Source of the DNA: Roseburia hominis A2-183
Lineage (GTDB): Bacteria > Bacillota > Clostridia > Lachnospirales > Lachnospiraceae
Length of the DNA stretch: 64,000 bases
Reading direction: 5' to 3'
NCBI RefSeq assembly: GCF_000225345.1
Contig: NC_015977.1
Span: 1,781,501-1,845,500 of the forward strand
The translations under genes were made by a program, and so were the position numbers. Of this stretch, positions 1 through 64,000 are shown one piece after another; position 1 is the stretch's first letter; every line of letters begins with the position of its first letter. Below the pieces are notes generated by a model. That model saw only the letters and a list, made by a program, of their open reading frames with translations. It made no database searches and was not told the origin of the DNA.

Positions 1-521
1 CCGATCGCGTCAAGCACCTTTCTCGCCCGCTTCGGATTGCAGACAATATGCTTGTACACCGGCTCGATCGCAACGATCACGCCCATTTTTTCCGCATAGG
101 AAACCACCGGGCGCAGGTTGTTGATAAAGATTTTTAGCGCTTCCTCGGAATGATTGCGCTCCTCAAAACGGTATTCCTCATTCACCGCTCCGGTTTCCGT
201 GCCGACCACACCCGCGCCGAGCAGCGATGCGAACCGGATATGTGCCAGATAGCGGTGCGTATTCTTTGCAAGGCTTGCCGGATTCGGATTGGCGAGATTC
301 AAGTAGCATCCAAGCACTGCCACATCCAGCTGATTTGCCGCAAAGATCTTCTTTAAATACATGGCGTATCCCGGCGTCAGGGCACCGTCATCCACCGGAT
401 ACTCTGAAATCACCTTTGCCAGCGCCAGATGTCCGCAGGCAAATCCCTGCTCATGTGCAATGGCAAGCCGCTCCTCAAGCGGTGCCTTTTTGATATCATG
501 TAAACGTATTCCAAGCTGCAT
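1..521 (-). CDS. Sugar phosphate isomerase/epimerase family protein (3' end outside window)
   Basis: This gene starts at 521 and runs off the left edge, leaving about 173 visible codons and no stop. The product begins MQLGIRLHDIKKAPLEE and contains VIVAIEPVYKHIV near its visible end. An E-P-x-x-x-H pattern on a predicted beta strand is typical of the xylose-isomerase-like TIM-barrel sugar epimerases (AP-endonuclease-2 fold), where the Glu binds metal. An ATG at 530 is in frame, but AAAGGATGG is well spaced before the ATG at 521, so I chose 521. It follows the GH28 gene in the same direction and ends the sugar-uptake unit, so a role in hexuronate or keto-sugar isomerisation is inferred. The substrate is not visible. 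Confidence 0.75.
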   Translation of the reverse strand, partial: MQLGIRLHDIKKAPLEERLAIAHEQGFACGHLALAKVISEYPVDDGALTPGYAMYLKKIFAANQLDVAVLGCYLNLANPNPASLAKNTHRYLAHIRFASLLGAGVVGTETGAVNEEYRFEERNHSEEALKIFINNLRPVVSYAEKMGVIVAIEPVYKHIVCNPKRARKVLDAI

Positions 522-578
522 TTTTTCCATCCTTTCCGGGCTTTCTTTCTCCTGCCCCGCCAATGTTCCGGCCGCCTT

Positions 579-2135
579 CTATCGCTCAACCTCATCCACG
601 TCGTGAAGTTCGATCTCCTCTCCCTCGCATCCCTCAATGGAGACGTTGTCCAGCACAAGCTTCTTCACGTTCCGCGCATACAATCCCTTTTTGCAGCATG
701 CTTCCACGCCGTTTGACATGATCGGCACGTCGCATTTTGCCTGCCCGGCGAAAGAAACGGATACGTTGCGCATGGTAATCTGTTCGATCTTCTGCTCCGG
801 CAGACCGTCAAAGTAGGATGCTGCCACATGGCAGTCTTTCGCCGTGATATTTTCAAAGCAGAAGCGCTTCATGGACGGTGTACCGTCATCCACCGGATAC
901 GGTTCTCTCGACTGCACAAACTCGGTTCTTCCGTCCGGGTCGCAGAAATAGAAGGCATTCGCAGTAAACGGCGTCATGACCTGCTCCATCATAAGATCCC
1001 GGAAGATAATATTGTCCAGAATCGCATCCTTGCCGCGTCCCCTGCGCGTCTTGATACGCAGACCACGGTCGGTATGGTAAAACCGGCATTTCTCCACGAT
1101 CAGGTTATTGACGCCTCCCGCCATCTCACTGCCGACGGTGACCGCGCCGTGTCCATGCTCCATCAGGCACTGATAGACGTGAATATTGGAGGATGGCGTC
1201 TTGTATCTTCTTCCCATGTAGATCTTTCCGGATTTCACTGCGATACAGTCATCCCCGAGGGAGAAGCGCACACCGCAGATCGTCACATCGCGGCAGGATT
1301 CCGGATCAAGACCGTCCGTATTCGGTGACTTTGCCGGATTCTCCACGATCAGGTTGCAGAACAGCAGCTCGTCGCTGAAGTACGGATGAATCACCCATGC
1401 CGGACTGTCATGGAAATAAAGTCCCTGCACGCGGATGTTTCTGCAGCGGTTTAAGGAAAGCATTCTCGGGCGGAACGCCCCCACCATCACCTTCTCATTT
1501 TTCCACCAGTTTTCGTGGCTGGCAGCTCCGTTGATGCTGCCCTCCCCGTAGAGATTCACGTCCGAAACGTCAATTCCGGAGATAATTCCCGCAAACATCG
1601 GCAGCGGATTTCCCTCCCAGGTTCCGAGATTATAGTCTCCCGTCTCATCATAGCTCTCGATGAGTCCCGGCAGAATTGCATAGTGCGACCGGTCGGTGTC
1701 CGCCAAAAGTTCCGCGCCTTTCGCCAGTTCAACGCTGATCCCACTCTTTAAGAACAGACTGGTAATCTTATAGGTTCCTGCCGGGATCAGCACACGGCTC
1801 TCAGGCGGGCATGCCATGATCGCTGCCTGGATAAACGTGGTGTCATCCGACACACCGTCTCCCTTTGCACCGAACTTGCGCACATTGAGTGTGACGAACT
1901 CGTAATCCGTGCGGAATGCAATCTCTCCCTGTCTGGTTCCATGGGCATCCTCCACGCCAATCTCATAGTCGGTATCCGGCTTCAAGCCATACAGCGACGT
2001 GATGACGGTATCGGTTGTCTTTACCTCATCTCCGTTTACAAGAATCCGGTACACTTCTTTTGTCTTATAGATGCCGCCGTCATCCAGTTCCAGCGAGACG
2101 CTTCTCGCCGTTTTCATCACAAGACGAATTTCCAT
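579..2135 (-). CDS. Glycoside hydrolase family 28 (polygalacturonase-like), intracellular
   Basis: Predicted to hydrolyse alpha-1,4 linkages of oligogalacturonate. The roughly 518-residue product has a short fibronectin-III-like N-terminus (about 1-80) and then a right-handed beta-helix that opens with FGAKGDGVSDDT. The family's catalytic blocks are all present: NTDG (about 272), GDD (about 294), GHG (about 328) and RIK (about 360). No signal peptide is visible, so it should act in the cytoplasm on imported oligomers, as an exo-enzyme would. An upstream in-frame ATG at 2150 exists, but GGAGG lies between the two ATGs at a good distance from 2135, so I prefer 2135. It follows the ABC permeases after a hairpin that may lower its expression relative to them. 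Confidence 0.9.
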   Translation of the reverse strand: MEIRLVMKTARSVSLELDDGGIYKTKEVYRILVNGDEVKTTDTVITSLYGLKPDTDYEIGVEDAHGTRQGEIAFRTDYEFVTLNVRKFGAKGDGVSDDTTFIQAAIMACPPESRVLIPAGTYKITSLFLKSGISVELAKGAELLADTDRSHYAILPGLIESYDETGDYNLGTWEGNPLPMFAGIISGIDVSDVNLYGEGSINGAASHENWWKNEKVMVGAFRPRMLSLNRCRNIRVQGLYFHDSPAWVIHPYFSDELLFCNLIVENPAKSPNTDGLDPESCRDVTICGVRFSLGDDCIAVKSGKIYMGRRYKTPSSNIHVYQCLMEHGHGAVTVGSEMAGGVNNLIVEKCRFYHTDRGLRIKTRRGRGKDAILDNIIFRDLMMEQVMTPFTANAFYFCDPDGRTEFVQSREPYPVDDGTPSMKRFCFENITAKDCHVAASYFDGLPEQKIEQITMRNVSVSFAGQAKCDVPIMSNGVEACCKKGLYARNVKKLVLDNVSIEGCEGEEIELHDVDEVER

Positions 2136-2189
2136 TGTCTCATCCTCCATTTATACCTTACGGTCATTCGTTACTTCTTACAGTGCAAC

Positions 2190-2218
2190 AAAAGGGTGAC
2201 AAGCCTGCCACCCTTTTT
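2190..2218 (-). terminator. Intercistronic hairpin between permease and GH28 genes
   Basis: On the minus strand a stem AAAAGGGTG pairs with CACCCTTTT around an 11-base loop and is followed by TTTTG. It lies between the MalG-type permease stop and the GH28 start. It looks like a weak terminator or mRNA-stabilising attenuator rather than the end of the transcript. Confidence 0.55.
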
Positions 2219-2237
2219 CTAAGCTTTGTTTTTGATT

Positions 2238-3101
2238 TTAGCCTTTTACACCACCGGCTGAAATACCATCTACGAACTTATCCTGTGCCATAAAGAATAC
2301 CACAAGAGAAGGAATGATGGAGATCAGGGACAGTGCCAGAATTCTGTTCCACTGGAATCCGGAATCTGCATCCATGGACATTTTTACGAAAATAGCCAGC
2401 GGATATTTTGCCGGAGTATTCACGTAAAGCAACGGTCCCATGAAGTCATTGGATGACCACATGAACTGGAACAGTGCGATGGATGTGATCGCCGGGGAAA
2501 GCATCGGAACGATAACCTTCACCAGAGTCTGTACTGCGTTACATCCGTCAATCTTAGCCGCCTCATCCAATTCCTTCGGCACGTTGCGCAGGAACTGAAT
2601 CAGCTGGAATACGAACAGCGTATCCGTCGCGAACAGGGTCGGCACAATGATCGGGAGATATAACTTGGAATCTACCCAGCCCATCTTGGAAAACATGATG
2701 AACTGCGGTACGTTCAATACTACCTGCGGCAGGAATAATGTCGCCATCAATACGGAGAAGAGAATTCCTCTGCCCTTGAACTCAAAACGGCCGAATCCAT
2801 AAGCGGTAACCGTCGCAGAGATCATCGTAAATACTACCTTCGGAATTACGTAGGAAAAGGTGTTTAACATAGCCTTCCATACGTTGATTGCTCCGCCGTA
2901 GCTCTCCATTGCCTTTTTGTAACCCTCAAGTGTCGGGTTCTTCGGGATGAAACCGATGCTGGAGAAAATCTCCGCATTGGATTTAAAAGTTGCACCAACC
3001 ATCCAGACCAGCGGATAGATCATAATCAGTCCGACAAGGATCAGGACAAAATATCTTAAGAATACATTGACATAATGTTTTGTTTTACTTTCTGCTGCCA
3101 T
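2238..3101 (-). CDS. Carbohydrate ABC transporter permease (MalG type)
   Basis: Inner-membrane permease of a CUT1-type sugar ABC importer, 287 residues with about six hydrophobic segments. The cytoplasmic EAA loop that docks the ATPase is visible as ELDEAAKIDGCN followed by conserved IVPMLSPAI. The C-terminus DKFVDGISAGGVKG is typical of MalG-like subunits. The ribosome site GAGGAGG lies in the last codons of the upstream MalF-type gene, only 5 bp away, so the two are translationally linked. No ATP-binding subunit is encoded in this locus; such systems usually share an MsmX-type ATPase encoded elsewhere. Substrate is inferred from the neighbours to be pectin-derived oligosaccharide. Confidence 0.93.
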   Translation of the reverse strand: MAAESKTKHYVNVFLRYFVLILVGLIMIYPLVWMVGATFKSNAEIFSSIGFIPKNPTLEGYKKAMESYGGAINVWKAMLNTFSYVIPKVVFTMISATVTAYGFGRFEFKGRGILFSVLMATLFLPQVVLNVPQFIMFSKMGWVDSKLYLPIIVPTLFATDTLFVFQLIQFLRNVPKELDEAAKIDGCNAVQTLVKVIVPMLSPAITSIALFQFMWSSNDFMGPLLYVNTPAKYPLAIFVKMSMDADSGFQWNRILALSLISIIPSLVVFFMAQDKFVDGISAGGVKG

Positions 3102-3106
3102 TCTTC

Positions 3107-4045
3107 TTAGCCCTCCTCATCAGAATAGAATACCCAGTATTTCTGGCTCAGGAATGCAATCGTGGTAAAGATCATCAGGATGACGAACATTACCCATGCC
3201 ATCGCACTTGCCATACCCATGTCATACTGTTTGAACGCACTGTTGTAAATCAAAAGTGAAATCAGTGTTGTAGAGTTTCTCGGTCCGCCCTGTGTGATGA
3301 TGTACGGTCCGTTGAACTCCTGGAATGCCTGACAGAGCTGTGTTACCAGGTTGTAGAAAATAACCGGTGTAATGATCGGCACTGTCACAGAGAAGAACTG
3401 ACGCCACTTGCCTGCTCCGTCGATCGAAGCCGCCTCGTAGAGATCCTGTGGAACACCCTTTAACGCTGCAAGGAAAATAATCATTGCAGAACCGAACTGC
3501 CATACACGAAGCAGACAGATTACGAACAGGGAATACTTTGTATCGGACAGCCAGCTCGGGCCTGTAATACCCAAAAGACCGAGGAATCCGTTTAAAAGTC
3601 CGTCATCGCGGAATACTGCTTTCCAGAGTACCGCAATGGCAACCGATCCCCCTAAGATAGAAGGTACATAGTAAGCGGTACGGAAGAAATTCACGCCCTT
3701 GATCTTGAAGTTCAGTATGTAAGCGATAAACAATGCAAATATCAGTTTTAACGGAACTGTGATAAATGCATACTTGAATGTAACCGTCAACGCTGTCGTA
3801 ATCTTCTTGGTTGTGAAGACATTCACATAGTTCTGAAGTGTTCCGATCACATTCATGCCCTTAAACAGATTGTAGTCTGTAAAGCTGTAGAATAATGAGG
3901 AACCCATCGGCCACAGTTTGAATACAAGGAAACCAAACAACCATGGCAAAATAAAGAAGAAGCCGATATTTTCTTTGCAAATGTCAACAAACGTTTTTTT
4001 CTTCTTTGGCACTGCAACATTTGCGGTATTACTTTTCTTAGCCAA
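3107..4045 (-). CDS. Carbohydrate ABC transporter permease (MalF type)
   Basis: Second membrane subunit of the same importer, 312 residues. A Lys-rich cytoplasmic head (KKKKTFVD) precedes the first membrane span IGFFFILPWLFGFLVF. The EAA loop DLYEAASIDGAGKWRQF is clear. The start codon appears to be TTG at 4045, preceded by a consensus AGGAGGT about nine bases upstream; no better ATG is present. It pairs with the MalG-type permease downstream and the binding lipoprotein upstream, with the GH105-fold gene between, to form one transport system without its own ATPase. Confidence 0.93.
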   Translation of the reverse strand: MAKKSNTANVAVPKKKKTFVDICKENIGFFFILPWLFGFLVFKLWPMGSSLFYSFTDYNLFKGMNVIGTLQNYVNVFTTKKITTALTVTFKYAFITVPLKLIFALFIAYILNFKIKGVNFFRTAYYVPSILGGSVAIAVLWKAVFRDDGLLNGFLGLLGITGPSWLSDTKYSLFVICLLRVWQFGSAMIIFLAALKGVPQDLYEAASIDGAGKWRQFFSVTVPIITPVIFYNLVTQLCQAFQEFNGPYIITQGGPRNSTTLISLLIYNSAFKQYDMGMASAMAWVMFVILMIFTTIAFLSQKYWVFYSDEEG

Positions 4046-4079
4046 CCTTTTGTACCTCCTACTTATCTTAAAATTTCAT

Positions 4080-4880
4080 TCACTCACGACTTAAAATCAG
4101 TCTCTGCGCATAAGCCATCATGGCTATGCCCATCCGTTCGGAATCTTTTGAATCAAACGGTTCTTTTATCAGACCATCGATCATGGAAAGTCCAATTTCT
4201 GCATATTTTTCACTATTTAAAACGCCCAGATTGCAAGCCTTTATAATAGAATATCCCATCATTGCACTTTCTTTTTTACTGAAATCATTATTCCAGCCGG
4301 CGGCAAGAATATTTCTGATGGTCTTCTTAAAAATCTCTTCGAGAGATTTGTAATGTTCGAAAATCTCACGACTCATGCTATCTATCACGTCGATCACCGT
4401 CATAAGATACCACCCCGTCTGCTCCATATCCGTCTGTTCCGACGGTGCCAGTGTCAGAAGCTGTCTGACGATCTGTGCGTACTCCGCCTTGTTGTGATAT
4501 CTGGTCTCATACTCCATATAGAATGGATACACCGCAAACATCACACTGCCGGATATGTTCCGGGAAGAATCCTCCACGCATCCGAATACGCCGTTTTCGG
4601 ACTGCGGGCTGTTCTTAAGCCACTCTGCATTTCTTTCTATCCAGGTGCGATACTGTTCTTCTCCCGTCTGATCATACAGAAAAAATACGTACCTGCCAAA
4701 CCGGTGGGCACCTACCGCCGCACGGGCAGCTTTCTCCATCACCTCTTGCAGCTTTTGCTTTTCCGCTTCCGCGGCCAGGGGATACCATGCTCTGCATCCC
4801 TCCAAAACCATGACCGAAAGCTGCTCAAAATCATGATCCTCTGCTATATATTCTGATACAAACTGATCAAAATCCATCAT
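4080..4880 (-). CDS. GH105/GH88-fold protein, catalytic residues apparently lost
   Basis: A 266-residue alpha-helical protein. Its second half matches the unsaturated rhamnogalacturonyl/glucuronyl hydrolase fold (GH105, YteR type): TGWYLMTVIDVID resembles the family's GWYVMSLADMI, and SAMMGYSIIKACNLGVL resembles the SGSCLYMYAIAKGINKGYL segment. The block PFYMEYE also fits. However, the general acid/base Asp of YteR (D143) falls on Ser112 here, and the His/Trp substrate-site segments are shortened or absent. I infer a pseudoenzyme that could bind sugar or act as an accessory of the transporter. It lies between the binding lipoprotein, after a terminator-like hairpin, and the permeases. Family alignment is from memory, so the loss of activity is a hypothesis. 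Confidence 0.6.
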   Translation of the reverse strand: MMDFDQFVSEYIAEDHDFEQLSVMVLEGCRAWYPLAAEAEKQKLQEVMEKAARAAVGAHRFGRYVFFLYDQTGEEQYRTWIERNAEWLKNSPQSENGVFGCVEDSSRNISGSVMFAVYPFYMEYETRYHNKAEYAQIVRQLLTLAPSEQTDMEQTGWYLMTVIDVIDSMSREIFEHYKSLEEIFKKTIRNILAAGWNNDFSKKESAMMGYSIIKACNLGVLNSEKYAEIGLSMIDGLIKEPFDSKDSERMGIAMMAYAQRLILSRE

Positions 4881-4897
4881 ACACCTTTTTTAAAAAT

Positions 4898-4926
4898 GGA
4901 GCTGCTGTCGTAAGAACAGCAGCTCC
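4898..4926 (-). terminator. Strong hairpin after the binding-protein gene (attenuator)
   Basis: On the minus strand GGAGCTGCTGT pairs perfectly with ACAGCAGCTCC around a 7-base loop, followed by ATTTTTAAAAAA. It sits between the binding-protein stop and the GH105-fold gene. Partial termination here would let the binding protein be made in excess of the permeases, a common arrangement in sugar ABC operons. Confidence 0.8.
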
Positions 4927-4943
4927 GAATTCATGCAGTCAGA

Positions 4944-6329
4944 TTACTGGGAAATAACAGCTGTTACACCATCATATAATGTCTGTGCTGCTTCCTCTAC
5001 TGTGTAATCGCCATAGCTTAAACCTGCCATTACATCATAGTATACACCATCGCTGCTCTTTAACTGAGAATCCTCGAACTTCGGATCAAGGCTGTTGGAT
5101 ACCCATGCAAGAACCTTACCGTTAGCCTCTACTACCTGGCCATTTAATAAGCCTGCATCGTTAGCTGTCTTTAATGCGATCTGAGATACCGGAACACCTC
5201 TCTCAGAGCCAAGGATCTGTGCTGCTTCTTCGTTGTTCATTAAGAAGTTAACAAGTAATGCAGCCTCCTTCGGATGCTCGCATGTTGCGCTGATTGCCCA
5301 GCACATGGAAACCTTTGCGTATCCGCCCTGATACTCGCCAAGATCTGTTAAGTAGTCACCAACAACGATCTCACGTCCCTCAGCTGCGCTTGCGAATTTG
5401 CTTGCAGAAGAATCCCACTCGAAGATACCTGCATAGTGTCCGTCGATCCAGTTCTGGTTCTGATCCAGAGATGCAGCACCGTCACCAGCGATTGTTGCTA
5501 CAGAAGGAATCACATGAGCATCCTCAAGATCCTGGATGAACTGAAGTCCCTCTGCGATCTGGTCTGTTGTGTAGTTGATCTGTCCGTCTGTTACCCAGTC
5601 GGTTCCGTATACAGACTCAAGGTAGTATACCATGAGGATCATTCTGTCGTACTCACCTAAAGCTAACGGATAGTAATCATCTCCGTATGCTGCGAACTTC
5701 TCACCGCAAGCCTTTAACTCCTCTAATGTGGTCGGGATCTCGCATCCGATCTCATCAAATGTTGTCTTGTCCCAGTAGAAAATTCTACCTGTCATGGAAA
5801 TCGGGATACCTGCCTGGGATCCGTCAGATGCTGTACACATATCAAGATATGTGGAATCGATCTGGCTGAAATCAATTACGTTAGAGTAATCATTCAGGTT
5901 AAGGAAAGCGGTTCCATCGTTGTCATACTGTGTAATCCAGTTCCAGTTGATCTGGTTTACATCCTGTGCGGTTCCTGCTGCGAATGCGGTAGCCATCTTA
6001 GCTTCCCATCCATCCCATGCAGCGTATGTAGGTTCTACGGTAATTCCCGGGTAAGCTGCCTCAAATGCCTCGATTGCCTTTAATGTTGCCTCGTGTCTGG
6101 TGTCACCACCCCACCATGACATTGTTAATGTACAATTCTCATAAGAACCATCATCGGTAGCTGCTGCCTCTGTAGCTGCCGCTGCTTCTGTTGCCGGAGT
6201 CTCCGGTGTTGTGGCTGCTGCGTCTGTGTTTGTCTCCTCAGATGTGGAACTTCCACAGGCTGCGGTAGAAAGTGCCATGGCTGCTACTAAACCGGTAGCC
6301 ATTGTGCGTTTCAGGAAATCCTTTTTCAT
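4944..6329 (-). CDS. Extracellular sugar-binding lipoprotein of ABC transporter
   Basis: Solute-binding lipoprotein (cluster 1 sugar-binding family, MalE/UgpB-like), about 461 residues. The N-terminus MKKDFLKR plus a hydrophobic stretch ends in a lipobox STAAC with Cys25 as the lipidated residue. It is followed by an Ala/Thr/Glu-rich linker of about 45 residues and then the folded domain with LTMSWWGGDTRHEAT. A longer reading frame begins at 6386, but AAAGGAGAAG is correctly spaced before the ATG at 6329 and gives a normal signal peptide. It has its own promoter with a LacI-type operator and a strong hairpin after the stop. Presumed ligand: oligogalacturonide, from context. Confidence 0.92.
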   Translation of the reverse strand: MKKDFLKRTMATGLVAAMALSTAACGSSTSEETNTDAAATTPETPATEAAAATEAAATDDGSYENCTLTMSWWGGDTRHEATLKAIEAFEAAYPGITVEPTYAAWDGWEAKMATAFAAGTAQDVNQINWNWITQYDNDGTAFLNLNDYSNVIDFSQIDSTYLDMCTASDGSQAGIPISMTGRIFYWDKTTFDEIGCEIPTTLEELKACGEKFAAYGDDYYPLALGEYDRMILMVYYLESVYGTDWVTDGQINYTTDQIAEGLQFIQDLEDAHVIPSVATIAGDGAASLDQNQNWIDGHYAGIFEWDSSASKFASAAEGREIVVGDYLTDLGEYQGGYAKVSMCWAISATCEHPKEAALLVNFLMNNEEAAQILGSERGVPVSQIALKTANDAGLLNGQVVEANGKVLAWVSNSLDPKFEDSQLKSSDGVYYDVMAGLSYGDYTVEEAAQTLYDGVTAVISQ

Positions 6330-6415
6330 AGTTTTCTTCTCCTTTTTCTTTATTACTTGGCAATGTGCCCTTTCATCGTTTTGCACTCTGAAAGGTTTTA
6401 GTCACATTGCAATAA

Positions 6416-6429
6416 TGTAAGTGCTTACA
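6416..6429. promoter_or_regulatory. LacI-family operator at binding-protein promoter
   Basis: The palindrome TGTAAGTGCTTACA has perfect seven-base half-sites (ATGTAAG/CTTACAT) and lies just downstream of the minus-strand -10 box at 6436-6441. This fits the TGTAANNNNTTACA form bound by many LacI-family repressors. The likely regulator is the LacI-type protein encoded at 10747. Confidence 0.7.
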
Positions 6430-6435
6430 TGTTGT

Positions 6436-6441
6436 ATTATA
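6436..6441 (-). promoter_or_regulatory. -10 box of binding-protein gene
   Basis: Minus-strand TATAAT, about 105 bp before the start codon. No good -35 hexamer lies 16-18 bp upstream, which suggests a weak or activator-assisted promoter. The operator palindrome begins 6 bp downstream, so bound repressor would overlap the transcription start. Confidence 0.55.
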
Positions 6442-6534
6442 GCACAGTCCTCATAAAAATGCACTACTTTTTTTCATATTTTAGCTTTTTTTTGTTAGAA
6501 ATGTTTTCATGGGCAAATATGTGCGGAATGTAGT

Positions 6535-7338
6535 CTATTGTGGCTGTTTTCCAATGTATGCCAGAATACCGCCGTCTACATATACAACGTGTCCGTTGAC
6601 AAAGTTGGATGCATCGGAAGCCAGGAAAACAGCGGTTCCCTGCAGATCCTCAGCTGTGCCCCATCTTGCTGCAGGAGTCTTTGCAATGATGAACTGGTCA
6701 AACGGATGTCTGGAGCCGTCCGGCTGGATCTCACGGAGCGGAGCGGTCTGCGGTGTTGCAATATAACCCGGTCCGATACCATTGCACTGAATGTTGTGCT
6801 CGCCGTACTCAGACGCGATATTTCTTGTAAGCATTTTCAATCCGCCCTTTGCAGCTGCGTATGCAGATACGGTCTCACGGCCGAGCTCACTCATCATAGA
6901 GCAGATGTTGATGATCTTTCCATGACCCTTCTTAATCATTCCTGGAATGACTGCCTTGGATACAATAAACGGCGCGTTCAGGTCAACATCGATGACCTGT
7001 CTGAACTCAGAAGCCTTCATCTCAAGCATCGGGATGCGCTTGATAATTCCTGCATTGTTGACAAGAATGTCGATCGTTCCGACTTCCTTCTCGATCTGTG
7101 CCACCATGGCTTCCACCTGCTCCTCGTTTGTCACGTCGCAGACATAACCGTGTGCCTTGATGCCCTTCTCTTCATAGGAAGCAAGTCCCTTGTCCACAAG
7201 TTCCTGCCTGATGTCGTTGAATACGATTGTTGCGCCTGCCTCTGCGAATGCAGTTGCGATTGCAAAACCGATTCCGTAAGATGCACCTGTTACAAGTGCT
7301 ACTTTACCCTCAAGTGAAAAATTGTCTAAAATTCCCAT
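6535..7338 (-). CDS. kduD: SDR oxidoreductase, 2-deoxy-D-gluconate 3-dehydrogenase type
   Basis: Short-chain dehydrogenase of 267 residues. It has the nucleotide motif TGASYGIG near residue 17, NNAG after the fourth strand, and the catalytic Ser and Tyr-x-x-x-Lys (SAYAAAKGG). The size and the tail ASNFVNGHVVYVDGGILAYIG match KduD, which interconverts 3-deoxy-D-glycero-2,5-hexodiulosonate and 2-keto-3-deoxygluconate in unsaturated-uronate catabolism. The streptococcal DhuD that works with DhuI has the same fold. It is the last gene of the uxaB-uxaA-kduD run, and kduI plus a DhuI-like isomerase lie in the divergent operon. Confidence 0.85.
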   Translation of the reverse strand: MGILDNFSLEGKVALVTGASYGIGFAIATAFAEAGATIVFNDIRQELVDKGLASYEEKGIKAHGYVCDVTNEEQVEAMVAQIEKEVGTIDILVNNAGIIKRIPMLEMKASEFRQVIDVDLNAPFIVSKAVIPGMIKKGHGKIINICSMMSELGRETVSAYAAAKGGLKMLTRNIASEYGEHNIQCNGIGPGYIATPQTAPLREIQPDGSRHPFDQFIIAKTPAARWGTAEDLQGTAVFLASDASNFVNGHVVYVDGGILAYIGKQPQ

Positions 7339-7423
7339 TTTTATGTTCTCCTTTTCTATTATTCATGTGGCATCAGCCGCAGTGGCCGAAAGCCGCATCG
7401 ATTGCTTAACTACTGCTTTTCAG

Positions 7424-8905
7424 CTACAGTGTCACGCCCTGTTTGAAGATTGCCATATCGTGGAAGCCCGCTTCCTCGCTGCAGACTTTTCTGCCGGACG
7501 CCACGTCGATCACATAGTCGAACAGCTGCTGTCCCACTGTGTCTAACTCCGCGTCTTCCACCAGCACGCCCGCATTGAAGTCGATCCAGTTTTTCTTCTT
7601 TCCGGCCAGCGTACTGTTGCTGGAAATCTTCACGGTCGGAACCGGGGACGCAAACGGTGTTCCGCGCCCTGTCGTAAACAGTACGATATGTGCGCCGCTC
7701 GCCGCAAGTGCCGTCGCCGCCACCAGATCATTGCCCGGTGCAGACAGGAGGTTTAATCCTGAGGTTTTTACACACTCTCCATAGGAAAGCACGCCGCACA
7801 CCGGTGCGCTTCCGGACTTCTGTGTACAGCCCAGTGATTTATCTTCCAGTGTCGAGATACCACCCTTCTTATTTCCAGGAGACGGATTCTCATAAATCGT
7901 CTGATGATTGTCCTTGAAATACTGCTTGAAGTCGTTGATCAGTGAGACTGTCTCATCGAACAGTTCCCTGTTGGCGCAGCGGTTCATCAGAAGCGTCTCC
8001 GCGCCAAACATTTCCGGCACTTCGGTAAGGATCGTGGTGCCGCCCTTTCCGATCAGAAGATCTGAGAATCTGCCCACCAGCGGATTGGCCGTAATTCCGG
8101 AGAATCCATCGCTGCCGCCGCACTTCATTCCGACAATCAGCTTTGAGGCACTGATCGGCTCGCGCTCAAACGCGGACGCATAATCGATGAGTTCATTCAG
8201 GAGTTTTGCTCCCTCCTCCATCTCGTCCTCACATTCCTGACAAACCAGGAATTTTACGCAATTCTCATCGTAATCGCCGATGTATTTTTTCAATTCGCCT
8301 ATATTGCTGTTCTCACATCCCAGTCCGAGCACGAGAACGCCGCCCGCATTCGGATGATTTACCAGATCCGCCAGAATCGTTCTGGTGTGCTCCTGGTCGT
8401 CTCCCATCTGGGAACATCCATACGGATGCGGGAATGCGATGACTTCCTCAACGCTTCCCTTCACTCTTGCGTTGGCTGCCTTCGCCATTGCGGTTGCAAT
8501 ATTGTTGACACAGCCGACGGTCGGGATGATCCAGACTTCGTTGCGGACGCCAACTTTTCCATTGGCGCGGGCGAAGCCCATGAATTTGACATCCTCTGTC
8601 TTTTTCACATTCGTCTCCACCGGCTGATAAGTGTATTCCAGCAGATCGCCGAGTGCCGTCTTTAAATTATGTACATGCACCCACTGTCCCGCTGCAATGT
8701 TCTCCTTCGCATTGCCGATCCTAAAACCGTATTTGATCACCTCGGCTCCGGCCGCAATATCGCGGATTGCCATCTTGTGTCCCGCCGGGATCGTTTCCCT
8801 TGCTGTAACCTCCTGTGTTCCCGCCAGAATGGTCTCCCCGGCTGTCAGTTCCTTCAATGCCACGATAACATTATCATTTTCATTGATCTTGATAAAATCC
8901 TTCAT
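7424..8905 (-). CDS. uxaA: Altronate dehydratase
   Basis: Dehydrates D-altronate to 2-keto-3-deoxygluconate in galacturonate catabolism. The 493-residue product has the expected two parts: an N-terminal SAF domain (about 1-95, MKDFIKINENDNVIVALKEL) and the large C-terminal UxaA/GarD catalytic part with conserved GLGCENSN, GMKCGGSDGFSGITANP and TTGRGTPFAS. The Cys residues in these motifs fit iron-dependent members. The start is supported by GGAG before the ATG at 8905. It lies 31 bp after uxaB, in the same operon. Confidence 0.95.
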   Translation of the reverse strand: MKDFIKINENDNVIVALKELTAGETILAGTQEVTARETIPAGHKMAIRDIAAGAEVIKYGFRIGNAKENIAAGQWVHVHNLKTALGDLLEYTYQPVETNVKKTEDVKFMGFARANGKVGVRNEVWIIPTVGCVNNIATAMAKAANARVKGSVEEVIAFPHPYGCSQMGDDQEHTRTILADLVNHPNAGGVLVLGLGCENSNIGELKKYIGDYDENCVKFLVCQECEDEMEEGAKLLNELIDYASAFEREPISASKLIVGMKCGGSDGFSGITANPLVGRFSDLLIGKGGTTILTEVPEMFGAETLLMNRCANRELFDETVSLINDFKQYFKDNHQTIYENPSPGNKKGGISTLEDKSLGCTQKSGSAPVCGVLSYGECVKTSGLNLLSAPGNDLVAATALAASGAHIVLFTTGRGTPFASPVPTVKISSNSTLAGKKKNWIDFNAGVLVEDAELDTVGQQLFDYVIDVASGRKVCSEEAGFHDMAIFKQGVTL

Positions 8906-8936
8906 GAATCGTCTCCTGCCTGTTTTTCACAGTGTA

Positions 8937-10400
8937 TTATGCAAAAATCTTCTCCATTGCCTTACGCATTCCAAGTGCGCGGATCTCTTCTATATAGGAA
9001 GCAACTGCATCCTCCACTCCTGCAAGAGCGCTCAGATCCTGTCCCCAGAATGCCTCGTTGGAGAGAACTGCATGTGCATACTCTCTCGCGCCCTTAGAAC
9101 TGTTGGCTGCGAAGAACTCCAATACCGCAGCGTCGTCTAAAATATTGTACTCCTGTCCGTCGCGGTGTCCGATCAGCGCCTTGTCGCGGATCTCTGTTCC
9201 TGTATAGAATGCCATCAGGGCTGCCAGCGAGAATGTCAGGTGTACCGGAAGCTTTCCTTCCTTCTCGATGTACCCCAAGAAGCTCGGCATACATCTTGCT
9301 CTCCACTTGGATACAGAGTTCAGGGAGATGGATAACAGTGCGTGCTTTACATACGGATTGTTGAATCTTGTGATTACCGCCTCTGCGAAATCGATCAGAT
9401 CCTGCTTCGGAAGTGTCAGCGTCGGAATTACTTCATCGAAAATGGTTGCTTTCATGAAGTTAAAAATCAGTTCATCCTGCATGGACTCTAATACGATGTC
9501 GTTGCCGCACAGATAGGACGCAAGTACAAAGGATGTGTGCGCTCCGTTTAAAATTCTGACCTTTCTCTGTTTATACGGCTTCTGGTTGTCTGTAAAGATC
9601 ACTGGAAGTCCTGCATCCGGAAGCGGGAACTCTTTGCTGATGTCCTTTGCACTCTCGATTACCCAGAGTGCAAACGGCTCGCCCGTTACGATTAAGTTGT
9701 CCTGGTAGCCGAACTCTTTGCACAGCTCCTCCGCCTCGTCTCTCGGATATCCGGTAACGATACGGTCAACCAGTGTGGAGGTAAATACACATGCATCATT
9801 CAGCCATGCAGTAAATTCTTCCTCCAGGTTCCAGAGTTTTGCAAGCTTTAATACGCACTCTTTTAAATGAATACCATTGTCATCGATGAGCTCTACCGGC
9901 AGCATCACAAGACCCTTGTCAGCCGCACCGTCAAAGTGCTTGTATCTCTCATATAAGAACTTGGTTAATTTTCCCGGATAACTCTTCGGCGGGTTCATCT
10001 CCAGGCGGTCGGTATCGTCATACACGATTCCTGCCTCTGTTGTATTAGATACGATATAACGGAGTGTATCCAGTTTTGCAAATGCCGCATACTTTTCATA
10101 TTCGCCATATGCATCTACCGCATCTGCCACACTGGTCACAATACGGTTAATGCGCTTCGGTTCTCCATCTACAATTCCGCGCAGCTGTACGGTATACTGA
10201 CATTCCTGCTCGTGGAAACGATCCAGGCTTCCGAACTCGATCGGCTTTACCAACACGATATCGCCATTGAATCTGCCCTGCTCGTTCGCTATATCAATCA
10301 TATAATCCACAAAAGCACGAAGGAAATTTCCCTCTCCAAACTGTAATACTCTGACAGGTCTTTCAACCTTTCCTGTTTTTTCTCTGCTTAATAAGTCCAT
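8937..10400 (-). CDS. uxaB: Tagaturonate reductase (mannitol dehydrogenase family)
   Basis: NADH-dependent reduction of D-tagaturonate to D-altronate. The product of about 487 residues opens with the Rossmann element VRVLQFGEGNFLRAFVD and has the C-terminal catalytic helix block KVRILNGAHTSFV (Lys-x4-Asn-x2-His), which marks the long-chain mannitol dehydrogenase family. A longer frame starts at 10433, but AGGAGG five bases before the ATG at 10400 gives a much better start. First gene of the minus-strand uronate operon, driven by a promoter overlapped by a LacI-type operator. Confidence 0.93.
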   Translation of the reverse strand: MDLLSREKTGKVERPVRVLQFGEGNFLRAFVDYMIDIANEQGRFNGDIVLVKPIEFGSLDRFHEQECQYTVQLRGIVDGEPKRINRIVTSVADAVDAYGEYEKYAAFAKLDTLRYIVSNTTEAGIVYDDTDRLEMNPPKSYPGKLTKFLYERYKHFDGAADKGLVMLPVELIDDNGIHLKECVLKLAKLWNLEEEFTAWLNDACVFTSTLVDRIVTGYPRDEAEELCKEFGYQDNLIVTGEPFALWVIESAKDISKEFPLPDAGLPVIFTDNQKPYKQRKVRILNGAHTSFVLASYLCGNDIVLESMQDELIFNFMKATIFDEVIPTLTLPKQDLIDFAEAVITRFNNPYVKHALLSISLNSVSKWRARCMPSFLGYIEKEGKLPVHLTFSLAALMAFYTGTEIRDKALIGHRDGQEYNILDDAAVLEFFAANSSKGAREYAHAVLSNEAFWGQDLSALAGVEDAVASYIEEIRALGMRKAMEKIFA

Positions 10401-10443
10401 GATATCCTCCTGGTATTCTGATATATACTGCATTTTGTTACTT

Positions 10444-10457
10444 TGTAAGCGTTTACA
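10444..10457. promoter_or_regulatory. LacI-family operator at uxaB promoter
   Basis: TGTAAGCGTTTACA is a near-perfect palindrome with the central CG typical of LacI/CcpA-family sites. It begins 8 bp downstream of the minus-strand -10 box and about 44 bp before the uxaB start. It matches the palindrome at 6416-6429 in half-site sequence and spacing, so both promoters probably answer to one repressor. Confidence 0.75.
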
Positions 10458-10464
10458 CCATGTA

Positions 10465-10492
10465 TTCTTACACCTTTTATAGGATTAGTCAA
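10465..10492 (-). promoter_or_regulatory. Promoter of uxaB-uxaA-kduD
   Basis: Minus strand: -35 TTGACT at 10492-10487, 16-bp spacer, -10 TAAGAA at 10470-10465. The operator palindrome lies directly downstream. Confidence 0.55.
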
Positions 10493-10586
10493 TATGTAAT
10501 TTTGCACAATTTAGTGATGTTATCTATATTCCATTACTTTTTTTTCATTCTTTTGGCATTTTTGTTATTTTTTCCTGTTTCTGTTG

Positions 10587-10615
10587 TTGCTTTCTCAATT
10601 TCAATATTGTATAAT
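10587..10615 (+). promoter_or_regulatory. Promoter of LacI-uxaC-kduI-dhuI operon
   Basis: A perfect -10 TATAAT at 10610-10615 lies 17 bp after TTGCTT at 10587-10592, giving a leader of about 125 bases before the regulator gene. The spacing is consensus; the -35 is weak. Confidence 0.55.
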
Positions 10616-10664
10616 AAATGTGGTTGCAATGAAACTGCTTTCACAGCTATACTTGTTTTGTACC

Positions 10665-10685
10665 TTACATTATGTAACTTTACAT
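10665..10685. promoter_or_regulatory. Overlapping palindromes before the LacI gene
   Basis: Two interleaved dyads share the half-site ATGTAA: TTACAT-T-ATGTAA (10665-10677) and ATGTAA-CT-TTACAT (10672-10685). The half-sites equal those of the operators at 6416 and 10444, but the spacing is 1 or 2 bp instead of 4. This may be an autoregulatory site of lower affinity or a degenerate duplication. Confidence 0.4.
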
Positions 10686-10746
10686 GTAACGCCCTGGGAA
10701 GCATCTCATTTCTTCCATATTAAGGAGTTTCAAAAGGAATCACACC

Positions 10747-11757
10747 ATGACAATTTACGACATTTCGAAGAAAGCCGGTGTTTCCATTGCCACCGTCTCC
10801 CGTGTTCTAAACGGAAGCGATAAAGTCCGGCCAGCTACCCGAAAAAAGGTAATGGATATTATAGAAAAATACGACTATACTCCGAATGCATTTGCGCGCG
10901 GCATGGGACTTCATTCCGTACAGACGATCGGTATTCTCTGTGCCGATTCCTCGGATCTTTTTCTCGCCAAGGCAGTGTATTATCTCGAGCAGGAGCTTCA
11001 GTCCAACGGCTATGAATCCCTTTTATGCTGTACCGGTTACAATCTGGACATCAAGAAGAATTACTTAAACCTCATTCTTTCCAAGAAAGTGGATGGCATT
11101 ATTCTCGTTGGTTCCAACTTCATCGGTACCAATGAGGAGGAGAACCAGTACATCAAGGACGTTTCCGCACAGGTTCCCATTATGCTGCTCAACGCTTCCT
11201 TTGACTATCCGAATGTGTACAGCACACTCTGCGACGATTACACATCTATGTTCGAGGCAACCGTTTCCATGCTTGACGCGGGGATTGAGGACATTCTCTA
11301 TCTGTACAATTCCAATTCCTACAGCGGCGTCAAAAAGCTGGGCGGTTTTCGCGCCGCCATGGAGGCACACTCTGTCCCGGATTACGAGAAACGGATTCTC
11401 TTCTACGAGGGAGACCCGCAGCAGATGGACGACGTCGCCAATTATCTGGAACGTCTTTCCAAAAAGAAGCTGAGTTTTCACGGCGTGATCGCATCGGAGG
11501 ATCCGCTTGCCATAGGCGCCATGAAATACGCCAGACGTCAGGGACTTTGCGTACCGGAAGATTTGTCGGTAATTGGATATAATAATTCCATGCTCACCAC
11601 CTGCTGTACACCGGAGCTTACCTCCGTTGACAACCGTCTTGAGACACAGACGCATCAGCTGGTGCAGACTCTGCTCGGAGTTCTCCAGGGTGAGGAAATG
11701 CCGAAGAAATCCATTTTTTCCGGCAAACTTATCAAACGAGGCACTACATTATTTTAA
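10747..11757 (+). CDS. LacI-family transcriptional regulator of the uronate locus
   Basis: Repressor of 336 residues. The N-terminus MTIYDISKKAGVSIATVSRV followed by LNGSDKVRPATRKKV is the classic LacI helix-turn-helix and hinge; the rest is a periplasmic-binding-protein-like sensor domain (TIGILCADSSDLFLAKAV, IIASEDPLAIG-like segments). It is divergent from uxaB and heads an operon with uxaC, kduI and a DhuI-like gene, so it most likely controls the whole locus. The effector would be a uronate or one of its intermediates, which cannot be read from sequence. Operators with TGTAA half-sites are present at both minus-strand promoters. Confidence 0.9.
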   Translation: MTIYDISKKAGVSIATVSRVLNGSDKVRPATRKKVMDIIEKYDYTPNAFARGMGLHSVQTIGILCADSSDLFLAKAVYYLEQELQSNGYESLLCCTGYNLDIKKNYLNLILSKKVDGIILVGSNFIGTNEEENQYIKDVSAQVPIMLLNASFDYPNVYSTLCDDYTSMFEATVSMLDAGIEDILYLYNSNSYSGVKKLGGFRAAMEAHSVPDYEKRILFYEGDPQQMDDVANYLERLSKKKLSFHGVIASEDPLAIGAMKYARRQGLCVPEDLSVIGYNNSMLTTCCTPELTSVDNRLETQTHQLVQTLLGVLQGEEMPKKSIFSGKLIKRGTTLF

Positions 11758-11799
11758 GGTTTTCAAATATACCAAGAACAACTTATGGAGGAAAAAAAG

Positions 11800-13215
11800 A
11801 TGAAAACATTTATGGACAAAGACTTTTTACTGCAGACAGAGACAGCCCAAAAGCTGTACAACGATTATGCGGCAGCCACACCGATTCTGGATTACCACTG
11901 CCACATCAACCCGCAGGAGATTTATGAGGACCGTCAGTTCGAAAATATCACACAGGTATGGCTCGGCGGCGACCATTATAAATGGCGCTTCATGCGTTCC
12001 TGCGGCGTGGACGAGCGCTTCATTACAGGCGACGCTTCCGACAAGGAGAAATTCTTAAAGTGGGCTGAGGTACTCGGCAAAGCTATCGGCAATCCACTCT
12101 TCCACTGGAGCCATTTGGAGCTGCAGAAATATTTCGGCTATCACGGCGTGCTCAACAAAAACACCGCTGAGGAAGTATGGGAGCTCTGCAACAAGCGTCT
12201 CGCTGAGCCGGATATGACTGTCCGCAACATCATCAAGCAGTCCAACGTCACACTGATCTGCACCACCGATGATCCGATCGATTCTCTGGAGTGGCACAAG
12301 AAGATCGCCGAGGATGCTTCTTTCGACGTAAAGGTTCTTCCTGCATGGCGCCCGGACAAGGCAATGAACATTGAAAAACCGACCTATCCGGAGTACCTGG
12401 ATCAGTTATCCGCTGTATCCGGCATCAAGGTTGCCACCTTCGCGGATCTGTGCAAGGCACTTTCCAACCGCATGGATTTCTTCGCTTCCATGGGATGCTG
12501 TGTCTCCGACCACGCGTTAGAGTATGTAATGTACGCTCCTGCTTCCGCAGAAGAGATCGAGAGCATCTTCGCAAAACGTCTTGCAGGAAATGATGTCACC
12601 AAGGAAGAAGAATTAAAGTTCAAGACGGCATTCATGGTCAATGTCGGCAAAGAGTATGCAAAGCGCAACTGGGTAATGCAGCTGCACTACGGCTGCAAGC
12701 GCGACAACAACACACCGATGTTCAACAAGCTCGGACCGGATACTGGATATGACTGTATCAACAACTACGCTCCTTCTTCTGAGATGGCAGATTTCTTAAA
12801 TGCCTTAAATCAGAGTGACGAACTTCCGAAAACGATCATCTACAGCTTGAACCCGAACGACAACCAGGCCATCGGCACGATCCTCGGCTGCTTCCAGGAT
12901 TCCACCGCAGTTGCAAAGATTCAGCAGGGTTCCGCATGGTGGTTCAACGATCACAAGACAGGCATGCAGGATCAGATGATCTCTCTCGCCAACCTTGGAA
13001 ACCTTTCCGGATTCGTGGGAATGCTGACAGACTCCAGAAGCTTCTTATCCTATACCCGTCACGATTACTTCCGCAGAATTCTCTGCAATCTGATCGGCAA
13101 CTGGGTAGAGAACGGCGAGTTCCCGGCAGACTACGAGACACTTGAGGAGATCGTGAAGGGAATCTGCTACAACAATGCCGTCAACTACTTCGGATTTGAC
13201 TTAAAGACCTGCTAA
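11800..13215 (+). CDS. uxaC: Glucuronate/galacturonate isomerase
   Basis: Isomerises D-glucuronate to fructuronate and D-galacturonate to tagaturonate, the first step of hexuronate catabolism. The product of about 471 residues is a metal-dependent TIM barrel of the amidohydrolase superfamily, with the early YHCHINP metal motif (about residue 34), LHYGCKRDNN and the C-terminal MLTDSRSFLSYTRHDYFRR. An ATG at 11785 is in frame, but the bases just after it form GGAGG, which serves the ATG at 11800 (MKTFMDKDF). It follows the regulator by about 40 bp and is clearly in its operon. Confidence 0.96.
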   Translation: MKTFMDKDFLLQTETAQKLYNDYAAATPILDYHCHINPQEIYEDRQFENITQVWLGGDHYKWRFMRSCGVDERFITGDASDKEKFLKWAEVLGKAIGNPLFHWSHLELQKYFGYHGVLNKNTAEEVWELCNKRLAEPDMTVRNIIKQSNVTLICTTDDPIDSLEWHKKIAEDASFDVKVLPAWRPDKAMNIEKPTYPEYLDQLSAVSGIKVATFADLCKALSNRMDFFASMGCCVSDHALEYVMYAPASAEEIESIFAKRLAGNDVTKEEELKFKTAFMVNVGKEYAKRNWVMQLHYGCKRDNNTPMFNKLGPDTGYDCINNYAPSSEMADFLNALNQSDELPKTIIYSLNPNDNQAIGTILGCFQDSTAVAKIQQGSAWWFNDHKTGMQDQMISLANLGNLSGFVGMLTDSRSFLSYTRHDYFRRILCNLIGNWVENGEFPADYETLEEIVKGICYNNAVNYFGFDLKTC

Positions 13216-13228
13216 TTGGTTTCCCATT

Positions 13229-13254
13229 GAAATGCCCGGTTTTCCGGGCATTTC
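13229..13254 (+). other. Intercistronic hairpin between uxaC and kduI
   Basis: GAAATGCCCGG pairs perfectly with CCGGGCATTTC around TTTT. No T-tract follows, so it is more likely an mRNA processing or stabilising hairpin than a terminator. kduI begins 31 bp later with its own ribosome site. Confidence 0.6.
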
Positions 13255-13285
13255 ATGCAACAATACATAGAAAGGATATTTTATC

Positions 13286-14149
13286 ATGGAACTTAGAACA
13301 GCTGCATCTCCAAGAGATGTCAAACACTACACCACCGAACGTTTAAGAGAGGAATTTCTGATTGACGACCTGTTTTTGCCGGATGTCATCAAACTGGTAT
13401 ACAGCCATATCGACCGTATCATTACCGGTTCTGCCGTTCCGGTAAAAGAGACCTTAAAGCTGACCGCCGGCGACGAACTCCGCGCACAGTATTTCTGTGA
13501 GCGCCGTGAGCTTGGCGTCATCAATATCGGCGGCGCAGGCACCATCACCATCGATGGAAAGGCTTACCACGTTGCACACAAGGAAGGCATGTATATCGGC
13601 ATGGGCTCCCGCGACATTACTTTTGCAAGCGATGACGCCGCTGCACCGGCAAAATTCTATTTAAACAGTGCTCCTGCACACCGCACATGTCCAACCGTTC
13701 TCATCAAGCCGGAAGGCACACCGGAAGATGGTGTTGTCATCGTCAAGGACTGCAACAAAGTAGAACTCGGTTCCCTGGAGACAGCAAACCACAGAACGAT
13801 CTGCAAATATATCCTTCCTGGTCAGGTAGAGAGCTGCCAGCTGGAAATGGGCATGACAAAACTTGAGCCGGGAAGCGTATGGAACACAATGCCTTGCCAT
13901 ACACACGACAGACGCATGGAGGTCTATCTGTATTTCGATATGCCAGAAGATGCCCTTGTCATGCACTACATGGGTGAGCCGACAGAGACACGCCACATTG
14001 TAATGCGCAACGAGCAGGCAGTCATCTCCCCGAGCTGGTCGATCCACTCCGGATGCGGCACCCAGGCTTACACCTTTATCTGGGGCATGGTCGGTGAGAA
14101 TCAGGATTTTGACGACATGGACGACGTAGCCATGACAGATTTGTTATAA
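13286..14149 (+). CDS. kduI: 5-dehydro-4-deoxy-D-glucuronate isomerase (KduI)
   Basis: Isomerises 5-keto-4-deoxyuronate, formed spontaneously from unsaturated uronates, to 3-deoxy-D-glycero-2,5-hexodiulosonate. At 287 residues it has normal length and two cupin-like halves. The zinc site is complete: MPCHTHDRRMEVYLYF gives His205, His207 and Glu212, and SWSIHSG supplies His254. The product is the substrate of KduD, encoded across the divergent promoter. Immediately downstream lies an RpiB-fold protein that resembles the unrelated isomerase DhuI, which performs the same reaction. Confidence 0.95.
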   Translation: MELRTAASPRDVKHYTTERLREEFLIDDLFLPDVIKLVYSHIDRIITGSAVPVKETLKLTAGDELRAQYFCERRELGVINIGGAGTITIDGKAYHVAHKEGMYIGMGSRDITFASDDAAAPAKFYLNSAPAHRTCPTVLIKPEGTPEDGVVIVKDCNKVELGSLETANHRTICKYILPGQVESCQLEMGMTKLEPGSVWNTMPCHTHDRRMEVYLYFDMPEDALVMHYMGEPTETRHIVMRNEQAVISPSWSIHSGCGTQAYTFIWGMVGENQDFDDMDDVAMTDLL

Positions 14150-14168
14150 AACGGAGGTCTAAACCATT

Positions 14169-14807
14169 ATGAAAATCGCTTTAATCAACGAAAACAGCCA
14201 GGCAGCCAAGAATGAAATGATCTGCAACACATTAAAGTCCGTTGTAGAGCCGACGGGTCACACCGTATTCAATTACGGTATGTACTCTGCCGAGGATGAG
14301 CATCCGCTCACCTATGTCCAGAACGGTATTCTTGCCGCTGTATTATTGAATTCCGGTGCAGCCGATTTCGTCATCACAGGATGCGGTACCGGCGAGGGTG
14401 CTATGCTTGCCTGCAATTCCTTCCCGCAGGTACTCTGCGGACATGTAGAGTCTCCTCTGGATGCTTATCTCTTCTCACAGGTCAATGACGGCAACTGTAT
14501 TGCTCTCCCGTTCGCAGAGAACTTCGGCTGGGGCGGCGAGCTAAACCTCACATACATCTTCGAGAAATTATTCTGTGCACCGGGCGGTGGCGGTTATCCG
14601 AAGGAGCGTGTCGTGCCGGAGCAGCGCAACAAGAAAATCCTCGATGAGGTGAAAAAAGTCACACACCGCGATCTCGTCTCCATCTTAAAAGAGCTTGACC
14701 GTGATCTCGTCGTCGGTGCATTGAGCGGCGAACATTTTGCCGAATATTTCTATGCAAACTGCAAGGACGACGCCATTGCTGCATGCGTAAAGGAATTGCT
14801 CGCATAA
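14169..14807 (+). CDS. RpiB/LacA/LacB-fold isomerase, DhuI-like
   Basis: A 212-residue protein with the ribose-5-phosphate isomerase B / LacAB fold: a Rossmann-like start MKIALINENS and the signature GCGTGEG at 71-77, followed by VLCGHVESPLDAYLFSQVND. It is longer than RpiB (about 150 residues) and matches the size of streptococcal DhuI, an isomerase of 4-deoxy-L-threo-5-hexosulose uronate. The location directly behind kduI, 19 bp away with GGAGG before the ATG, supports that role. If right, the operon encodes two unrelated enzymes for one step; otherwise it may handle another uronate-derived keto sugar. It is the last gene before a foldback repeat. Confidence 0.65.
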   Translation: MKIALINENSQAAKNEMICNTLKSVVEPTGHTVFNYGMYSAEDEHPLTYVQNGILAAVLLNSGAADFVITGCGTGEGAMLACNSFPQVLCGHVESPLDAYLFSQVNDGNCIALPFAENFGWGGELNLTYIFEKLFCAPGGGGYPKERVVPEQRNKKILDEVKKVTHRDLVSILKELDRDLVVGALSGEHFAEYFYANCKDDAIAACVKELLA

Positions 14808-14818
14808 GCCGTTCCAAC

Positions 14819-15347
14819 TAAGTAATTGCCGCAATAAGCATGGATCTCTTTGGAGTGATAAGTAATATTATATGAAACACACTTGGAGATTTCATGTGGA
14901 AATGGAGATGGAAATTCGGTTCAAAAAATGTGGAATTTCTAACCAACCGAATGTTTGCATCTTCGATGATCCGTGTCTTTCCAAGTTTGGAGCACTCCAC
15001 GGACTGTGTCCGCAAGCCAGCAGACAATTTTAGGACTTTTGTGTGTGTCCCTTGCGGCACCAGACAACAGATGGCATAAATGCCATCTGTTGTCGAATAA
15101 AACATAACCGCGCGAAGCCGATGTTTGAGTCGGCATCTGCCCTATTTTCAATAGCAGATGCCGGCGAGTTTCGGTTCGCGCGGTTTTATATTGTCTATGA
15201 AGAGGTGCCATTAGGGACACCAGAAAGTCCGCTCATTGTCTGCGGCTTGTCGGACACACTCCGTGAGTGTCCAAACGTGGAAGAGACACGGAATTTGATG
15301 CAAACATTCAGTTGGAAGAAATGCTCACATTTTTCTCCAACGAATAT
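14819..15347 (+). repeat. Foldback element copy 1 (right end missing)
   Basis: A gene-free segment homologous to the inverse complement of 51901-52490, with scattered differences only. It opens with TAAGTAATTGCCGCAATAAG, carries an arm with GTTTGCATCTTCGATGATCC, a central hairpin (AACCGCGCGAA at 15106-15116 pairing with TTCGCGCGGTT at 15175-15185, then GGCATCTGC with GCAGATGCC), and a second arm that is an imperfect inverse of the first (GGAAGAGACACGG, GATGCAAACATTC). Homology to the other copy stops at about 15347, so the last roughly 90 bp, including the right terminal inverted repeat, are missing. A perfect 15-bp-stem hairpin at 15063-15094 is absent from the other copy. No transposase and no plausible gene are inside. 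Confidence 0.85.
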
Positions 15348-15398
15348 AAAGTTTGCATAAATATTTTTTCCGTCTTCCCTCTCCTCTGCCGTGTGCTC

Positions 15399-15542
15399 TC
15401 AGTCATCACAGCAGAACAGATAGTAACCGGCGATCATGCATAATACCAGAAGAAGGAACCCAAAGAAACGGCTGTGGAGCACGAGCATCACCAGCATCCC
15501 CATGGAAAAGCAAAACAGTGCAAATCCCATCATCCGCTTCAT
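15399..15542 (-). CDS. Small hydrophobic (probably membrane) protein, 47 aa
   Basis: Short reading frame directly after the YtfJ-type gene and in the same direction. It starts at an ATG preceded by TGGGGGATC at good distance. The product MKRMMGFALFCFSMG... is almost wholly hydrophobic, with two possible membrane segments separated by HSRFFG and ending in CCDD. I do not recognise a family. Its place at the end of the DUF2953-ytfJ run suggests a sporulation-linked or envelope role, but this is inference. The frame is open and well started but short, so chance cannot be excluded. Confidence 0.5.
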   Translation of the reverse strand: MKRMMGFALFCFSMGMLVMLVLHSRFFGFLLLVLCMIAGYYLFCCDD

Positions 15543-15605
15543 AAGATCCCCCAAACAATCTGTCTCTTCATCATATGCATCTGCCGGAAGTTTCTCTACT
15601 GTTTT

Positions 15606-16055
15606 TTAGTTTTCTTCTTTGTTCACGGAATCCTTTAAGATGTCCTCCATCTCTTTGCCAGCCGCTTCTCTCGCCTTCGTCTCATCCTCGTCTGCAGCGG
15701 ACGCTGTATCGGCTGCGACCTGATTCCTGGAGGTAAATTTGTTCACAAAATCCGGCACCATATCCAGAATCTTTGTGACGCCGTCCTGGTTCTTGATGTT
15801 CACGAGCTTCGTGGTACCGTTCTGGATCACCAGCACAGCGCTCGGCATAATCTTGCCGCCCATACCGCCTGCTCCGTTGTTCTTCTTATCCTGTGAAAAT
15901 GCTCCTGCGGCAACTCCAAATGATACATCCACGAGCGGAAGAATGATGGTATCCCCGATATGAATCGCATCGCCCACCACCGTCTTCGTCGTAATAAAAC
16001 TGTCCATTCCCTTAAACAGGGATTCTACTGTTGTGTGAAAACTGTTATCTGCCAT
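15606..16055 (-). CDS. ytfJ: YtfJ/GerW-family sporulation protein
   Basis: A 149-residue protein of the GerW/YtfJ family. Visible hallmarks are the N-terminus FHTTVESLFKGMDSFITTKT followed by VVGDAIHIGDTIILPLVDVSFG, then the Gly-rich GGMGGKIMPSAVLVIQNG, and a charged C-terminal tail. Members are made in the forespore or spore and are linked to germination, with unknown biochemistry. It follows the DUF2953 gene by 22 bp, a pairing that is common in Clostridia. Its presence implies a sporulating lineage even if this strain does not sporulate. Confidence 0.9.
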   Translation of the reverse strand: MADNSFHTTVESLFKGMDSFITTKTVVGDAIHIGDTIILPLVDVSFGVAAGAFSQDKKNNGAGGMGGKIMPSAVLVIQNGTTKLVNIKNQDGVTKILDMVPDFVNKFTSRNQVAADTASAADEDETKAREAAGKEMEDILKDSVNKEEN

Positions 16056-16077
16056 AATGTTACCCCTTTCTTATCCT

Positions 16078-17052
16078 TTATCTGTGCATCAGCCATTTCA
16101 GCCAGATGCGGAACTCCTTTTTGCCAAGCAGCCGGACTGCCGATACTGCGATATGCAGTCCTCTTGCACGCCCTTTTATATCAAATGTGCCTGTTACATA
16201 GGTATTCTCCGCTTCAAAGTCCGGATATACCTGCACCTGATACCGATACAGAAACGGAAGCATACATAAGCCTCCGAGCACCTGCCCGGTCAGCGCCGGA
16301 TCCCCCATGGAAAATGTCAGATCCGTCCGGATCCTCCGGAATTTAAAATGGGTCAGCAGGTATTTTAACTCTGTAAAAATGAGCGGCAGCGCCTCTCTGT
16401 GCCGCTCGTCCGTCAAAAACGTACGGACATCTTTTATTTTCTTAAGAGCCTCTTTTATGCCGGCACGAAACTGCCGCAGTTTTCTGACAAGTCCTGCAAA
16501 GAATGCACGGATACGCTCCCATATCCGCCGAAACAGCCCGCCGCGCTGCTTTCTGCGCACAGCCGGATTCGCTTGTTCCAGTTCCTTATGCTCCGCAGGA
16601 TCCGGCTCCTTCGCCCCGGCGCAGACTTTCTTCGCCTGCCTCTCGTCGAACCGTTCCGCCTCTCCCTGCTCCCCGTCTGCCAAGATGCCTTCTGTTTTCT
16701 GCTCACTGTCTGCCAGGGGGGCATCTGCCGCACTGCGCTCTTCGGGTTCTTCTGCACCGTCCTCCCGGTCATCCTCCCCGGGTTCTCCATCGTCCGGCTT
16801 TTTTCCTTTCCGGGTGATCCCAAAGATCCGCAGCTGTGAAGAAAACCCTTCCTCTTCGTACGCTGCCCTCCAGCTTACCGCATGCAAAAGCCATGACACC
16901 GCAATCCGGACGGTCGTCTTCTCCCCGATGCTGCCGCTCACCTGATACCGCACCGGAACAAAAAGCACCACTGCCAAAATGAGCAGGATCAGTCCAAGCA
17001 GGATCAGCAGGATGATTCCAATTATTTTTAATATCAGCAATAGAACTGCCAT
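16078..17052 (-). CDS. DUF2953 domain membrane-anchored protein
   Basis: A 324-residue protein with one strong N-terminal membrane segment (about 3-32, a run of Leu/Ile/Val) followed by YQVSGSIGEKTTVRIAVSWLL. A central charged, low-complexity stretch (about 85-170) is rich in Glu, Asp, Lys and Ala. The C-terminal part with FSMGDPALTGQVLGGLCMLPF is the DUF2953 signature. The function is unknown, but the gene usually neighbours ytfJ. Its ATG overlaps the stop of the upstream gene as TAATG, implying coupled translation. Confidence 0.85.
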   Translation of the reverse strand: MAVLLLILKIIGIILLILLGLILLILAVVLFVPVRYQVSGSIGEKTTVRIAVSWLLHAVSWRAAYEEEGFSSQLRIFGITRKGKKPDDGEPGEDDREDGAEEPEERSAADAPLADSEQKTEGILADGEQGEAERFDERQAKKVCAGAKEPDPAEHKELEQANPAVRRKQRGGLFRRIWERIRAFFAGLVRKLRQFRAGIKEALKKIKDVRTFLTDERHREALPLIFTELKYLLTHFKFRRIRTDLTFSMGDPALTGQVLGGLCMLPFLYRYQVQVYPDFEAENTYVTGTFDIKGRARGLHIAVSAVRLLGKKEFRIWLKWLMHR

Positions 17053-17381
17053 TATCCCTCCCTGCCGCTCCGGTGCTCATCCAGATAACTGCGCACAAAA
17101 AACGCTCCTGTGTTCCGGTATACTTCATCCACAATCGACACCGCCACTTCCAGCGCCTCATCATAACTCCCGGCAAGTCCGGCAATCTTAAGGTCTTTCT
17201 TCGGATACCCTTTCTGCAAAAGTTCGGCAGCCGGGATAATATCCAGAAGATTTTTGTCATTCGACGCAGGCGCGATCACATAAATGCCGATCTGTCCCGC
17301 ATTGTGGTTGATTTTCCACTTCACGCGCTTTGTCTTATGTACAATACTTTCCCCTACATATAACTCGTCATACCATGTCAT
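17052..17381 (-). CDS. Conserved-looking hypothetical protein, about 109 aa
   Basis: I do not recognise a named family. The product starts MTWYDELYVGESIVHKTKRV, has no signal peptide or membrane span, and looks like a small alpha/beta cytoplasmic protein, with GIYVIAPASNDKNLLDI and KKDLKIAGLAGSYDEALE as likely conserved cores. I chose the ATG at 17381 over the longer frame at 17399 because GGAGAG lies at the right distance. It sits 24 bp after the Nudix gene and overlaps the DUF2953 start by one base, so these genes form one operon. Confidence 0.7.
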   Translation of the reverse strand: MTWYDELYVGESIVHKTKRVKWKINHNAGQIGIYVIAPASNDKNLLDIIPAAELLQKGYPKKDLKIAGLAGSYDEALEVAVSIVDEVYRNTGAFFVRSYLDEHRSGREG

Positions 17382-17405
17382 GCATGCTCTCCATATCACA
17401 CTGCT

Positions 17406-17858
17406 CTAAAAGTATTTGTGATTTCCCCACAAATTACTCTTCTTAAGCTCCAGATATTCATTGTAAGCTTTCTCCAGAATCTGTTTTTCGTTCGGAAACT
17501 TCAAGAGATGATACGCTTCGTGATACTTATAATATCCGGAATCAACAAAATATTCTTCCCGCTGCGGCTTGCTGTAATAACTGTCTGCCATCATAAGATA
17601 CCAGTGGACGTCCTTCTCCACCGTGTCCTCCGGTACCGTAAAGGAATACTGGCTCTTGCCGACATATTTGATAATTGCCGCCTTCACCCCGGTCTCCTCC
17701 AACACCTCACGCGTTGCCGTATCCGGATACTCCTCCCCGGCTTCCACCGTCCCCTTGGGCAGAACCCAGCCTTCATACTTGTTCTTATAATTCTTGTATA
17801 AAAGCAATATCTTACCACGGAATATTACCACACCGCCACAGCTTGTTGCCTCTATCAT
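17406..17858 (-). CDS. Nudix hydrolase
   Basis: Hydrolase of nucleoside-diphosphate-linked compounds, 150 residues. A complete Nudix box runs from Gly36 to Gly57: G-x5-E at 36-42, then REVLEETG at 50-57. The start is supported by GGGAGG nine bases upstream, and a -10-like TATAAT lies about 25 bp further up. The substrate cannot be predicted. The C-terminal segment with several Tyr (SYYSKPQREEYFVDSGYY) resembles small house-cleaning Nudix enzymes of Clostridia. First gene of the Nudix-hypothetical-DUF2953-ytfJ operon. Confidence 0.9.
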   Translation of the reverse strand: MIEATSCGGVVIFRGKILLLYKNYKNKYEGWVLPKGTVEAGEEYPDTATREVLEETGVKAAIIKYVGKSQYSFTVPEDTVEKDVHWYLMMADSYYSKPQREEYFVDSGYYKYHEAYHLLKFPNEKQILEKAYNEYLELKKSNLWGNHKYF

Positions 17859-17938
17859 TGCAATACCTCCCGATGTGGTCTTTTCATAATTATATCCAGT
17901 ATAATACTTTTTCAGACTTCACGCAACCTCGTATGCGC

Positions 17939-19447
17939 TTAGTTCTCCCATGTATAATACGCATCAAAGATCTGTTTTGCAATCGGGACCGCATACTCGC
18001 TTCCCACGCCGGAATTCTCCACGATCACCGCCACCGCGATGTCCGGTTCCTCCCCGTTATGCGCATATCCCACAAACCAGGAATGTGTGGCGTCCGAGCT
18101 GGATGAGAACTCCGCCGAACCCGTCTTTCCGGCTGCCTCATAGCTGTCGCTCTTTAACTTGGTCGCTGTTCCTTCCTCCACAACATAGCGCATATATTCC
18201 TGCAAAACGGACGCATCGCTCTCCGAGAGCAGTGTTTTGTACTCCGCAGGCTCATACTGCTCCACAACCTCGCCCTCCGCATCCGTGATGCGGTCAATCA
18301 CATACGGCTTCATCAGCACACCGTCGTTGGCGATCGCAGAAGCGATTAACGCCATGTGAAACGGTGTCACAAGCGTCTTACCCTGTCCGATGGACGTCTC
18401 CATCACCGCTGAATCGCTGTCTCCCGGCTCCAGCACAAAGCTGCTCTTCGACGACTCGAAATCCGTCGGAAGCGCGGTATTAAACAGCATCTGGTCACAG
18501 AGATCATCAAACTGTTCCAGATCCAGTGTGAGTCCTAAGGACGCATAGGAGGAATTACACGAATTTGCGAAGGAGGTCTTTAAATCCTCCGATCCGTGCC
18601 GCTTATTGTTATGGCAGTGGATGGTCTTTGTGCCCACGGTATACTCGCCGCTACAGTCAAAATGATAGTCCGCATAGTCCGCATTCTCATGAATGTACTC
18701 GAGCGTGGTAAAGATCTTAAACGTCGATCCCGGCGGATACAGCCCCTGGGTGGCACGGTTTAGAAGAACCGAGCTGTCACTGTCGTCCGACACAAAGGTA
18801 TCCCAGTCATCCGCGATCGTGTTCGGATCAAAATCGGGCTTTGACACCATGGCAAGGATCCTGCCTGTCTCCGGCTCCATCACAACGACCGCCCCGTCAT
18901 AGCTTCCCAGTGCATCGTACGCCTGAAGCTGCAGATCATAATTCAACGTCGTTGTGACACTGTCCCCCGGATTTTTCTCTCCCCTGATCTCACTGACCGC
19001 CTTCTCCATATACAGAATGTTGGAGCGCAGCAGATTGAAATTCGCCATCGCCTCAATGCCGGAAGTACCGTGTGTGGAATATCCGACAACATGCGCAAAG
19101 ATCCTGCCCGCCGGATACTTTCTCGTCTCATTTCCCTCTGCATCCGTAACCGTCTCCGCCAGTGTGACTCCGTCGGCGGAATAGATACTGCCGCGCACGA
19201 CGCTGCGCGTAAAGAGCTCCTGCCGTTTGTTGTACGGATTATTGATAAACTGTTCGCTCTCCACCTGCTCAAAATACACAAAATAGCCCATCAGGCACAG
19301 AAACAACCCCAGAAAAGAGTAGGTTACTACCGCAAATTCCCGGTTTTTTGTATTCTTTTTTTTCTTTCCGTTTTTATGAAAAAGTTTCCACATCTTCGTC
19401 AAATCCTGTTTTTCTTCGTCTTGGCGGTGCTGCATTTTTTCTTTCAT
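17939..19447 (-). CDS. Penicillin-binding protein, class B transpeptidase (PBP2/FtsI-like)
   Basis: Peptidoglycan transpeptidase with a cytoplasmic head, one membrane span (VVTYSFLGLFLCLMGYFVYF), a dimerisation domain and a C-terminal penicillin-binding domain. All three active-site motifs are present: STFK (SxxK), SCN (SxN) and KTGS. At about 502 residues it is short for FtsI and resembles the PbpA partners of RodA-type flippase/polymerases. I chose 19447, behind GAGGGGG; this overlaps ftsW by 74 bp. An alternative ATG at 19393 (MWKLF) would reduce the overlap to 20 bp. It should act with the SEDS protein encoded just upstream. Confidence 0.9.
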   Translation of the reverse strand: MKEKMQHRQDEEKQDLTKMWKLFHKNGKKKKNTKNREFAVVTYSFLGLFLCLMGYFVYFEQVESEQFINNPYNKRQELFTRSVVRGSIYSADGVTLAETVTDAEGNETRKYPAGRIFAHVVGYSTHGTSGIEAMANFNLLRSNILYMEKAVSEIRGEKNPGDSVTTTLNYDLQLQAYDALGSYDGAVVVMEPETGRILAMVSKPDFDPNTIADDWDTFVSDDSDSSVLLNRATQGLYPPGSTFKIFTTLEYIHENADYADYHFDCSGEYTVGTKTIHCHNNKRHGSEDLKTSFANSCNSSYASLGLTLDLEQFDDLCDQMLFNTALPTDFESSKSSFVLEPGDSDSAVMETSIGQGKTLVTPFHMALIASAIANDGVLMKPYVIDRITDAEGEVVEQYEPAEYKTLLSESDASVLQEYMRYVVEEGTATKLKSDSYEAAGKTGSAEFSSSSDATHSWFVGYAHNGEEPDIAVAVIVENSGVGSEYAVPIAKQIFDAYYTWEN

Positions 19448-20759
19448 TTGCTGCCCCCTCATCCTGCCGTCTGATGTATAAGCCCTGCACAACGGCAAAC
19501 ATGATCATCGTTGAAAATAGCGAGCTTCCTCCGTAGCTGACAAGCGGAAGCGTGACTCCTGTCGACGGAATAAATTTTGTGACTCCCCCGACGGTGAGGA
19601 ACACCTGAAATCCGTATACGGTTCCCAGTCCCAGCGCAATCAGCTTGTAAAACTGCTCCTTCATCTGCATCGCCACGTTAAAAAACATCAAAAAGCAGCT
19701 GATGCACACCATCAAAAGACAGATTGCAAAAATGCCGCCCATCTCCTCCGCAATGGCGGAAAAGATAAAGTCCTGCTCGACCACCGGAATCTTTTCCGGC
19801 ATCCCCTGGTATAGTCCCATTCCAAACCAGCCGCCGGTACCGATGGCGAACAGGGACTGGCAGATCTGGTAGCCCTCATTCTCAATTCTTGAGAGCGGAT
19901 CCTGCCATGCCAGGACACGCACGCGCACGTGGGAAAACAGCTGATATGCCACCACCGCGGCAATACATCCGGTCAGAAGTCCTCCCGCAAAATAGAACAG
20001 CTTTCTGGTCGCCACATAGAGCATCACCAGGTAGGTCACAAAGAAGATCAGTGCTCCTCCCAGATCTCTCGATAACACCAGAATCAGGACATGCACCGCT
20101 GCCAGCACCGTCGCGATGCACACGTGCTTCAAATCCGTATTCTCGTAAAGCATACATGCCACAAAAAATACAAATATGATCTTGACAAATTCACTCGGCT
20201 GAACCGATATTCCGGCAAGCGAGATTGATATTTTCGCACCGCTGCTCGTGATTCCGAACGCCAGAACCGCCAGAAGACCGATGATCCCGGCAGCTGCGTA
20301 AAGCCACGGCATTTTCCGCAAAAAGCGCACTTTCTGAATCAGCACCGGTATAATGAGCGAACACACCATCGCCCCCACCGCAATGGCAAACTGCCGGATC
20401 GCCTTGTCAAAGGAAAGCCTTGTAATCATAATAAACCCGATCATTAACAGCATGCACATATTGTTGATCAAAAGCCCGGAAGCCCTTCCGTACACCAGGC
20501 GGTAACTGGAAATTGTGACGGCAATAAACGCCGCCTGCACCACATAGAACAAAATCATGCGGATATCGTCCGTCACCGCGTAGATTGCCAGAAACGCATC
20601 CAGATGAATGAGATACATCAGGCACATCTGACGCTTAAATATCTTCGCCCTTTTCTCCGGGGTAAGCTTCCCGCGGAATGAGGAAAAACACTCGTACGTA
20701 TAGAACGCGAACAAAAGTGTCATGAGATATTTTGATAATTCTACAATCAAATCTGTCAT
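19374..20759 (-). CDS. SEDS glycosyltransferase (FtsW/RodA/SpoVE family)
   Basis: Polytopic peptidoglycan polymerase, 461 residues with about ten hydrophobic segments. The conserved C-terminal SEDS blocks are visible: QPSEFVKI, QDFIFSAIAEEMG and VGGVTKFIPSTGVTLPLVSYGGSS (shown in pieces by family knowledge). The first roughly 110 residues form additional hydrophobic segments. Paired and overlapping with the class B PBP downstream, as SEDS-bPBP couples often are. Whether it serves elongation, division or sporulation cannot be decided from sequence. Confidence 0.9.
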   Translation of the reverse strand: MTDLIVELSKYLMTLLFAFYTYECFSSFRGKLTPEKRAKIFKRQMCLMYLIHLDAFLAIYAVTDDIRMILFYVVQAAFIAVTISSYRLVYGRASGLLINNMCMLLMIGFIMITRLSFDKAIRQFAIAVGAMVCSLIIPVLIQKVRFLRKMPWLYAAAGIIGLLAVLAFGITSSGAKISISLAGISVQPSEFVKIIFVFFVACMLYENTDLKHVCIATVLAAVHVLILVLSRDLGGALIFFVTYLVMLYVATRKLFYFAGGLLTGCIAAVVAYQLFSHVRVRVLAWQDPLSRIENEGYQICQSLFAIGTGGWFGMGLYQGMPEKIPVVEQDFIFSAIAEEMGGIFAICLLMVCISCFLMFFNVAMQMKEQFYKLIALGLGTVYGFQVFLTVGGVTKFIPSTGVTLPLVSYGGSSLFSTMIMFAVVQGLYIRRQDEGAANERKNAAPPRRRKTGFDEDVETFS

Positions 20760-20762
20760 TGG

Positions 20763-23063
20763 TTATTCGACCCCTCGTTTATAATGTCCCCTCGTGTAGC
20801 CGTCGGGAAACAGTTCCTTTACGCTGTGTTTTCCGGAAAGGAACGTCCGCTCAAAAAGATCCAGTATGAAAGCTGCCTGCTCTTCCTCCTCAATCGTAAA
20901 CGATATCCGGTATGCGGCAATTCCCATGCGTAAAAAATCCGCGCGTTCGTCAAAAAGCATGAGCGGCGTGGTATTATAGATCGTATTATAACACTCCGTG
21001 CAGTTATTTTTGACCGGGAAATATTTTCCATACCGATCCTTCAGATATAAGATTCCGCGCTTCCTATCACACTTCTCCGTGTTCGCATGCACGCACTGCG
21101 CGGATGTCATCAGTGGAAGATAACCGTACACCATCGCCTCGCTGTGATGATTGTCTCTCGCAAACAGTTCGCTCCGGTTGAGTTCAAGCGGTACGGTATC
21201 GCGCTCTGGTGCAAGCTGCAAAAACACATCCCGCGCTGCACTGTTCCAGCTATAGAGACTGTGATCTAAAATTAACGGCGTCTCCGCACCCAGCTCCTGC
21301 CGCACAAATGCGGCGGCATCGTAACTTTTTGCCACAAATCCGTCCAGCGGCAATGCCTTTAAGTGCTCTATATTCTCCCTGTAAAATGCTGCCGTTCTGC
21401 TGCGAAATACCGCCGGCAGAATATAATAGAATTTCTTTCCCGCCAGGTGTGCCTCTCCTGCATCTTTTAAAAGTGCCGTCCATAATTCATCCCTGGTATA
21501 GCAGCTGCTGTCCACATAAATCCCATGTACAAAGGAAGAACGAAGCACCACCGGCAGCAGACACCGGTTCTCCAACGAAACGATGACCGTTTTACCGGCA
21601 TCCTCTGCTTCTCTTCGCTCCTCCTGCCGCGTCCTTTTGTCCGCGCCACAGCCTAACTTCTCCGCCTCCGGGGACGCTGCTCCATCCCTGCGGTATCCCT
21701 GCAGAAGCTTCTCCTCCAGTGCAAGAAGTGCCTCCCTACGCAGCGCGTTTAGTGCCTGCACCGGCAGAAAAACATCCTCGTCCATCTCAATGGCCAGCTG
21801 TTCAAATGCAAACGGTGTATTTCCTGTTTTTCTCATACAGACGTCCACCCTGTCACGCGAGAGCGGCTGTTTCTGCGCCTGCAATACCTGCTCCCCCTCA
21901 CACGTAATCTCACATTCTTCACATTGCAGTTTCAGTGTAGCAGATAAATCTTTTTTTAATCTTAAGAATCCATTGATTTTTTCTTTGATTTCCTGCTCCG
22001 GCCGCACTTTGATATAGTGTTCCCGCACCGTCTTCTGCAGTGCCTCGTCTGTCTTCGCATGTCCCGGGGAATCAAAGGTAATCATCTCCCTGCCATTTCT
22101 GCGGAAATAGTACCCGTCGGTAAAACCGCTGCGGTTGCCGAGCGCCAGCAGCTTTCTGTGATCCTCCTCCGTTACCGCGTAAGCCTTCTTCGCCCGCCGG
22201 CGTGCCTCATCCTCGCTGCAGCCGCCCGCTCTCTCCTCATTCAGCCGGTCCAGATAACGGTCCATATACTGCCGGTAAACGGATACAACGCCTGCCGCAT
22301 ACTCCGCCTGCTTCATCCGTCCCTCAATCTTAAAGGAGAATATGCCGCTCTCTGCAAGTGCGGGAATGGCATCAATCGTACACAGATCCTTCGGGCTTAA
22401 CACGTAATTGCCGCACGCGATACGGGATTTCTGATCCTTTTTGTAGACCTCATAGGGAAGCCGGCACGGCTGTGCACAGCGCCCACGGTTGCCGCTTCTG
22501 CCGCCCAGCATACTGCTGAGCAGACATTGCCCGGAATAACAGTAACACAGTGCACCGTGCACAAAACTCTCGATCTCGATTCCCACCTTGTCATGGATTT
22601 CTCTTATCTCGGCAAACGACATCTCCCGCGCCATGACCACCCGGCTCGCACCGAGCTGCTTCATGTACGCCGCACCCGCCGCGCCGGTCACAGTCATCTG
22701 CGTGCTGGTGTGAATATCCATCCCGGGGAACATGCTTCGTATCCTTGCAAACGCCCCCATATCCTGCACGATCACCGCATCGAGCCCCTGCTCGTAATAC
22801 GGCAGCAGATACTCATAGAGTCCCTGTTCCAGTTCCTCCTCCTTGAACAGGGTGTTCACCGTCAGATACACCTGTCTGCCATGGATATGTGCATAGTCGA
22901 TGGCACGCAGCAATTCTTCCTCATTAAAATTATTCGCATATGCGCGGGCTCCAAAATGGCTGCCGCCCAGATATACCGCGTCCGCCCCCGCCCGTATGAC
23001 CGCCTCAAACGTCTCGTATGATCCCGCCGGAGCCAGCAGCTCCAATTCTCTTTTCTGCATCAT
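20763..23063 (-). CDS. Peptidase U32 family protein (RlhA/YdcP-like)
   Basis: A 766-residue protein with the U32 TIM-barrel N-terminus (ELLAPAGSYETFEAVIRAGADAVYLGG in pieces) and the signature region ESFVHGALCYCYSGQC followed by RGRCAQPCR, whose four Cys can hold an iron-sulfur cluster. The C-terminal half is the DUF3656-type extension. Family members once called collagenases include E. coli RlhA (23S rRNA C2501 hydroxylation) and tRNA hydroxylases, so RNA modification is more likely than proteolysis. It lies 3 bp before ftsW, downstream of zapA. Confidence 0.87.
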   Translation of the reverse strand: MMQKRELELLAPAGSYETFEAVIRAGADAVYLGGSHFGARAYANNFNEEELLRAIDYAHIHGRQVYLTVNTLFKEEELEQGLYEYLLPYYEQGLDAVIVQDMGAFARIRSMFPGMDIHTSTQMTVTGAAGAAYMKQLGASRVVMAREMSFAEIREIHDKVGIEIESFVHGALCYCYSGQCLLSSMLGGRSGNRGRCAQPCRLPYEVYKKDQKSRIACGNYVLSPKDLCTIDAIPALAESGIFSFKIEGRMKQAEYAAGVVSVYRQYMDRYLDRLNEERAGGCSEDEARRRAKKAYAVTEEDHRKLLALGNRSGFTDGYYFRRNGREMITFDSPGHAKTDEALQKTVREHYIKVRPEQEIKEKINGFLRLKKDLSATLKLQCEECEITCEGEQVLQAQKQPLSRDRVDVCMRKTGNTPFAFEQLAIEMDEDVFLPVQALNALRREALLALEEKLLQGYRRDGAASPEAEKLGCGADKRTRQEERREAEDAGKTVIVSLENRCLLPVVLRSSFVHGIYVDSSCYTRDELWTALLKDAGEAHLAGKKFYYILPAVFRSRTAAFYRENIEHLKALPLDGFVAKSYDAAAFVRQELGAETPLILDHSLYSWNSAARDVFLQLAPERDTVPLELNRSELFARDNHHSEAMVYGYLPLMTSAQCVHANTEKCDRKRGILYLKDRYGKYFPVKNNCTECYNTIYNTTPLMLFDERADFLRMGIAAYRISFTIEEEEQAAFILDLFERTFLSGKHSVKELFPDGYTRGHYKRGVE

Positions 23064-23124
23064 TTTTCTTACCTGTTATATGAAAATAAGGGACGAAAGC
23101 AAATCTCTTACGTCCCCGTATTGT

Positions 23125-23565
23125 CTATTCTTCTGTTTTATCTTTTTCCGGTACTTTGCCGAGCAGCGCATCCTCGAGACTCGCCTCCAGCTTAGCCTTG
23201 TTGATTAAAAGCTCCTTGTTCTGCTCCTCGAGCTCTTTTCTGGCTTTCTCGTCGCTCTCTGCCTTGATCTGATTGGAAATAAGATCATGTTTGAGATCGT
23301 AGATTTCCTTTTCCTTCTGCTCGATCTCACGCTCAAGCTTCTCCACCTGTGTCTTCGCCTTAAAGTAATCATCCGCGATATTTAACTGCAACAGCGTCGC
23401 CTTCATGTCGCCGGATAGATGTCTTAACTCTTCCATGCCCTGAAACTCGCCCAGCTTATTGTTGATATAGGTGGCAACCTTCTGTAGGTACTCCTCGCCC
23501 TCATAACCGCTCAGTGTGTATACCTTTCCACCGATGATCACTTCGGCGCTTGTCTTCTCTGCCAT
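23125..23565 (-). CDS. zapA: Cell division protein ZapA
   Basis: A 146-residue FtsZ-associated protein. The N-terminal ZapA domain shows VIIGGKVYTLSGYEGEEYLQ and then VATYINNKLGEF. The second half (about 65-140) is an uninterrupted heptad-rich, Glu/Lys-rich coiled coil, longer than in typical 85-100-residue ZapA proteins, as is common in Clostridia. It should bundle FtsZ filaments at midcell. Placed between ruvB and the U32 gene in the same direction. Confidence 0.88.
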   Translation of the reverse strand: MAEKTSAEVIIGGKVYTLSGYEGEEYLQKVATYINNKLGEFQGMEELRHLSGDMKATLLQLNIADDYFKAKTQVEKLEREIEQKEKEIYDLKHDLISNQIKAESDEKARKELEEQNKELLINKAKLEASLEDALLGKVPEKDKTEE

Positions 23566-23643
23566 ACCATTTCCTCCAAACTCGGGTATCCGCTACAATA
23601 TATAGTATATTATACTGACATATTTAAGGAAAAGCAACTATTT

Positions 23644-24642
23644 CTATACGGAATGTTCGATTCCCAGATGCTGGTATGCCAGCTCTGTCACCACCCGTCC
23701 CTTCGGCGTGCGGTTGATCAGCCCGTTCTTTACCAGATACGGTTCATATACGTCCTCGATGGTTCCGGCATCCTCACCGATTGCTGCCGCCAGCGTGTCC
23801 AGCCCGACCGGTCCGCCCGCAAATTTTCCGATCATCGTCATCAAAATGTTCCTGTCATTCTGATCGAGCCCCATCTTGTCAACCTCCAGCAGATCCAGTG
23901 CAAAGGACGCTACCTCCTTTGAAATCCGGCCGTCGTATTTTACCTGCGCGAAATCGCGCACGCGCTTTAACAGCCGGTTCGCCAGACGCGGGGTTCCGCG
24001 CGAGCGTCTCGCCATCTCGTAAGCACCCTCCTCATCGATCTCCACCCCAAGTGTCAATGCCGAATGCAGGATGATCGTTTTTAACTCCTCCACCGTGTAG
24101 AACTCCAGATGATGCACCACGCCAAAACGGTCTCTTAACGGTGCCGACAAAAGTCCCGCGCGCGTGGTCGCTCCCACCAGGGTAAACTTCGGCAGATCCA
24201 GACGGATGGAGCGCGCTGTGGCTCCCTTGCCAAGCATGATATCAATGGCATAATCCTCCATTGCCGGGTACAGCACCTCCTCCACCTGGCGGTTCAGCCG
24301 GTGGATCTCGTCGACAAAGAGGACATCTCCCTCCTGCAGATTGCTTAGGATCGCTGCCATTTCCCCCGGTTTTCCGATGGCAGGTCCCGAAGTGACCTTC
24401 ATATGTGTTCCCATCTCATTGGCAATGATTCCGGCGAGCGTGGTCTTTCCAAGTCCGGGCGGTCCGTAGAACAGCACATGGTCGAGAGATTCCCCCCTCG
24501 CCTTTGCCGCCTCGATATATATTTTTAAATTTTCCTTTGCCTTCTGCTGTCCGATATAATCGTCCAGCGTCTGCGGCCGGAGACTTTTCTCGATCTTAAG
24601 ATCTTCCTCCTGCACCTGCGTGGATATGACCCGCTTCTCCAT
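23644..24642 (-). CDS. ruvB: Holliday junction branch migration DNA helicase RuvB
   Basis: AAA+ motor of the RuvAB complex, 332 residues. The opening [18 protein letters not shown], Walker [10 protein letters not shown], Walker B DEIHRLN, sensor 1 GATTRAG and the C-terminal winged helix ([18 protein letters not shown]) are all present. Full length for the family. It follows ruvA by 39 bp, the usual ruvA-ruvB order. Confidence 0.98.
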
Positions 24643-24681
24643 GTCCCAGCTTTCCTTTCTTCCGCCTTGCCGCTTCCCTTA

Positions 24682-25293
24682 CTACAGGAATGCCATATTC
24701 TTAAGCGCGGCTTTTAACAGTGTTTCCACATCCATATCATCCGTGATCTCAATGCCGTTTAACGCCTTTAACGCTTCCGAAGAGGCATAGCCGAGCGCCA
24801 CAAGCGCCTGCACCGCCTCATTCTTCACACCGCTGCTTCCGTTCTCGTTCTGTCTGCTCACATGCTCGGATTTGAGTTCAAACGCCTCCTCAAGCGACAG
24901 CTTGTCCTTCAGTTCTAAAATCACACGCTGTGCCGTCTTTGCACCGATTCCGGGCGCTTTGGCGATCGCCTTCGCGTCATCGCCAAGCACCGCAAATCGC
25001 AGATCATCGGTTGTCATCACAGACAGCACCGCCAGCGCCCCCTTCGGGCCGATACCGTTGACGCCGATTAACAGCTTGAAGACACGCAGGTCATCCTTCG
25101 TCAGGAACCCGTACAGAATCATCGCATCTTCGCGCACATTCAGATACGTATAGAGCTTGACTTCCTCTCCCACAGCCGGAAGATAGTCAAACGTCTGCCC
25201 GGTCGTATAGATCCGGTATCCGATTCCGCCTGCCTCCACAACCACGCTCTCTTCTTCCACATCCGCAAGGACGCCTTTTATATATGCGTACAC
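24682..25293 (-). CDS. ruvA: Holliday junction DNA-binding protein RuvA
   Basis: Tetrameric junction-binding partner of RuvB, 203 residues. The OB-fold start MYAYIKGVLADVEEESVVVE, the helix-hairpin-helix motifs (GVNGIGPKGALAVLS and PGIGAKTAQRVILELKDKL) and the C-terminal RuvB-binding domain (ALVALGYASSEALKAL) are complete. Lies 13 bp downstream of the Gx transporter gene. Confidence 0.98.
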   Translation of the reverse strand: MYAYIKGVLADVEEESVVVEAGGIGYRIYTTGQTFDYLPAVGEEVKLYTYLNVREDAMILYGFLTKDDLRVFKLLIGVNGIGPKGALAVLSVMTTDDLRFAVLGDDAKAIAKAPGIGAKTAQRVILELKDKLSLEEAFELKSEHVSRQNENGSSGVKNEAVQALVALGYASSEALKALNGIEITDDMDVETLLKAALKNMAFL

Positions 25294-25306
25294 ACGTATT
25301 TCCTCC

Positions 25307-25825
25307 TTATCGTTTCAGCCGTCCGCCAATCCTTAGTATGATCTCCTGGGCTGCCACACCGATCAGCAGTCCCGTAACGATGCCTGCCACGAAAAGCACC
25401 GGCAGATAGTAAAAAATGTTGATATTCTCCACCACAAACGCCGCCACGGCAATCTGACCGATGTTGTGTGACATTCCGCCCGCGACGCTGACCGGCAGCA
25501 CACCGAGCTTTCCGGTCCGTTTCAAAAGATACATTACCAGAAAGCTGAACATTCCGCCGGCAAGGCTGTATAAGATACTGAACAGATTGCCAAACAGAAA
25601 ACCCGCCAGTACAATCCGGAGCATCGAGATGGCAAACGCCTCCTTAGTGCCGACACAGTACAGCATCAGTACCACCACAATATTGGTGAGCCCCAGCTTT
25701 ACCCCCGGTATTCCGAAATAAAACGGGATCAGGGATTCCACATAGCTGCAGATTAAGGCAAGCGCAAGAAAAACCCCGAGATACGCCACCTTATCTCGCA
25801 ATGGAGTCGAATCCGTTTTCTTCAC
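25307..25825 (-). CDS. Gx transporter / heptaprenyl diphosphate synthase component I family protein
   Basis: A 172-residue membrane protein with five or six hydrophobic segments. The family motifs ESLIPFYFGIPGVKLGLTNI and GGMSHNIGQIAVA are visible. Pfam names it after heptaprenyl diphosphate synthase component I, but members are S-component-like membrane proteins of unknown substrate. The start is GTG at 25825, behind GGAGG, and overlaps the end of the NusG-II gene by 35 bp. The NusG-II/Gx pair is a recurring unit in Clostridia, often near Rnf or ApbE genes. Confidence 0.85.
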   Translation of the reverse strand: MKKTDSTPLRDKVAYLGVFLALALICSYVESLIPFYFGIPGVKLGLTNIVVVLMLYCVGTKEAFAISMLRIVLAGFLFGNLFSILYSLAGGMFSFLVMYLLKRTGKLGVLPVSVAGGMSHNIGQIAVAAFVVENINIFYYLPVLFVAGIVTGLLIGVAAQEIILRIGGRLKR

Positions 25826-26177
25826 TTCCCGTCACCTCCACAACCACTTTGTTCGGCAGACAGACAATCATCTCATGATTCTTAGAGATTGCCTTCTGAT
25901 GGACACACAGCTTGTCCGGGCAGTCCGCCTCCGTCATGTCCGCCCTGCCATCGCGGATTGTCAGGACATTCGTTGTCACGCCGTCCTGCACAATCGGTAT
26001 CTCCTGCTCCTCCCCGAGCGCATAGGTCCCGTACACGCTGCCGTCCACGGTGACGCGCACACAGGCACCCGCATCCGCGCGCATTCCCGTCCGCTCATAG
26101 ATCACAAGAAATACCGTAACCACGGCAAGCAGTATTGCAAGAAAAATCACATCGTTTCTGCTGATTCGCTTTTTCAT
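25791..26177 (-). CDS. NusG domain II-containing small membrane-anchored protein
   Basis: About 128 residues: a short cytoplasmic head, one membrane span (VIFLAILLAVVTVFLVIY) and an extracytoplasmic beta-rich NusG-II domain ending in CLPNKVVVEV. Two Cys (CPDKLC) lie in the middle. The start ATG at 26177 overlaps the miaB stop as ATGA; the longer frame to 26231 lies wholly in miaB and lacks a better ribosome site. Function unknown; pairing with the Gx transporter is conserved. Confidence 0.85.
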   Translation of the reverse strand: MKKRISRNDVIFLAILLAVVTVFLVIYERTGMRADAGACVRVTVDGSVYGTYALGEEQEIPIVQDGVTTNVLTIRDGRADMTEADCPDKLCVHQKAISKNHEMIVCLPNKVVVEVTGSEENGFDSIAR

Positions 26178-27637
26178 ACCGTCTGACCATTTCCGTCTGC
26201 CCGCTCGCCAAGGTAATAAAAGCCCCGGCACTCGGTCAGCTTTACATCCAGAATCTTTCCGATCATGTCCGCTGTCCCCGGCAGATGTACCACCGAGTTA
26301 TTGCTGAGTCTTCCCGTCACAAGCGAAGCATCCTGCTCGTTTTGCTCTTCAATCAGCACCGGCAGCGTCTGTCCGGTCAGCGCCTCCGCTTTTTCTGCGG
26401 AGATCTTCTGCACTTCCTTAAGCAGGCGGTCAAAACGCGCCTTGATCACATCCTCCGGCACCTGCTCTTCCATGGATGCCGCCGGTGTCCCGGTACGTTT
26501 GGAATAGATAAACGTGAACGCGCTGTCATAACGCACTTTTCGCACCACGTCCATCGTCTCCTCGAAGTCCTCCTCCGTCTCCCCCGGGAATCCCACGATA
26601 ATATCCGTCGTCAGCGCAATGTCCGGCACTGCCGCGCGGATCTTGTCCACCAGTTCCAGATAATGTTCCTTATCATATCTGCGGTTCATGATCTTTAAGA
26701 TCCGGCTGCTCCCGGACTGTAATGGCAGGTGCAGATGTTTGCAGATCTTTTTGGATCGTCCCATCACCTCGATCAGCTCGTCCGAGAGATCCTTCGGGTG
26801 GGAGGTCATAAAACGGATACGCTCTAACCCCTCAATCTTCTCCACTTCCTCTAAAAGCTGCGCAAACGTCACCGGCTCCTTCAGATTCTTGCCGTAGGAA
26901 TTGACATTCTGTCCGAGCAGCATGACCTCGACAACGCCGTCCGCCACGAGCTGTTCGATCTCACGGATGATCTCTTTCGGCTCCCTGCTGCGCTCCCTTC
27001 CGCGCACATACGGCACGATACAGTAGCTGCAGAAATTATTGCATCCGAACATGATATTGACGCCAGATTTAAACGAATACTTCCGCTCTACCGGGAGATC
27101 CTCCACAATCTGGTCCGTGTCCTTCCAGATATCAATCGTCATGGAATCCGATTCCATCGCCGTCACGATCAGCTCTGCAAATTTGTAGATATTATGTGTT
27201 CCGAAGATCAGATCCACAAAGCGGTAGCTTTCTTTTAATTTTTCAACAACTACCGTCTCCTGCATCATGCAGCCGCAGAGTCCGATCAGCATATGTGGAT
27301 TTTTCTTTTTATAATTCTGGAGTACCCCGAGTCTTCCGTAGACTTTGTTATTTGCATTTTCACGCACCGTGCAGGTATTGTAAATAACAAAATCCGCTTC
27401 CTCCGTATCCGTCTCCACATAACCGATGCGCTCTAAGATACCGACAAGCTTCTCAGAATCGCGCGCGTTCATCTGGCAGCCGAACGTCGTGACATGAAAG
27501 GTCAGCGGACTGCCTTTTTTTGCAGCGAGCTGTTCCACATAATTTTTAGCAATGTCCATAAAGTAATACTGACGCTCCGGCTCGCTCTGCGGGATCTGCT
27601 TTTTATCGATTATTTCAATGTCTATTTTCTTTTTCAT
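26174..27637 (-). CDS. miaB: tRNA-2-methylthio-N6-dimethylallyladenosine synthase MiaB
   Basis: Radical-SAM methylthiotransferase that modifies A37 of tRNAs. The product of about 487 residues has the N-terminal cluster domain (TFGCQMNARDSEKLVGIL, CGCM), the radical-SAM CxxxCxxC within GCNNFCSYCIVPYVRGRERS, and a C-terminal TRAM domain. The N-terminal extension of about 50 residues is typical of clostridial MiaB. Three in-frame ATGs (27652, 27643, 27637) are possible; AAGGA fits 27637 best. Begins 15 bp after proA. Confidence 0.95.
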   Translation of the reverse strand: MKKKIDIEIIDKKQIPQSEPERQYYFMDIAKNYVEQLAAKKGSPLTFHVTTFGCQMNARDSEKLVGILERIGYVETDTEEADFVIYNTCTVRENANNKVYGRLGVLQNYKKKNPHMLIGLCGCMMQETVVVEKLKESYRFVDLIFGTHNIYKFAELIVTAMESDSMTIDIWKDTDQIVEDLPVERKYSFKSGVNIMFGCNNFCSYCIVPYVRGRERSREPKEIIREIEQLVADGVVEVMLLGQNVNSYGKNLKEPVTFAQLLEEVEKIEGLERIRFMTSHPKDLSDELIEVMGRSKKICKHLHLPLQSGSSRILKIMNRRYDKEHYLELVDKIRAAVPDIALTTDIIVGFPGETEEDFEETMDVVRKVRYDSAFTFIYSKRTGTPAASMEEQVPEDVIKARFDRLLKEVQKISAEKAEALTGQTLPVLIEEQNEQDASLVTGRLSNNSVVHLPGTADMIGKILDVKLTECRGFYYLGERADGNGQTV

Positions 27638-27652
27638 CTTCATCCTTACCAT

Positions 27653-28936
27653 CTACGGACGTGTCTGCCCGTTTCCATATATAATATATTTTGTGCTGGT
27701 CAGCGCATCCAGTCCCATCGGTCCTCTTGCATGAAGCTTCTGGGTACTGATGCCGATCTCCGCGCCAAATCCAAATTCAAATCCGTCTGAAAAACGCGTC
27801 GATGCGTTGACATAGACGCAGGCAGCATCGATCTCATCCAGGAACCGCTGCGCGTTCGTGTAGTTTTCTGTGATGATTGCCTCCGAATGCCCGGTATTGT
27901 AGCGGTTGATGTGTGCGATCGCCTCGTCGAGGGACGACACCGTCTTCACGGAGATCATATAATCGAGATACTCCCTGCCCCAGTCTTCCTCCGTCGCCGC
28001 CGACAACAGTTCCTTTTTCAGGTCTCCGTCATTTGCCGCCTCCCGGCGCTCTGCCGCTGCAAGACTTTTCTCATCCGCATAAATAACAACATCCTTCTGC
28101 TGCAGTGCCGCCGCAAGCTTTGGCATAAATGCATCCACGATTTTCTCATGGATCACGAGTGATTCACAGGCATTGCACACACCGATCCGCTGGGTCTTTG
28201 CGTTTAAAATAATACGGATTGCCATATCGAAATCCGCACTCTCATCCACATAGATATGACAGTTGCCGGTTCCCGTCTCAATCACAGGAATCGTCGCCTG
28301 ATTGACGACGGCGCGGATCAGCCCTGCTCCTCCGCGCGGAATCAGCACATCCACATATTCGTTCATCTTCATGAACGCAGCCGCCGTCTCCCGGCTTGTA
28401 TCTTCAATCAGCGATACTGCCGCACGTGGAATGCCATGTGCCTCCAAAACTTCCTGCAGAACCGAAACAATGACGATATTGGACGAAATGGCGTCACTGC
28501 CGCCTTTTAAGATCACTGCGTTGCCCGTCTTAAAACACAGCGCAAACGCATCCACCGTCACATTCGGTCTCGCCTCATAGATCATCCCGACCACACCGAG
28601 CGGGACGCGCTTTTTACCGATCATAAGACCGTTCGGGCGCTTCTTCATGGAAAGGACTTCGCCGATCGGATCAGAAAGTTCTGCAACCTGCCGCAGTCCC
28701 TCCGCCATCTGCTCCAGCCGGGATGGGTTGAGCATCAGACGGTCCAGCAGTCCTTCGGGCATATGATTCTCTCTGCCGCGGGCGAGATCCTTCTCATTCT
28801 CGCGGATAATCTCTTCAGTATGTGCCACAATTGCCTCTGCCGCTGCACGCAACACCTCGTTCTTCGTATTCGTGTCCAGATTGCCGATCTGTCTGCTCAC
28901 TTCTTTTGCGCTCTTACAAAGTTCTGTCAGTTCCAT
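27653..28936 (-). CDS. proA: Gamma-glutamyl phosphate reductase
   Basis: Second enzyme of proline synthesis; reduces glutamyl-5-phosphate to the semialdehyde. About 427 residues with the aldehyde-dehydrogenase-like blocks [37 protein letters not shown] and the catalytic-Cys region [15 protein letters not shown]. The C-terminal [20 protein letters not shown] is diagnostic. The longer frame to 29047 overlaps the next gene; ATG 28936 with a purine-rich AAGGATGG upstream is preferred. proB lies three genes upstream in the same direction. Confidence 0.97.
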
Positions 28937-28955
28937 ATCCTTTCCATCCTTTCTG

Positions 28956-29600
28956 TCAGATCCGATATTCCCGCTCCTCCGTATAAATCCGATGCATCCG
29001 CACGTCGGTGGGAAGCACCGCAAGCTGTTCCTCGATCTGCCCTTCAAACGCTACCGCCATGCGGGACAGCTTCGGAAACCTTGCAAAATAGCGGTCATAA
29101 TAACCGCCGCCATACCCGTACCGGTTCCCCTTACGGTCAAAGACCAGTCCGGGCACCAGCACCACCGCATCCTCTCCCCCGATCCGTTTGCAGCTCTCAT
29201 CCGGCTCCATCACATGAAAGGCGCCCTCCCGCACCCTGGAAAGCTCTCTGATCCGGTAAAACTCCATCCGGTGTGTGTCCTGCATTCTCTTCACCTGGCC
29301 GCAGTCCCGCTGCAACCGCTCTTTTGATGTAACCGGAAGCGCCACCGTCTTGCCGTCCGAAAGTGCCTGTGCCAGAAACGGCAGACAGTCAGCCTCCGCG
29401 CCGAGCGGATAATAGCCGTAGATGACAGCGCTGTTATGATACCAGTCAGACGCCGCCAGCCTCTCACAGATCTTTCTGCTCTTTTCCTGCACTTCCTCCT
29501 GCGGCAGTTCCATCCGCCATGCTTTGTGCCGCGCCCTTATCTGCTGACGCGCCTTCTCCTGTGTCAGCGCTGCGTCAGGAAAGTCCTGTCTTTTTTCCAT
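28956..29600 (-). CDS. 5-formyltetrahydrofolate cyclo-ligase
   Basis: Converts 5-formyl-THF to 5,10-methenyl-THF using ATP. The product of about 214 residues shows [13 protein letters not shown] near the middle and the family signature [25 protein letters not shown] (in pieces) with the Gly-Tyr-Gly loop. I chose the ATG at 29600, behind GGAG; a TTG further up is less likely. It overlaps the DUF896 gene by 26 bp, so the two are probably translationally coupled. Sits between proB and proA without a pathway link. Confidence 0.93.
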
Positions 29601-29799
29601 ACTTATCTCCAAGGTTCTCCACGGAACCGTCCGGATTCACCATATCGATATTGTTAAGCTGCGCCGCCAGATTTTTCTTCACATCCGCAACATACTGCTT
29701 GCGCAGCAGCGCCTGCTCCTTTTTTTCTTCCTCCGTCAACCCTTCCGCCTTCGACTTGCGATATAACGCATTGATTCTGTCAATCTGTTCCTGGTTCAT
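29575..29799 (-). CDS. DUF896 family small protein (YnzC-like)
   Basis: A 74-residue protein fitting the DUF896 family: MNQEQIDRINALYRKSKAEG, then LTEEEKKEQALLRKQYV, a two-helix hairpin followed by an ordered tail with the NIDMVNPDG segment. Such proteins (B. subtilis YnzC) are cytoplasmic and of unknown function. It follows proB by 21 bp and overlaps the cyclo-ligase gene. Confidence 0.88.
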   Translation of the reverse strand: MNQEQIDRINALYRKSKAEGLTEEEKKEQALLRKQYVADVKKNLAAQLNNIDMVNPDGSVENLGDKYGKKTGLS

Positions 29800-29820
29800 A
29801 GTACTCCTTTTCCTGTATTC

Positions 29821-30672
29821 TTAACCGATCGTCTCCAAAATAAAATCTTCAATCCGGAAAGATTCTTTCTTCTTTGCCTGAAAAATGGTTCCCTTAAAGG
29901 AATCATCAAATATATGATGCAGAATGCAGACATCCCTGCCGTTCGCAATAATCATGTCTGTTCCCGAGAGCGTTGCAATCTTTGCGGCTGTCAGTTTGGT
30001 CGCCATGCCGCCGGTTCCAACATCACTGCCGGTCGAACTTTTCGCCATGCCGTAGATTGACGCATCCATCTCCTCCACCACTTCAATGAGCTTTGCATCC
30101 GGATTCTTGTGCGGATCGTCGGTAAAAAGCCCATCGATATCCGAGAGCAGGATCAAAAGATCCGCCCCGATCAGAGAAGCCACGATTGCCGAGAGCGTGT
30201 CGTTGTCGCCAAACTGCATCTCATAAGTAGAAACCGTATCATTTTCATTCACAATCGGAATTGCGCCAAGACGGAACAATTCGTCGAACGTATTCTTCGC
30301 ATTCTCTCTCGAGACAGGGTTCACCATCGTGTTCTTCGTCATCAGCACCTGCCCTGCCACCTGATTGTATTCCGCAAAAAGCCGCTGATAGATCATCATC
30401 AGCCGCGCCTGGCCGACCGCCGCGCATGCCTGCTTTGTCGAAATGTCCTTCGGCCGCTCATCCATGCCGAGCGTCTGTCTGCCCACGGCAATCGCGCCGG
30501 AGCTTACCAGACACACATCCATCCCGCGGTTCCGCAGATTGCAGAGTTCTCTTACCAGATGCTCCAGCTTGGTAAAATTCAGATTGCCTGTCTCCCCGTA
30601 ATTCAATGAGGAAGATCCGATCTTGACTACAACTCTCTTTTTCTCATTAAAATGAAAATGCTTTTGTTCCAT
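29821..30672 (-). CDS. proB: Glutamate 5-kinase
   Basis: First enzyme of proline synthesis. The product of about 283 residues has the amino-acid-kinase core: VVVKIGSSSLN at the start, CLVSSGAIAVG, PIVNENDTV and LLSDIDGLFTDDP. It lacks the C-terminal PUA domain of E. coli ProB, like many Firmicute enzymes. The frame extends to a TTG at 30708, but the ATG at 30672 (MEQKHFHF) follows GGGGA and is preferred. First gene of the long minus-strand series. Confidence 0.96.
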   Translation of the reverse strand: MEQKHFHFNEKKRVVVKIGSSSLNYGETGNLNFTKLEHLVRELCNLRNRGMDVCLVSSGAIAVGRQTLGMDERPKDISTKQACAAVGQARLMMIYQRLFAEYNQVAGQVLMTKNTMVNPVSRENAKNTFDELFRLGAIPIVNENDTVSTYEMQFGDNDTLSAIVASLIGADLLILLSDIDGLFTDDPHKNPDAKLIEVVEEMDASIYGMAKSSTGSDVGTGGMATKLTAAKIATLSGTDMIIANGRDVCILHHIFDDSFKGTIFQAKKKESFRIEDFILETIG

Positions 30673-30747
30673 CTGTCTAACGTCCCCTTTATATGTAACA
30701 TTTTCCAATCATTCATCCCAAATGGGCATAGAGTCTCATACTGTATT

Positions 30748-30776
30748 ACTCTATCATATCTTCATCAAAATGGCAA
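30748..30776 (-). promoter_or_regulatory. Possible proB promoter
   Basis: Minus strand TTGCCA at 30776-30771, 17-bp spacer, TAGAGT at 30753-30748, about 75 bp before proB. The boxes are moderate matches to consensus. Confidence 0.4.
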
Positions 30777-30850
30777 ATTGATGTTTTCACATTGTATGAA
30801 CAGAAAGTTTATGGTACATTGGATGGGAAACATCAGAAATGGAGATTTTT

Positions 30851-31891
30851 ATGATGAGAAAAAAGAAGGTACTCTCCTGTCTTCTGGTTCCCCTGCTCTC
30901 TGCAAATCTGCTGCTCTCCGGCTGCAGCCGCACGGCGGACGAACCGGTTACCAAGTCAGGATTTTATTTTAACACTGTCATCTCGGTCTCGATCTATGAA
31001 AAAGGGAGCGAGGAACTGCTCGATGACTGTTTTGCCCTTGCGCAAAAGTACGAGGGATATTTTTCCAATACGATTCCAGACAGCGATATTTCCAAAATCA
31101 ACGATGCGGGCGGCGCTCCCGTGACAGTACACGACGAGACGATCGAACTTCTTAAAACCGGCATCTCATATGGCGACTTAAGCGGCGGCAAATTCGACAT
31201 CACCATCGGTCGGCTTTCCGATCTGTGGGACATCTCAACCAAAGCGCTGCTTGATCAGACCGATGTCTCCATGATCCCCTCCGACACGGACATTCAGGCG
31301 GCTCTTGCCACAGTGGATTACCGGGAGATTCAGATTGACGGCAACACAGTGACTCTGCAAAATCCCGATGCCAGGATTGATCTGGGCGGCATCGCCAAAG
31401 GCTATATCGCGGATCAGATGAAAGCCTACCTGAACCAGAAGGGAATTACTTCCGGTTACATCAATCTCGGCGGAAATGTGCTTGCGCTCGGCGCGAAGAC
31501 GGACGGTTCGGCATACACCATCGGCATACAGCGTCCGTTTGGTGAGGAAAACGAAGCGATTGCCTCCGTCTCCATCACCGATCAGACCGTCGTATCCTCC
31601 GGCGTCTACGAACGCTATTTTGAAGTAGATGGGACGCGTTATCACCATATCCTGGACACCGCGACCGGTTACCCTTACGATAACGGGCTCCTTGAGGTCA
31701 CGATCATCACCGGTGCATCGGTGGACGGCGACGGTCTCTCCACCACCTGTTTCTCCCTCGGGCTGGAAGACGGTATGGCGCTCGTTGAAAGCCTTGATGC
31801 TACGGAAGCTATTTTCATCACAGACGACTATGAAGTACACACCAGCTCCGGCATGGGAACCGTCATTCCCTATGAGATTCTGGAAGATTAA
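30851..31891 (+). CDS. apbE: FAD:protein FMN transferase, lipoprotein
   Basis: Attaches FMN covalently to Thr of extracytoplasmic flavoproteins such as RnfG and RnfD. The product of about 346 residues has a signal peptide ending in the lipobox LLSGC, then the ApbE core: FNTVISVSIY, DLSGGKFDITIGRLSDLW, RIDLGGIAKGYIADQ and HHILDTATGYPYDNG. These include the Mg/FAD-binding residues. The start ATG at 30851 follows GGAG. It faces the Rnf operon tail to tail across a shared terminator; since RnfG and RnfD need this modification, the pairing is functionally sensible. Confidence 0.95.
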   Translation: MMRKKKVLSCLLVPLLSANLLLSGCSRTADEPVTKSGFYFNTVISVSIYEKGSEELLDDCFALAQKYEGYFSNTIPDSDISKINDAGGAPVTVHDETIELLKTGISYGDLSGGKFDITIGRLSDLWDISTKALLDQTDVSMIPSDTDIQAALATVDYREIQIDGNTVTLQNPDARIDLGGIAKGYIADQMKAYLNQKGITSGYINLGGNVLALGAKTDGSAYTIGIQRPFGEENEAIASVSITDQTVVSSGVYERYFEVDGTRYHHILDTATGYPYDNGLLEVTIITGASVDGDGLSTTCFSLGLEDGMALVESLDATEAIFITDDYEVHTSSGMGTVIPYEILED

Positions 31892-31898
31892 ACAACAA

Positions 31899-31953
31899 AA
31901 CAGGCGTGAAGAATTCGTACTTATTACCGCGAATTCTTCACGCCTGTTTTTAT
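31899..31953. terminator. Bidirectional terminator between apbE and rnfB
   Basis: A perfect 19-bp stem (arms 31899-31917 and 31930-31948, ending AACAGGCGTG / CACGCCTGTT) with a 12-base loop, followed by TTTTTATTT on the plus strand. The A-rich left flank makes it usable from the rnf side too. Confidence 0.9.
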
Positions 31954-31967
31954 TTCACACTTTCATT

Positions 31968-32027
31968 CCAAGAAACGATTCTTACAGAATGATTTTCGGA
32001 GAAAATGATTCTTACAAAATAATTTTC
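31968..32027. repeat. Tandem 30-bp duplication at the 3' end of rnfB
   Basis: Two adjacent 30-bp units, 31998-32027 and 31968-31997, share most positions. The first contains the last rnfB codons and its stop, so the duplication copies GTAAGAATC and flanks downstream of the gene. It leaves the protein intact. Confidence 0.7.
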
Positions 32028-32803
32028 TTTGGACACTTCTGTGCACAAATACCGCATCCGACACACTTCTCCTGATCAATGTATGCCACGTTGTCAATGA
32101 CATGAACTGCATCCTTCGGGCAGTTCTTCTCACACAAATGACATCCGATACATCCAACGGAACATGCCTTCATGACATCCTTGCCCTTATCCTTGGAGCT
32201 GCACTGTACAATGTGCTTTGCCTTGTAAGGAACAAGCTCGATCAGATGCTTCGGACATGCAGCAACACATTTTCCACATGCCTTACATACTTCCTTGTCA
32301 ACCTGCGCAATGCCGTCCACGATATGAATCGCATCAAACGGACAAGCCTTTACACAGCTACCGTATCCAAGGCATCCGTAATTACAGGACTTCGGTCCGC
32401 CGTTCGGCACGAATGCCATGGCTGCACAGTCCTCGTTGCCGGTATACTCGTAATCGCGTCCTGCCTTCTCACAGGTTCCCGCACACTTTACAAATGCTAC
32501 CTTGCGCTCGCCTTCCTCGGCTGCCACACCCATGATCTCACCGATCTTGGCTGCAACCGGCGCGCCGCCGACCGGACACTGATTGACCGGAGCCTCGCCC
32601 TTTGCGATTGCTGCTGCCAGACCGGAACAACCGGCATAACCACAGCCACCACAGTTATTTCCCGGAAGCACACCTAAGATTGCTTCCTCTTTTTCATCTA
32701 CCTCTACCTTGAACTTTTCTCCGGAAATACCAAGGAAAAATCCAATCAAGATACCTACGCCGCCCACGATTAAGGCTGCAAATAAAATTGCTGTAACGTT
32801 CAT
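32012..32803 (-). CDS. rnfB: Rnf electron transport complex subunit RnfB
   Basis: Ferredoxin-interacting iron-sulfur subunit, 263 residues. It has one N-terminal membrane span, the Fe-S domain with CGGCGYAGCSG followed by a further Cys (NQCPVGG), and at least four more ferredoxin-type Cys sets: CGKCVAACPK, CIGCHLCEKNCPK, CVGCGICAQKCPK and CLGYGSCVKACPF. That is a multi-cluster RnfB as in Clostridia. Last gene of the rnfCDGEAB operon. Takes electrons from reduced ferredoxin, which end on NAD via RnfC while Na+ or H+ is pumped. Confidence 0.97.
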   Translation of the reverse strand: MNVTAILFAALIVGGVGILIGFFLGISGEKFKVEVDEKEEAILGVLPGNNCGGCGYAGCSGLAAAIAKGEAPVNQCPVGGAPVAAKIGEIMGVAAEEGERKVAFVKCAGTCEKAGRDYEYTGNEDCAAMAFVPNGGPKSCNYGCLGYGSCVKACPFDAIHIVDGIAQVDKEVCKACGKCVAACPKHLIELVPYKAKHIVQCSSKDKGKDVMKACSVGCIGCHLCEKNCPKDAVHVIDNVAYIDQEKCVGCGICAQKCPKKIIL

Positions 32804-32816
32804 CTTCTTTTTCCTC

Positions 32817-33413
32817 CTAAATCATTCCTGAGAATCCCATGAATGCGATTGACATCAGACATGCGGAAATCAATACGATTGCAGTACCCTGAAACGGCTT
32901 CGGGATATCATTGTACTCGATCTTCTCACGCACACCTGCCATTAAAACGATCGCAATCAGGAAACCAAATGCGGTTGCAAAACCGTTTACCACGCTCTCC
33001 AAAATACCGTATTCCTTGGTAACATTCGTCAGTGCAACACCGAGAACGGCACAGTTTGTCGTAATCAGCGGAAGGTATACACCAAGGCTCTGGTATAATG
33101 CCGGCATGGACTTCTTCAAGAACATCTCAACGAACTGTACCAGTGCAGCAATTACAAGAATAAATACAATCGTCTGCAGGTAGGTAAGGTCAATGCCCTT
33201 GCTCATCAGATAGCTGTTGGCAAGGATATATTTGTAGATCAGCGCTGTCACGAACGAAGAGATCGTGATAACGAATACAACTGCGCCACCCATTCCGGCA
33301 GCGGTCTCTGTTTTCTTGGAAACGCCTAAAAACGGACAGATACCAAGGAACTGACTTAATACAACGTTATTGACAATGGCAGAGCCGATTGCAATTAAAA
33401 GTAATGTTTTCAT
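32817..33413 (-). CDS. rnfA: Rnf electron transport complex subunit RnfA
   Basis: Integral membrane subunit, 198 residues with six predicted spans. The start MKTLLLIAIGSAIVNNVVLS and FLGICPFLGVSK, plus ITTNCAVLGVAL, are the conserved Cys-containing half-helices that hold a membrane iron-sulfur cluster with RnfE. It lies 13 bp before rnfB and 14 bp after rnfE. Confidence 0.97.
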   Translation of the reverse strand: MKTLLLIAIGSAIVNNVVLSQFLGICPFLGVSKKTETAAGMGGAVVFVITISSFVTALIYKYILANSYLMSKGIDLTYLQTIVFILVIAALVQFVEMFLKKSMPALYQSLGVYLPLITTNCAVLGVALTNVTKEYGILESVVNGFATAFGFLIAIVLMAGVREKIEYNDIPKPFQGTAIVLISACLMSIAFMGFSGMI

Positions 33414-33427
33414 CCGTATCTATCCTC

Positions 33428-34150
33428 CTATTCTGCTTTTTCTGCCGGAGTTTCCGCTGCCGGTTTCTTACCGGTGCATGCAGCAGACATACTGCATCCT
33501 GCACAGTCTCCGGTGATACATCCGGACGGCTCGGCAAGCGGCTTGCCCTTGGCTGCCATCTTCTCACGGACGATCTTCATCACAGCTACCAGACATGCCA
33601 GTACTAGGAATGCTCCCGGTGCCATAACAAAGATGGTGATCGGTGTGAACCAGCTTAAGGACAGAATCTGGAAACCAAAGATCTGACCTGCGCCCAGAAG
33701 CTCACGGAACAGTCCGATCAGGGTAAGACCCATCGTAAATCCAAGTCCCATACCAAGTCCATCGAAAAGAGACGGAACTACCGGATTCTTGGAAGCATAG
33801 CTCTCAGCACGGCCGAGGATAATACAGTTTACAACGATTAACGGGATATACACACCCAGCGACTCGGAGAGGCTCGGGGTATACGCCTGCATGATAAACT
33901 GCACCACTGTTACCAGCGATGCAACGATAACAATGTATGCCGGCATACGCACACCGTCCGGAATCACCTTACGGAATGCGGAAATCAGCATATTGGAAAG
34001 TACCAGTACCACTGTTGTGGAAAGTCCCATACCAAGTCCGTTGATTGCGGAGGATGTGACAGCAAGTGTCGGACACATACCAAGCATCAGAACGAAAGTA
34101 GGATTTTCCTTAATGAGTCCATTATATAAACGTTCTACATTCTTGTTCAT
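33428..34150 (-). CDS. rnfE: Rnf electron transport complex subunit RnfE with Cys-rich tail
   Basis: Homologue of RnfA, 240 residues, with LGMCPTLAVTSSAINGLGMG and PLIVVNCIILGRAE as the conserved membrane motifs. The last 35 or so residues after the final span form a cytoplasmic tail with four Cys (GCITGDCAGCSMSAAC) and an Ala/Pro/Glu-rich end. Proteobacterial RsxE lacks such a tail. It could hold metal or another iron-sulfur cluster, or simply be a lineage feature. Confidence 0.96.
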   Translation of the reverse strand: MNKNVERLYNGLIKENPTFVLMLGMCPTLAVTSSAINGLGMGLSTTVVLVLSNMLISAFRKVIPDGVRMPAYIVIVASLVTVVQFIMQAYTPSLSESLGVYIPLIVVNCIILGRAESYASKNPVVPSLFDGLGMGLGFTMGLTLIGLFRELLGAGQIFGFQILSLSWFTPITIFVMAPGAFLVLACLVAVMKIVREKMAAKGKPLAEPSGCITGDCAGCSMSAACTGKKPAAETPAEKAE

Positions 34151-34153
34151 TGA

Positions 34154-34762
34154 TTAGTTACCTCCTTCTAATACGCTGTGGAAGTATGTAAGGCAGGCAT
34201 TCACACCGTTCGCCATCGCCTTGGAAGTAATGGTGGAACCGGAAATTGCCTCGATCTCATTGTCCGCAGACGGTGTCGACTTCACAACCGTAAAGGAGTC
34301 TACGTTCTTGCCCTCAAACTGGCTGTAGAACGGCTCTTCCTGTGCTTTCATACCAAGTCCCGGTGTCTCGGAAATACTTGTGATGGAATAACCGTTGACC
34401 GTACCGTCATTCTGGATGCCGACAGAGAATGTAATGCTGCCCTGGCTTCCGTCCTTCGCCGTTACGGTAAGCACATAGCCGAGCGGATTGCCGGAAGCGT
34501 CAAGTGCTGTGTTGACAGCCTCGATATCGTCAGAATATCCATTCTGCGCCATAAGATCTTCCGCTGCAGCGGTGTCGAAATCAGCGTACTCCTCAAAGGA
34601 ATCCGCATCCTCAAATACCTGCTTGTAAGCGGACTGTGTCTTCTCATAATTTACCTGGTCGATCGGGCCTTTGGTAATGCCGTAGACCACGCCGAGGATC
34701 AGACCTAATACAACAGTAAAAGCAAATAAAACCAATGCGTCATGTACAATCTTCTTGTTCAT
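34154..34762 (-). CDS. rnfG: Rnf electron transport complex subunit RnfG
   Basis: Membrane-anchored flavoprotein, 202 residues: one N-terminal span then an extracytoplasmic FMN-binding domain. The flavin-attachment motif is visible as SGSTITSKA near residue 175, whose Thr is the expected ApbE target, and ETPGLGMKAQEEPFYSQF is the conserved domain core. An apbE gene is encoded just beyond the operon. Coupled to rnfE by a 3-bp gap. Confidence 0.96.
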   Translation of the reverse strand: MNKKIVHDALVLFAFTVVLGLILGVVYGITKGPIDQVNYEKTQSAYKQVFEDADSFEEYADFDTAAAEDLMAQNGYSDDIEAVNTALDASGNPLGYVLTVTAKDGSQGSITFSVGIQNDGTVNGYSITSISETPGLGMKAQEEPFYSQFEGKNVDSFTVVKSTPSADNEIEAISGSTITSKAMANGVNACLTYFHSVLEGGN

Positions 34763-34764
34763 TT

Positions 34765-35730
34765 CTATTTGCCTCCTTCCTGCTTCTTCGCTTCCTTCAC
34801 CTGACCGAATGCCATCGGCACCGTGTGCTTCTCAATAAGCGGCACAAGGATATTGCTTAAGATGATGGCGAAGGAAACACCCTCTGCATTCGCGCCGAAG
34901 CAGCGGAACAATCCGGTCAGGATACCGCAGCAGATACCAAAGATGATCTGCCCCATCGGTGTAATCGGGGATGTCACATAATCCGTTGCCATGAAGAATG
35001 CGCCGAGCATCAGACCGCCGCCGCAAAGCTGTGCGGTAAGATAGCTGCCGTCAAATCCATGACCGCCGAATAAAAGCATGAATACAGCAAATGTAATAAT
35101 GTAAGATGCCGGGATGCGAAGGTTGATCACACCCATCAGAATCAGGAAAATAGCTCCGATCAGGATAGCGATCGCAGATGTCTCACCAATGGTACCTGCG
35201 GTGCGTCCGATCAGCATATCCATCGTATTGACCGCCTCACCGTTACGCATGGCAGCAAGCGGTGTTACGCTGGAATACACTTCAATACCGTTCTTTGTGA
35301 TGCCGAACTTTGTCATATCAGCAGCAAATGCAATCAAAAGGAAGCATCTTGCGCCCAGCGCCGGGTTCATGAAATTCTGTCCCAGTCCGCCAAACAGACA
35401 TTTTACAACCACGATTGCAAACACACCGCCGATTACCGCCTCCCACCACGGAAGGGTTGCCGGAAGGTTCAATGCCAGAAGCAGTCCCGTTACAACGGCG
35501 CTCAGGTCATCGATCGTCTGCTTTTTATGTACAATCTTATTAAATACCCACTCTGATGCCACACAGCTTGCGATCGTTACCAGAATCAGAACCAATGCCT
35601 TATATCCGAAATTGTAAATACCGAACAGGCTTGTCGGAAGCAATGCAATAATCACATACAGCATAATACGGCTTGTGGTATCTTTGGCACGAACGTGTGG
35701 TGATGATGAAACATGATATAAATCACTCAC
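34765..35730 (-). CDS. rnfD: Rnf electron transport complex subunit RnfD
   Basis: Polytopic membrane flavoprotein, 321 residues, with PALGARCFLLIAFA, a possible covalent-FMN segment SSVTPLAAMRNGEA, and GGGLMLGAFFMATDYVTSP. In many RnfD/NqrB proteins the attachment motif reads SGAT-P-L; here the Gly-Ala part is replaced, but the Thr-Pro-Leu remains. The start codon appears to be GTG at 35730, with GAGAGGTGG upstream. Follows rnfC by 32 bp. Confidence 0.95.
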   Translation of the reverse strand: MSDLYHVSSSPHVRAKDTTSRIMLYVIIALLPTSLFGIYNFGYKALVLILVTIASCVASEWVFNKIVHKKQTIDDLSAVVTGLLLALNLPATLPWWEAVIGGVFAIVVVKCLFGGLGQNFMNPALGARCFLLIAFAADMTKFGITKNGIEVYSSVTPLAAMRNGEAVNTMDMLIGRTAGTIGETSAIAILIGAIFLILMGVINLRIPASYIITFAVFMLLFGGHGFDGSYLTAQLCGGGLMLGAFFMATDYVTSPITPMGQIIFGICCGILTGLFRCFGANAEGVSFAIILSNILVPLIEKHTVPMAFGQVKEAKKQEGGK

Positions 35731-35762
35731 GATAATCCACCTCTCTCTTCTTGTTTTTTGAA

Positions 35763-37082
35763 TTATTTTTTGCGTTTTGCAGCAAGTACCTGCTTTTTCA
35801 TCGTCTTAATGGACTGTGCGAGCTGTCTGCGTGCAGGGCATACAAAACTGCAGCTTCCGCACTCCACGCACTCGAGTCCGTGCCAGGATTCAAACGCCTC
35901 AGCCAGACCGTTATTGGAAAACTTGGCAAGTCTTGACGGAATCAGCTGCTCCGGGCATGCTTCCACACAGCGGCCGCAGTTGATACATGCGGACGGCTCC
36001 ACCTTGGACACTTCGTCCTTGCTTAAGCAAAGCAGTGAGGAAGATGTCTTTGTCGTGGGAATATCCAGGCTAAACATTGCAAATCCCATCATCGGACCAC
36101 CGGAAATAATCTTCTCCGGCTGTGTCTTAAATCCGCCGGCAGCCTCCACCAGTTCTGCATAGCTGGTACCGATGCTGTATAAGAAGTTGCCCGGGTTGGC
36201 AATGGCATCGCCTGTAATCGTAGAAATACGATTGGTTACCGGTCTGCCAAGCTTTACCGCACGGTAAACAGCAATGATGGTCTCCACATTATCCACGATA
36301 CATCCTGCATCTGCCGGAAGCATCTTGGAATTGATGGCGCGGCCTGTCACTGCATAAATGAGCTGACGCTCACCACCCTGCGGGTACTTGGTCTGTAAAG
36401 GACAGACCTCAATTCTCGGTTCATCCTTGACAAGCTCTGTCAGCTTTTCAATACAATCCGGCTTGTTGTCCTCGATGCCGAGAACACCCTTCGCATGATC
36501 GAACAGCTGGAGAATGATCTTCATTCCACCGATCAGCTCTTCCGGATTTTCGAGCATTCTGCGGTAGTCCGCCGTCAGATACGGCTCACACTCTGCGCAG
36601 TTTGCAATTACATATTCAATCTTTTCCGGCTCTTTCGGAGACAGCTTCACATGTGTCGGGAAACCTGCACCGCCCATGCCGACAACGCCTGCCTCTTTTA
36701 CCTTATTGACAATCTCCTCCTTGGAGAGAGCCGTCACGTCTTCACACGGCGTGTACTCCACCTCTTCAAACGCCCCGTCGTTCTCAATGACGATGGAATT
36801 CACCATGTCACCGACTGCCACACGGTGCGGTTCGATTGCCTTTACTGTACCGGATGCCGACGCATAGATCGGGGATGACACAAAGCCACCTGCCTCTGCG
36901 ATCTTCTGTCCTTTCAGCACCTTGTCACCAACCGCTACCACCGGAGTCGCCGGTGCACCGATATGCTGTGACAACGGGTATACCAGATCACCCTTAGGTA
37001 GAACTTCTACGATCGGCTGATCCTTTGCCAGTTCCTTTCCTTCATAAGGATGGACGCCGCCTTTAAATGTCTTAGAACCCAT
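35763..37082 (-). CDS. rnfC: Rnf electron transport complex subunit RnfC
   Basis: NADH-binding peripheral subunit, 439 residues. It has an N-terminal biotinyl-like barrel (FKGGVHPYEGKELAKDQPIVE in pieces), the NADH/FMN-binding Gly-rich VVGMGGAGFPTHVK, the SLBB region, and two C-terminal [4Fe-4S] sets CINCGRCVEACPEQ and CVECGSCSFVCPA. First gene of the operon, preceded by an extended -10 promoter and an inverted repeat. Confidence 0.97.
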   Translation of the reverse strand: MGSKTFKGGVHPYEGKELAKDQPIVEVLPKGDLVYPLSQHIGAPATPVVAVGDKVLKGQKIAEAGGFVSSPIYASASGTVKAIEPHRVAVGDMVNSIVIENDGAFEEVEYTPCEDVTALSKEEIVNKVKEAGVVGMGGAGFPTHVKLSPKEPEKIEYVIANCAECEPYLTADYRRMLENPEELIGGMKIILQLFDHAKGVLGIEDNKPDCIEKLTELVKDEPRIEVCPLQTKYPQGGERQLIYAVTGRAINSKMLPADAGCIVDNVETIIAVYRAVKLGRPVTNRISTITGDAIANPGNFLYSIGTSYAELVEAAGGFKTQPEKIISGGPMMGFAMFSLDIPTTKTSSSLLCLSKDEVSKVEPSACINCGRCVEACPEQLIPSRLAKFSNNGLAEAFESWHGLECVECGSCSFVCPARRQLAQSIKTMKKQVLAAKRKK

Positions 37083-37115
37083 TTCTCGTGCCCCACTTTC
37101 TCTTATCTATATTAT

Positions 37116-37139
37116 ATTCTATGCCAAAAGTCATAGAAT
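37116..37139. promoter_or_regulatory. Inverted repeat in the rnf leader
   Basis: ATTCTATG pairs with CATAGAAT across 8 bases, between the -10 box and the rnfC start. It could be a transcription-factor site or a small leader hairpin. It does not match the Rex consensus I know. Confidence 0.4.
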
Positions 37140-37151
37140 ACCCTCGTGTAG

Positions 37152-37157
37152 ATTATA
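37152..37157 (-). promoter_or_regulatory. rnf operon promoter (extended -10)
   Basis: Minus-strand TGCTATAAT forms an extended -10 about 70 bp upstream of rnfC. The best -35 candidate, GCTACA with an 18-bp spacer, is poor, as is usual for extended -10 promoters. Confidence 0.6.
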
Positions 37158-37243
37158 GCACAATCACTCGGAAATTGTAGCAATTTATTGTATTTTTTCA
37201 CGAACCTATTGACAAAGAATTCACAATATTTTTTCCACATTTA

Positions 37244-37252
37244 TGTTATAAT
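37244..37252 (+). promoter_or_regulatory. Promoter of the RNase H-like gene (extended -10)
   Basis: TGTTATAAT is an extended -10. No good -35 lies 16-18 bp upstream; a TTGACA at 37209 is 32 bp away and too far. Transcription from here would give a leader of more than 300 bases containing the hairpin repeats. Confidence 0.5.
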
Positions 37253-37341
37253 GTACGCGAAGGCAATGAGCAGTGCCAAAATCGTATCTGGCAAAATTAC
37301 CTGCTTGCAGTGTATATTTTGGCTGGTACGATTTTGATAGG

Positions 37342-37504
37342 GCGAACGCCCGCGAGTCCGGGAAGCCGCAGGCTTTCCGGACTTTTGCCGGAGCGTACAT
37401 TGCTATTTGCCGCGAACGCCCGCGAGTCCGGGAAGCCGCAGGCTTTCCGGGCTTTTGCCGGAGCGTACATTGCTATTTGCCGCGAACGCCCGCGAGTCCG
37501 GGAA
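37342..37504 (+). repeat. 70-bp tandem hairpin repeats in a leader region
   Basis: Two full 70-bp units (37342-37411 and 37412-37481) are almost identical and a third is partial (from 37482). Each unit contains CGAACGCCCGCGAGTCCGGG and a hairpin whose 12-bp stem GTCCGGGAAGCC pairs with GGCTTTCCGGAC. The third unit has diverged inside the loop but can still pair (GGGAA with TTTCC). Upstream, CAAAATCGTA (about 37275) can pair with TACGATTTTG (about 37327). The stretch lies between the promoter and the start at 37580 and has no good ribosome site of its own. Confidence 0.85.
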
Positions 37505-37579
37505 ATCTATGCCTTTCCAGACCTGCACAGCGGCAAAATTGGAACTCTTACCCTAATATTACATACAGAGGATTTTCAG

Positions 37580-38689
37580 ATGATAACCTGGCATGAAGAA
37601 CTGACTTTTGATTTTTCAGACCCCGTTTCCAACGAGGTATTTACAGAAAACTGCATTTTTTTTGATATTGAGACAACCGGCTTCTCGCCGGCGCGCACGG
37701 ATCTCTACCTGATCGGCTGCGCCACAAGGCGCGACAGTCTTTTGTGCATCGACCAGTTCTTTTCCGAGAACGCCGCCGATCAGAAAAATGTCCTTTCCGC
37801 CTTTCTGGAGCTCTTGTCCGGCTATGATACCATTCTGACGTTCAACGGTATCGGCTTCGACATTCCATACCTGAAGGCGAAATGCAAGGCGCTGCACCTT
37901 TCCGATCCGTTTGATGCGCACAGTTATATCGATCTTTATAAGGAAGTCTCACGTTTCAAATTTCTGTTTGCCCTGACCAGCTACAAGCAGAAATCCATCG
38001 AACTGTTTCTCGGGATTGACCGCATCGACGCCTACTCCGGCGGCGAGCTGATCGAAGTCTACAAAGAGTACGTGCGGCATCCCGCAAAGGATTCCCTTGC
38101 ACTGCTGAAACAGCACAACTATGAGGACGTTCTCTATATGCCGAAGCTTCTGCCCGTCCTCTCCTACCCAAAACTCTGGGAACAGGCATTTTCTCTGCAG
38201 TCACTCCAGGCGTCCGAGTACCGGTCGATGGACGGTGCCTCCGGCAACAAGGAGCTGTTTTTTACACTGGCGCTGCAGTACCCCGTTCCCAAACCGGTCT
38301 CCTTCTCCTACGATGACTGTTATCTCTCCATGAGCGGAAGTACCGCCCGGCTGCGTGTACGTCTCTTCGAGGGAGAACTGCGCTTCTTTTATGACGGCAG
38401 TCCCAAAGATTACTACTATCTCCCTGCGGAGGATATCGCAGTTCACAAGAGTATTGCATCCGCCGTCGACAAAGAACACCGCGTGCAGGCGAACGCTTCC
38501 AACTGCTACGGCAAAAAATATGCCATCTTTCTTCCGCAGTATGACGCCATGTTTTCCCCGGTGTTCCGTGAACAGCCGCGCGGCAGGAAATGCTATTTTG
38601 AATTATCCGCGGACTTTGCCGCCGATCCCGCTATGCAGATGGACTATGTTCTGCATCTGTTAGAAACCATGCGTTCCCACCGCAAATAA
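37580..38689 (+). CDS. RNase H-like 3'-5' exonuclease domain protein (YprB type)
   Basis: About 369 residues. The first 200 form a ribonuclease-H-like exonuclease domain: CIFFDIETTGFSP carries the first Asp-x-Glu pair, FNGIGFDIPYLKAK is Exo II, and NYEDVLYMPKLLP supplies the last Asp region. The rest resembles the C-terminus of YprB-like proteins. Likely a nucleic-acid nuclease of unknown role. The open frame reaches back to 37310 through the tandem repeats, but AGAGGA lies nine bases before the ATG at 37580, where the conserved sequence begins. Single gene between terminators and the divergent rnf operon. Confidence 0.85.
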   Translation: MITWHEELTFDFSDPVSNEVFTENCIFFDIETTGFSPARTDLYLIGCATRRDSLLCIDQFFSENAADQKNVLSAFLELLSGYDTILTFNGIGFDIPYLKAKCKALHLSDPFDAHSYIDLYKEVSRFKFLFALTSYKQKSIELFLGIDRIDAYSGGELIEVYKEYVRHPAKDSLALLKQHNYEDVLYMPKLLPVLSYPKLWEQAFSLQSLQASEYRSMDGASGNKELFFTLALQYPVPKPVSFSYDDCYLSMSGSTARLRVRLFEGELRFFYDGSPKDYYYLPAEDIAVHKSIASAVDKEHRVQANASNCYGKKYAIFLPQYDAMFSPVFREQPRGRKCYFELSADFAADPAMQMDYVLHLLETMRSHRK

Positions 38690-38728
38690 ACACATGGCAG
38701 AAAGCCCTGATATAATTACCACCAAAAA

Positions 38729-38781
38729 CGGCAGGAAAGAATCTGGCATATACTGCACAGCTTCTTTCCTGCCGCTTTTTT
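38729..38781. terminator. Bidirectional terminator between RNase H-like gene and cheR
   Basis: CGGCAGGAAAGAA pairs with TTCTTTCCTGCCG around a 20-base loop; CTTTTTTGC follows on the plus strand and CGTTTTTGG on the minus strand. It can stop both converging transcripts. Confidence 0.88.
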
Positions 38782-38814
38782 GCTTTATAGAAAAATGCGT
38801 CCTCTGATATAACC

Positions 38815-39597
38815 TTACGCCTTCTCAAAGAAAAAGGACTTGTCTCTCTCAAATCCGATCTCCCGGTAATTCATGATCTGCTCCGTGCTTCCGATGAAAA
38901 GCACGCCGCCTGTTGCAAGCGCCTTATAAAACTTCGCATAAATCTCGTCCTTTGCCTCCTCGGTAAAATAGATCACAACGTTCCGGCACACAATCAGATT
39001 GCATCCGCCTGGATACGGATCTTTTAAAAGATCATGCTCCTTGAATTCCACACGTTTCTTGATCTCATCCGAGATCTGATACGAATTGCCGACCTTGGTA
39101 AAATACTTCTTCTTCAAATCATCCGGCACACTCGCGATACTCTTCTCATTGTAGAGTCCCATCCGCGCCGTATCGATCACCTGCTTGTCAATGTCGGTCG
39201 CAATCACCTTGATGTTTGCAAGCGGCAGGTGTCTGGACAATGCCATTACCAGCGAATACGGCTCATCTCCGGTCGAGCAGGCAGCACTCCAGATTTTCAG
39301 ATTCTTGCCAAACTTCTGAATCAGCTTCGGGAACACCTCATTCTCCAGAATCTTCCACTGATCCGGATTGCGGTAAAACTCCGACACATTGATGGTCAGG
39401 AAATTGATAAACTGTTCAAACTTCTCTTTGTCCTTCTTGATCAGCGCCACATACTCATCATATGTCGCAATATGATTCTTCGTAATCAGCGTGTTGATTC
39501 TGCGCCGCATCTGCTTTTCCTTATAAGAATTCAGATCAATCTTTGCAAGCGCTAAAATATCCTTTTTAAACTTTTCATAATTGTCCGTTTCCAGCAT
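38815..39597 (-). CDS. cheR: Chemotaxis protein methyltransferase CheR
   Basis: S-adenosylmethionine-dependent methyltransferase for chemoreceptor Glu residues, 260 residues. The N-terminal helical domain includes KEKQMRRRINTLI; the catalytic domain has the SAM motif WSAACSTGDEPYSLVM, then VIATDIDKQVI and NLIVCRNVVIYFT. All CheR hallmarks are present. It stands alone, with no other che or flagellar gene in the window, 106 bp downstream of rpsA. It implies a motile or chemosensory organism. Confidence 0.96.
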   Translation of the reverse strand: MLETDNYEKFKKDILALAKIDLNSYKEKQMRRRINTLITKNHIATYDEYVALIKKDKEKFEQFINFLTINVSEFYRNPDQWKILENEVFPKLIQKFGKNLKIWSAACSTGDEPYSLVMALSRHLPLANIKVIATDIDKQVIDTARMGLYNEKSIASVPDDLKKKYFTKVGNSYQISDEIKKRVEFKEHDLLKDPYPGGCNLIVCRNVVIYFTEEAKDEIYAKFYKALATGGVLFIGSTEQIMNYREIGFERDKSFFFEKA

Positions 39598-39640
39598 ATT
39601 TTATCCCTCGACTCTCTTTGTTATCTACAGGATGCAAATA

Positions 39641-39676
39641 CAGAAATAGGCTTCCACCAACGTGCAAGCCTATCTG
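39641..39676 (-). terminator. Possible terminator after rpsA
   Basis: CAGATAGGCTT pairs with AAGCCTATTTCTG on the minus strand with one bulge. The T-tract is weak, so read-through into cheR is possible. Confidence 0.4.
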
Positions 39677-39703
39677 TAACTCTGCAATCATCGAAATCAG
39701 AGA

Positions 39704-40822
39704 TTACTCCTCTTCCTTTGCAACCGCATCAATATCTACATCTGCAACATCTGCATCCGCATCTTCTTCCGGTGCGAGCAGTGCCTTCATAGATAAACTG
39801 ATCTTCTTCTCTTCCTCGTTGAAATCAACGATCTTTGCCTCGATCTCCTGTCCAACTTTTAATACGTCGGACGGCTTCTCTACATGCTCCTTGGAAATCT
39901 GGGATACATGAAGGAGTGCATCCACACCCGGTGCAAGCTCAACAAATGCGCCGAAGTCTGTCATTCTTGCAACTTTGCCCTTTACAACGTTGCCGATTGC
40001 GAACTTCTCTGCTGCGCCGTTCCACGGATTCTCTGCCGGGAACTTCATGCTGAGTGCAATCTTATTCTCATTGATATCTTTGATGAATACGCGAACCTGA
40101 TCGCCTACCTTGAATACCTTCTTTGGGCTCTCTACTCTGCCCCAGGACATCTCGGAAATATGAAGCAGACCGTCTGCTCCGCCAAGATCAATAAACGCAC
40201 CGAAATCTGTTACATTCTTAACTGTTCCCTCTAATACATCACCGATCTTGATTCTTGCGAACAGTTCTTTCTGCTGCTCTAACTTCTTAGCAACCAGAAG
40301 CTGCTTTCTGTCGCCGATGATTCTTCTTCTCTTCGGATTGAACTCGCTGATAACGAACTCGATCTCCTGATCCTTGTATTTGGAAAGATCCTTCTCGTAG
40401 GTATCTGATACAAGACTTGCCGGAATAAATACTCTTGTCTCATCTACGTTTACGCATAATCCTCCATCCAGTACCTGTGCAACCTTAGCGGTCAGCACTT
40501 CCTTGTTCTCAAATGCTTCCTCTAATCTCTTGCTTCCCTTCTCGGCAGCCAGACGCTTGTATGTCAGTAATACCTGACCCTCACCGTCATTTACCTTTAA
40601 AACCTTTGCTTCCATGGTGTCGCCGACGGATACCAATGTGGTAAGGTCTACGTTTGCTTCGTTTGTGTATTCATTACGAGTAATGATTCCGTCTGCCTTG
40701 TAGCCGATATTCAGAACGATCTCATCAGGTTTCACATCGATAACGGTACCCTCAACTACCTCTCCATTTCTTATTGTTTTAAATGATTCTTCCAGCATTT
40801 GTTCAAAGCTCATTTCTGACAT
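39704..40822 (-). CDS. rpsA: Ribosomal protein S1 (four S1 domains)
   Basis: About 372 residues with four S1 RNA-binding repeats: [18 protein letters not shown], the second around [15 protein letters not shown], the third [18 protein letters not shown], and the fourth [18 protein letters not shown]. The acidic tail is typical. The start ATG lies inside ispH, behind GAGGAGG that is also ispH coding sequence, giving a 20-bp overlap in the +1 frame. In many Clostridia IspH and S1 are one fused protein; here they are two frames. See the finding on the CTTTGA junction. Confidence 0.93.
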
Positions 40823-41654
40823 TCTTTTGAACCTCCTCAATAATATTGTTTGGGGTAGAAGCCCCTGCGGTAATACCTACGTTATCGACAGACCTGACTT
40901 CGGCAAGGTCAAGATCCTTTACAGTTTGTATATAGTAAGTATTTTTGCATTCGTTTTTACATATTTCAAATAGCTTCTGCGTGTTGGAACTGTTCCTGCC
41001 ACCGATCACAATCATGGCATCCACCTGCTCCGCGATTGCCCGGGCTTCCGTCTGACGTTCCTCCGTAGCATTGCAGATTGTATTTAAAACAATTATATCA
41101 TAACCTTTTTCTTTTATAATTTCAACTAATTCTTGAAATTTATTGTAATTAAATGTCGTTTGTGATACAATACATACCTTTTTCCCATGGGAAGCATCGT
41201 ATTTTTCGGCCTCTTCGCGGGTTCCGATCACGCGCGTATCCTCTGCATTCGACCAGCTTTTGATGCCTTTCACCTCCGGGTGGCTGGCATTCCCGACGAT
41301 CACAATGTGACAGTCCTCCCCACTGTAGCGCTCCACCAGCCGGTGAATCTTTAACACAAACGGGCAGGTCGCGTCCACGATGGAAAAGCCGAGCGTCTGT
41401 ATTTTCTCGCAGACACCTCTCTCCACGCCGTGTGCCCGGATGATTACCGTCCCCTGCGGCTTCCCCGCAAGTTCGTCCACATCGTTTACCACGACGACGC
41501 CCTTTTCCTCCAGATCACGCACCACTTCTTCATTGTGGATGATCGGTCCGAACGTGTAGAGCGGTTCTTTTTCCAAAATCCGTTCATATACCGTATCCAC
41601 GGCACGTTTTACCCCGAAGCAGAAGCCCGCGCTCTTTGCCAAGATTACATTCAT
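40803..41654 (-). CDS. ispH: 4-hydroxy-3-methylbut-2-enyl diphosphate reductase
   Basis: Last enzyme of the MEP isoprenoid pathway; an iron-sulfur protein. 283 residues with the three cluster Cys in KSAGFCFGVKRAV, DATCPFVLKIH and NTICNATEERQ, and the catalytic Glu region. The C-terminus GITAGASTPNNIIEEVQK is where clostridial fusions continue into S1. Here the frame ends with CTT-TGA, 20 bp inside the rpsA start. It follows cmk by 5 bp, the usual cmk-ispH-rpsA order. Confidence 0.97.
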   Translation of the reverse strand: MNVILAKSAGFCFGVKRAVDTVYERILEKEPLYTFGPIIHNEEVVRDLEEKGVVVVNDVDELAGKPQGTVIIRAHGVERGVCEKIQTLGFSIVDATCPFVLKIHRLVERYSGEDCHIVIVGNASHPEVKGIKSWSNAEDTRVIGTREEAEKYDASHGKKVCIVSQTTFNYNKFQELVEIIKEKGYDIIVLNTICNATEERQTEARAIAEQVDAMIVIGGRNSSNTQKLFEICKNECKNTYYIQTVKDLDLAEVRSVDNVGITAGASTPNNIIEEVQKNVRNEL

Positions 41655-41659
41655 ATTCT

Positions 41660-42322
41660 CTATACCCTCGCATAAATCTGATAGATTGCGTCCACCACTT
41701 CGTCGATGTTCATCTCGGAGCTGTCCACTAACACCGCATCCTTGGCCTGCTTTAACGGCGACGTCTCCCGGTGCATATCGCGGTAATCGCGGTCTTCAAT
41801 ATCTTTCTCGATCTCTTCCAGATTGCACTGGGTTCCCTTGGCGGTCAGTTCATCATATCTGCGCTTTGCGCGCGTTGCAACGCTTGCCGTGAGATATATT
41901 TTTACCTGCGCATCCGGAAGCACACAGGTGCCGATATCCCTTCCGTCCATGATGACGTCCGTCTTTGTCGCAAGCTGCCGCTGCAGTTCCACAAGCTTTG
42001 TGCGCACAACCGGATAGACACTGGTCGCTGATGCCATATTGCCGACTTCCTCCGTCCGAATGACGCCGTTTACATTCTCTCCGTTTAAGAGCACCTGCTG
42101 TTCGCCGTTCTCATACACAATCGTCACGTCAACCTTCGGGCAGGCTGCCGCAATCGCCTGCTCATCATCTGGTGCAATGCCGTTCTGTAAAAAATAGTAT
42201 GCCATCGCACGGTACATTGCTCCCGTATCCACATAGACAAACGCCAGCTTTTTCGCCAGTTTTTTCGCAATTGTGCTCTTCCCGGCGCCTGCCGGTCCGT
42301 CAATCGCAATATTCATACTCAT
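41660..42322 (-). CDS. cmk: Cytidylate kinase
   Basis: Phosphorylates CMP and dCMP. 220 residues with the P-loop IAIDGPAGAGKSTIAKKLAK, the CMP-binding VDTGAMYRAMAYY, the signature VIMDGRDIGTCVLPDA and the lid RAKRRYDEL. GAGGAGAG precedes the start. It lies between a BaiN-type flavoprotein and ispH in one operon. Confidence 0.97.
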   Translation of the reverse strand: MSMNIAIDGPAGAGKSTIAKKLAKKLAFVYVDTGAMYRAMAYYFLQNGIAPDDEQAIAAACPKVDVTIVYENGEQQVLLNGENVNGVIRTEEVGNMASATSVYPVVRTKLVELQRQLATKTDVIMDGRDIGTCVLPDAQVKIYLTASVATRAKRRYDELTAKGTQCNLEEIEKDIEDRDYRDMHRETSPLKQAKDAVLVDSSEMNIDEVVDAIYQIYARV

Positions 42323-42340
42323 CTCTTCTTCTCTCCTCTT

Positions 42341-43570
42341 CTATTCGATACTCTCACCCGCCAGATGCCCGGTCGACCAGGCAATCTGCAGATTAAATCC
42401 GCCGGTCATCGCATCCAGATCCAATAGTTCCCCGCAGAAATACAATCCCGGCACAAGCTTTGATTCCATCGTGGAAGGGTTCACTTCCTTTACGCTGACA
42501 CCCCCGCGTGTGATGATCGCTTCATTGAAATCTCTGACACCGCAGAGCGTCAGCGGAAACGCCTTGATCAGATGCACAAATCCCATCCGCTCCTCTCTCG
42601 TGATCTCGTTGACCTTCTTCTCCGGATCAATCGCTCCGGCTTCTAACATCACCGGAATCATCTTCGCCGGGAACAGATGCACGACGGCGTTTTTAAACTG
42701 CTTATTCTTTGCCTCCTCGAATTCACGCAGAAGTCTCGCATCCAGCTGTTCCTCCGTGAGTGCCGGCTTTAAGTCGATCTCCATCGCCAGTTCCTTCTCC
42801 ACGCGGCCCGGCTTGATTGCCGCACTGGCGCTTAAAATCAGCGGTCCGCTTACCCCGAAATGGGTAAAGAGCATCTCGCCGAATTCGTCATACAACAGCT
42901 TTTTTCCGTCCCGGATGCGCACCTGCACATTTTTCAGCGCCAGCCCCTGCATCCTCGCCGCGCAGGTCTCCTTCACGTAGAACGGAACCAGTGACGGCGT
43001 AATCTGTGTCACCGTATGTCCGAGTTCCCTCGCAAAACGGTAGCCGTCTCCGGTCGAACCGGTCGTCTGATAAGAAAATCCTCCGGTTGCAAGAATCACG
43101 CGCTCTGCTTCAAGAACGCTTCCGTCGGCAAGCTTCACGCCGCGCACCGCGCCTTCCCCGGTGAGGATCTGCCGCACTTCCGCATGAAGCTGCACCATAA
43201 CACCCGTGCGCTTTAGTACCCGCTGTAGCGTGGCGATCACATCCGAAGAATGATCCGATACCGGGAATACACGGTTGCCGCGCTCTACCTTCGTCGCCAG
43301 ACCATTCTCCTCAAAAAAATCAATCACTCTCTGATTGTCATAATCGTAAAAAGCGCTGTACAAAAACTTTGGGTTCGTCATCACATTGGCAAACAGGGTG
43401 TCCATATCCCCCGCATTCGTGATGTTGCACCGCCCTTTGCCGGTGATGTAGAGCTTTTTCCCAAGCTTTTCATTTTTCTCGAGCAAAACGACCTCATGTC
43501 CCCGCTCCGCCGCCGCAATGGCAGCAAACATTCCCGCCGGCCCGCCGCCGACTACGATCACCTTACTCAT
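42341..43570 (-). CDS. NAD(P)/FAD-dependent oxidoreductase, HI0933/BaiN family
   Basis: Flavoprotein of about 409 residues. It has the Rossmann start MSKVIVVGGGPAGMFAAIAA, the family motif GRCNITNAGDM, VILATGGFSYQTTGSTGDGY, and the C-terminal FAD-binding FCGELLDLDAMTGGFNLQIAWSTG (in pieces). BaiN of bile-acid 7-dehydroxylating clostridia belongs here, but most members have no known substrate, and this genome context does not suggest bile acids. The ATG at 43570 overlaps the upstream regulator's last codons. Confidence 0.9.
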   Translation of the reverse strand: MSKVIVVGGGPAGMFAAIAAAERGHEVVLLEKNEKLGKKLYITGKGRCNITNAGDMDTLFANVMTNPKFLYSAFYDYDNQRVIDFFEENGLATKVERGNRVFPVSDHSSDVIATLQRVLKRTGVMVQLHAEVRQILTGEGAVRGVKLADGSVLEAERVILATGGFSYQTTGSTGDGYRFARELGHTVTQITPSLVPFYVKETCAARMQGLALKNVQVRIRDGKKLLYDEFGEMLFTHFGVSGPLILSASAAIKPGRVEKELAMEIDLKPALTEEQLDARLLREFEEAKNKQFKNAVVHLFPAKMIPVMLEAGAIDPEKKVNEITREERMGFVHLIKAFPLTLCGVRDFNEAIITRGGVSVKEVNPSTMESKLVPGLYFCGELLDLDAMTGGFNLQIAWSTGHLAGESIE

Positions 43571-44495
43571 ACAGTTCCGCATCTCCTACTTTTCCATACC
43601 GCATCTTGATGGAATCATCGATATAATTGATCTCATCGTTCTCGTAAACCTGGTATTCGTCCCAGATATCCTCTAACATCTCAAGCGTTTTCGCCACCTC
43701 GTTCTGCTTTTTCATGCAGAGCGCCACAATCAGCGCATTGATCACCGACAGCGGGGCAACCAGGGAATCCACAATGGAAGCCATATCGCTGTCCGCAATC
43801 AGATTGCAGGAAGAATAGAGGTTCATCGGGGAATGTACGCTGTCGGTGAGTGTGATTACCTTTGCGCTCCGGTTATTCGCAAATTCCATCGCCTTTAAAG
43901 TACGCATGGAATAACGCGGAAAACTGATTCCGATGATCACATCCTCCTTGCCGATGCGCACCATCTGTTCAAAAATCTCGCTCGAACTGCTTGTCTGAAT
44001 CAGATGAACGTTCGGAAACATTAGGGTAAAATAAAAAGCCATGAAGCTGGCAAGCGGCGCACAGCTCCGGATTCCGATGATATAGATATGTTTGGCGTGC
44101 AGGATCGTGTCAACCGCGAGTTCAAATGCATTCTGATCAATCTTTTCCAGTGTGGAATGGATCTTGTCCGCGTCGGATTTCAGCACCGTCTCCAGAATCT
44201 TCGACTGGCTGATCCTGCCGTAAGTAACCTCCATGCGCTGAATGGAGTTCAGCTTATTGCGCACCAGTTCCTCCAGCGCACTCTGGAATTCCGGATAGCC
44301 CTTATATCCCAGATGTGTCGCAAAGCGTACCACCGTGGACTCGCTCACGCCCACAACCTCACCCAGCTTTGCGGCGGTCAGAAATACCGCCTTGTCATAA
44401 TTGTCCGTAATGTAGGTTGCCAGCCGTTTCTGTCCCTTGCTCAGCTTACTGTAAGCATCATTGATGCGGTTACTCAGGTCATTTGTATTGCTCAT
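43563..44495 (-). CDS. MurR/RpiR-family transcriptional regulator
   Basis: About 310 residues: an N-terminal RpiR helix-turn-helix (KLGEVVGVSESTVVRFATHL) and a C-terminal SIS sugar-phosphate-binding domain (HIYIIGIRSCAPLASFMAFY, VIIGISFPRYSMRT). Such proteins sense phosphosugars or amino-sugar phosphates. GAGGAG lies six bases before the ATG at 44495. It heads the operon rpiR-baiN-cmk-ispH-rpsA, an unexpected position for a sugar regulator; its targets cannot be read here. Confidence 0.9.
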   Translation of the reverse strand: MSNTNDLSNRINDAYSKLSKGQKRLATYITDNYDKAVFLTAAKLGEVVGVSESTVVRFATHLGYKGYPEFQSALEELVRNKLNSIQRMEVTYGRISQSKILETVLKSDADKIHSTLEKIDQNAFELAVDTILHAKHIYIIGIRSCAPLASFMAFYFTLMFPNVHLIQTSSSSEIFEQMVRIGKEDVIIGISFPRYSMRTLKAMEFANNRSAKVITLTDSVHSPMNLYSSCNLIADSDMASIVDSLVAPLSVINALIVALCMKKQNEVAKTLEMLEDIWDEYQVYENDEINYIDDSIKMRYGKVGDAELYE

Positions 44496-44539
44496 GCTTC
44501 TCCTCACTTCTGCGGAATTGTGATCCGCTCAATGTTTTT

Positions 44540-44567
44540 ATTATATCAAATACATGGTGTTTTGCAA
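44540..44567 (-). promoter_or_regulatory. Promoter of rpiR-baiN-cmk-ispH-rpsA
   Basis: Minus strand TTGCAA at 44567-44562, 16-bp spacer, TATAAT at 44545-44540, 45 bp before the RpiR-type gene. Confidence 0.6.
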
Positions 44568-44656
44568 GAAATTATGCATGGAACTTTCCTTACATGCAGC
44601 GCATTTTTCTGCCGCTGCATATAATAAACCAACGACACTCTTCCATTGAGGCAGCT

Positions 44657-45139
44657 ATGCGCGATATCACACCAGCAACCAATTTTATTCATACACTGAT
44701 GCAGTCTCCGCCGGATGCATCCGCCTGGATTGCCGGCGGCAACAATTTTCCTTCCATCTCCGGGCTTGCCCGGTTCTATGCCACAGAATACGAAGGAACT
44801 CTCGTGGAGGTTGAAGTCTTCGGTCTTCCGAACGTCGCGGCTCCCGGCTCCAGTAATTTTTACGGCATGCACATCCACGAAAACGGCGTATGCGTCTCCC
44901 CGTTTACCAGTGCCGGTGCCCATTACAGCCGTACGCCGGCCAAACACCCGAATCACAGCGGCGACATGCCTCCGCTTCTGGGCAACCAGGGTTATGCCTG
45001 GATGGCATTTTATGACAAGCGTTTTACGATTCCGGAAATTATCGGAAAATCCCTCATCATTCACCGGATGCCGGATAACTTTACAACGCAGCCCGCGGGC
45101 GACTCCGGCGAACGGATTGCCTGCGGTGTGATAAAATAG
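44657..45139 (+). CDS. Cu/Zn superoxide dismutase-like protein, no signal peptide
   Basis: A 160-residue protein with every Cu/Zn-SOD ligand in place: His72 and His74 (MHIHENG), His89 (GAHY), His97, His100 and Asp103 (KHPNHSGD), His136 (IIHRMPD), plus Arg153 and the disulfide Cys79/Cys156 (SGERIACGVI). The usual bacterial SodC is exported, but no signal peptide is visible from the chosen ATG at 44657 (GAGG seven bases upstream) or from the longer frame back to 44483. Its role in an anaerobe could be superoxide removal or copper/zinc binding. Single gene, divergent from the RpiR-type operon. Confidence 0.85.
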   Translation: MRDITPATNFIHTLMQSPPDASAWIAGGNNFPSISGLARFYATEYEGTLVEVEVFGLPNVAAPGSSNFYGMHIHENGVCVSPFTSAGAHYSRTPAKHPNHSGDMPPLLGNQGYAWMAFYDKRFTIPEIIGKSLIIHRMPDNFTTQPAGDSGERIACGVIK

Positions 45140-45154
45140 CAAAAAAGGCAGCAA

Positions 45155-45184
45155 AAAAAGCAGGTGACTGCTCACCCGCTTTTT
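45155..45184. terminator. Bidirectional terminator between SOD-like gene and oadA-like gene
   Basis: AAAAAGC-A-GGTGA pairs with TCACC-C-GCTTTTT around CTGC with a single mismatch. The A- and T-rich arms serve both strands of this tail-to-tail junction. Confidence 0.75.
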
Positions 45185-45202
45185 GTTATAACTGTTTTTT
45201 GA

Positions 45203-46621
45203 TTATACCGGATATGCTCCGTTCTTGGTATCTGCGACGCTTGCATCGACCTTCTTCTGCTGTGCCTCACGGTACTTGAAGAATTCGGTTGCAACCTGCG
45301 GGAACAGTGCGTAGGACAGTACATCCTCATCCTGCTGCTTCCACTGCTTCATCTCAGCCTCGATCTTATCCAGCTCCGGCTCAAGCAGATCTGCCGGACG
45401 GCAGGTAATGGCGTTCTTCTTCTCCTCGCCAAGTACCTTGTCTACGATCTCCGGGTTGAACGGTTTTACAGTCTGACCGTACTTTCCAAGCAGTACGTCT
45501 TTGGTCTCCTTGGTTGCCACTTTGTAGCGCTCTCCCATCAGTACGTTGAACACAGCCTGTGTACCAACGATCTGTGAGGACGGTGTAACAAGTGGCGGCT
45601 CACCGAGGTCTTTACGCACACGCGGAACCTCTGCAAGAACCTCCTCGAACTTGTCTTCCTTGCCCTGCTCTTTTAACTGAGACAGAAGGTTGGATAACAT
45701 ACCACCCGGTACCTGATATAACAGAGTCTTGATGTTAACGCCGAGAACCTTCGGGTTCATCAGACCGCTCTCTAACGCTTCCTCACGCATCGGACGGAAG
45801 TAGTCAGCGATCTCAGCTAACAGGTTCTGATCCAGACCGGTATCGAACTCTGTGCCCTTGAATGCCTCTACCATAACCTCGGTTGCCGGCTGGCTGGTTC
45901 CCATGGAGAACGGAGACATTGCTGTATCGATAATGTCACAGCCTGCCTCAACCGCCTTCATGTATGTCATGGAAGCGACACCGGAAGTATAGTGTGTATG
46001 GAGTTCGATCGGAAGGTTGGTTGCAGACTTTAATGCCTGAATCAGCTCGGTTGCCTTCGTCGGAACCAAAAGACCTGCCATATCCTTGATACATAAGGAA
46101 TCAGCACCCATATCCTCTACTTTCTTCGCCATCTCCATCCAGTAATCCAGAGTGTAGGCATCGCCAAGTGTATAGGATAATGCGACCTGTGCATGTCCTT
46201 TCTCTTTGTTACATGCGGTAACGGCTGTCTGCAGGTTGCGGACATCGTTTAAGCAGTCGAAAATACGAATGATATCAATACCGTTTGCGATCGATTTCTG
46301 TACGAAATACTCTACCACATCATCCGCATACGGACGATATCCTAAGATGTTCTGTCCACGAAACAGCATCTGAAGCTTGGTGTTCTTAAATCCGTCTCTT
46401 AACTTGCGGAGACGATCCCACGGATCTTCTTTCAGGAAACGAAGGCATGCATCGAAGGTAGCACCGCCCCAGCACTCAACCGCATTGTATCCGACCTTAT
46501 CCATCTTGTCTACGATCGGAAGCATCTGCTCGGTTGTCATTCTTGTCGCAATCAGGGACTGGTGCGCATCACGCAGCACCGTCTCTGTTATTTTTAAAGG
46601 TTTTTTAACAACTTCTGACAT
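45203..46621 (-). CDS. Oxaloacetate decarboxylase alpha / pyruvate carboxylase subunit B-like carboxyltransferase
   Basis: Carboxyltransferase of about 472 residues, with ITETVLRDAHQSLIATRM, EVWGGATFD-like ECWGGATFDACLRF, LCIKDMAGLLVP and the metal-site LHTHYTSGVASM. It moves CO2 between oxaloacetate/pyruvate and biotin. It lacks the C-terminal biotin domain found in OadA, so it resembles the 5S subunit of transcarboxylase or PycB, and must use the separate biotin carrier encoded in the same operon. Last gene of the operon, after oadB. Confidence 0.92.
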   Translation of the reverse strand: MSEVVKKPLKITETVLRDAHQSLIATRMTTEQMLPIVDKMDKVGYNAVECWGGATFDACLRFLKEDPWDRLRKLRDGFKNTKLQMLFRGQNILGYRPYADDVVEYFVQKSIANGIDIIRIFDCLNDVRNLQTAVTACNKEKGHAQVALSYTLGDAYTLDYWMEMAKKVEDMGADSLCIKDMAGLLVPTKATELIQALKSATNLPIELHTHYTSGVASMTYMKAVEAGCDIIDTAMSPFSMGTSQPATEVMVEAFKGTEFDTGLDQNLLAEIADYFRPMREEALESGLMNPKVLGVNIKTLLYQVPGGMLSNLLSQLKEQGKEDKFEEVLAEVPRVRKDLGEPPLVTPSSQIVGTQAVFNVLMGERYKVATKETKDVLLGKYGQTVKPFNPEIVDKVLGEEKKNAITCRPADLLEPELDKIEAEMKQWKQQDEDVLSYALFPQVATEFFKYREAQQKKVDASVADTKNGAYPV

Positions 46622-46686
46622 TTTTTCCTCCTTATCAGCGGATACTTTGATACCGCTATCCGTCTATGACGGCATTTGCTCTTTCA

Positions 46687-47835
46687 CTAAATTCCGAAAA
46701 TTGCCATGAATACACCGGCTGCTACTGCAGTACCGATAACGCCGGCAACGTTCGGTCCCATCGCATGCATCAGCAGGAAGTTCGTCGGGTCTTCCTCTGC
46801 ACCGACTTTCTGGGATACACGGGCTGCCATAGGAACGGCAGATACACCGGCAGATCCGATCAGAGGATTGATCTTGCCCTTTGTGAGGAAGCATAACAGC
46901 TTACCAAACAGGACACCGGCTGCTGTACCGAACATAAATGCAATCAGTCCAAGTGCAACGATCTTTAATGTCGTTGTATTTAAGAATGCCTCCGCACTCG
47001 TAGATGCACCTACGGAAGTACCGAGCAGGATAACTACGATGTACATCAATGCGTTGGATGCGGTATCGGTCAGCTGGCGGACCACACCGCTCTCGCGGAA
47101 CAGGTTACCGAGCATCAGCATACCAACCAGCGGCGCTGTCGTCGGAAGAATCGTACATACAACCACCGTAACCACGATCGGGAAGAGAATCTTCTCCAGC
47201 TTGGAAACCGGTCTTAAGTTCTCCATCTTAATGGCACGCTCTTTTTTGGTTGTAAACAGCTTCATAATTGGCGGCTGGATGATCGGCACAAGTGCCATAT
47301 AGGAATATGCCGCCACAGCGATCGGTCCCATCAGTCCCGACTGTCCTAACTTTCCGGCAAGGAAAATGGAGGTCGGTCCGTCGGCTCCACCGATAATGGA
47401 AACAGCAGCTGCTGCCTTATCATTAAAGCCCATCATGATTGCAAGGAAGTACGCTCCGAAAATACCGAACTGAGCTGCAGCTCCAAGCAGGAAACTGATC
47501 GGGTTTGCGATCAGCGGTCCGAAATCTGTCATAGCACCGACTCCAAGGAAAATCAGAGACGGTAAGATTGACCACTCGTCTAACACATAAAAGTAGTGGA
47601 ATAAACCACCTACACCATTGCTCATCTGCTCCGGGTCTGCAAAAATATCCGGATAGATATTTACAAGCAGCATACCGAATGCAATCGGAACAAGAAGCAA
47701 TGGCTCAAACCCCTTCGCAATAGCCAGATACAGGAAAAAGCATGCGACAATGATCATCACAAAATTTCCCCAGGTAAGGTTAAAGAAAGCGGTCTGATGC
47801 AGGAGGTTCCCCATTGTCTCACTAAAATAGCTCAT
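46687..47835 (-). CDS. oadB: Na+-translocating decarboxylase beta subunit
   Basis: Polytopic membrane pump, 382 residues. It holds the conserved [16 protein letters not shown] (its Asp is the key Na+/proton residue) and the C-terminal [21 protein letters not shown]. It decarboxylates carboxy-biotin and exports Na+. The beta subunit is shared by oxaloacetate, methylmalonyl-CoA, malonate and glutaconyl-CoA decarboxylases, so it does not identify the substrate. It lies 14 bp after the biotin carrier. Confidence 0.96.
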
Positions 47836-47850
47836 TGTCTTCCTCCTAAA

Positions 47851-48216
47851 TTAGTTTAATGTTGCAAGTAATGCGCCCGCTTCTACCATATCTCCAACAC
47901 TTACGTTGATACTTGCTACCGTACCGTCCTGCGTTGCAACGACCGGAGTCTCCATCTTCATGATCTCAAGAACCATGATGCTGTCTCCCTTCTTAACGGC
48001 ATCACCGACAGACTTCTCAAGTTTGAATACCTTTCCTGCTGCGCCTGCCTCGATCTTAACGCTGCCTGCGCCTGCAGCAGCAGCCGGCTTTGCTGCAGGT
48101 GCTGCCGCCGGTGCTGCTGCACGTCTCGGTGCTGCTGCCGGTGCGCTCACTGCGCCGTTCTCTTCTACGGTTACATCATATACATTGCCGTTTACTGTAA
48201 TTGTATAGCTTTTCAT
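47851..48216 (-). CDS. Biotin carrier protein of the decarboxylase
   Basis: A 121-residue biotinyl carrier. An N-terminal MKSYTITVNGNVYDVTVEE strand pair is followed by an Ala/Pro-rich flexible linker (about 24-50) and a biotinyl domain with VLEIMKMETPV, whose Lys in MKM is the biotin site. The common form is EAMKM; here Ile replaces Ala, which is tolerated. It should shuttle CO2 from either carboxyltransferase of this operon to OadB. Confidence 0.93.
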   Translation of the reverse strand: MKSYTITVNGNVYDVTVEENGAVSAPAAAPRRAAAPAAAPAAKPAAAAGAGSVKIEAGAAGKVFKLEKSVGDAVKKGDSIMVLEIMKMETPVVATQDGTVASINVSVGDMVEAGALLATLN

Positions 48217-48257
48217 TGAAATATCCTCCTAATATGATTTCTTTTCATTTATACGAA

Positions 48258-48983
48258 TTAGCGTCTGCGGATCGATCTCACAACGAAAGAATCCGCGGAT
48301 GCACCGGTGCTTGCCGCAACCGCTGCGGAAATAACTGCCACAAGTTCAAGATCATCGGTAAGCTGCTCTTCACGCTGTCCGATCTGCTCTACCACAGCGC
48401 CTGCCTCTGCCTCGTTCTTCTTGCCCTTGCCGGCCGCCTTGTTCTGTATTACAGAGATAAAGCGGAAACAGTAAATAATAAGGCTGATCAGGATCAGAAC
48501 CACGAATACGGTTCCCATTCCCATCAGGGTATTTAACGCAGCCTTCTCCATCTTCTCACCCAGCGTGTATACCTTGTCCGCGGATGCATCAGTAAGCTCC
48601 GGCTGCTCGGTCTCGTAATTGTATGTATAGATGTAAGAAACGATGACTTCACGATTCTGATACTCTACATACTGATCTACTGTTAAGGTTTTCTGTGCCT
48701 TTGTGATATTGAATTCTCCAAGTCCCTGATATGCGCCGACATCACTTGTCGCCTCATCCCAGCTCTCGACAAGTTTCATTGCCGTATCGCTGCCGTAGGA
48801 CTGGATATAGGTTCTGTTGTCGTCCGTAAGACCAACCAGCGCGGAAACTTCCTGTTCCATGCTGCTCTGCAGTTCATCGTAAGTCATTCCGAAATAGTCA
48901 ACCGTTGTCGGATCTGTTCCGCATGCTGCAAGTCCCAGAGCCATAAAGCAAAGACAAAGTATAAGAGATAATTTTTTCTTCAT
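48258..48983 (-). CDS. OadG-family subunit with lipoprotein N-terminal domain
   Basis: About 241 residues. A signal peptide ends in a lipobox-like GLAAC (MKKKLSLILCLCFMALGLAAC), followed by an extracytoplasmic alpha/beta domain of about 110 residues. Then comes one membrane span (LMGMGTVFVVLILISLIIYCF), which is the OadG/MmdD signature, and a charged tail ending ADSFVVRSIRRR. In the pump the gamma/delta subunit ties carboxyltransferase to OadB through this cytoplasmic tail. The outer domain is an addition compared with the roughly 80-residue OadG of enterobacteria. The ATG at 48983 is chosen for its signal peptide and AAAGGTG. Confidence 0.85.
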   Translation of the reverse strand: MKKKLSLILCLCFMALGLAACGTDPTTVDYFGMTYDELQSSMEQEVSALVGLTDDNRTYIQSYGSDTAMKLVESWDEATSDVGAYQGLGEFNITKAQKTLTVDQYVEYQNREVIVSYIYTYNYETEQPELTDASADKVYTLGEKMEKAALNTLMGMGTVFVVLILISLIIYCFRFISVIQNKAAGKGKKNEAEAGAVVEQIGQREEQLTDDLELVAVISAAVAASTGASADSFVVRSIRRR

Positions 48984-48996
48984 AAACTTCACCTTT

Positions 48997-50433
48997 CTAT
49001 TTTGTTCCATGTTTCTTGTCCGGTGTATATGCACACTTTGTGTATAACAGTTCAAACGCATCTACCAGATACTTTCTCGTATCTGCCGGATCAACGATCA
49101 GATCCACATAGCCTCTTCTGGCTGCTGTCATAACGCTGCCCTGCAGTGCATCATATTCCTTTGCCTTCTCTGCAAGCTCATCCGCAGATGCATCCGCGTA
49201 CATGATCTTTACTGCAAGATCCGCATCCATCATGCCGACCTTTGCGTCCGGCCATGCATATACGAAATCCGCACCGATAGACTTGGAATTCATAGCAACA
49301 TAAGCGGTACCGTATGCCTCTCCCGTGATCAGGTTCACCTTCGGACATGTAGCTCCCGCAAATGCGGAGGTCAGATGAGCAAGTGCCTTTGCAAGACGCT
49401 TTTCAGAGCACTTGCATGCCTTGTAGCCCTTGACATTTGTCAGAGTCAGTACCGGGATCTCGAATGCGTCGCAGAAAGATACGAACTCTGCTGCCTTCTC
49501 ACATCCCTTTGCGGAAAGAACATTGTCAAACTTCTCGCTCTCTTTGCCCTCTTCGTCGTATACCGTTGTGCAGTTTGCAACTGCGCCGACCGTCATACCG
49601 TTTAACTTGATAAATCCGGTCACCATGTCTCTGGCATAGCCTGCCTTTGTCTCGAAGAATGTATGGCTGTCCGAAATCTCACTGAGAAGATATCTCGGAT
49701 CACCCTTCATGGCATCCATGCTCTCGCATGCACGGTTCAGGTCATCCGCACACTCGTCTGTGTAGACATCTCCCTCGTTGTTGAGCGGAAGCATGCCGAC
49801 CAGCTCACGGATGTCTGCAAGGATCTCATCCTCTGTTCCCGTCGCGTCGATGCAGCCGTTCTCATCTGCCTGGAATGCCGCAGATGATGTGTCGCACTTC
49901 TCGATGCGGTTTCCGTCAATTGCGTTCGGAGAATTCACAAACATCTTTCCTTTGGATTCTTCGATAAAAGCAAAATCAGAAAGTGCCGGTACCACTGCCA
50001 GTCCACCGCCGCAGCTGCCGAATACGGCTGAAATCTGCGGAACCACGCCGGATGCTGCAACTTCTTTTGCATAGATCAGTCCGAAGCCGTCAAGCGCATC
50101 TACAGACTCCTGTAAACGGACTCCCGCGCAATCGATAAAGCCGATCACCGGTGCTCCCATCTTCATCGCCATGTCATACACTGCAGCGATCTTCTTCGCA
50201 TGCATCTCGCCGATTGTTCCGTTTAAAACAGAAGCGTCCTGGCTGTAAATGAACACCAGATTGCCGTCAATCAGGCCGTGTCCTGTGATGACTCCGTCGG
50301 AAGGAGTATCCGTTGCTGCAAGATTAAAATCTGTGCTTCTTGCGGTTACGAGAGAACCGATCTCAATGAAACTGTTCTCGTCGACTAACCTGGTGATGCG
50401 CTGCATAGCCAGGCTATCATTGCTACTATTCAT
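48997..50433 (-). CDS. Acyl-CoA carboxyltransferase (methylmalonyl-CoA decarboxylase alpha / PccB-like)
   Basis: A crotonase-fold carboxyltransferase of about 478 residues with GVRLQESVDALDGFG, AVFGSCGGGLAVVPAL and the C-terminal FVYAWPDAKVGMMDADLAVKI. It handles acyl-CoA substrates such as methylmalonyl-CoA or propionyl-CoA. With 478 residues it is slightly shorter than typical MmdA (about 510), and its SCG oxyanion-hole segments are intact. GGAGGG nine bases before the ATG at 50433 fixes the start. First gene of the operon, with a near-consensus promoter. Confidence 0.9.
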   Translation of the reverse strand: MNSSNDSLAMQRITRLVDENSFIEIGSLVTARSTDFNLAATDTPSDGVITGHGLIDGNLVFIYSQDASVLNGTIGEMHAKKIAAVYDMAMKMGAPVIGFIDCAGVRLQESVDALDGFGLIYAKEVAASGVVPQISAVFGSCGGGLAVVPALSDFAFIEESKGKMFVNSPNAIDGNRIEKCDTSSAAFQADENGCIDATGTEDEILADIRELVGMLPLNNEGDVYTDECADDLNRACESMDAMKGDPRYLLSEISDSHTFFETKAGYARDMVTGFIKLNGMTVGAVANCTTVYDEEGKESEKFDNVLSAKGCEKAAEFVSFCDAFEIPVLTLTNVKGYKACKCSEKRLAKALAHLTSAFAGATCPKVNLITGEAYGTAYVAMNSKSIGADFVYAWPDAKVGMMDADLAVKIMYADASADELAEKAKEYDALQGSVMTAARRGYVDLIVDPADTRKYLVDAFELLYTKCAYTPDKKHGTK

Positions 50434-50550
50434 TCTTTTTGCCCTCCATCTATAAATTGTTGTCCACATCCATTTGGGATGCGGCTTCATAGTGAATGAT
50501 GTAAATCCATGCGTCTTTGTATAAAAATTCAACAAATTACGCTATGTTAA

Positions 50551-50579
50551 ATTATAATTGCTTTTCTGCAATATTTCAA
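50551..50579 (-). promoter_or_regulatory. Promoter of the decarboxylase operon
   Basis: Minus strand TTGAAA at 50579-50574, exactly 17 bp, TATAAT at 50556-50551. It gives a leader of about 110 bases. The downstream stretch has no obvious hairpin. Confidence 0.75.
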
Positions 50580-50618
50580 GTAAATTGTTAATTTTTTGAC
50601 GCTTTTTGTTTGTGTTTT

Positions 50619-51827
50619 TTATTCGATCCAGAGAAGCCGAAGCACCTGCCCCAGACACCACGGATAATCGATCTTTCCGATTGTCTCCCCGGCTACCACA
50701 CATCGCTCCGCAAGCGTCTCCTCCCCCAGCATATAACGAATCTTCCCGATGTAATCTCCGCTCTTCACCGGTGCATACAGCCGGTCTGCAATCTCATACC
50801 TAAGCGTAACCTCACTGCTTAGCGGCGCCAGGATACTCTCCTCCCCTGCATAGTTCCTGACAACCAGTTTTAAATACACCGTTTCGCCGATTTTTCCGCC
50901 CTGTCCGTCCCGCACCTCTATGGGCGCAAGCTCCGCTTCGTCCGGCTCAATCTGCAGCAGGTCGATCTTTTTGAACTGCTCCAATCCGTAATTCATGAGT
51001 TTTCTGGTGTCGGACCACTTATAGGTCTTGTTGTTCGGCCATCCACAGGCGAGCAGCGCCACGATCAGCGTTTTGTCCTCCCGCTGCAGCGCTCCGACAT
51101 AGCAGTATCCGGCGGTTCCGGTAAATCCCGTTTTTCCGGAAAGCGCCCCTTCCATCATCTGCAAAAATGCATTGTGGTTCGTGCACTGGTACGTGCATTT
51201 CCCCTCTGCATCAGAAAAAGAATACTGCGCCGTCCGTGTAATCTCGAGAAATTCGTCGCTTTTTAACGATTCCTTAATACAATATTTCATAATCTTAGCA
51301 AGGTCTGCCGCCGTCGTGTGATGAAACCCGGCATCATCCTTCGCATCCAGTCCGTTCGGTGTAATAAAGTAGCTGTCCTCACAGCCGAGTTCCTCTGCCT
51401 TCGCATTCATCAGCGCGGCAAATCCCTGCACCTCCCCCGCCGCAAATTCCGCGATGGCCACCGCACAGTCATTGTAGGATTCCAGCATCAGACCATATAA
51501 AAGATCCCTCAGATAAAACTGTTGTCCCTCGTGCATCCCCAGATGTACCTTCGGCTGGGACGCCGCATTTTTTGACACCGTAACCACGCTCGCCGGATCA
51601 CAGTTTTCCAGTGCCACGATACAGGTTAAAATCTTTGTCGTACTCGCATTCGCCATCGCTTCATGCCCGTTTTTCTCATAGAGAATTCTTCCGGAATCCG
51701 CATCCATCAAAACGGCAGATTTTGCGTACAGTTCCGACTCTGCCGGCACATCCTGCGCCCGGACACGCACAGGCGAAAAAATAAGCAAGCTCATACTTAA
51801 CAATAGAGAAAGAAAGCGTCGATACAT
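50619..51827 (-). CDS. D-alanyl-D-alanine carboxypeptidase (peptidase S11)
   Basis: Low-molecular-weight PBP of about 402 residues that trims the stem-peptide D-Ala. A signal peptide (MYRRFLSLLLSMSLLIFSPVRVRA) is followed by the S11 active-site motifs STTK, SYN and KTG. A C-terminal PBP5-type beta domain of about 100 residues follows. The open frame extends to 52103 into the foldback element, but GGGAG before the ATG at 51827 and the signal peptide fix the start. A second S11 gene lies at 54117 on the opposite strand. Confidence 0.93.
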   Translation of the reverse strand: MYRRFLSLLLSMSLLIFSPVRVRAQDVPAESELYAKSAVLMDADSGRILYEKNGHEAMANASTTKILTCIVALENCDPASVVTVSKNAASQPKVHLGMHEGQQFYLRDLLYGLMLESYNDCAVAIAEFAAGEVQGFAALMNAKAEELGCEDSYFITPNGLDAKDDAGFHHTTAADLAKIMKYCIKESLKSDEFLEITRTAQYSFSDAEGKCTYQCTNHNAFLQMMEGALSGKTGFTGTAGYCYVGALQREDKTLIVALLACGWPNNKTYKWSDTRKLMNYGLEQFKKIDLLQIEPDEAELAPIEVRDGQGGKIGETVYLKLVVRNYAGEESILAPLSSEVTLRYEIADRLYAPVKSGDYIGKIRYMLGEETLAERCVVAGETIGKIDYPWCLGQVLRLLWIE

Positions 51828-51900
51828 GCCATTCTCCCAAAATGACTTCACTGATGTATATGCGTCCCTCATTTTTTGCAGAACAGAAACGGTATGTAAA

Positions 51901-52490
51901 AAGGAACTGCCGCAATAAGCATATCGTGCTTTGATAAGTAATATTATTAGAAACACACTTGGGGATTTCATGTGGAAATGCAGATGGAATATTCGTTGGA
52001 GAAAAATGTGAGCATTTCTTCCGGCTGAATGTTTGCATCGGATTCCGTGTCTCTTCCACGTTTGGACAATCCGACGGGTGCATGTCCGGCACACCGGAGA
52101 CAATGGGCGGACTTTCTGGTGTCCCTAAGGGCACCTCTTCGCAGACAATATAAAACCGCGCGAACCGAAACTCGCCGGCATCTGCTATTGAAAATAAGGC
52201 AGATGCCGACTCAGACATCGGCTTCGCGCGGTTATGTTTTGCTTAGAGGTGCCATAAGGGACACACACAAAAGTCCTACAAATTGTCTTCCGGGATGCGG
52301 ACATGACCCGCGGAGTGCTCCAAACTTGGAAAGACACGGATCATCGAAGATGCAAACATCCGGTTGGTTAGAAATGCCACATTTTTTGAACCGAATTTCC
52401 ACCTGCATTTCCATCTGAAATCCCACGGTGTGGTCTTCTGATAATATTACTTATCACCCAAAGCGGTCTATGCTTGTTGCGGCAATTCCT
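51901..52490 (-). repeat. Foldback element copy 2 (complete)
   Basis: About 590 bp that is one large imperfect palindrome. The ends are inverted repeats of the form AAGGAAYTGCCGCAAYAAGC, extended by TGATAAGTAATATTA. The arms of about 260 bp carry matching blocks (GTTTGCATC, CCGTGTCT, TTTGGA, AGACAAT, GGTGTCCCT/AGGGACACC), and the centre is a tight hairpin (AACCGCGCGAA at 52154-52164 with TTCGCGCGGTT at 52223-52233, then GGCATCTGC with GCAGATGCC). It is oriented opposite to copy 1. It sits between dacA and scpB, with no direct target duplication I can see. Reading frames within it are by-products of the repeat. It could be a non-autonomous (MITE-like) element or a long structured RNA. Confidence 0.88.
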
Positions 52491-52535
52491 TATTATCCGT
52501 CTCTCACAGATTTGCACCAGGATTTCTTTTATGTT

Positions 52536-53105
52536 CTATATATCAAGCTTCATATGCATCTCGGCTTCCGCCTCCTGCTTAAATTCCTCCACCTGCACCG
52601 GATTTAATACCGGGAGTTCGTCGATTGACTGTACCCCAAAGCTTCGTAGGAACTCTTCCGTCGTTCCGAAGAGCAGCGGGCGCCCCGGTGCATCCAGTCT
52701 GCCAAGCTCGCATACCAGATTGTATTCCACCAGCTTGTTCACCGCGTGATCGCAGGAAACACCGCGGATCTTCTCGATCTCCACCTTGGTGATCGGCTGC
52801 TTATAGGCGATGATGGACAGCGTCTCCAGAAGAACATCCGTCAGGACATGGCGCTTTGGCTGTCTCGCAATCTTGATCAGATATTCGTACATCTCGCTTT
52901 TGGTGCACATCTGATACGCATCGTCCAGCTCAATAATCTTCACACCGATGGACGGATTCTCGTAGTGCTTCATCATCTTCTCAATGATCGCTTTTGTCTC
53001 TTTTTTATCCAGTTCTATGGCTGCGGCGATCTTGTCCAGCTCTACCGATTCTCCCATCGTAAAGAGGATCGCCTCAATGATCGCCTCGTAATTCTTTTCA
53101 TTCAT
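52536..53105 (-). CDS. scpB: Segregation and condensation protein B
   Basis: Winged-helix kleisin-associated subunit of the SMC condensin, about 189 residues. Visible marks are MNEKNYEAIIEAILFTMGE, LLETLSIIAYKQPITKVEIE with IRGVSCDHAVNKLVE, and GRPLLFGTTEEFLRSFG. GGAG lies eight bases before the ATG at 53105. It follows scpA by 16 bp, and the foldback element begins 45 bp after its stop. Confidence 0.96.
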   Translation of the reverse strand: MNEKNYEAIIEAILFTMGESVELDKIAAAIELDKKETKAIIEKMMKHYENPSIGVKIIELDDAYQMCTKSEMYEYLIKIARQPKRHVLTDVLLETLSIIAYKQPITKVEIEKIRGVSCDHAVNKLVEYNLVCELGRLDAPGRPLLFGTTEEFLRSFGVQSIDELPVLNPVQVEEFKQEAEAEMHMKLDI

Positions 53106-53121
53106 CCCGAAAACTCCAACT

Positions 53122-53871
53122 CTATGCCACAATCTTTGACTGAATCAGAATATCATCAAAGGTGTGTTCCTGTGATATAAATATCTTGCCTGTCTTCATC
53201 AGTTCCAGAATGGCGAGAAACGTGACAATGATCTCCATCTTGCCCGCCTGTGCCTCAAGGAGACTGCGGAAACTGAACCGGCTGTGCGTCAGGCAGTAAT
53301 TCTCCAGATATGCCATCTTGTCCGAAAGCGATACCTCTTCCTTCTCAATCTTGCCGAACTTGGAACGGATCGGATCAATCTTGTCCACCTGCTTTTTCAT
53401 GATGGACTTAAAAATCTCATTCAATCTGGCAAGCGTTACATCCGAGACGAGCTCCTCCATGTTGACCGGCTCCTCATACTCTGCCACCTCCGGCGGAATG
53501 GTCGGCTCCTTAAAAAGGACACGCTCCGCATCCATCTGGCGGTCACGCAGCTCGTATGCCATACATTTGTACATCTTGTACTCCAAAAGCTGCTGTACCA
53601 GTTCCGCACGCGGATCCTCTTCTTCCTCGTCCTCCGTCTCCGGAGCCGGAAGAAGCATGCGGGATTTGATGTCAATGAGTGTCGCCGCCATGACAAGAAA
53701 TTCGCTTACCACATTCAGATCCTGACGCTTCATCTCTGCGATGTATTCCATATACTGATTCGTGATCTCCACAATCGGAATATCATAGATATTTACTTTA
53801 TTCTTCTCGAGCAAGTGTAAAAGCAGATCTAAAGGTCCCTCAAATACCTGCAGTTTTACGGTCATTTCCAT
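53122..53871 (-). CDS. scpA: Segregation and condensation protein A
   Basis: Kleisin subunit that bridges SMC heads, 249 residues. The start VKLQVFEGPLDLLLHLLEKN and then KVNIYDIPIVEITNQYMEYI is diagnostic. The middle has the typical acidic linker (TEDEEEEDPRAELV), and the C-terminal winged helix ends FLAILELMKTGKIFISQE. Paired with scpB downstream. Confidence 0.97.
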   Translation of the reverse strand: MEMTVKLQVFEGPLDLLLHLLEKNKVNIYDIPIVEITNQYMEYIAEMKRQDLNVVSEFLVMAATLIDIKSRMLLPAPETEDEEEEDPRAELVQQLLEYKMYKCMAYELRDRQMDAERVLFKEPTIPPEVAEYEEPVNMEELVSDVTLARLNEIFKSIMKKQVDKIDPIRSKFGKIEKEEVSLSDKMAYLENYCLTHSRFSFRSLLEAQAGKMEIIVTFLAILELMKTGKIFISQEHTFDDILIQSKIVA

Positions 53872-54116
53872 CTGATTCTCTTATCCTCTCCGGCGGCAGA
53901 ACCTCTCTGCCACATCTTCAACGTATCAATTTTACATTGTTTCCTCGAAAAATTCAAGGTTTTTTCCTATATTTAGTATTTTCGCACAATCTTCTCTACT
54001 ATAATTAGTGTTTCAAATGAGAGTTTCCCGCGGGATGCCAATTTCTTTTTGTGCACGCTGCATAATGTACAGGTTCTTCCTCTACAATAGTAACAAAAAG
54101 AATCCTGGAGAATACC

Positions 54117-55277
54117 TTGAAGCAGTTTCTTTCTTTTCTGTTATGCTGCACCCTCACTCTCTCTTCTCCCGTTCTTGCGGCGGAAAACAGCGAAGCCGAC
54201 CTTTCCGTCTCGGCGCCGAGCGTTCTTCTGATGGAGGCGTCCACCGGAACTGTGGTCTACGAAAAAAACGCACATGAAATCCGGCATCCCGCAAGTATCA
54301 CAAAAATCATGACCCTGATTCTCATTTTCGATGCCATAGAGCGCGGACAGATCTCCCTGACCGACACGGTGACCGTGTCGGAATACGCTGCAAGCATGGG
54401 CGGCTCACAGGTGTTCTTAGAGCCTGGGGAGACCCAGACCGTAGAGACCATGATCAAATGTATCAGCGTTGCGAGCGCCAACGATGCCTGCGTCGCCATG
54501 GCGGAATATCTCTGCGGTTCCGAATCCGAATTCGTCCGTCAGATGAACGAGCGTGCCAGAGGGCTCGGCATGAAAGACACCACCTTTGTCAACTGCTGTG
54601 GTCTCGATACGGAAGGGCACATGACAAGCGCCTACGACGTCGCCCTTATGTCCCGCGAACTCACCGTAAACCATCCCGAAATCCACAACTACTGCACCAT
54701 CTGGATGGAAAACATCACCCATGTCACGGCAAAGGGAAGTTCGGAATTCGGTCTGACCAACACCAACAAACTCATCCGGCAGTATGAGTATGCCACCGGA
54801 TTAAAGACCGGTTCCACCAGTCTCGCCAAATACTGCGTGTCTGCCACCGCAGAAAAAGACGGTCTGGAACTGATCGCCGTCGTCATGGCAGCGCCCGATT
54901 ACAAAGTGCGCTTTGCAGATGCCACCACGCTTTTAAATTACGGATTCGGAAAATGCCGCCTGTACACGGATGAAAACACGGACGCTCTGCCCGATCTTCC
55001 TGTGACAAAGGGCACCGAAACCGCCGTCGGTCTCGCCTACGACTCTCCCTTCTCCTACCTGTCTGTAAAAGGCGAGGACCTCTCTGATGTAAAAAAAGAG
55101 CAGATTCTCCCCGAGACGGTCACGGCACCTGTCAGAAAGGGTGACGTGGCCGGCAGGGTTGTCTACTCCGCAGGCGGCAGGGAACTCGGCTCCGTGAATA
55201 TCCGTTACACTGCGGATGTTCACGCCGCCTCATACCGCGATTATTTCAAGATGGCGCTTTTCTATCTTCTGACCTGA
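54117..55277 (+). CDS. D-alanyl-D-alanine carboxypeptidase (DacF/DacB-like, peptidase S11)
   Basis: Secreted S11 carboxypeptidase, 386 residues, with a signal peptide (MKQFLSFLLCCTLTLSSPVLA) and active-site motifs SITK, SAN and KTGS. The C-terminal beta domain is shorter than in PBP5, as in DacF. The start codon is TTG at 54117, with GGAG eight bases upstream; no in-frame ATG would preserve the signal peptide. It diverges from scpA and is the second S11 gene within 3 kb. Confidence 0.92.
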   Translation: MKQFLSFLLCCTLTLSSPVLAAENSEADLSVSAPSVLLMEASTGTVVYEKNAHEIRHPASITKIMTLILIFDAIERGQISLTDTVTVSEYAASMGGSQVFLEPGETQTVETMIKCISVASANDACVAMAEYLCGSESEFVRQMNERARGLGMKDTTFVNCCGLDTEGHMTSAYDVALMSRELTVNHPEIHNYCTIWMENITHVTAKGSSEFGLTNTNKLIRQYEYATGLKTGSTSLAKYCVSATAEKDGLELIAVVMAAPDYKVRFADATTLLNYGFGKCRLYTDENTDALPDLPVTKGTETAVGLAYDSPFSYLSVKGEDLSDVKKEQILPETVTAPVRKGDVAGRVVYSAGGRELGSVNIRYTADVHAASYRDYFKMALFYLLT

Positions 55278-55287
55278 CTTTTTTCTA

Positions 55288-56823
55288 TTATAATAGCGGT
55301 GCCAGCAGGCGTAGCACACTCTGCAGAAGCCGTACCGGTACCGGCCGGTTTCTGCAGAACTCTGCCGTCATCTGCTCTGAGCACGCAAACGTATTCAGGC
55401 AGTCTTCCTTTACCTGTGCCACAACCGCGGAGCGGTAGAAGAAAACGCCGCACTCGAAATGCAGATATAGGCTGCGGAAGTCAAGATTCACGCTGCCCAC
55501 CGTTGCGATCTCATCGTCACAGACAAAACATTTTGCGTGAATAAATCCCGGCGTGTACTGATAAATTTTTACCCCGCTTTGTATGAGCGGTGCATAGTAG
55601 GACTGCGTGAGCAGGAAAATCATCTTCTTGTCCGGAATCCCCGGCGTCACAATCCGCACGTCCACACCGTCCTTCGCCGCGTTGCAGAGCGCCGTCAGCA
55701 TCTCATGGTCAATGATCAGATACGGTGTGAAGATATAGACGTAATTCTTTGCCCTGTTTATGATATTCAGGTAAATATTTTCGCCCACATTCTCATGATC
55801 CAGAGGGCTGTCACCGTACGGCTGCACGAACCCGTCATTCTCAAAGGGTGCTTTCTGATGCTGTGCCGGCATAAACCGGCTGTAATCTTCCGTGGAATGG
55901 ACGATGTAATTCCACATGGACAAAAACATGCTGGTCAGACTCCAGACCGCCTCGCCCTCGATGCGCACGCCGGTGTCCTTCCAGTAGCCGAACCGTTTTA
56001 CCTCATTGATATATTCATCTGCCAGATTGATCCCGCCCGTAAAACCGACCGCGCCGTCCACCACAAAAATCTTCCGGTGATCCCGGTTGTTCATGATTAC
56101 CGAGAGCAGCGGCCGGAACGGATTAAAGGCAGCGCACTTGATGCCCTTTTTCTGAAGCTGCTTATAATACCGCGGCGGCAGTGTGCCGATGCAGCCGACA
56201 TCATCGTAGATCAGGCGTACCTCCACGCCCTCTTTGACCTTTTTCTCCAGGATATCCTCGATCTGGTGGAACATATGTCCCTCCTCGATGATGAAATACT
56301 CCAGAAAAATAAAGTGTTCCGCGCTCTCCAACGCTGCAAGCATATCCGGGAACATCGCCTCCCCGCTCTCATAATACTTTGTGGCGGTATTCCGGTAGAC
56401 CGGAAAATGTCCCCAGTCCGCAATATATTTTGACTGTCGTAAAACCGATGGATCCGCCTCCTGCAGCAGCCTGACCGCCTCCTCGTCTACCGGCATGCAG
56501 GCATCCACTTCCCGGTTCACGGCATCCATCTGTTCTCTGGTGTGCTTCGTCAGACCGGAGCGTCCAAACAGGAAATACAGCATGATTCCAAGGATCGGCG
56601 ACAACAGAATCAGAAACGTCCAGGAAAGTTTATTCGCCGGATTCTCCCACTTGTTCGCAATCACAAGCACCAGAACAATCGCCGCAGCGCGGATTATCAG
56701 GTTCGCATAGGTAAACTGATAGCTGAATTTCCACAGCACCAGAAACAGCCAGCAGATCTGCAGCAATATCGAAACCCCGACAATTGTCAGTCTTCCCATC
56801 AGAAGGTGTGCAATCTTCTTCAT
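55288..56823 (-). CDS. cls: Cardiolipin synthase (phospholipase D family)
   Basis: Membrane phosphatidyltransferase of about 511 residues. Two N-terminal membrane spans precede two HKD motifs: HRKIFVVDGAVGFTGGINLA and HAKCFVCDDEIATVGSVNLD. Both are complete (H-x-K-x4-D). The ATG at 56823 follows GGGAGGAGAC closely; the frame extends upstream to 56883 without a better site. It lies downstream of the subtilisin gene, across a G-rich repeat, and ends 10 bp from the dacF-like gene on the other strand. Confidence 0.95.
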   Translation of the reverse strand: MKKIAHLLMGRLTIVGVSILLQICWLFLVLWKFSYQFTYANLIIRAAAIVLVLVIANKWENPANKLSWTFLILLSPILGIMLYFLFGRSGLTKHTREQMDAVNREVDACMPVDEEAVRLLQEADPSVLRQSKYIADWGHFPVYRNTATKYYESGEAMFPDMLAALESAEHFIFLEYFIIEEGHMFHQIEDILEKKVKEGVEVRLIYDDVGCIGTLPPRYYKQLQKKGIKCAAFNPFRPLLSVIMNNRDHRKIFVVDGAVGFTGGINLADEYINEVKRFGYWKDTGVRIEGEAVWSLTSMFLSMWNYIVHSTEDYSRFMPAQHQKAPFENDGFVQPYGDSPLDHENVGENIYLNIINRAKNYVYIFTPYLIIDHEMLTALCNAAKDGVDVRIVTPGIPDKKMIFLLTQSYYAPLIQSGVKIYQYTPGFIHAKCFVCDDEIATVGSVNLDFRSLYLHFECGVFFYRSAVVAQVKEDCLNTFACSEQMTAEFCRNRPVPVRLLQSVLRLLAPLL

Positions 56824-56901
56824 AAGTCTCCTCCCTTTCAAAACCGTATTTTTTATCTTACGTTTTTTCATATAAAATGTCAACCGCCGGTCACGTCACC
56901 T

Positions 56902-56929
56902 CCCCTTCCCTTCCCTTCCCTTCCCTTCC
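56902..56929 (-). repeat. (AAGGG)n pentanucleotide tract, G-quadruplex-capable
   Basis: On the minus strand five consecutive runs of three or more G are separated by AA, after GG and ending in GGGG. This meets the classic four-run G-quadruplex pattern with 2-base loops. It lies between the subtilisin stop and cls, about 80-105 bases before the cls start on the coding strand. Repeat number can vary by slippage. Confidence 0.85.
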
Positions 56930-56974
56930 TTTCCGTCTTGCAGCATTCTATTTTCTTCAGCCTCCCGCTCCTCT

Positions 56975-57883
56975 TCAGCCTCTCACCAGATGGTCGACAT
57001 GAATCATTCCCCAGCATTTTCTGCCAAGCTGCTCTCCCCGCGGATACGCTCTCTCGTACAAGCGCAGCTTCATCTCCGCCGGCGACAGATACGGATACTT
57101 CTGAAATGCAAGCGCCAGTGCACCCGTGACAACCGGCGCCGCCATGGAAGTCCCGCTCTTTACCCGGTATCCGTTTTTTTCCCTGCCGCAGCTTTTAATC
57201 GCCGTGCCCGGAGCCAGGATTTCCGGCTTTACAATACAGCATGCCGTCGGACCGTTGCTGCTGTACCCCGTCTTAAGCCCCCGCTTCCCCGGCTCGCTCT
57301 TTCCGTCGTCACTGCTTCCAATCGTTACAATCTTTCTTGAGATTCCGGGAATGGTCACCGAATTTTCCTTAGGGCCGTTATTTCCGGCTGCCGCGACAAC
57401 CATGATCCCCCTGTCCCAGAGATCGTCCACCGCGCTAAGAAGTTCCTGCTGTTCCCGCTCTCCCGCGCTTGGAAGCATTCCAACGGAAATATTCAACAGG
57501 CGGATCTGATATTCCTGCTGGTTCTTTGCAATCCACTCCATTCCCGCCAGAACATCCCTGGTATTTCCGTTCCCCTTGGCGTCTAGCACCTTTAACATCA
57601 CGATATCCGCCTGCGGTGCAATGCCGTGGCAAACCGGCATCCCGTATTCTTTTCTCGATGCCTCGCCACTGCCCGCCACGATTCCGGACACATGTGTGCC
57701 GTGGCCGTTGTCGTCGTACAGTCCCGTCTTTCCTTCACAGAAATCTCCAAAATATCGGATCCTGTTCCCGAAATCCACATGCGGAACAATTCCGGTATCC
57801 ATAATCGCCACGGTTACATTTTTCCCGCTCAAACCTGTTTTATATGCATAATCCGTATGGATGATTTTTCTGACCCGATTCAT
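56975..57883 (-). CDS. Subtilisin-like serine protease (S8), intracellular
   Basis: A 302-residue protease with the full catalytic triad: Asp in VTVAIMDTGIVPHVD, His in DDNGHGTHVSGIVAG and Ser in SGTSMAAPVVTGALAL. The oxyanion Asn block VVAAAGNNGP is also present. There is no signal peptide and little or no propeptide, as in AprX-like intracellular subtilisins. The only ribosome site, AAAAGG, is inside the 3' arm of the terminator that follows pnp, so its expression may depend on read-through. Confidence 0.93.
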   Translation of the reverse strand: MNRVRKIIHTDYAYKTGLSGKNVTVAIMDTGIVPHVDFGNRIRYFGDFCEGKTGLYDDNGHGTHVSGIVAGSGEASRKEYGMPVCHGIAPQADIVMLKVLDAKGNGNTRDVLAGMEWIAKNQQEYQIRLLNISVGMLPSAGEREQQELLSAVDDLWDRGIMVVAAAGNNGPKENSVTIPGISRKIVTIGSSDDGKSEPGKRGLKTGYSSNGPTACCIVKPEILAPGTAIKSCGREKNGYRVKSGTSMAAPVVTGALALAFQKYPYLSPAEMKLRLYERAYPRGEQLGRKCWGMIHVDHLVRG

Positions 57884-57889
57884 AAAAAA

Positions 57890-57929
57890 TGCCTTTTCTT
57901 ATAGCTTATGCAAAGCCATAGAAAAGGCA
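57890..57929 (-). terminator. pnp terminator overlapping the S8 ribosome site
   Basis: On the minus strand GTGCCTTTTCTATGGC pairs with GCTATAAGAAAAGGCA (one internal bulge), followed by TTTTTT and then directly by the ATG of the protease gene. A canonical intrinsic terminator whose 3' arm includes the AAAAGG used by that gene. Confidence 0.85.
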
Positions 57930-57967
57930 CTTCATTTCTGTTATGCAATTACCGGTGCATGACTGCT

Positions 57968-60061
57968 TTATGCTTCCGCCGGAACATCTTTGATGGAGAA
58001 GCTGATTCTTCCCATCTTATCCTTGCCAAGGCATACCACCTTCACCTTATCGCCAAGGGTCAGTACATCCTCCACATGGTTGATGCGCTCCTTTGCGATC
58101 TTGCTGATGTGAACCATGCCTTCTTTACCCGGTGCAAACTCTAAGAATGCGCCGAACTCCTTGATGCTCACTACCGTTCCGGTAAGGATCTGTCCCTCCT
58201 TGAAATCGGTCGTGATAATCCGGATCATCTCGATGGCCTTATCCATCATCTCCGCTTCCGTACCGCATACGGATACGGAACCGTCATCTGTGATGTCGAT
58301 CTTCACGCCGGTGCGGGCAATGATCTCATTGATCGTCTTGCCTCTCTGTCCAACCACATCGCCGATCTTCTCCGGATCAATCTGGATCTGGACAATCTTC
58401 GGTGCATACTCGCTCACCTGCTTGCGCGGCTCTGCGATTGCCTTGGACATTACCTCATCCATAATGTAGATTCTCGCCTCTCTTGTTCTTGCGATGGCTT
58501 CCTCTACGATCGGTCTGGTCAGACCATGAATCTTGATATCCATCTGGATGGCGGTGATACCCTTGTGCGTACCGGTTACCTTGAAGTCCATATCTCCGAA
58601 GAAGTCCTCGAGACCCTGGATATCTGTCAGAACAATGTAATCGTCATCGGTATCTCCGGTCACAAGACCGCAGGAAATACCTGCCACCATAGCCTTGAGC
58701 GGTACTCCGGCAGCCATTAAGGACATGCAGGACGCACAGGTCGACGCCATGGAAGTAGATCCGTTCGACTCGAATGTCTCGGACACTGCACGGATGGCAT
58801 ACGGGAATTCCTCCTCGGAAGGAAGCACTGCCATAAGTGCCTTCTCAGCGAGCGCACCGTGACCGATCTCACGGCGTCCCGGTCCGCGGGATACCTTGGT
58901 CTCGCCTACCGAATATGCCGGGAAATTGTACTGATGGATGTATCTCTTCGTCGTAATATTCTCATCCAGTCCGTCGATCTTCTGAACCTCGGAGAGCGGT
59001 GCAAGTGTCACCACATCGCAGATCTGTGTCTGTCCACGTGTAAACATCGCAGAGCCGTGTACTCTCGGGATCAGATCCACCTCTGCTGCCAGCGGACGGA
59101 TCTGGTTGATGGCACGTCCATCCGGACGTTTATGATCCTTTAAGATCATCTTGCGGACAGTCTTCTTCTGATACTGGTAAACTGCCTCGCCCAGAACAGC
59201 AAGCCACTCCTCATTGTCTGCGAAAGCCTCTGCCAGCTTGTCCGTAATCTCGCGGATATTCTCCTCACGCTGCTGCTTCTCGTCTGTGAATACAGCCTCC
59301 TCCATCTGTGCCGGAGGAACCAGTTCCTTGATTGCCGCAAACATCTCATCCGGAATTGCGCAGCTTGTATACTCATGCTTCGGCTTGCCAACCTCTTCCA
59401 CGATCTTATTGACAAACGCGATGATCGTCTGGTTTACATCATGGCACTTGTAGATCGCCTCGATCATCTTGTCCTCCGGGATCTCATTGGCGCCTGCCTC
59501 GATCATGATCACCTTCTCTGCTGTGGATGCCACGGTCAGCTGCAGATCACCCTTGTCCCACTCCTTCTGGGAAGGATTCACGATGAACTCTCCGTCCACC
59601 ATACCCATCTGCGTCGTTGCACACGGACCTGCAAACGGGATATCGGAAATTGTGGTAACCAGTGCGGAACCAATCATGGCAACGATCTCCGGACGGCATG
59701 CCGGATCTACAGACATTACCATGTTGTTGATCGTCACGTCGTTGCGGTAATCCTTCGGGAATAACGGACGCATCGGGCGGTCGATCACGCGGGAGGTTAA
59801 GATTGCATTCTCGGATGCCTTACCCTCTCTCTTGTTGAATCCTCCCGGGATCTTGCCAACCGAATACATCTTCTCCTCGTATTCTACGGAAAGCGGGAAG
59901 AAATCAATGCCGTCACGCGGCTTGTCCGATGCCGTCACGGTAGAAAGCACGGTCGTCTCTCCATATTTTAATAAAGCTGCTCCATTTGCCTGTGCGCAGA
60001 CTCTTCCGATATCAACGGTAAGTGTTCTGCCTGCAAGTTCCATCGAAAAACTTTTGTACAT
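57968..60061 (-). CDS. pnp: Polyribonucleotide nucleotidyltransferase (PNPase)
   Basis: 3'-5' phosphorolytic exoribonuclease, about 697 residues: two RNase PH domains (MELAGRTLTVDIGRVCAQAN; GPGRREIGHGALAEKAL), a KH domain (IGDVVGQRGKTINEIIARTG) and a C-terminal S1 domain (GTVVSIKEFGAFLEFAPGKE). Full length for the family. AGGAG lies before the ATG at 60061. Preceded by rpsO, the classic rpsO-pnp order, with a terminator and a long leader hairpin in between. Confidence 0.97.
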   Translation of the reverse strand: MYKSFSMELAGRTLTVDIGRVCAQANGAALLKYGETTVLSTVTASDKPRDGIDFFPLSVEYEEKMYSVGKIPGGFNKREGKASENAILTSRVIDRPMRPLFPKDYRNDVTINNMVMSVDPACRPEIVAMIGSALVTTISDIPFAGPCATTQMGMVDGEFIVNPSQKEWDKGDLQLTVASTAEKVIMIEAGANEIPEDKMIEAIYKCHDVNQTIIAFVNKIVEEVGKPKHEYTSCAIPDEMFAAIKELVPPAQMEEAVFTDEKQQREENIREITDKLAEAFADNEEWLAVLGEAVYQYQKKTVRKMILKDHKRPDGRAINQIRPLAAEVDLIPRVHGSAMFTRGQTQICDVVTLAPLSEVQKIDGLDENITTKRYIHQYNFPAYSVGETKVSRGPGRREIGHGALAEKALMAVLPSEEEFPYAIRAVSETFESNGSTSMASTCASCMSLMAAGVPLKAMVAGISCGLVTGDTDDDYIVLTDIQGLEDFFGDMDFKVTGTHKGITAIQMDIKIHGLTRPIVEEAIARTREARIYIMDEVMSKAIAEPRKQVSEYAPKIVQIQIDPEKIGDVVGQRGKTINEIIARTGVKIDITDDGSVSVCGTEAEMMDKAIEMIRIITTDFKEGQILTGTVVSIKEFGAFLEFAPGKEGMVHISKIAKERINHVEDVLTLGDKVKVVCLGKDKMGRISFSIKDVPAEA

Positions 60062-60135
60062 GCGAATTCTCCTTTTCTGATTCTCTTTCATTCTCTTCTT
60101 CGGTTCTGCCGGAAGGATCCCGCAAAATCACTCTG

Positions 60136-60209
60136 CAGAAGCACCGAAACTACTGAAATACATACACTGCACGTATCTATATTTCAGTGGTCTCGGGGAT
60201 ACGCTTCTG
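60136..60209 (-). other. Long hairpin in the pnp leader
   Basis: On the minus strand CAGAAGC (60209-60203) pairs with GCTTCTG (60142-60136), and inside it CACTGAAATA pairs with TATTTCAGTA. In enterobacteria a similar pnp leader stem is cut by RNase III and used by PNPase to control its own mRNA. Here the same role is inferred from position and shape. Confidence 0.6.
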
Positions 60210-60247
60210 TCAGATTGCCATGCTGCACGGAAGTGCCTCCATACAGT

Positions 60248-60304
60248 AAAAATAGAGCGGGGAAGCTCTCCGCTCTATTGATAAGCGGGCATGTCTGCCC
60301 GCTT
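60248..60304 (-). terminator. Two hairpins after rpsO, the second with a T-tract
   Basis: The first hairpin (AAGCGGGCA/TGCCCGCTT, 60304-60283) begins 8 bases after the rpsO stop. The second (AATAGAGCGG/CCGCTCTATT, 60279-60251) is followed by TTTTTA and looks like an intrinsic terminator. It probably separates most rpsO transcripts from pnp. Confidence 0.75.
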
Positions 60305-60312
60305 TGGACATC

Positions 60313-60579
60313 TTATTTTCTGAGACCTAAACGCTCGATTAAAGCACGATATCTCTCGATATCTACTTTCTTTAAGTAAGCAAGTAAACCACGTCTCTGA
60401 CCAACCATCTTTAAAAGACCTCTTCTGGAGTGATGATCGTTCGGGTTCTCCTTTAAGTGAGCGGTAAGCTCCTCGATACGTGCTGTCAAAAGAGCAACCT
60501 GTACCTCCGGTGAACCTGTGTCATTCGGTGTTCTTCCATACTCTGCGATAATGTTCTGCTTCTTGTCCTTTGCGATCAT
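60313..60579 (-). CDS. rpsO: 30S ribosomal protein S15
   Basis: An 88-residue 16S rRNA-binding protein with the family pattern [20 protein letters not shown], then [21 protein letters not shown] and [14 protein letters not shown]. The longer frame to 60624 is discarded because AGGAGG precedes the ATG at 60579. A GGGCCC-AAA-GGGCCC hairpin (60629-60643) lies in its leader and may be the S15 or processing site. Confidence 0.98.
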
Positions 60580-60720
60580 GTTCTGATCCTCCTTATAATA
60601 TTCTGTTTGGATGGCTTCTGCCATACCGGGCCCTTTGGGCCCATCGCCCGACTGTGTATGATACTCAGTAAAAGGTTGGAGTGTCCATTTACCGAATATG
60701 GGCTGAACTCATACTCTCGC

Positions 60721-60749
60721 ATTATAGCATAGCTGCATACGCTTGTAAA
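60721..60749 (-). promoter_or_regulatory. rpsO promoter
   Basis: Minus strand TTTACA at 60749-60744, 17-bp spacer, TATAAT at 60726-60721 with an extended TGC before it. The leader is about 140 bases. Confidence 0.75.
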
Positions 60750-60756
60750 CAACTTT

Positions 60757-62019
60757 TTAATTATTGATCACACGCACAACTTTGACCGGCGTACGGTAAT
60801 AGGCACCGGAAATCTTGATGCCGGACTTCGGTGAACTTGCATGTACCACCTGTCCGTTGCCGATGTAGATTGCCACGTGGTTGATGCGGCTTCCGTTTCC
60901 GTAGAAGAACAGATCTCCCGGCTGTGCCTCAGAGGCCGAAATCTTCGTTCCACAATTCGACTGCGCGCCGGAAGAATGCGGAAGGGAAATGCCGTAGTTG
61001 GCAAATACGCTCATGACAAAACCGGAGCAGTCCGCACCTCTGGTCAGACTTGTGCCACCCCATACATACGGATTGCCGACAAACTGTGTCGCATACTGCA
61101 CCAGCGATACACGCACATCCGAAACACCCTGTCCATACCGGATCTCAGTCATGGTCATCGCCTTTAAAAGCTCTGTCGAGATCTCTACATAATCGGAAGA
61201 GACATATCCCTCATCACTGTCGACGTTGATCTTCACCCATCCGTCAAGCACCTCGAGCACCTCGAGTTCCTCGCCCTGCGGCATCATTGTGACAATCGCG
61301 CAGTCGGTGTTCGGCTGCTCTCTGACGTAAAGGGTTGTCGTCGTCACGGTGGCAAGCGTCTGCTTTACCTCATCCGCTCTGGCAAGCGCCGCATCTCCGG
61401 TCAGAAGATACTCCGACTTTACATAACCTTCCACGGAACCGGACTTAATCTGTGTCCATTCGCCTTCCACGCCGAGGATCTCACATCCTGCGTTGTTCGG
61501 CATCTTGCCCACGACATCTGCATCAGTGCCTGCCGCTGCACGGACGTTGAGATTGCCCTCAACATTCGCCACACCGAGATTGGTATATCCGTAAGCGCTC
61601 GCCGCCTGCTGTGCGGCATCCTGCTCTGTACTCTCTGTCTGCTCCTCTGTGCTCTCCGTCTCTGTAAGTTCGTCCTGCGCCTGTGAGGCCGCGGCTGCTG
61701 CATCTGCAAGCTCTGCCGATACTCCGGCAGCGGCAGAAGACGTCGATGCATCCACATCCACACCCGCCTCTGCTGATTCGGTGCCCTCTTCAACCGCTTC
61801 CTGTCCCTGTGCCGTTCTTGCAATGTCCATTCCGGAAACACCGGCCACGCCCATCGCCGCGTCACTGAGACTTCCGGACAGTGCGCTGGTAACACCGGAC
61901 GCCACGGTTGCACTGGTATCCGCATCTGTATTCTTTGACTTCTGATCTATTGCCGCTGTGGAAACCACCAGAGTTCCCGCCAGGACCAAACCTGCGATTC
62001 TCGCTAATCGTGCTTTCAT
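60757..62019 (-). CDS. Secreted NlpC/P60 peptidoglycan endopeptidase with two SH3 domains
   Basis: About 420 residues: signal peptide (MKARLARIAGLVLAGTLVVS), a long Ala/Ser/Glu/Thr-rich linker (about 25-150), two bacterial SH3 domains (NLNVRAAAGTDADVVGKM; TLYVREQPNTDCAIVTMM) and a C-terminal NlpC/P60 domain. The catalytic Cys is in ADCSGFVMSVF, the first His in NHVAIYIG, and the next polar site VHAS. It should cleave gamma-D-Glu-diamino acid bonds in the wall. GGAG precedes the ATG at 62019; a near-perfect promoter lies upstream. Confidence 0.94.
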   Translation of the reverse strand: MKARLARIAGLVLAGTLVVSTAAIDQKSKNTDADTSATVASGVTSALSGSLSDAAMGVAGVSGMDIARTAQGQEAVEEGTESAEAGVDVDASTSSAAAGVSAELADAAAAASQAQDELTETESTEEQTESTEQDAAQQAASAYGYTNLGVANVEGNLNVRAAAGTDADVVGKMPNNAGCEILGVEGEWTQIKSGSVEGYVKSEYLLTGDAALARADEVKQTLATVTTTTLYVREQPNTDCAIVTMMPQGEELEVLEVLDGWVKINVDSDEGYVSSDYVEISTELLKAMTMTEIRYGQGVSDVRVSLVQYATQFVGNPYVWGGTSLTRGADCSGFVMSVFANYGISLPHSSGAQSNCGTKISASEAQPGDLFFYGNGSRINHVAIYIGNGQVVHASSPKSGIKISGAYYRTPVKVVRVINN

Positions 62020-62087
62020 ATGACTCTCCATTCTTGCGCCGTCTCCTGCGCAATTCTAGTTTGTGCTCATTTTTAAATCTAACGTCC

Positions 62088-62116
62088 AGTATAGCAACGA
62101 TTTTTTACGATGTCAA
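62088..62116 (-). promoter_or_regulatory. Promoter of the NlpC/P60 gene
   Basis: Minus strand TTGACA at 62116-62111, exactly 17 bp, TATACT at 62093-62088 with extended TGC. One of the best sigma-A-type promoters in the window; leader about 70 bases. Confidence 0.85.
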
Positions 62117-62146
62117 CATATTTTTGTAACATTTATGTAATAATTA

Positions 62147-63073
62147 TTACGAGGTGTGTTTTTCAAAATAGGCACGGCCATAGGCAACATCGTTCTGCAT
62201 CTGCTCTTTGAGCGCCTCAATCGATGCAAATTTCCGCTCGCTGCGGACTCTGCTTAAGAACTCCACCGTCACCATCTTATCGTAGACATCTTCCGCGAAA
62301 TCCAGCAGATGTGTCTCCACCCCGACAGGATACTCTCCCTCAATCGTAGGCTTGCACCCCACGTTGCTGATGCCGCGGTACCACCGGTCTCCGATGTATG
62401 CCTCCGTCACGTAGACACCGTTCGGCGGCAGCAGCTTCTCCTTCGGCGGCAGCTGGTTGATGGTCGGAATCCCGATCGTTCTTCCGATCTGGTTGCCGTG
62501 CAGGACTCTGCTGGTCACAAAGTAACGGTATCCCAGAAGATGATTTGCCTTCTCGATATTCCCGGCTGCGATCTCTTCCCTCACGAACGTGCTGCTGATG
62601 TCCCGGCTGTCTTCTTTTATTTTCTCCACAACGATCACTTCGTATCCGTATTTTCCGGCATACTGCCGCAGCATATGGTAATCGCCCCTGCGGTTATGTC
62701 CGAAATGAAAGTCTTCCCCCACAACCATGCACTTTACATGAAGCTGCCGCACAATCTTAGCGATGAAATCCTCCGGCTCCATGCACATGATCTCCTGCGT
62801 AAACGGGCACTCCACCACATAATCAATCCCCAGGTGCTCAAACATGTGCCTTTTTTCCTCATTCGTGGTCAGCACCTTCGCCTCCACATTCTGCACATTT
62901 CTGCGAGGTGGAATGTCGAAGGTAAAAATCGCTCCCGCGAGACCTTCGTCCTTTTTCTTTGCAAAATACTGCAGCAGCTGCTCATGCCCCCTGTGAATCC
63001 CGTCAAACTTGCCGAGAGAAAGTACCGTATTCTCTTCTATATAAAAATCCGTTGTGTTCCTGATATATTTCAT
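62147..63073 (-). CDS. ribF: Bifunctional riboflavin kinase / FAD synthetase
   Basis: Makes FMN and FAD from riboflavin; 308 residues. The N-terminal FMN adenylyltransferase part has LGKFDGIHRGHEQLL and KCMVVGEDFHFGHNRRGD; the C-terminal kinase has GIPTINQLPPKEKLLPPNGVY and RGISNVGCKPTIEG. Full length for the family. Starts 3 bp after truB, a common clostridial neighbour pair. Supplies flavin for proteins such as the Rnf subunits. Confidence 0.97.
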   Translation of the reverse strand: MKYIRNTTDFYIEENTVLSLGKFDGIHRGHEQLLQYFAKKKDEGLAGAIFTFDIPPRRNVQNVEAKVLTTNEEKRHMFEHLGIDYVVECPFTQEIMCMEPEDFIAKIVRQLHVKCMVVGEDFHFGHNRRGDYHMLRQYAGKYGYEVIVVEKIKEDSRDISSTFVREEIAAGNIEKANHLLGYRYFVTSRVLHGNQIGRTIGIPTINQLPPKEKLLPPNGVYVTEAYIGDRWYRGISNVGCKPTIEGEYPVGVETHLLDFAEDVYDKMVTVEFLSRVRSERKFASIEALKEQMQNDVAYGRAYFEKHTS

Positions 63074-63076
63074 GAT

Positions 63077-64000
63077 CTACTTAAACACCTTTAATGGTTT
63101 ATAGTCTTCCTTTTCCGCCTGATATTCATAAATGCCGAAAAATGCGCCTTCATCGTCGTAGACGCGGACCGGCGCCATTCTCATACTCTCATGTTCCTCC
63201 AAAAACATCTCCGGGCGCAGCCGGTTTCCGTTATATAAATATTTGCGGAACTGTCCGTCCACCGTCGCGCTCTCATATTTTAGAAAGACGGTATCCACCG
63301 CCTGAAGGAACGGAAGCTGCAGTTCTTCTGTCTCCGTCGCATCCGACCTGTGTGCAATCACGTACGCCTCCACCTCGGACAGCTTTATGGCGTCCGCAAG
63401 CGCGAACTCTCCGACTCTCGTGCGGAGCAGCGATTCCATGCACGCACCGCAGCCGAGCACCTCCCCCACATCCTGGCAGAGCGTGCGGATATACGTTCCC
63501 TTGGAACAACAGACACGCATCCTGACACGCGGCAGTTCGATCGAAAGGATCTCGATGGAAAAAATATGAACCGGACGCGCCGCACGTTCCACGGTCACGC
63601 CGGCCCGTGCCAGATCACACAGCTTCCTGCCGTCAACCTTTAAGGCAGAATACATCGGCGGCACCTGCATATAATCACCTACAAACGAGAGAACCGCTTT
63701 TTCCACTTCCTTTGCACTGCAGCGCACCTCCTGCTGCGTCAGGGTCTCGCCCGTCACATCCTGCGTGTCCGTCGTTCTTCCAAGCAGCATGACAGCCTCG
63801 TATTCCTTCGTCTTGTCCGTCAGCAGTTCGCAGATCTTCGTCGCCTTGCCGATACACACCGGGAGCACCCCCTCCGCATCCGGATCCAGCGTTCCCGTGT
63901 GTCCGATCTTTCTGGTCTTTAAGATCCCCCGAAGCTTAGCCACGACGTCAAACGAGGTAAATCCCTTTTCCTTATAGATATTGATAATTCCATTCATCAT
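63077..64000 (-). CDS. truB: tRNA pseudouridine(55) synthase TruB
   Basis: Makes pseudouridine 55 in the T-loop of tRNAs. 307 visible residues with the catalytic Asp in GHTGTLDPDAEGVLPVCIG, then KEYEAVMLLGRTTDTQD and VCCSKGTYIRTLCQDVG, and a C-terminal PUA-like part. The sequence begins MMNGIINIYKEKGFTS at the window edge, where TruB proteins normally start, so the gene is probably complete, but the ribosome site is outside the window. Confidence 0.95.
   Translation of the reverse strand: MMNGIINIYKEKGFTSFDVVAKLRGILKTRKIGHTGTLDPDAEGVLPVCIGKATKICELLTDKTKEYEAVMLLGRTTDTQDVTGETLTQQEVRCSAKEVEKAVLSFVGDYMQVPPMYSALKVDGRKLCDLARAGVTVERAARPVHIFSIEILSIELPRVRMRVCCSKGTYIRTLCQDVGEVLGCGACMESLLRTRVGEFALADAIKLSEVEAYVIAHRSDATETEELQLPFLQAVDTVFLKYESATVDGQFRKYLYNGNRLRPEMFLEEHESMRMAPVRVYDDEGAFFGIYEYQAEKEDYKPLKVFK

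Follow-up and report, generated by a model that had tools for sequence, protein, structure and literature searches.

What kind of sequence pairs with itself along almost 600 bp, carries no gene and recurs in inverted orientation on the same piece of chromosome? The question is posed by positions 51901-52490 of the window, a stretch of 64,000 nucleotides from Roseburia hominis A2-183 that occupies 1781501-1845500 of a genome made up of a single contig of 3,592,125 bp. An earlier note on this DNA described a foldback element in two inverted copies, either MITE-like or a long hairpin RNA family. Our preferred reading, which we hold tentatively and with a little less than even confidence, is that the element is an old, non-autonomous, giant palindromic repeat of the MITE/REP kind in transcription-end regions, that its arms and core are homogenised by copying, and that it would both be mobile and double as a two-way transcription end. 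The observations beneath this reading are the copy number of the element, its end-to-end pairing, compensatory change on both strands, its location, one site that is filled in one genome and empty in a related one, and cores that resemble each other more closely than ends do.

The element and its two copies in the window

Copy 1 (51901-52491, plus strand, 591 bp; G000:C1:1833401-1833991) folds as a single full-length hairpin: over 51901-52492 the predicted energy is -346 kcal/mol, where 100 dinucleotide shuffles average -167 (sd 6.8), and the resulting z of -26.5 bears out the self-complementarity from end to end claimed for 51901-52490. Terminal inverted repeats are present as described, the left one (AAGGAACTGCCGCAATAAGC, plus strand, 51901-51920) matching the end pattern with 2 mismatches and the right one (AAGGAATTGCCGCAACAAGC, minus strand, 52472-52491) matching it exactly. 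Inside them the subterminal motif TGATAAGTAATATTAT occurs as an exact match in both arms, at 51932-51947 on the plus strand and at 52441-52456 on the minus strand. The conserved core lies at 52118-52264 (plus strand) and scores 167.6 bits with our covariance model R1, of which copy 1 is itself a member.

The inverted homologue reported at 14819-15347 is also real. We place copy 2 at about 14815-15355 on the minus strand, with 84% identity to copy 1 over the aligned part and a fold z of -21.5. It is without some 88 bases of one outer arm and keeps one terminal inverted repeat (14820-14839, plus strand, 2 mismatches to the pattern); its core, at 15080-15221 on the minus strand, scores 121.6 bits with R1. 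Within it is an extra small hairpin (15063-15094) with perfect 15-bp arms. A surplus length of about 30 bp is also seen in 12 other copies of the 53 that were folded, in both subfamilies; this is a likeness of length, and it would fit the passing of that small-hairpin insert between subfamilies. Two more copies lie just outside the window, at G000:C1:1779894-1780492 (about 1 kb before it) and 1853552-1853699 (about 8 kb after it).

Copy 1 stands between a ScpB gene (PF04079; 52536-53132, minus strand), whose 3' end faces it, and a D-alanyl-D-alanine carboxypeptidase gene (dac; PF00768; 50619-51830, minus strand, start codon unsettled), whose 5' end is near it. Copy 2 is faced by the 3' ends of two convergent genes, one for a LacAB/RpiB-type isomerase (PF02502; 14169-14807, plus strand) and one that is YtfJ-like (PF09579; 15606-16055, minus strand). 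These four adjoining genes match families other than transposases, in agreement with the view that no transposase is nearby. Coding capacity is absent from the element, and no protein-like reading frame is shared: among 53 aligned copies just 4 keep the 129-codon reading frame of copy 1 open and in register, and 36 differ in length in a way that disrupts the frame.

No named family was thought to fit, and this holds for Rfam, against the window and five loci, and for the literature searched, in which we found no description of such a structure or family. The whole window has no Rfam family at gathering score. At E <=1 the five loci gave three matches (two microRNA models and one snoRNA model), all below gathering score; the best of them, to a microRNA model on L062 with E 1.8e-5, reached 42.8 bits where the gathering score is 140 and was taken as a generic hairpin match, and a known RNA family was rejected as an identity for the element.

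A dispersed family with a patchy distribution

DNA and pattern searches of the host genome gave some 60 candidate places. The core model R1 (147 positions, 37 sequences, 40 pairs) gave 143 matches over both strands, counted as 79 distinct places; the figure comes from scoring 150 out of 982 first-look candidates, so the true total may differ. Both copies of the earlier note are therefore members of a family far larger than two, and the search with a covariance model that it had proposed for the host and other Lachnospiraceae found copies in six further genomes as well. The 79 host positions do not depart from a uniform distribution (KS p 0.68). Folding was done for 53 of 60 loci, those skipped having a best match that covered fewer than 380 query bases; these near full-length copies have a projected span of 580-629 bp and each keeps 204-244 Watson-Crick pairs on either strand. 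Partial forms are present in the host genome too, as internal-deletion minis and solo arms, and the 20-bp end is matched there 34 times with up to 3 mismatches, against 0 for the reversed control.

The six other carriers, here called by our genome (G) and locus (L) numbers, are Lachnospiraceae of at least three genera. By DNA search, 5 of 116 genomes (the host and its relatives) had matches, all in the same genus, and a copy from G053 used as DNA query matched 3 of 62 genomes of the genus. Across 397 genomes of the taxonomic family the core model matched 3, namely the host and two of other genera (G279 and G406), a lower bound given stricter filters and 7 candidates scored per genome. Deeper searches with the same model, at 150 candidates each, returned 20 matches in G279, 8 in G053 (one being the reverse strand of another), 6 in G046, 5 in G406, 1 in G058 and none in G047. 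Three of 13 further genomes matched: G506 with 10 matches, G503 with a single one (this appears to be G058 under another number) and G504 with a weak one that scores 32.7 bits. The taxonomic spread is patchy. An origin in phages or plasmids was rejected, one exact core pattern having no match in viral contigs and blastn none against plasmids and phages. Four contigs of G279 (C88, C44, C3 and C25) end in or close to an element core, so that copy numbers in drafts may be underestimated. Some G506 copies (at L351 and L354) seem shorter, with called stop codons just 126-234 bases from the core centre.

Pairing is conserved without a consistent strand preference

For the 39 copies of class A there are 158 consensus pairs, 41 of which occur as two Watson-Crick types that differ on both sides. 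Comparisons between close class A copies (>=94% identity, 7 comparisons) gave 46 single changes and 1 double change, and the most distant bin (364 comparisons) gave 5736 double changes, 4505 of them from one Watson-Crick pair to another, and 5068 single ones. Across species, compensated double changes are found at 31 of the 40 core pairs. These compensated changes mean that structure has been kept while sequence changed. The counts of compensation and of strand preference cover 39 class A and 13 class B copies among the 53 folded, L121 having been set aside as an outlier.

Compensation of this kind, together with loop nucleotides that are invariant across species in the core alignment, speaks for a structured RNA family in which one strand is transcribed as a rod-like RNA of about 600 nt with conserved internal loops and a function in trans or in 3'-UTRs. 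The plus strand is moreover slightly the more stable in 43 of 53 host copies, a point that also counts against our preferred reading. A single functional RNA strand should show G-U more often than A-C along that strand, but this is not consistently seen: on pairs common to the folds of both strands, G-U stands at 59 against 46 A-C in class A, at 38 against 36 in class B and at 15 against 43 in the cross-species core. A much larger excess of G-U over A-C (class A 242 to 71, class B 115 to 40) had suggested a strand-specific RNA and was rejected as an artefact of predicting structure on the plus strand, since on the shared pairs it shrinks to the class A and class B counts just given. Mean G-U counts are near equal between strands in the host and the four other genomes folded, and the plus strand is the more stable in just 1 of 16 copies of G279 (5 of 6 in G046, 3 of 7 in G053, 3 of 5 in G406). 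Host copies between tandem genes occur in both orientations (10 and 16), and no Rfam match rises above threshold. The absence of a consistent G-U preference makes it less likely that selection acts solely on a single strand as transcript. We consider a structured RNA family improbable, and the hairpin RNA half of the earlier proposal retains weak support, with strong compensatory change on its side. A link to replication direction was also set aside: the 22 copies lying one way to the fork have 44 G-U and 46 A-C, and the 30 lying the other way have 64 and 52, if the origin is taken to lie near coordinate 1 and the terminus half-way round.

Compensation without a consistent strand preference fits either pairing that is kept on both strands or copying from arm to arm. 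On visual inspection, the two ends of a copy match even when they differ from those of other copies. Over the 15 bases outside the terminal repeats, inverted likeness is 6.46 within a copy and 5.17 (sd 0.33) between copies, a difference reached in 0 of 2000 permutations with 26 copies. Adjacent compensated doubles number 21 in class A, a clear clustering given that 2000 permutations average 7.0 and reach 16 at most; class B, which is small, shows no such signal (1 vs 0.6). The element is inverted relative to the genes at 2 of the 3 sites that the host and G053 have in common. Arm likeness, clustered doubles and inverted sites all fit copying between arms; the clustered changes could also come from exchange between copies, and selection on structure is another option. 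There is precedent for arm copying in accounts of template switching, which is described as homogenising the arms of inverted repeats and inverting the spacer (PMC8604942) and as maintaining hairpins through multibase compensatory mutations (PMC8794818).

Host copies lie mostly between converging genes

Both neighbours could be called for 77 host copies (2 of the 79 loci are without a called neighbour on one side), and of these copies 50 are convergent, 26 tandem and 1 divergent. Adjacent gene pairs from the window and three other stretches served as background: 5 of 73 are convergent, 5 divergent and 63 tandem, and one of the five convergent pairs holds window copy 2 and another a solo arm. 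The convergent excess is highly significant (50/77 vs 5/73, Fisher p 2e-14) and the depletion of divergent pairs is not (1/77 vs 5/73, p 0.11). In G279 (n=16) there are 12 convergent, 4 tandem and 0 divergent copies, and the convergent bias is strong in these two genomes. G053 has 3 convergent and 3 tandem copies, G506 has 3 and 4, and G058 has 1 divergent. The small sets of copies in G046 (1 convergent, 4 tandem, 1 divergent) and G406 (0, 4 and 1) show no such bias, which counts against our preferred reading. Genes for these location counts, as for the shared-site and reading-frame tests and the scpB-dac gaps described below, were called with our own codon-score scripts and not with a gene finder; eight loci without a core (L081, L088, L091, L115, L116, L128, L235 and L267) fall outside the location counts.

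The element fills almost all of the gap between convergent genes. Distances from stop to stop are 551-691 bases in 45 of 49 convergent copies of the host and G279, a set limited to copies whose centre is no more than 360 bases from either gene end, in which the older host set is represented by chosen copies. Such a location is not new in itself, given that REPs are described as lying predominantly between unidirectional and convergent ORFs (PMC3733652).

A run of T follows the stem on both strands (A outside the end at 52-82% over positions -5 to -1, 56 motif-placed ends). A simple and crude scan picked up an intrinsic terminator distinct from the element, close to the stop codon, at 10 of 117 element-side gene ends, against 6 of 25 controls (Fisher p 0.04) and 2 of 117 shuffles. 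Since the T-run follows the stem on both strands and most abutting genes are without another terminator that the scan can detect, the simplest functional reading of the sequence is that the element probably acts as a two-way transcription end. Against this stand the other three convergent pairs of the window, which manage with ordinary terminators in two cases and a gap of 10 bp in one, and which count against our preferred reading.

Movement, inheritance and exchange of cores

Comparison of flanks for empty sites, which the earlier note had proposed, proved informative at scpB. We examined 45 of 80 scpB loci and found dac in 34; among these 34 linked relatives the element is present only in G053, where the gap is 649 bp, and the other 33 gaps have no element and measure 48-298 bp save one of 1043 bp. 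At L272, which is 86% identical to G053 over 5.8 kb, the scpB-dac gap is 108 bp and the element is absent. A site that is filled in G053 and empty in L272 is evidence of insertion, loss in L272 being the other option. The G053 insertion sits in the T-run after the scpB terminator hairpin. At a second G053 site (L229) the genome to which L272 belongs, G504, has an ordinary terminator hairpin, whose CTGTCGC/GCGGCAG stem resembles the ends of the G053 copy. Taken together, the two comparisons indicate that gain or loss occurs. G504 also holds one decayed core and several dispersed solo-arm hairpins (L363-L366), each like a single G053 arm without the core; these are perhaps the remains of full elements.

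Some sites are shared across species. Copies adjoin the same gene 3' ends as host copies at 3 of 8 G053 loci (L108/L230, L257/L229 and L106/L231) and at 2 of 20 loci of G279, which is of another genus (L255/L211 and L132/L203); two other pairs, L109/L219 at 47% identity and L127/L225 at 52%, may be paralogues and were not counted. Despite the shared sites, copies cluster by genome, with L266 apart, in an analysis that left out L113, L242, L260 and stretches below 370 bases. This combination could mean either repeated insertion into a limited number of sites or old sites that have been homogenised within each genome. The second possibility in its strict form, that of old, vertically inherited sites with gene conversion inside each genome, disappearance from most relatives and recent movement slight or absent, would explain the shared sites, the cores that are more alike than ends, and the decayed core and solo arms of G504, a relative of G053. 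It would need many losses, because 33 of the 34 scpB-dac sites are empty, including L276, whose genome holds 10 copies elsewhere, and the carriers are scattered. We regard strictly vertical inheritance as rather unlikely.

The first possibility has its own strict form, a classical MITE of an insertion sequence, with a transposase working in trans on the terminal repeats and no particular role for the long arms. Terminal inverted repeats, dispersed copies, minis with internal deletions, solo arms, a site both filled and empty, and patchy taxonomic spread are all as expected of such an element, and as a description the term MITE-like stands for something dispersed over 79 places, non-coding and inverted at its ends. 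Membership of the class is another matter. For the 26 copies in which motifs fix the position of either end there is no signal of target-site duplication (mean 1.73 vs 1.95 permuted), and erosion of old copies may hide it. No transposase element with the same ends was found in the host genome, which was searched for the ends with up to 3 mismatches: the matches fall in foldback copies, minis and solo arms, with one stray at 3229743 (3 mismatches), whose 12-kb stretch contains no second end even when 5 mismatches are allowed. Retention of the long paired arms in every one of the 53 folded copies also sits badly with arms that are incidental, as do the unrelated ends found on copies with near-identical cores. 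We judge a classical MITE unlikely. REPs are mobilised by RAYT transposases. The foldback family differs here too, in that Y1 (HUH) transposases (PF01797) do not track it: carriers have them in 3 cases of 7 and genomes without a full match in 8 of 11, in a survey in which Y1 was the sole transposase family searched, G279 is 76% complete, and G020 and G504, both among the 11, appear to be one genome.

Cores and ends have different histories. In 60 nearest pairs mean identity is 92% for the inner 380 bases, 84% for the arms and 73% for the ends, and random sequences put through the same aligner give 71% at arm length and 69% at end length (40 bases). Even copies whose cores reach 99.2% identity have ends about as different as random sequences, a pattern that points to swapping of cores among resident copies as one component of the history. 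It also excludes a simple recent transposition of the whole 590-bp unit as the sole account.

These observations lead back to our preferred reading, an old palindromic repeat kept by copying, which may be put together as follows. The element would first have entered the genome as a non-autonomous mobile element that depended on some enzyme for its movement. Copying from arm to arm, by template switching or gene conversion, would keep the arms complementary and let the element persist, while exchange between copies would homogenise the core. Placed in the 3' ends of genes, above all convergent ones, it would come to serve as a two-way transcription end. Several results weigh against this reading: no target-site duplication among the 26 copies, no autonomous element with matching ends found in the host genome, Y1 transposases that do not follow the family, and unrelated ends on copies with near-identical cores. 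A more radical possibility, which we think doubtful, is that the fold rather than the sequence is what is inherited: a giant hairpin would be seeded at transcription ends, with its arms rewritten from each other and its core from sister copies, and would stay paired on both strands while its sequence drifts, with no transposase of the usual kind, the cell using it as a common separator of converging genes.

Relationship to known repeats

The structure and the family are real, and they resemble REPs and MITEs yet lack some of the defining features; the manner in which the family is maintained may be new. ERIC is one of the prokaryotic MITEs. Others (Chunjie, BOX, RUP and SPRITE, the last of them terminator-like) are, as set out in PMC10969869, non-coding, dispersed and intergenic with inverted ends, as is the foldback family. 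Given the size of 50-500 bp stated there for MITEs (PMC10969869), the family differs in being about 600 bp long, in conserving its pairing over the whole length and in having ends that vary from copy to copy. It differs from MITEs also in that neither a target-site duplication nor a parent element was found here.

REP/BIME elements and the GTAG/CGTC-tagged REPs provide a second comparison, being palindromic, extragenic, of high copy number and located between unidirectional or convergent ORFs in the description of PMC3733652. The size given for REPs in that source is 20-40 bp (PMC3733652), against a single hairpin of about 600 bp in the present case, and the G-T pairing that it takes as support for an RNA role has no consistent counterpart here. 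Quasipalindromes that evolve by template switching resemble the family in the homogenisation of arms and inversion of spacers (PMC8604942) and in multibase compensatory mutations (PMC8794818); the cases presented in these sources are short repeats in yeast genes and RNA genes, whereas here arms of about 260 bp belong to a dispersed bacterial family. With bidirectional intrinsic terminators the element shares the order of A-run, stem and T-run between convergent genes. Ordinary terminators of the window have short stems, unlike the stem of about 260 bp found here in a homologous family with a conserved core.

Palindromes of some 600 bp are expected to be unstable in bacteria. About eighty of them are nevertheless kept by one gut bacterium, in which the foldback element may be a common separator of converging genes. 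The family offers a natural test of whether template switching or selection keeps long stems paired, because the symmetry of G-U and A-C, the clustered compensations and the inversions of the spacer can be read from many copies together. It could also mislead searches for non-coding RNA that rely on covariation, because strong covariation is present here without a sign of selection on one RNA strand.

At L358, two solo arms (3919-4024 and 11021-11093; G000:C1:2288918 and 2296020) flank a 7-kb cluster. A 7-kb transposon between these arms was considered and rejected on the genes inside, which are AraC, MFS, LacZ and AraC. The second AraC gene ends inside a solo arm and appears to take its stop codon from it. 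At 11618-13522 of the same locus a gene for a 634-residue protein with a match to the NACHT domain adjoins a solo arm.
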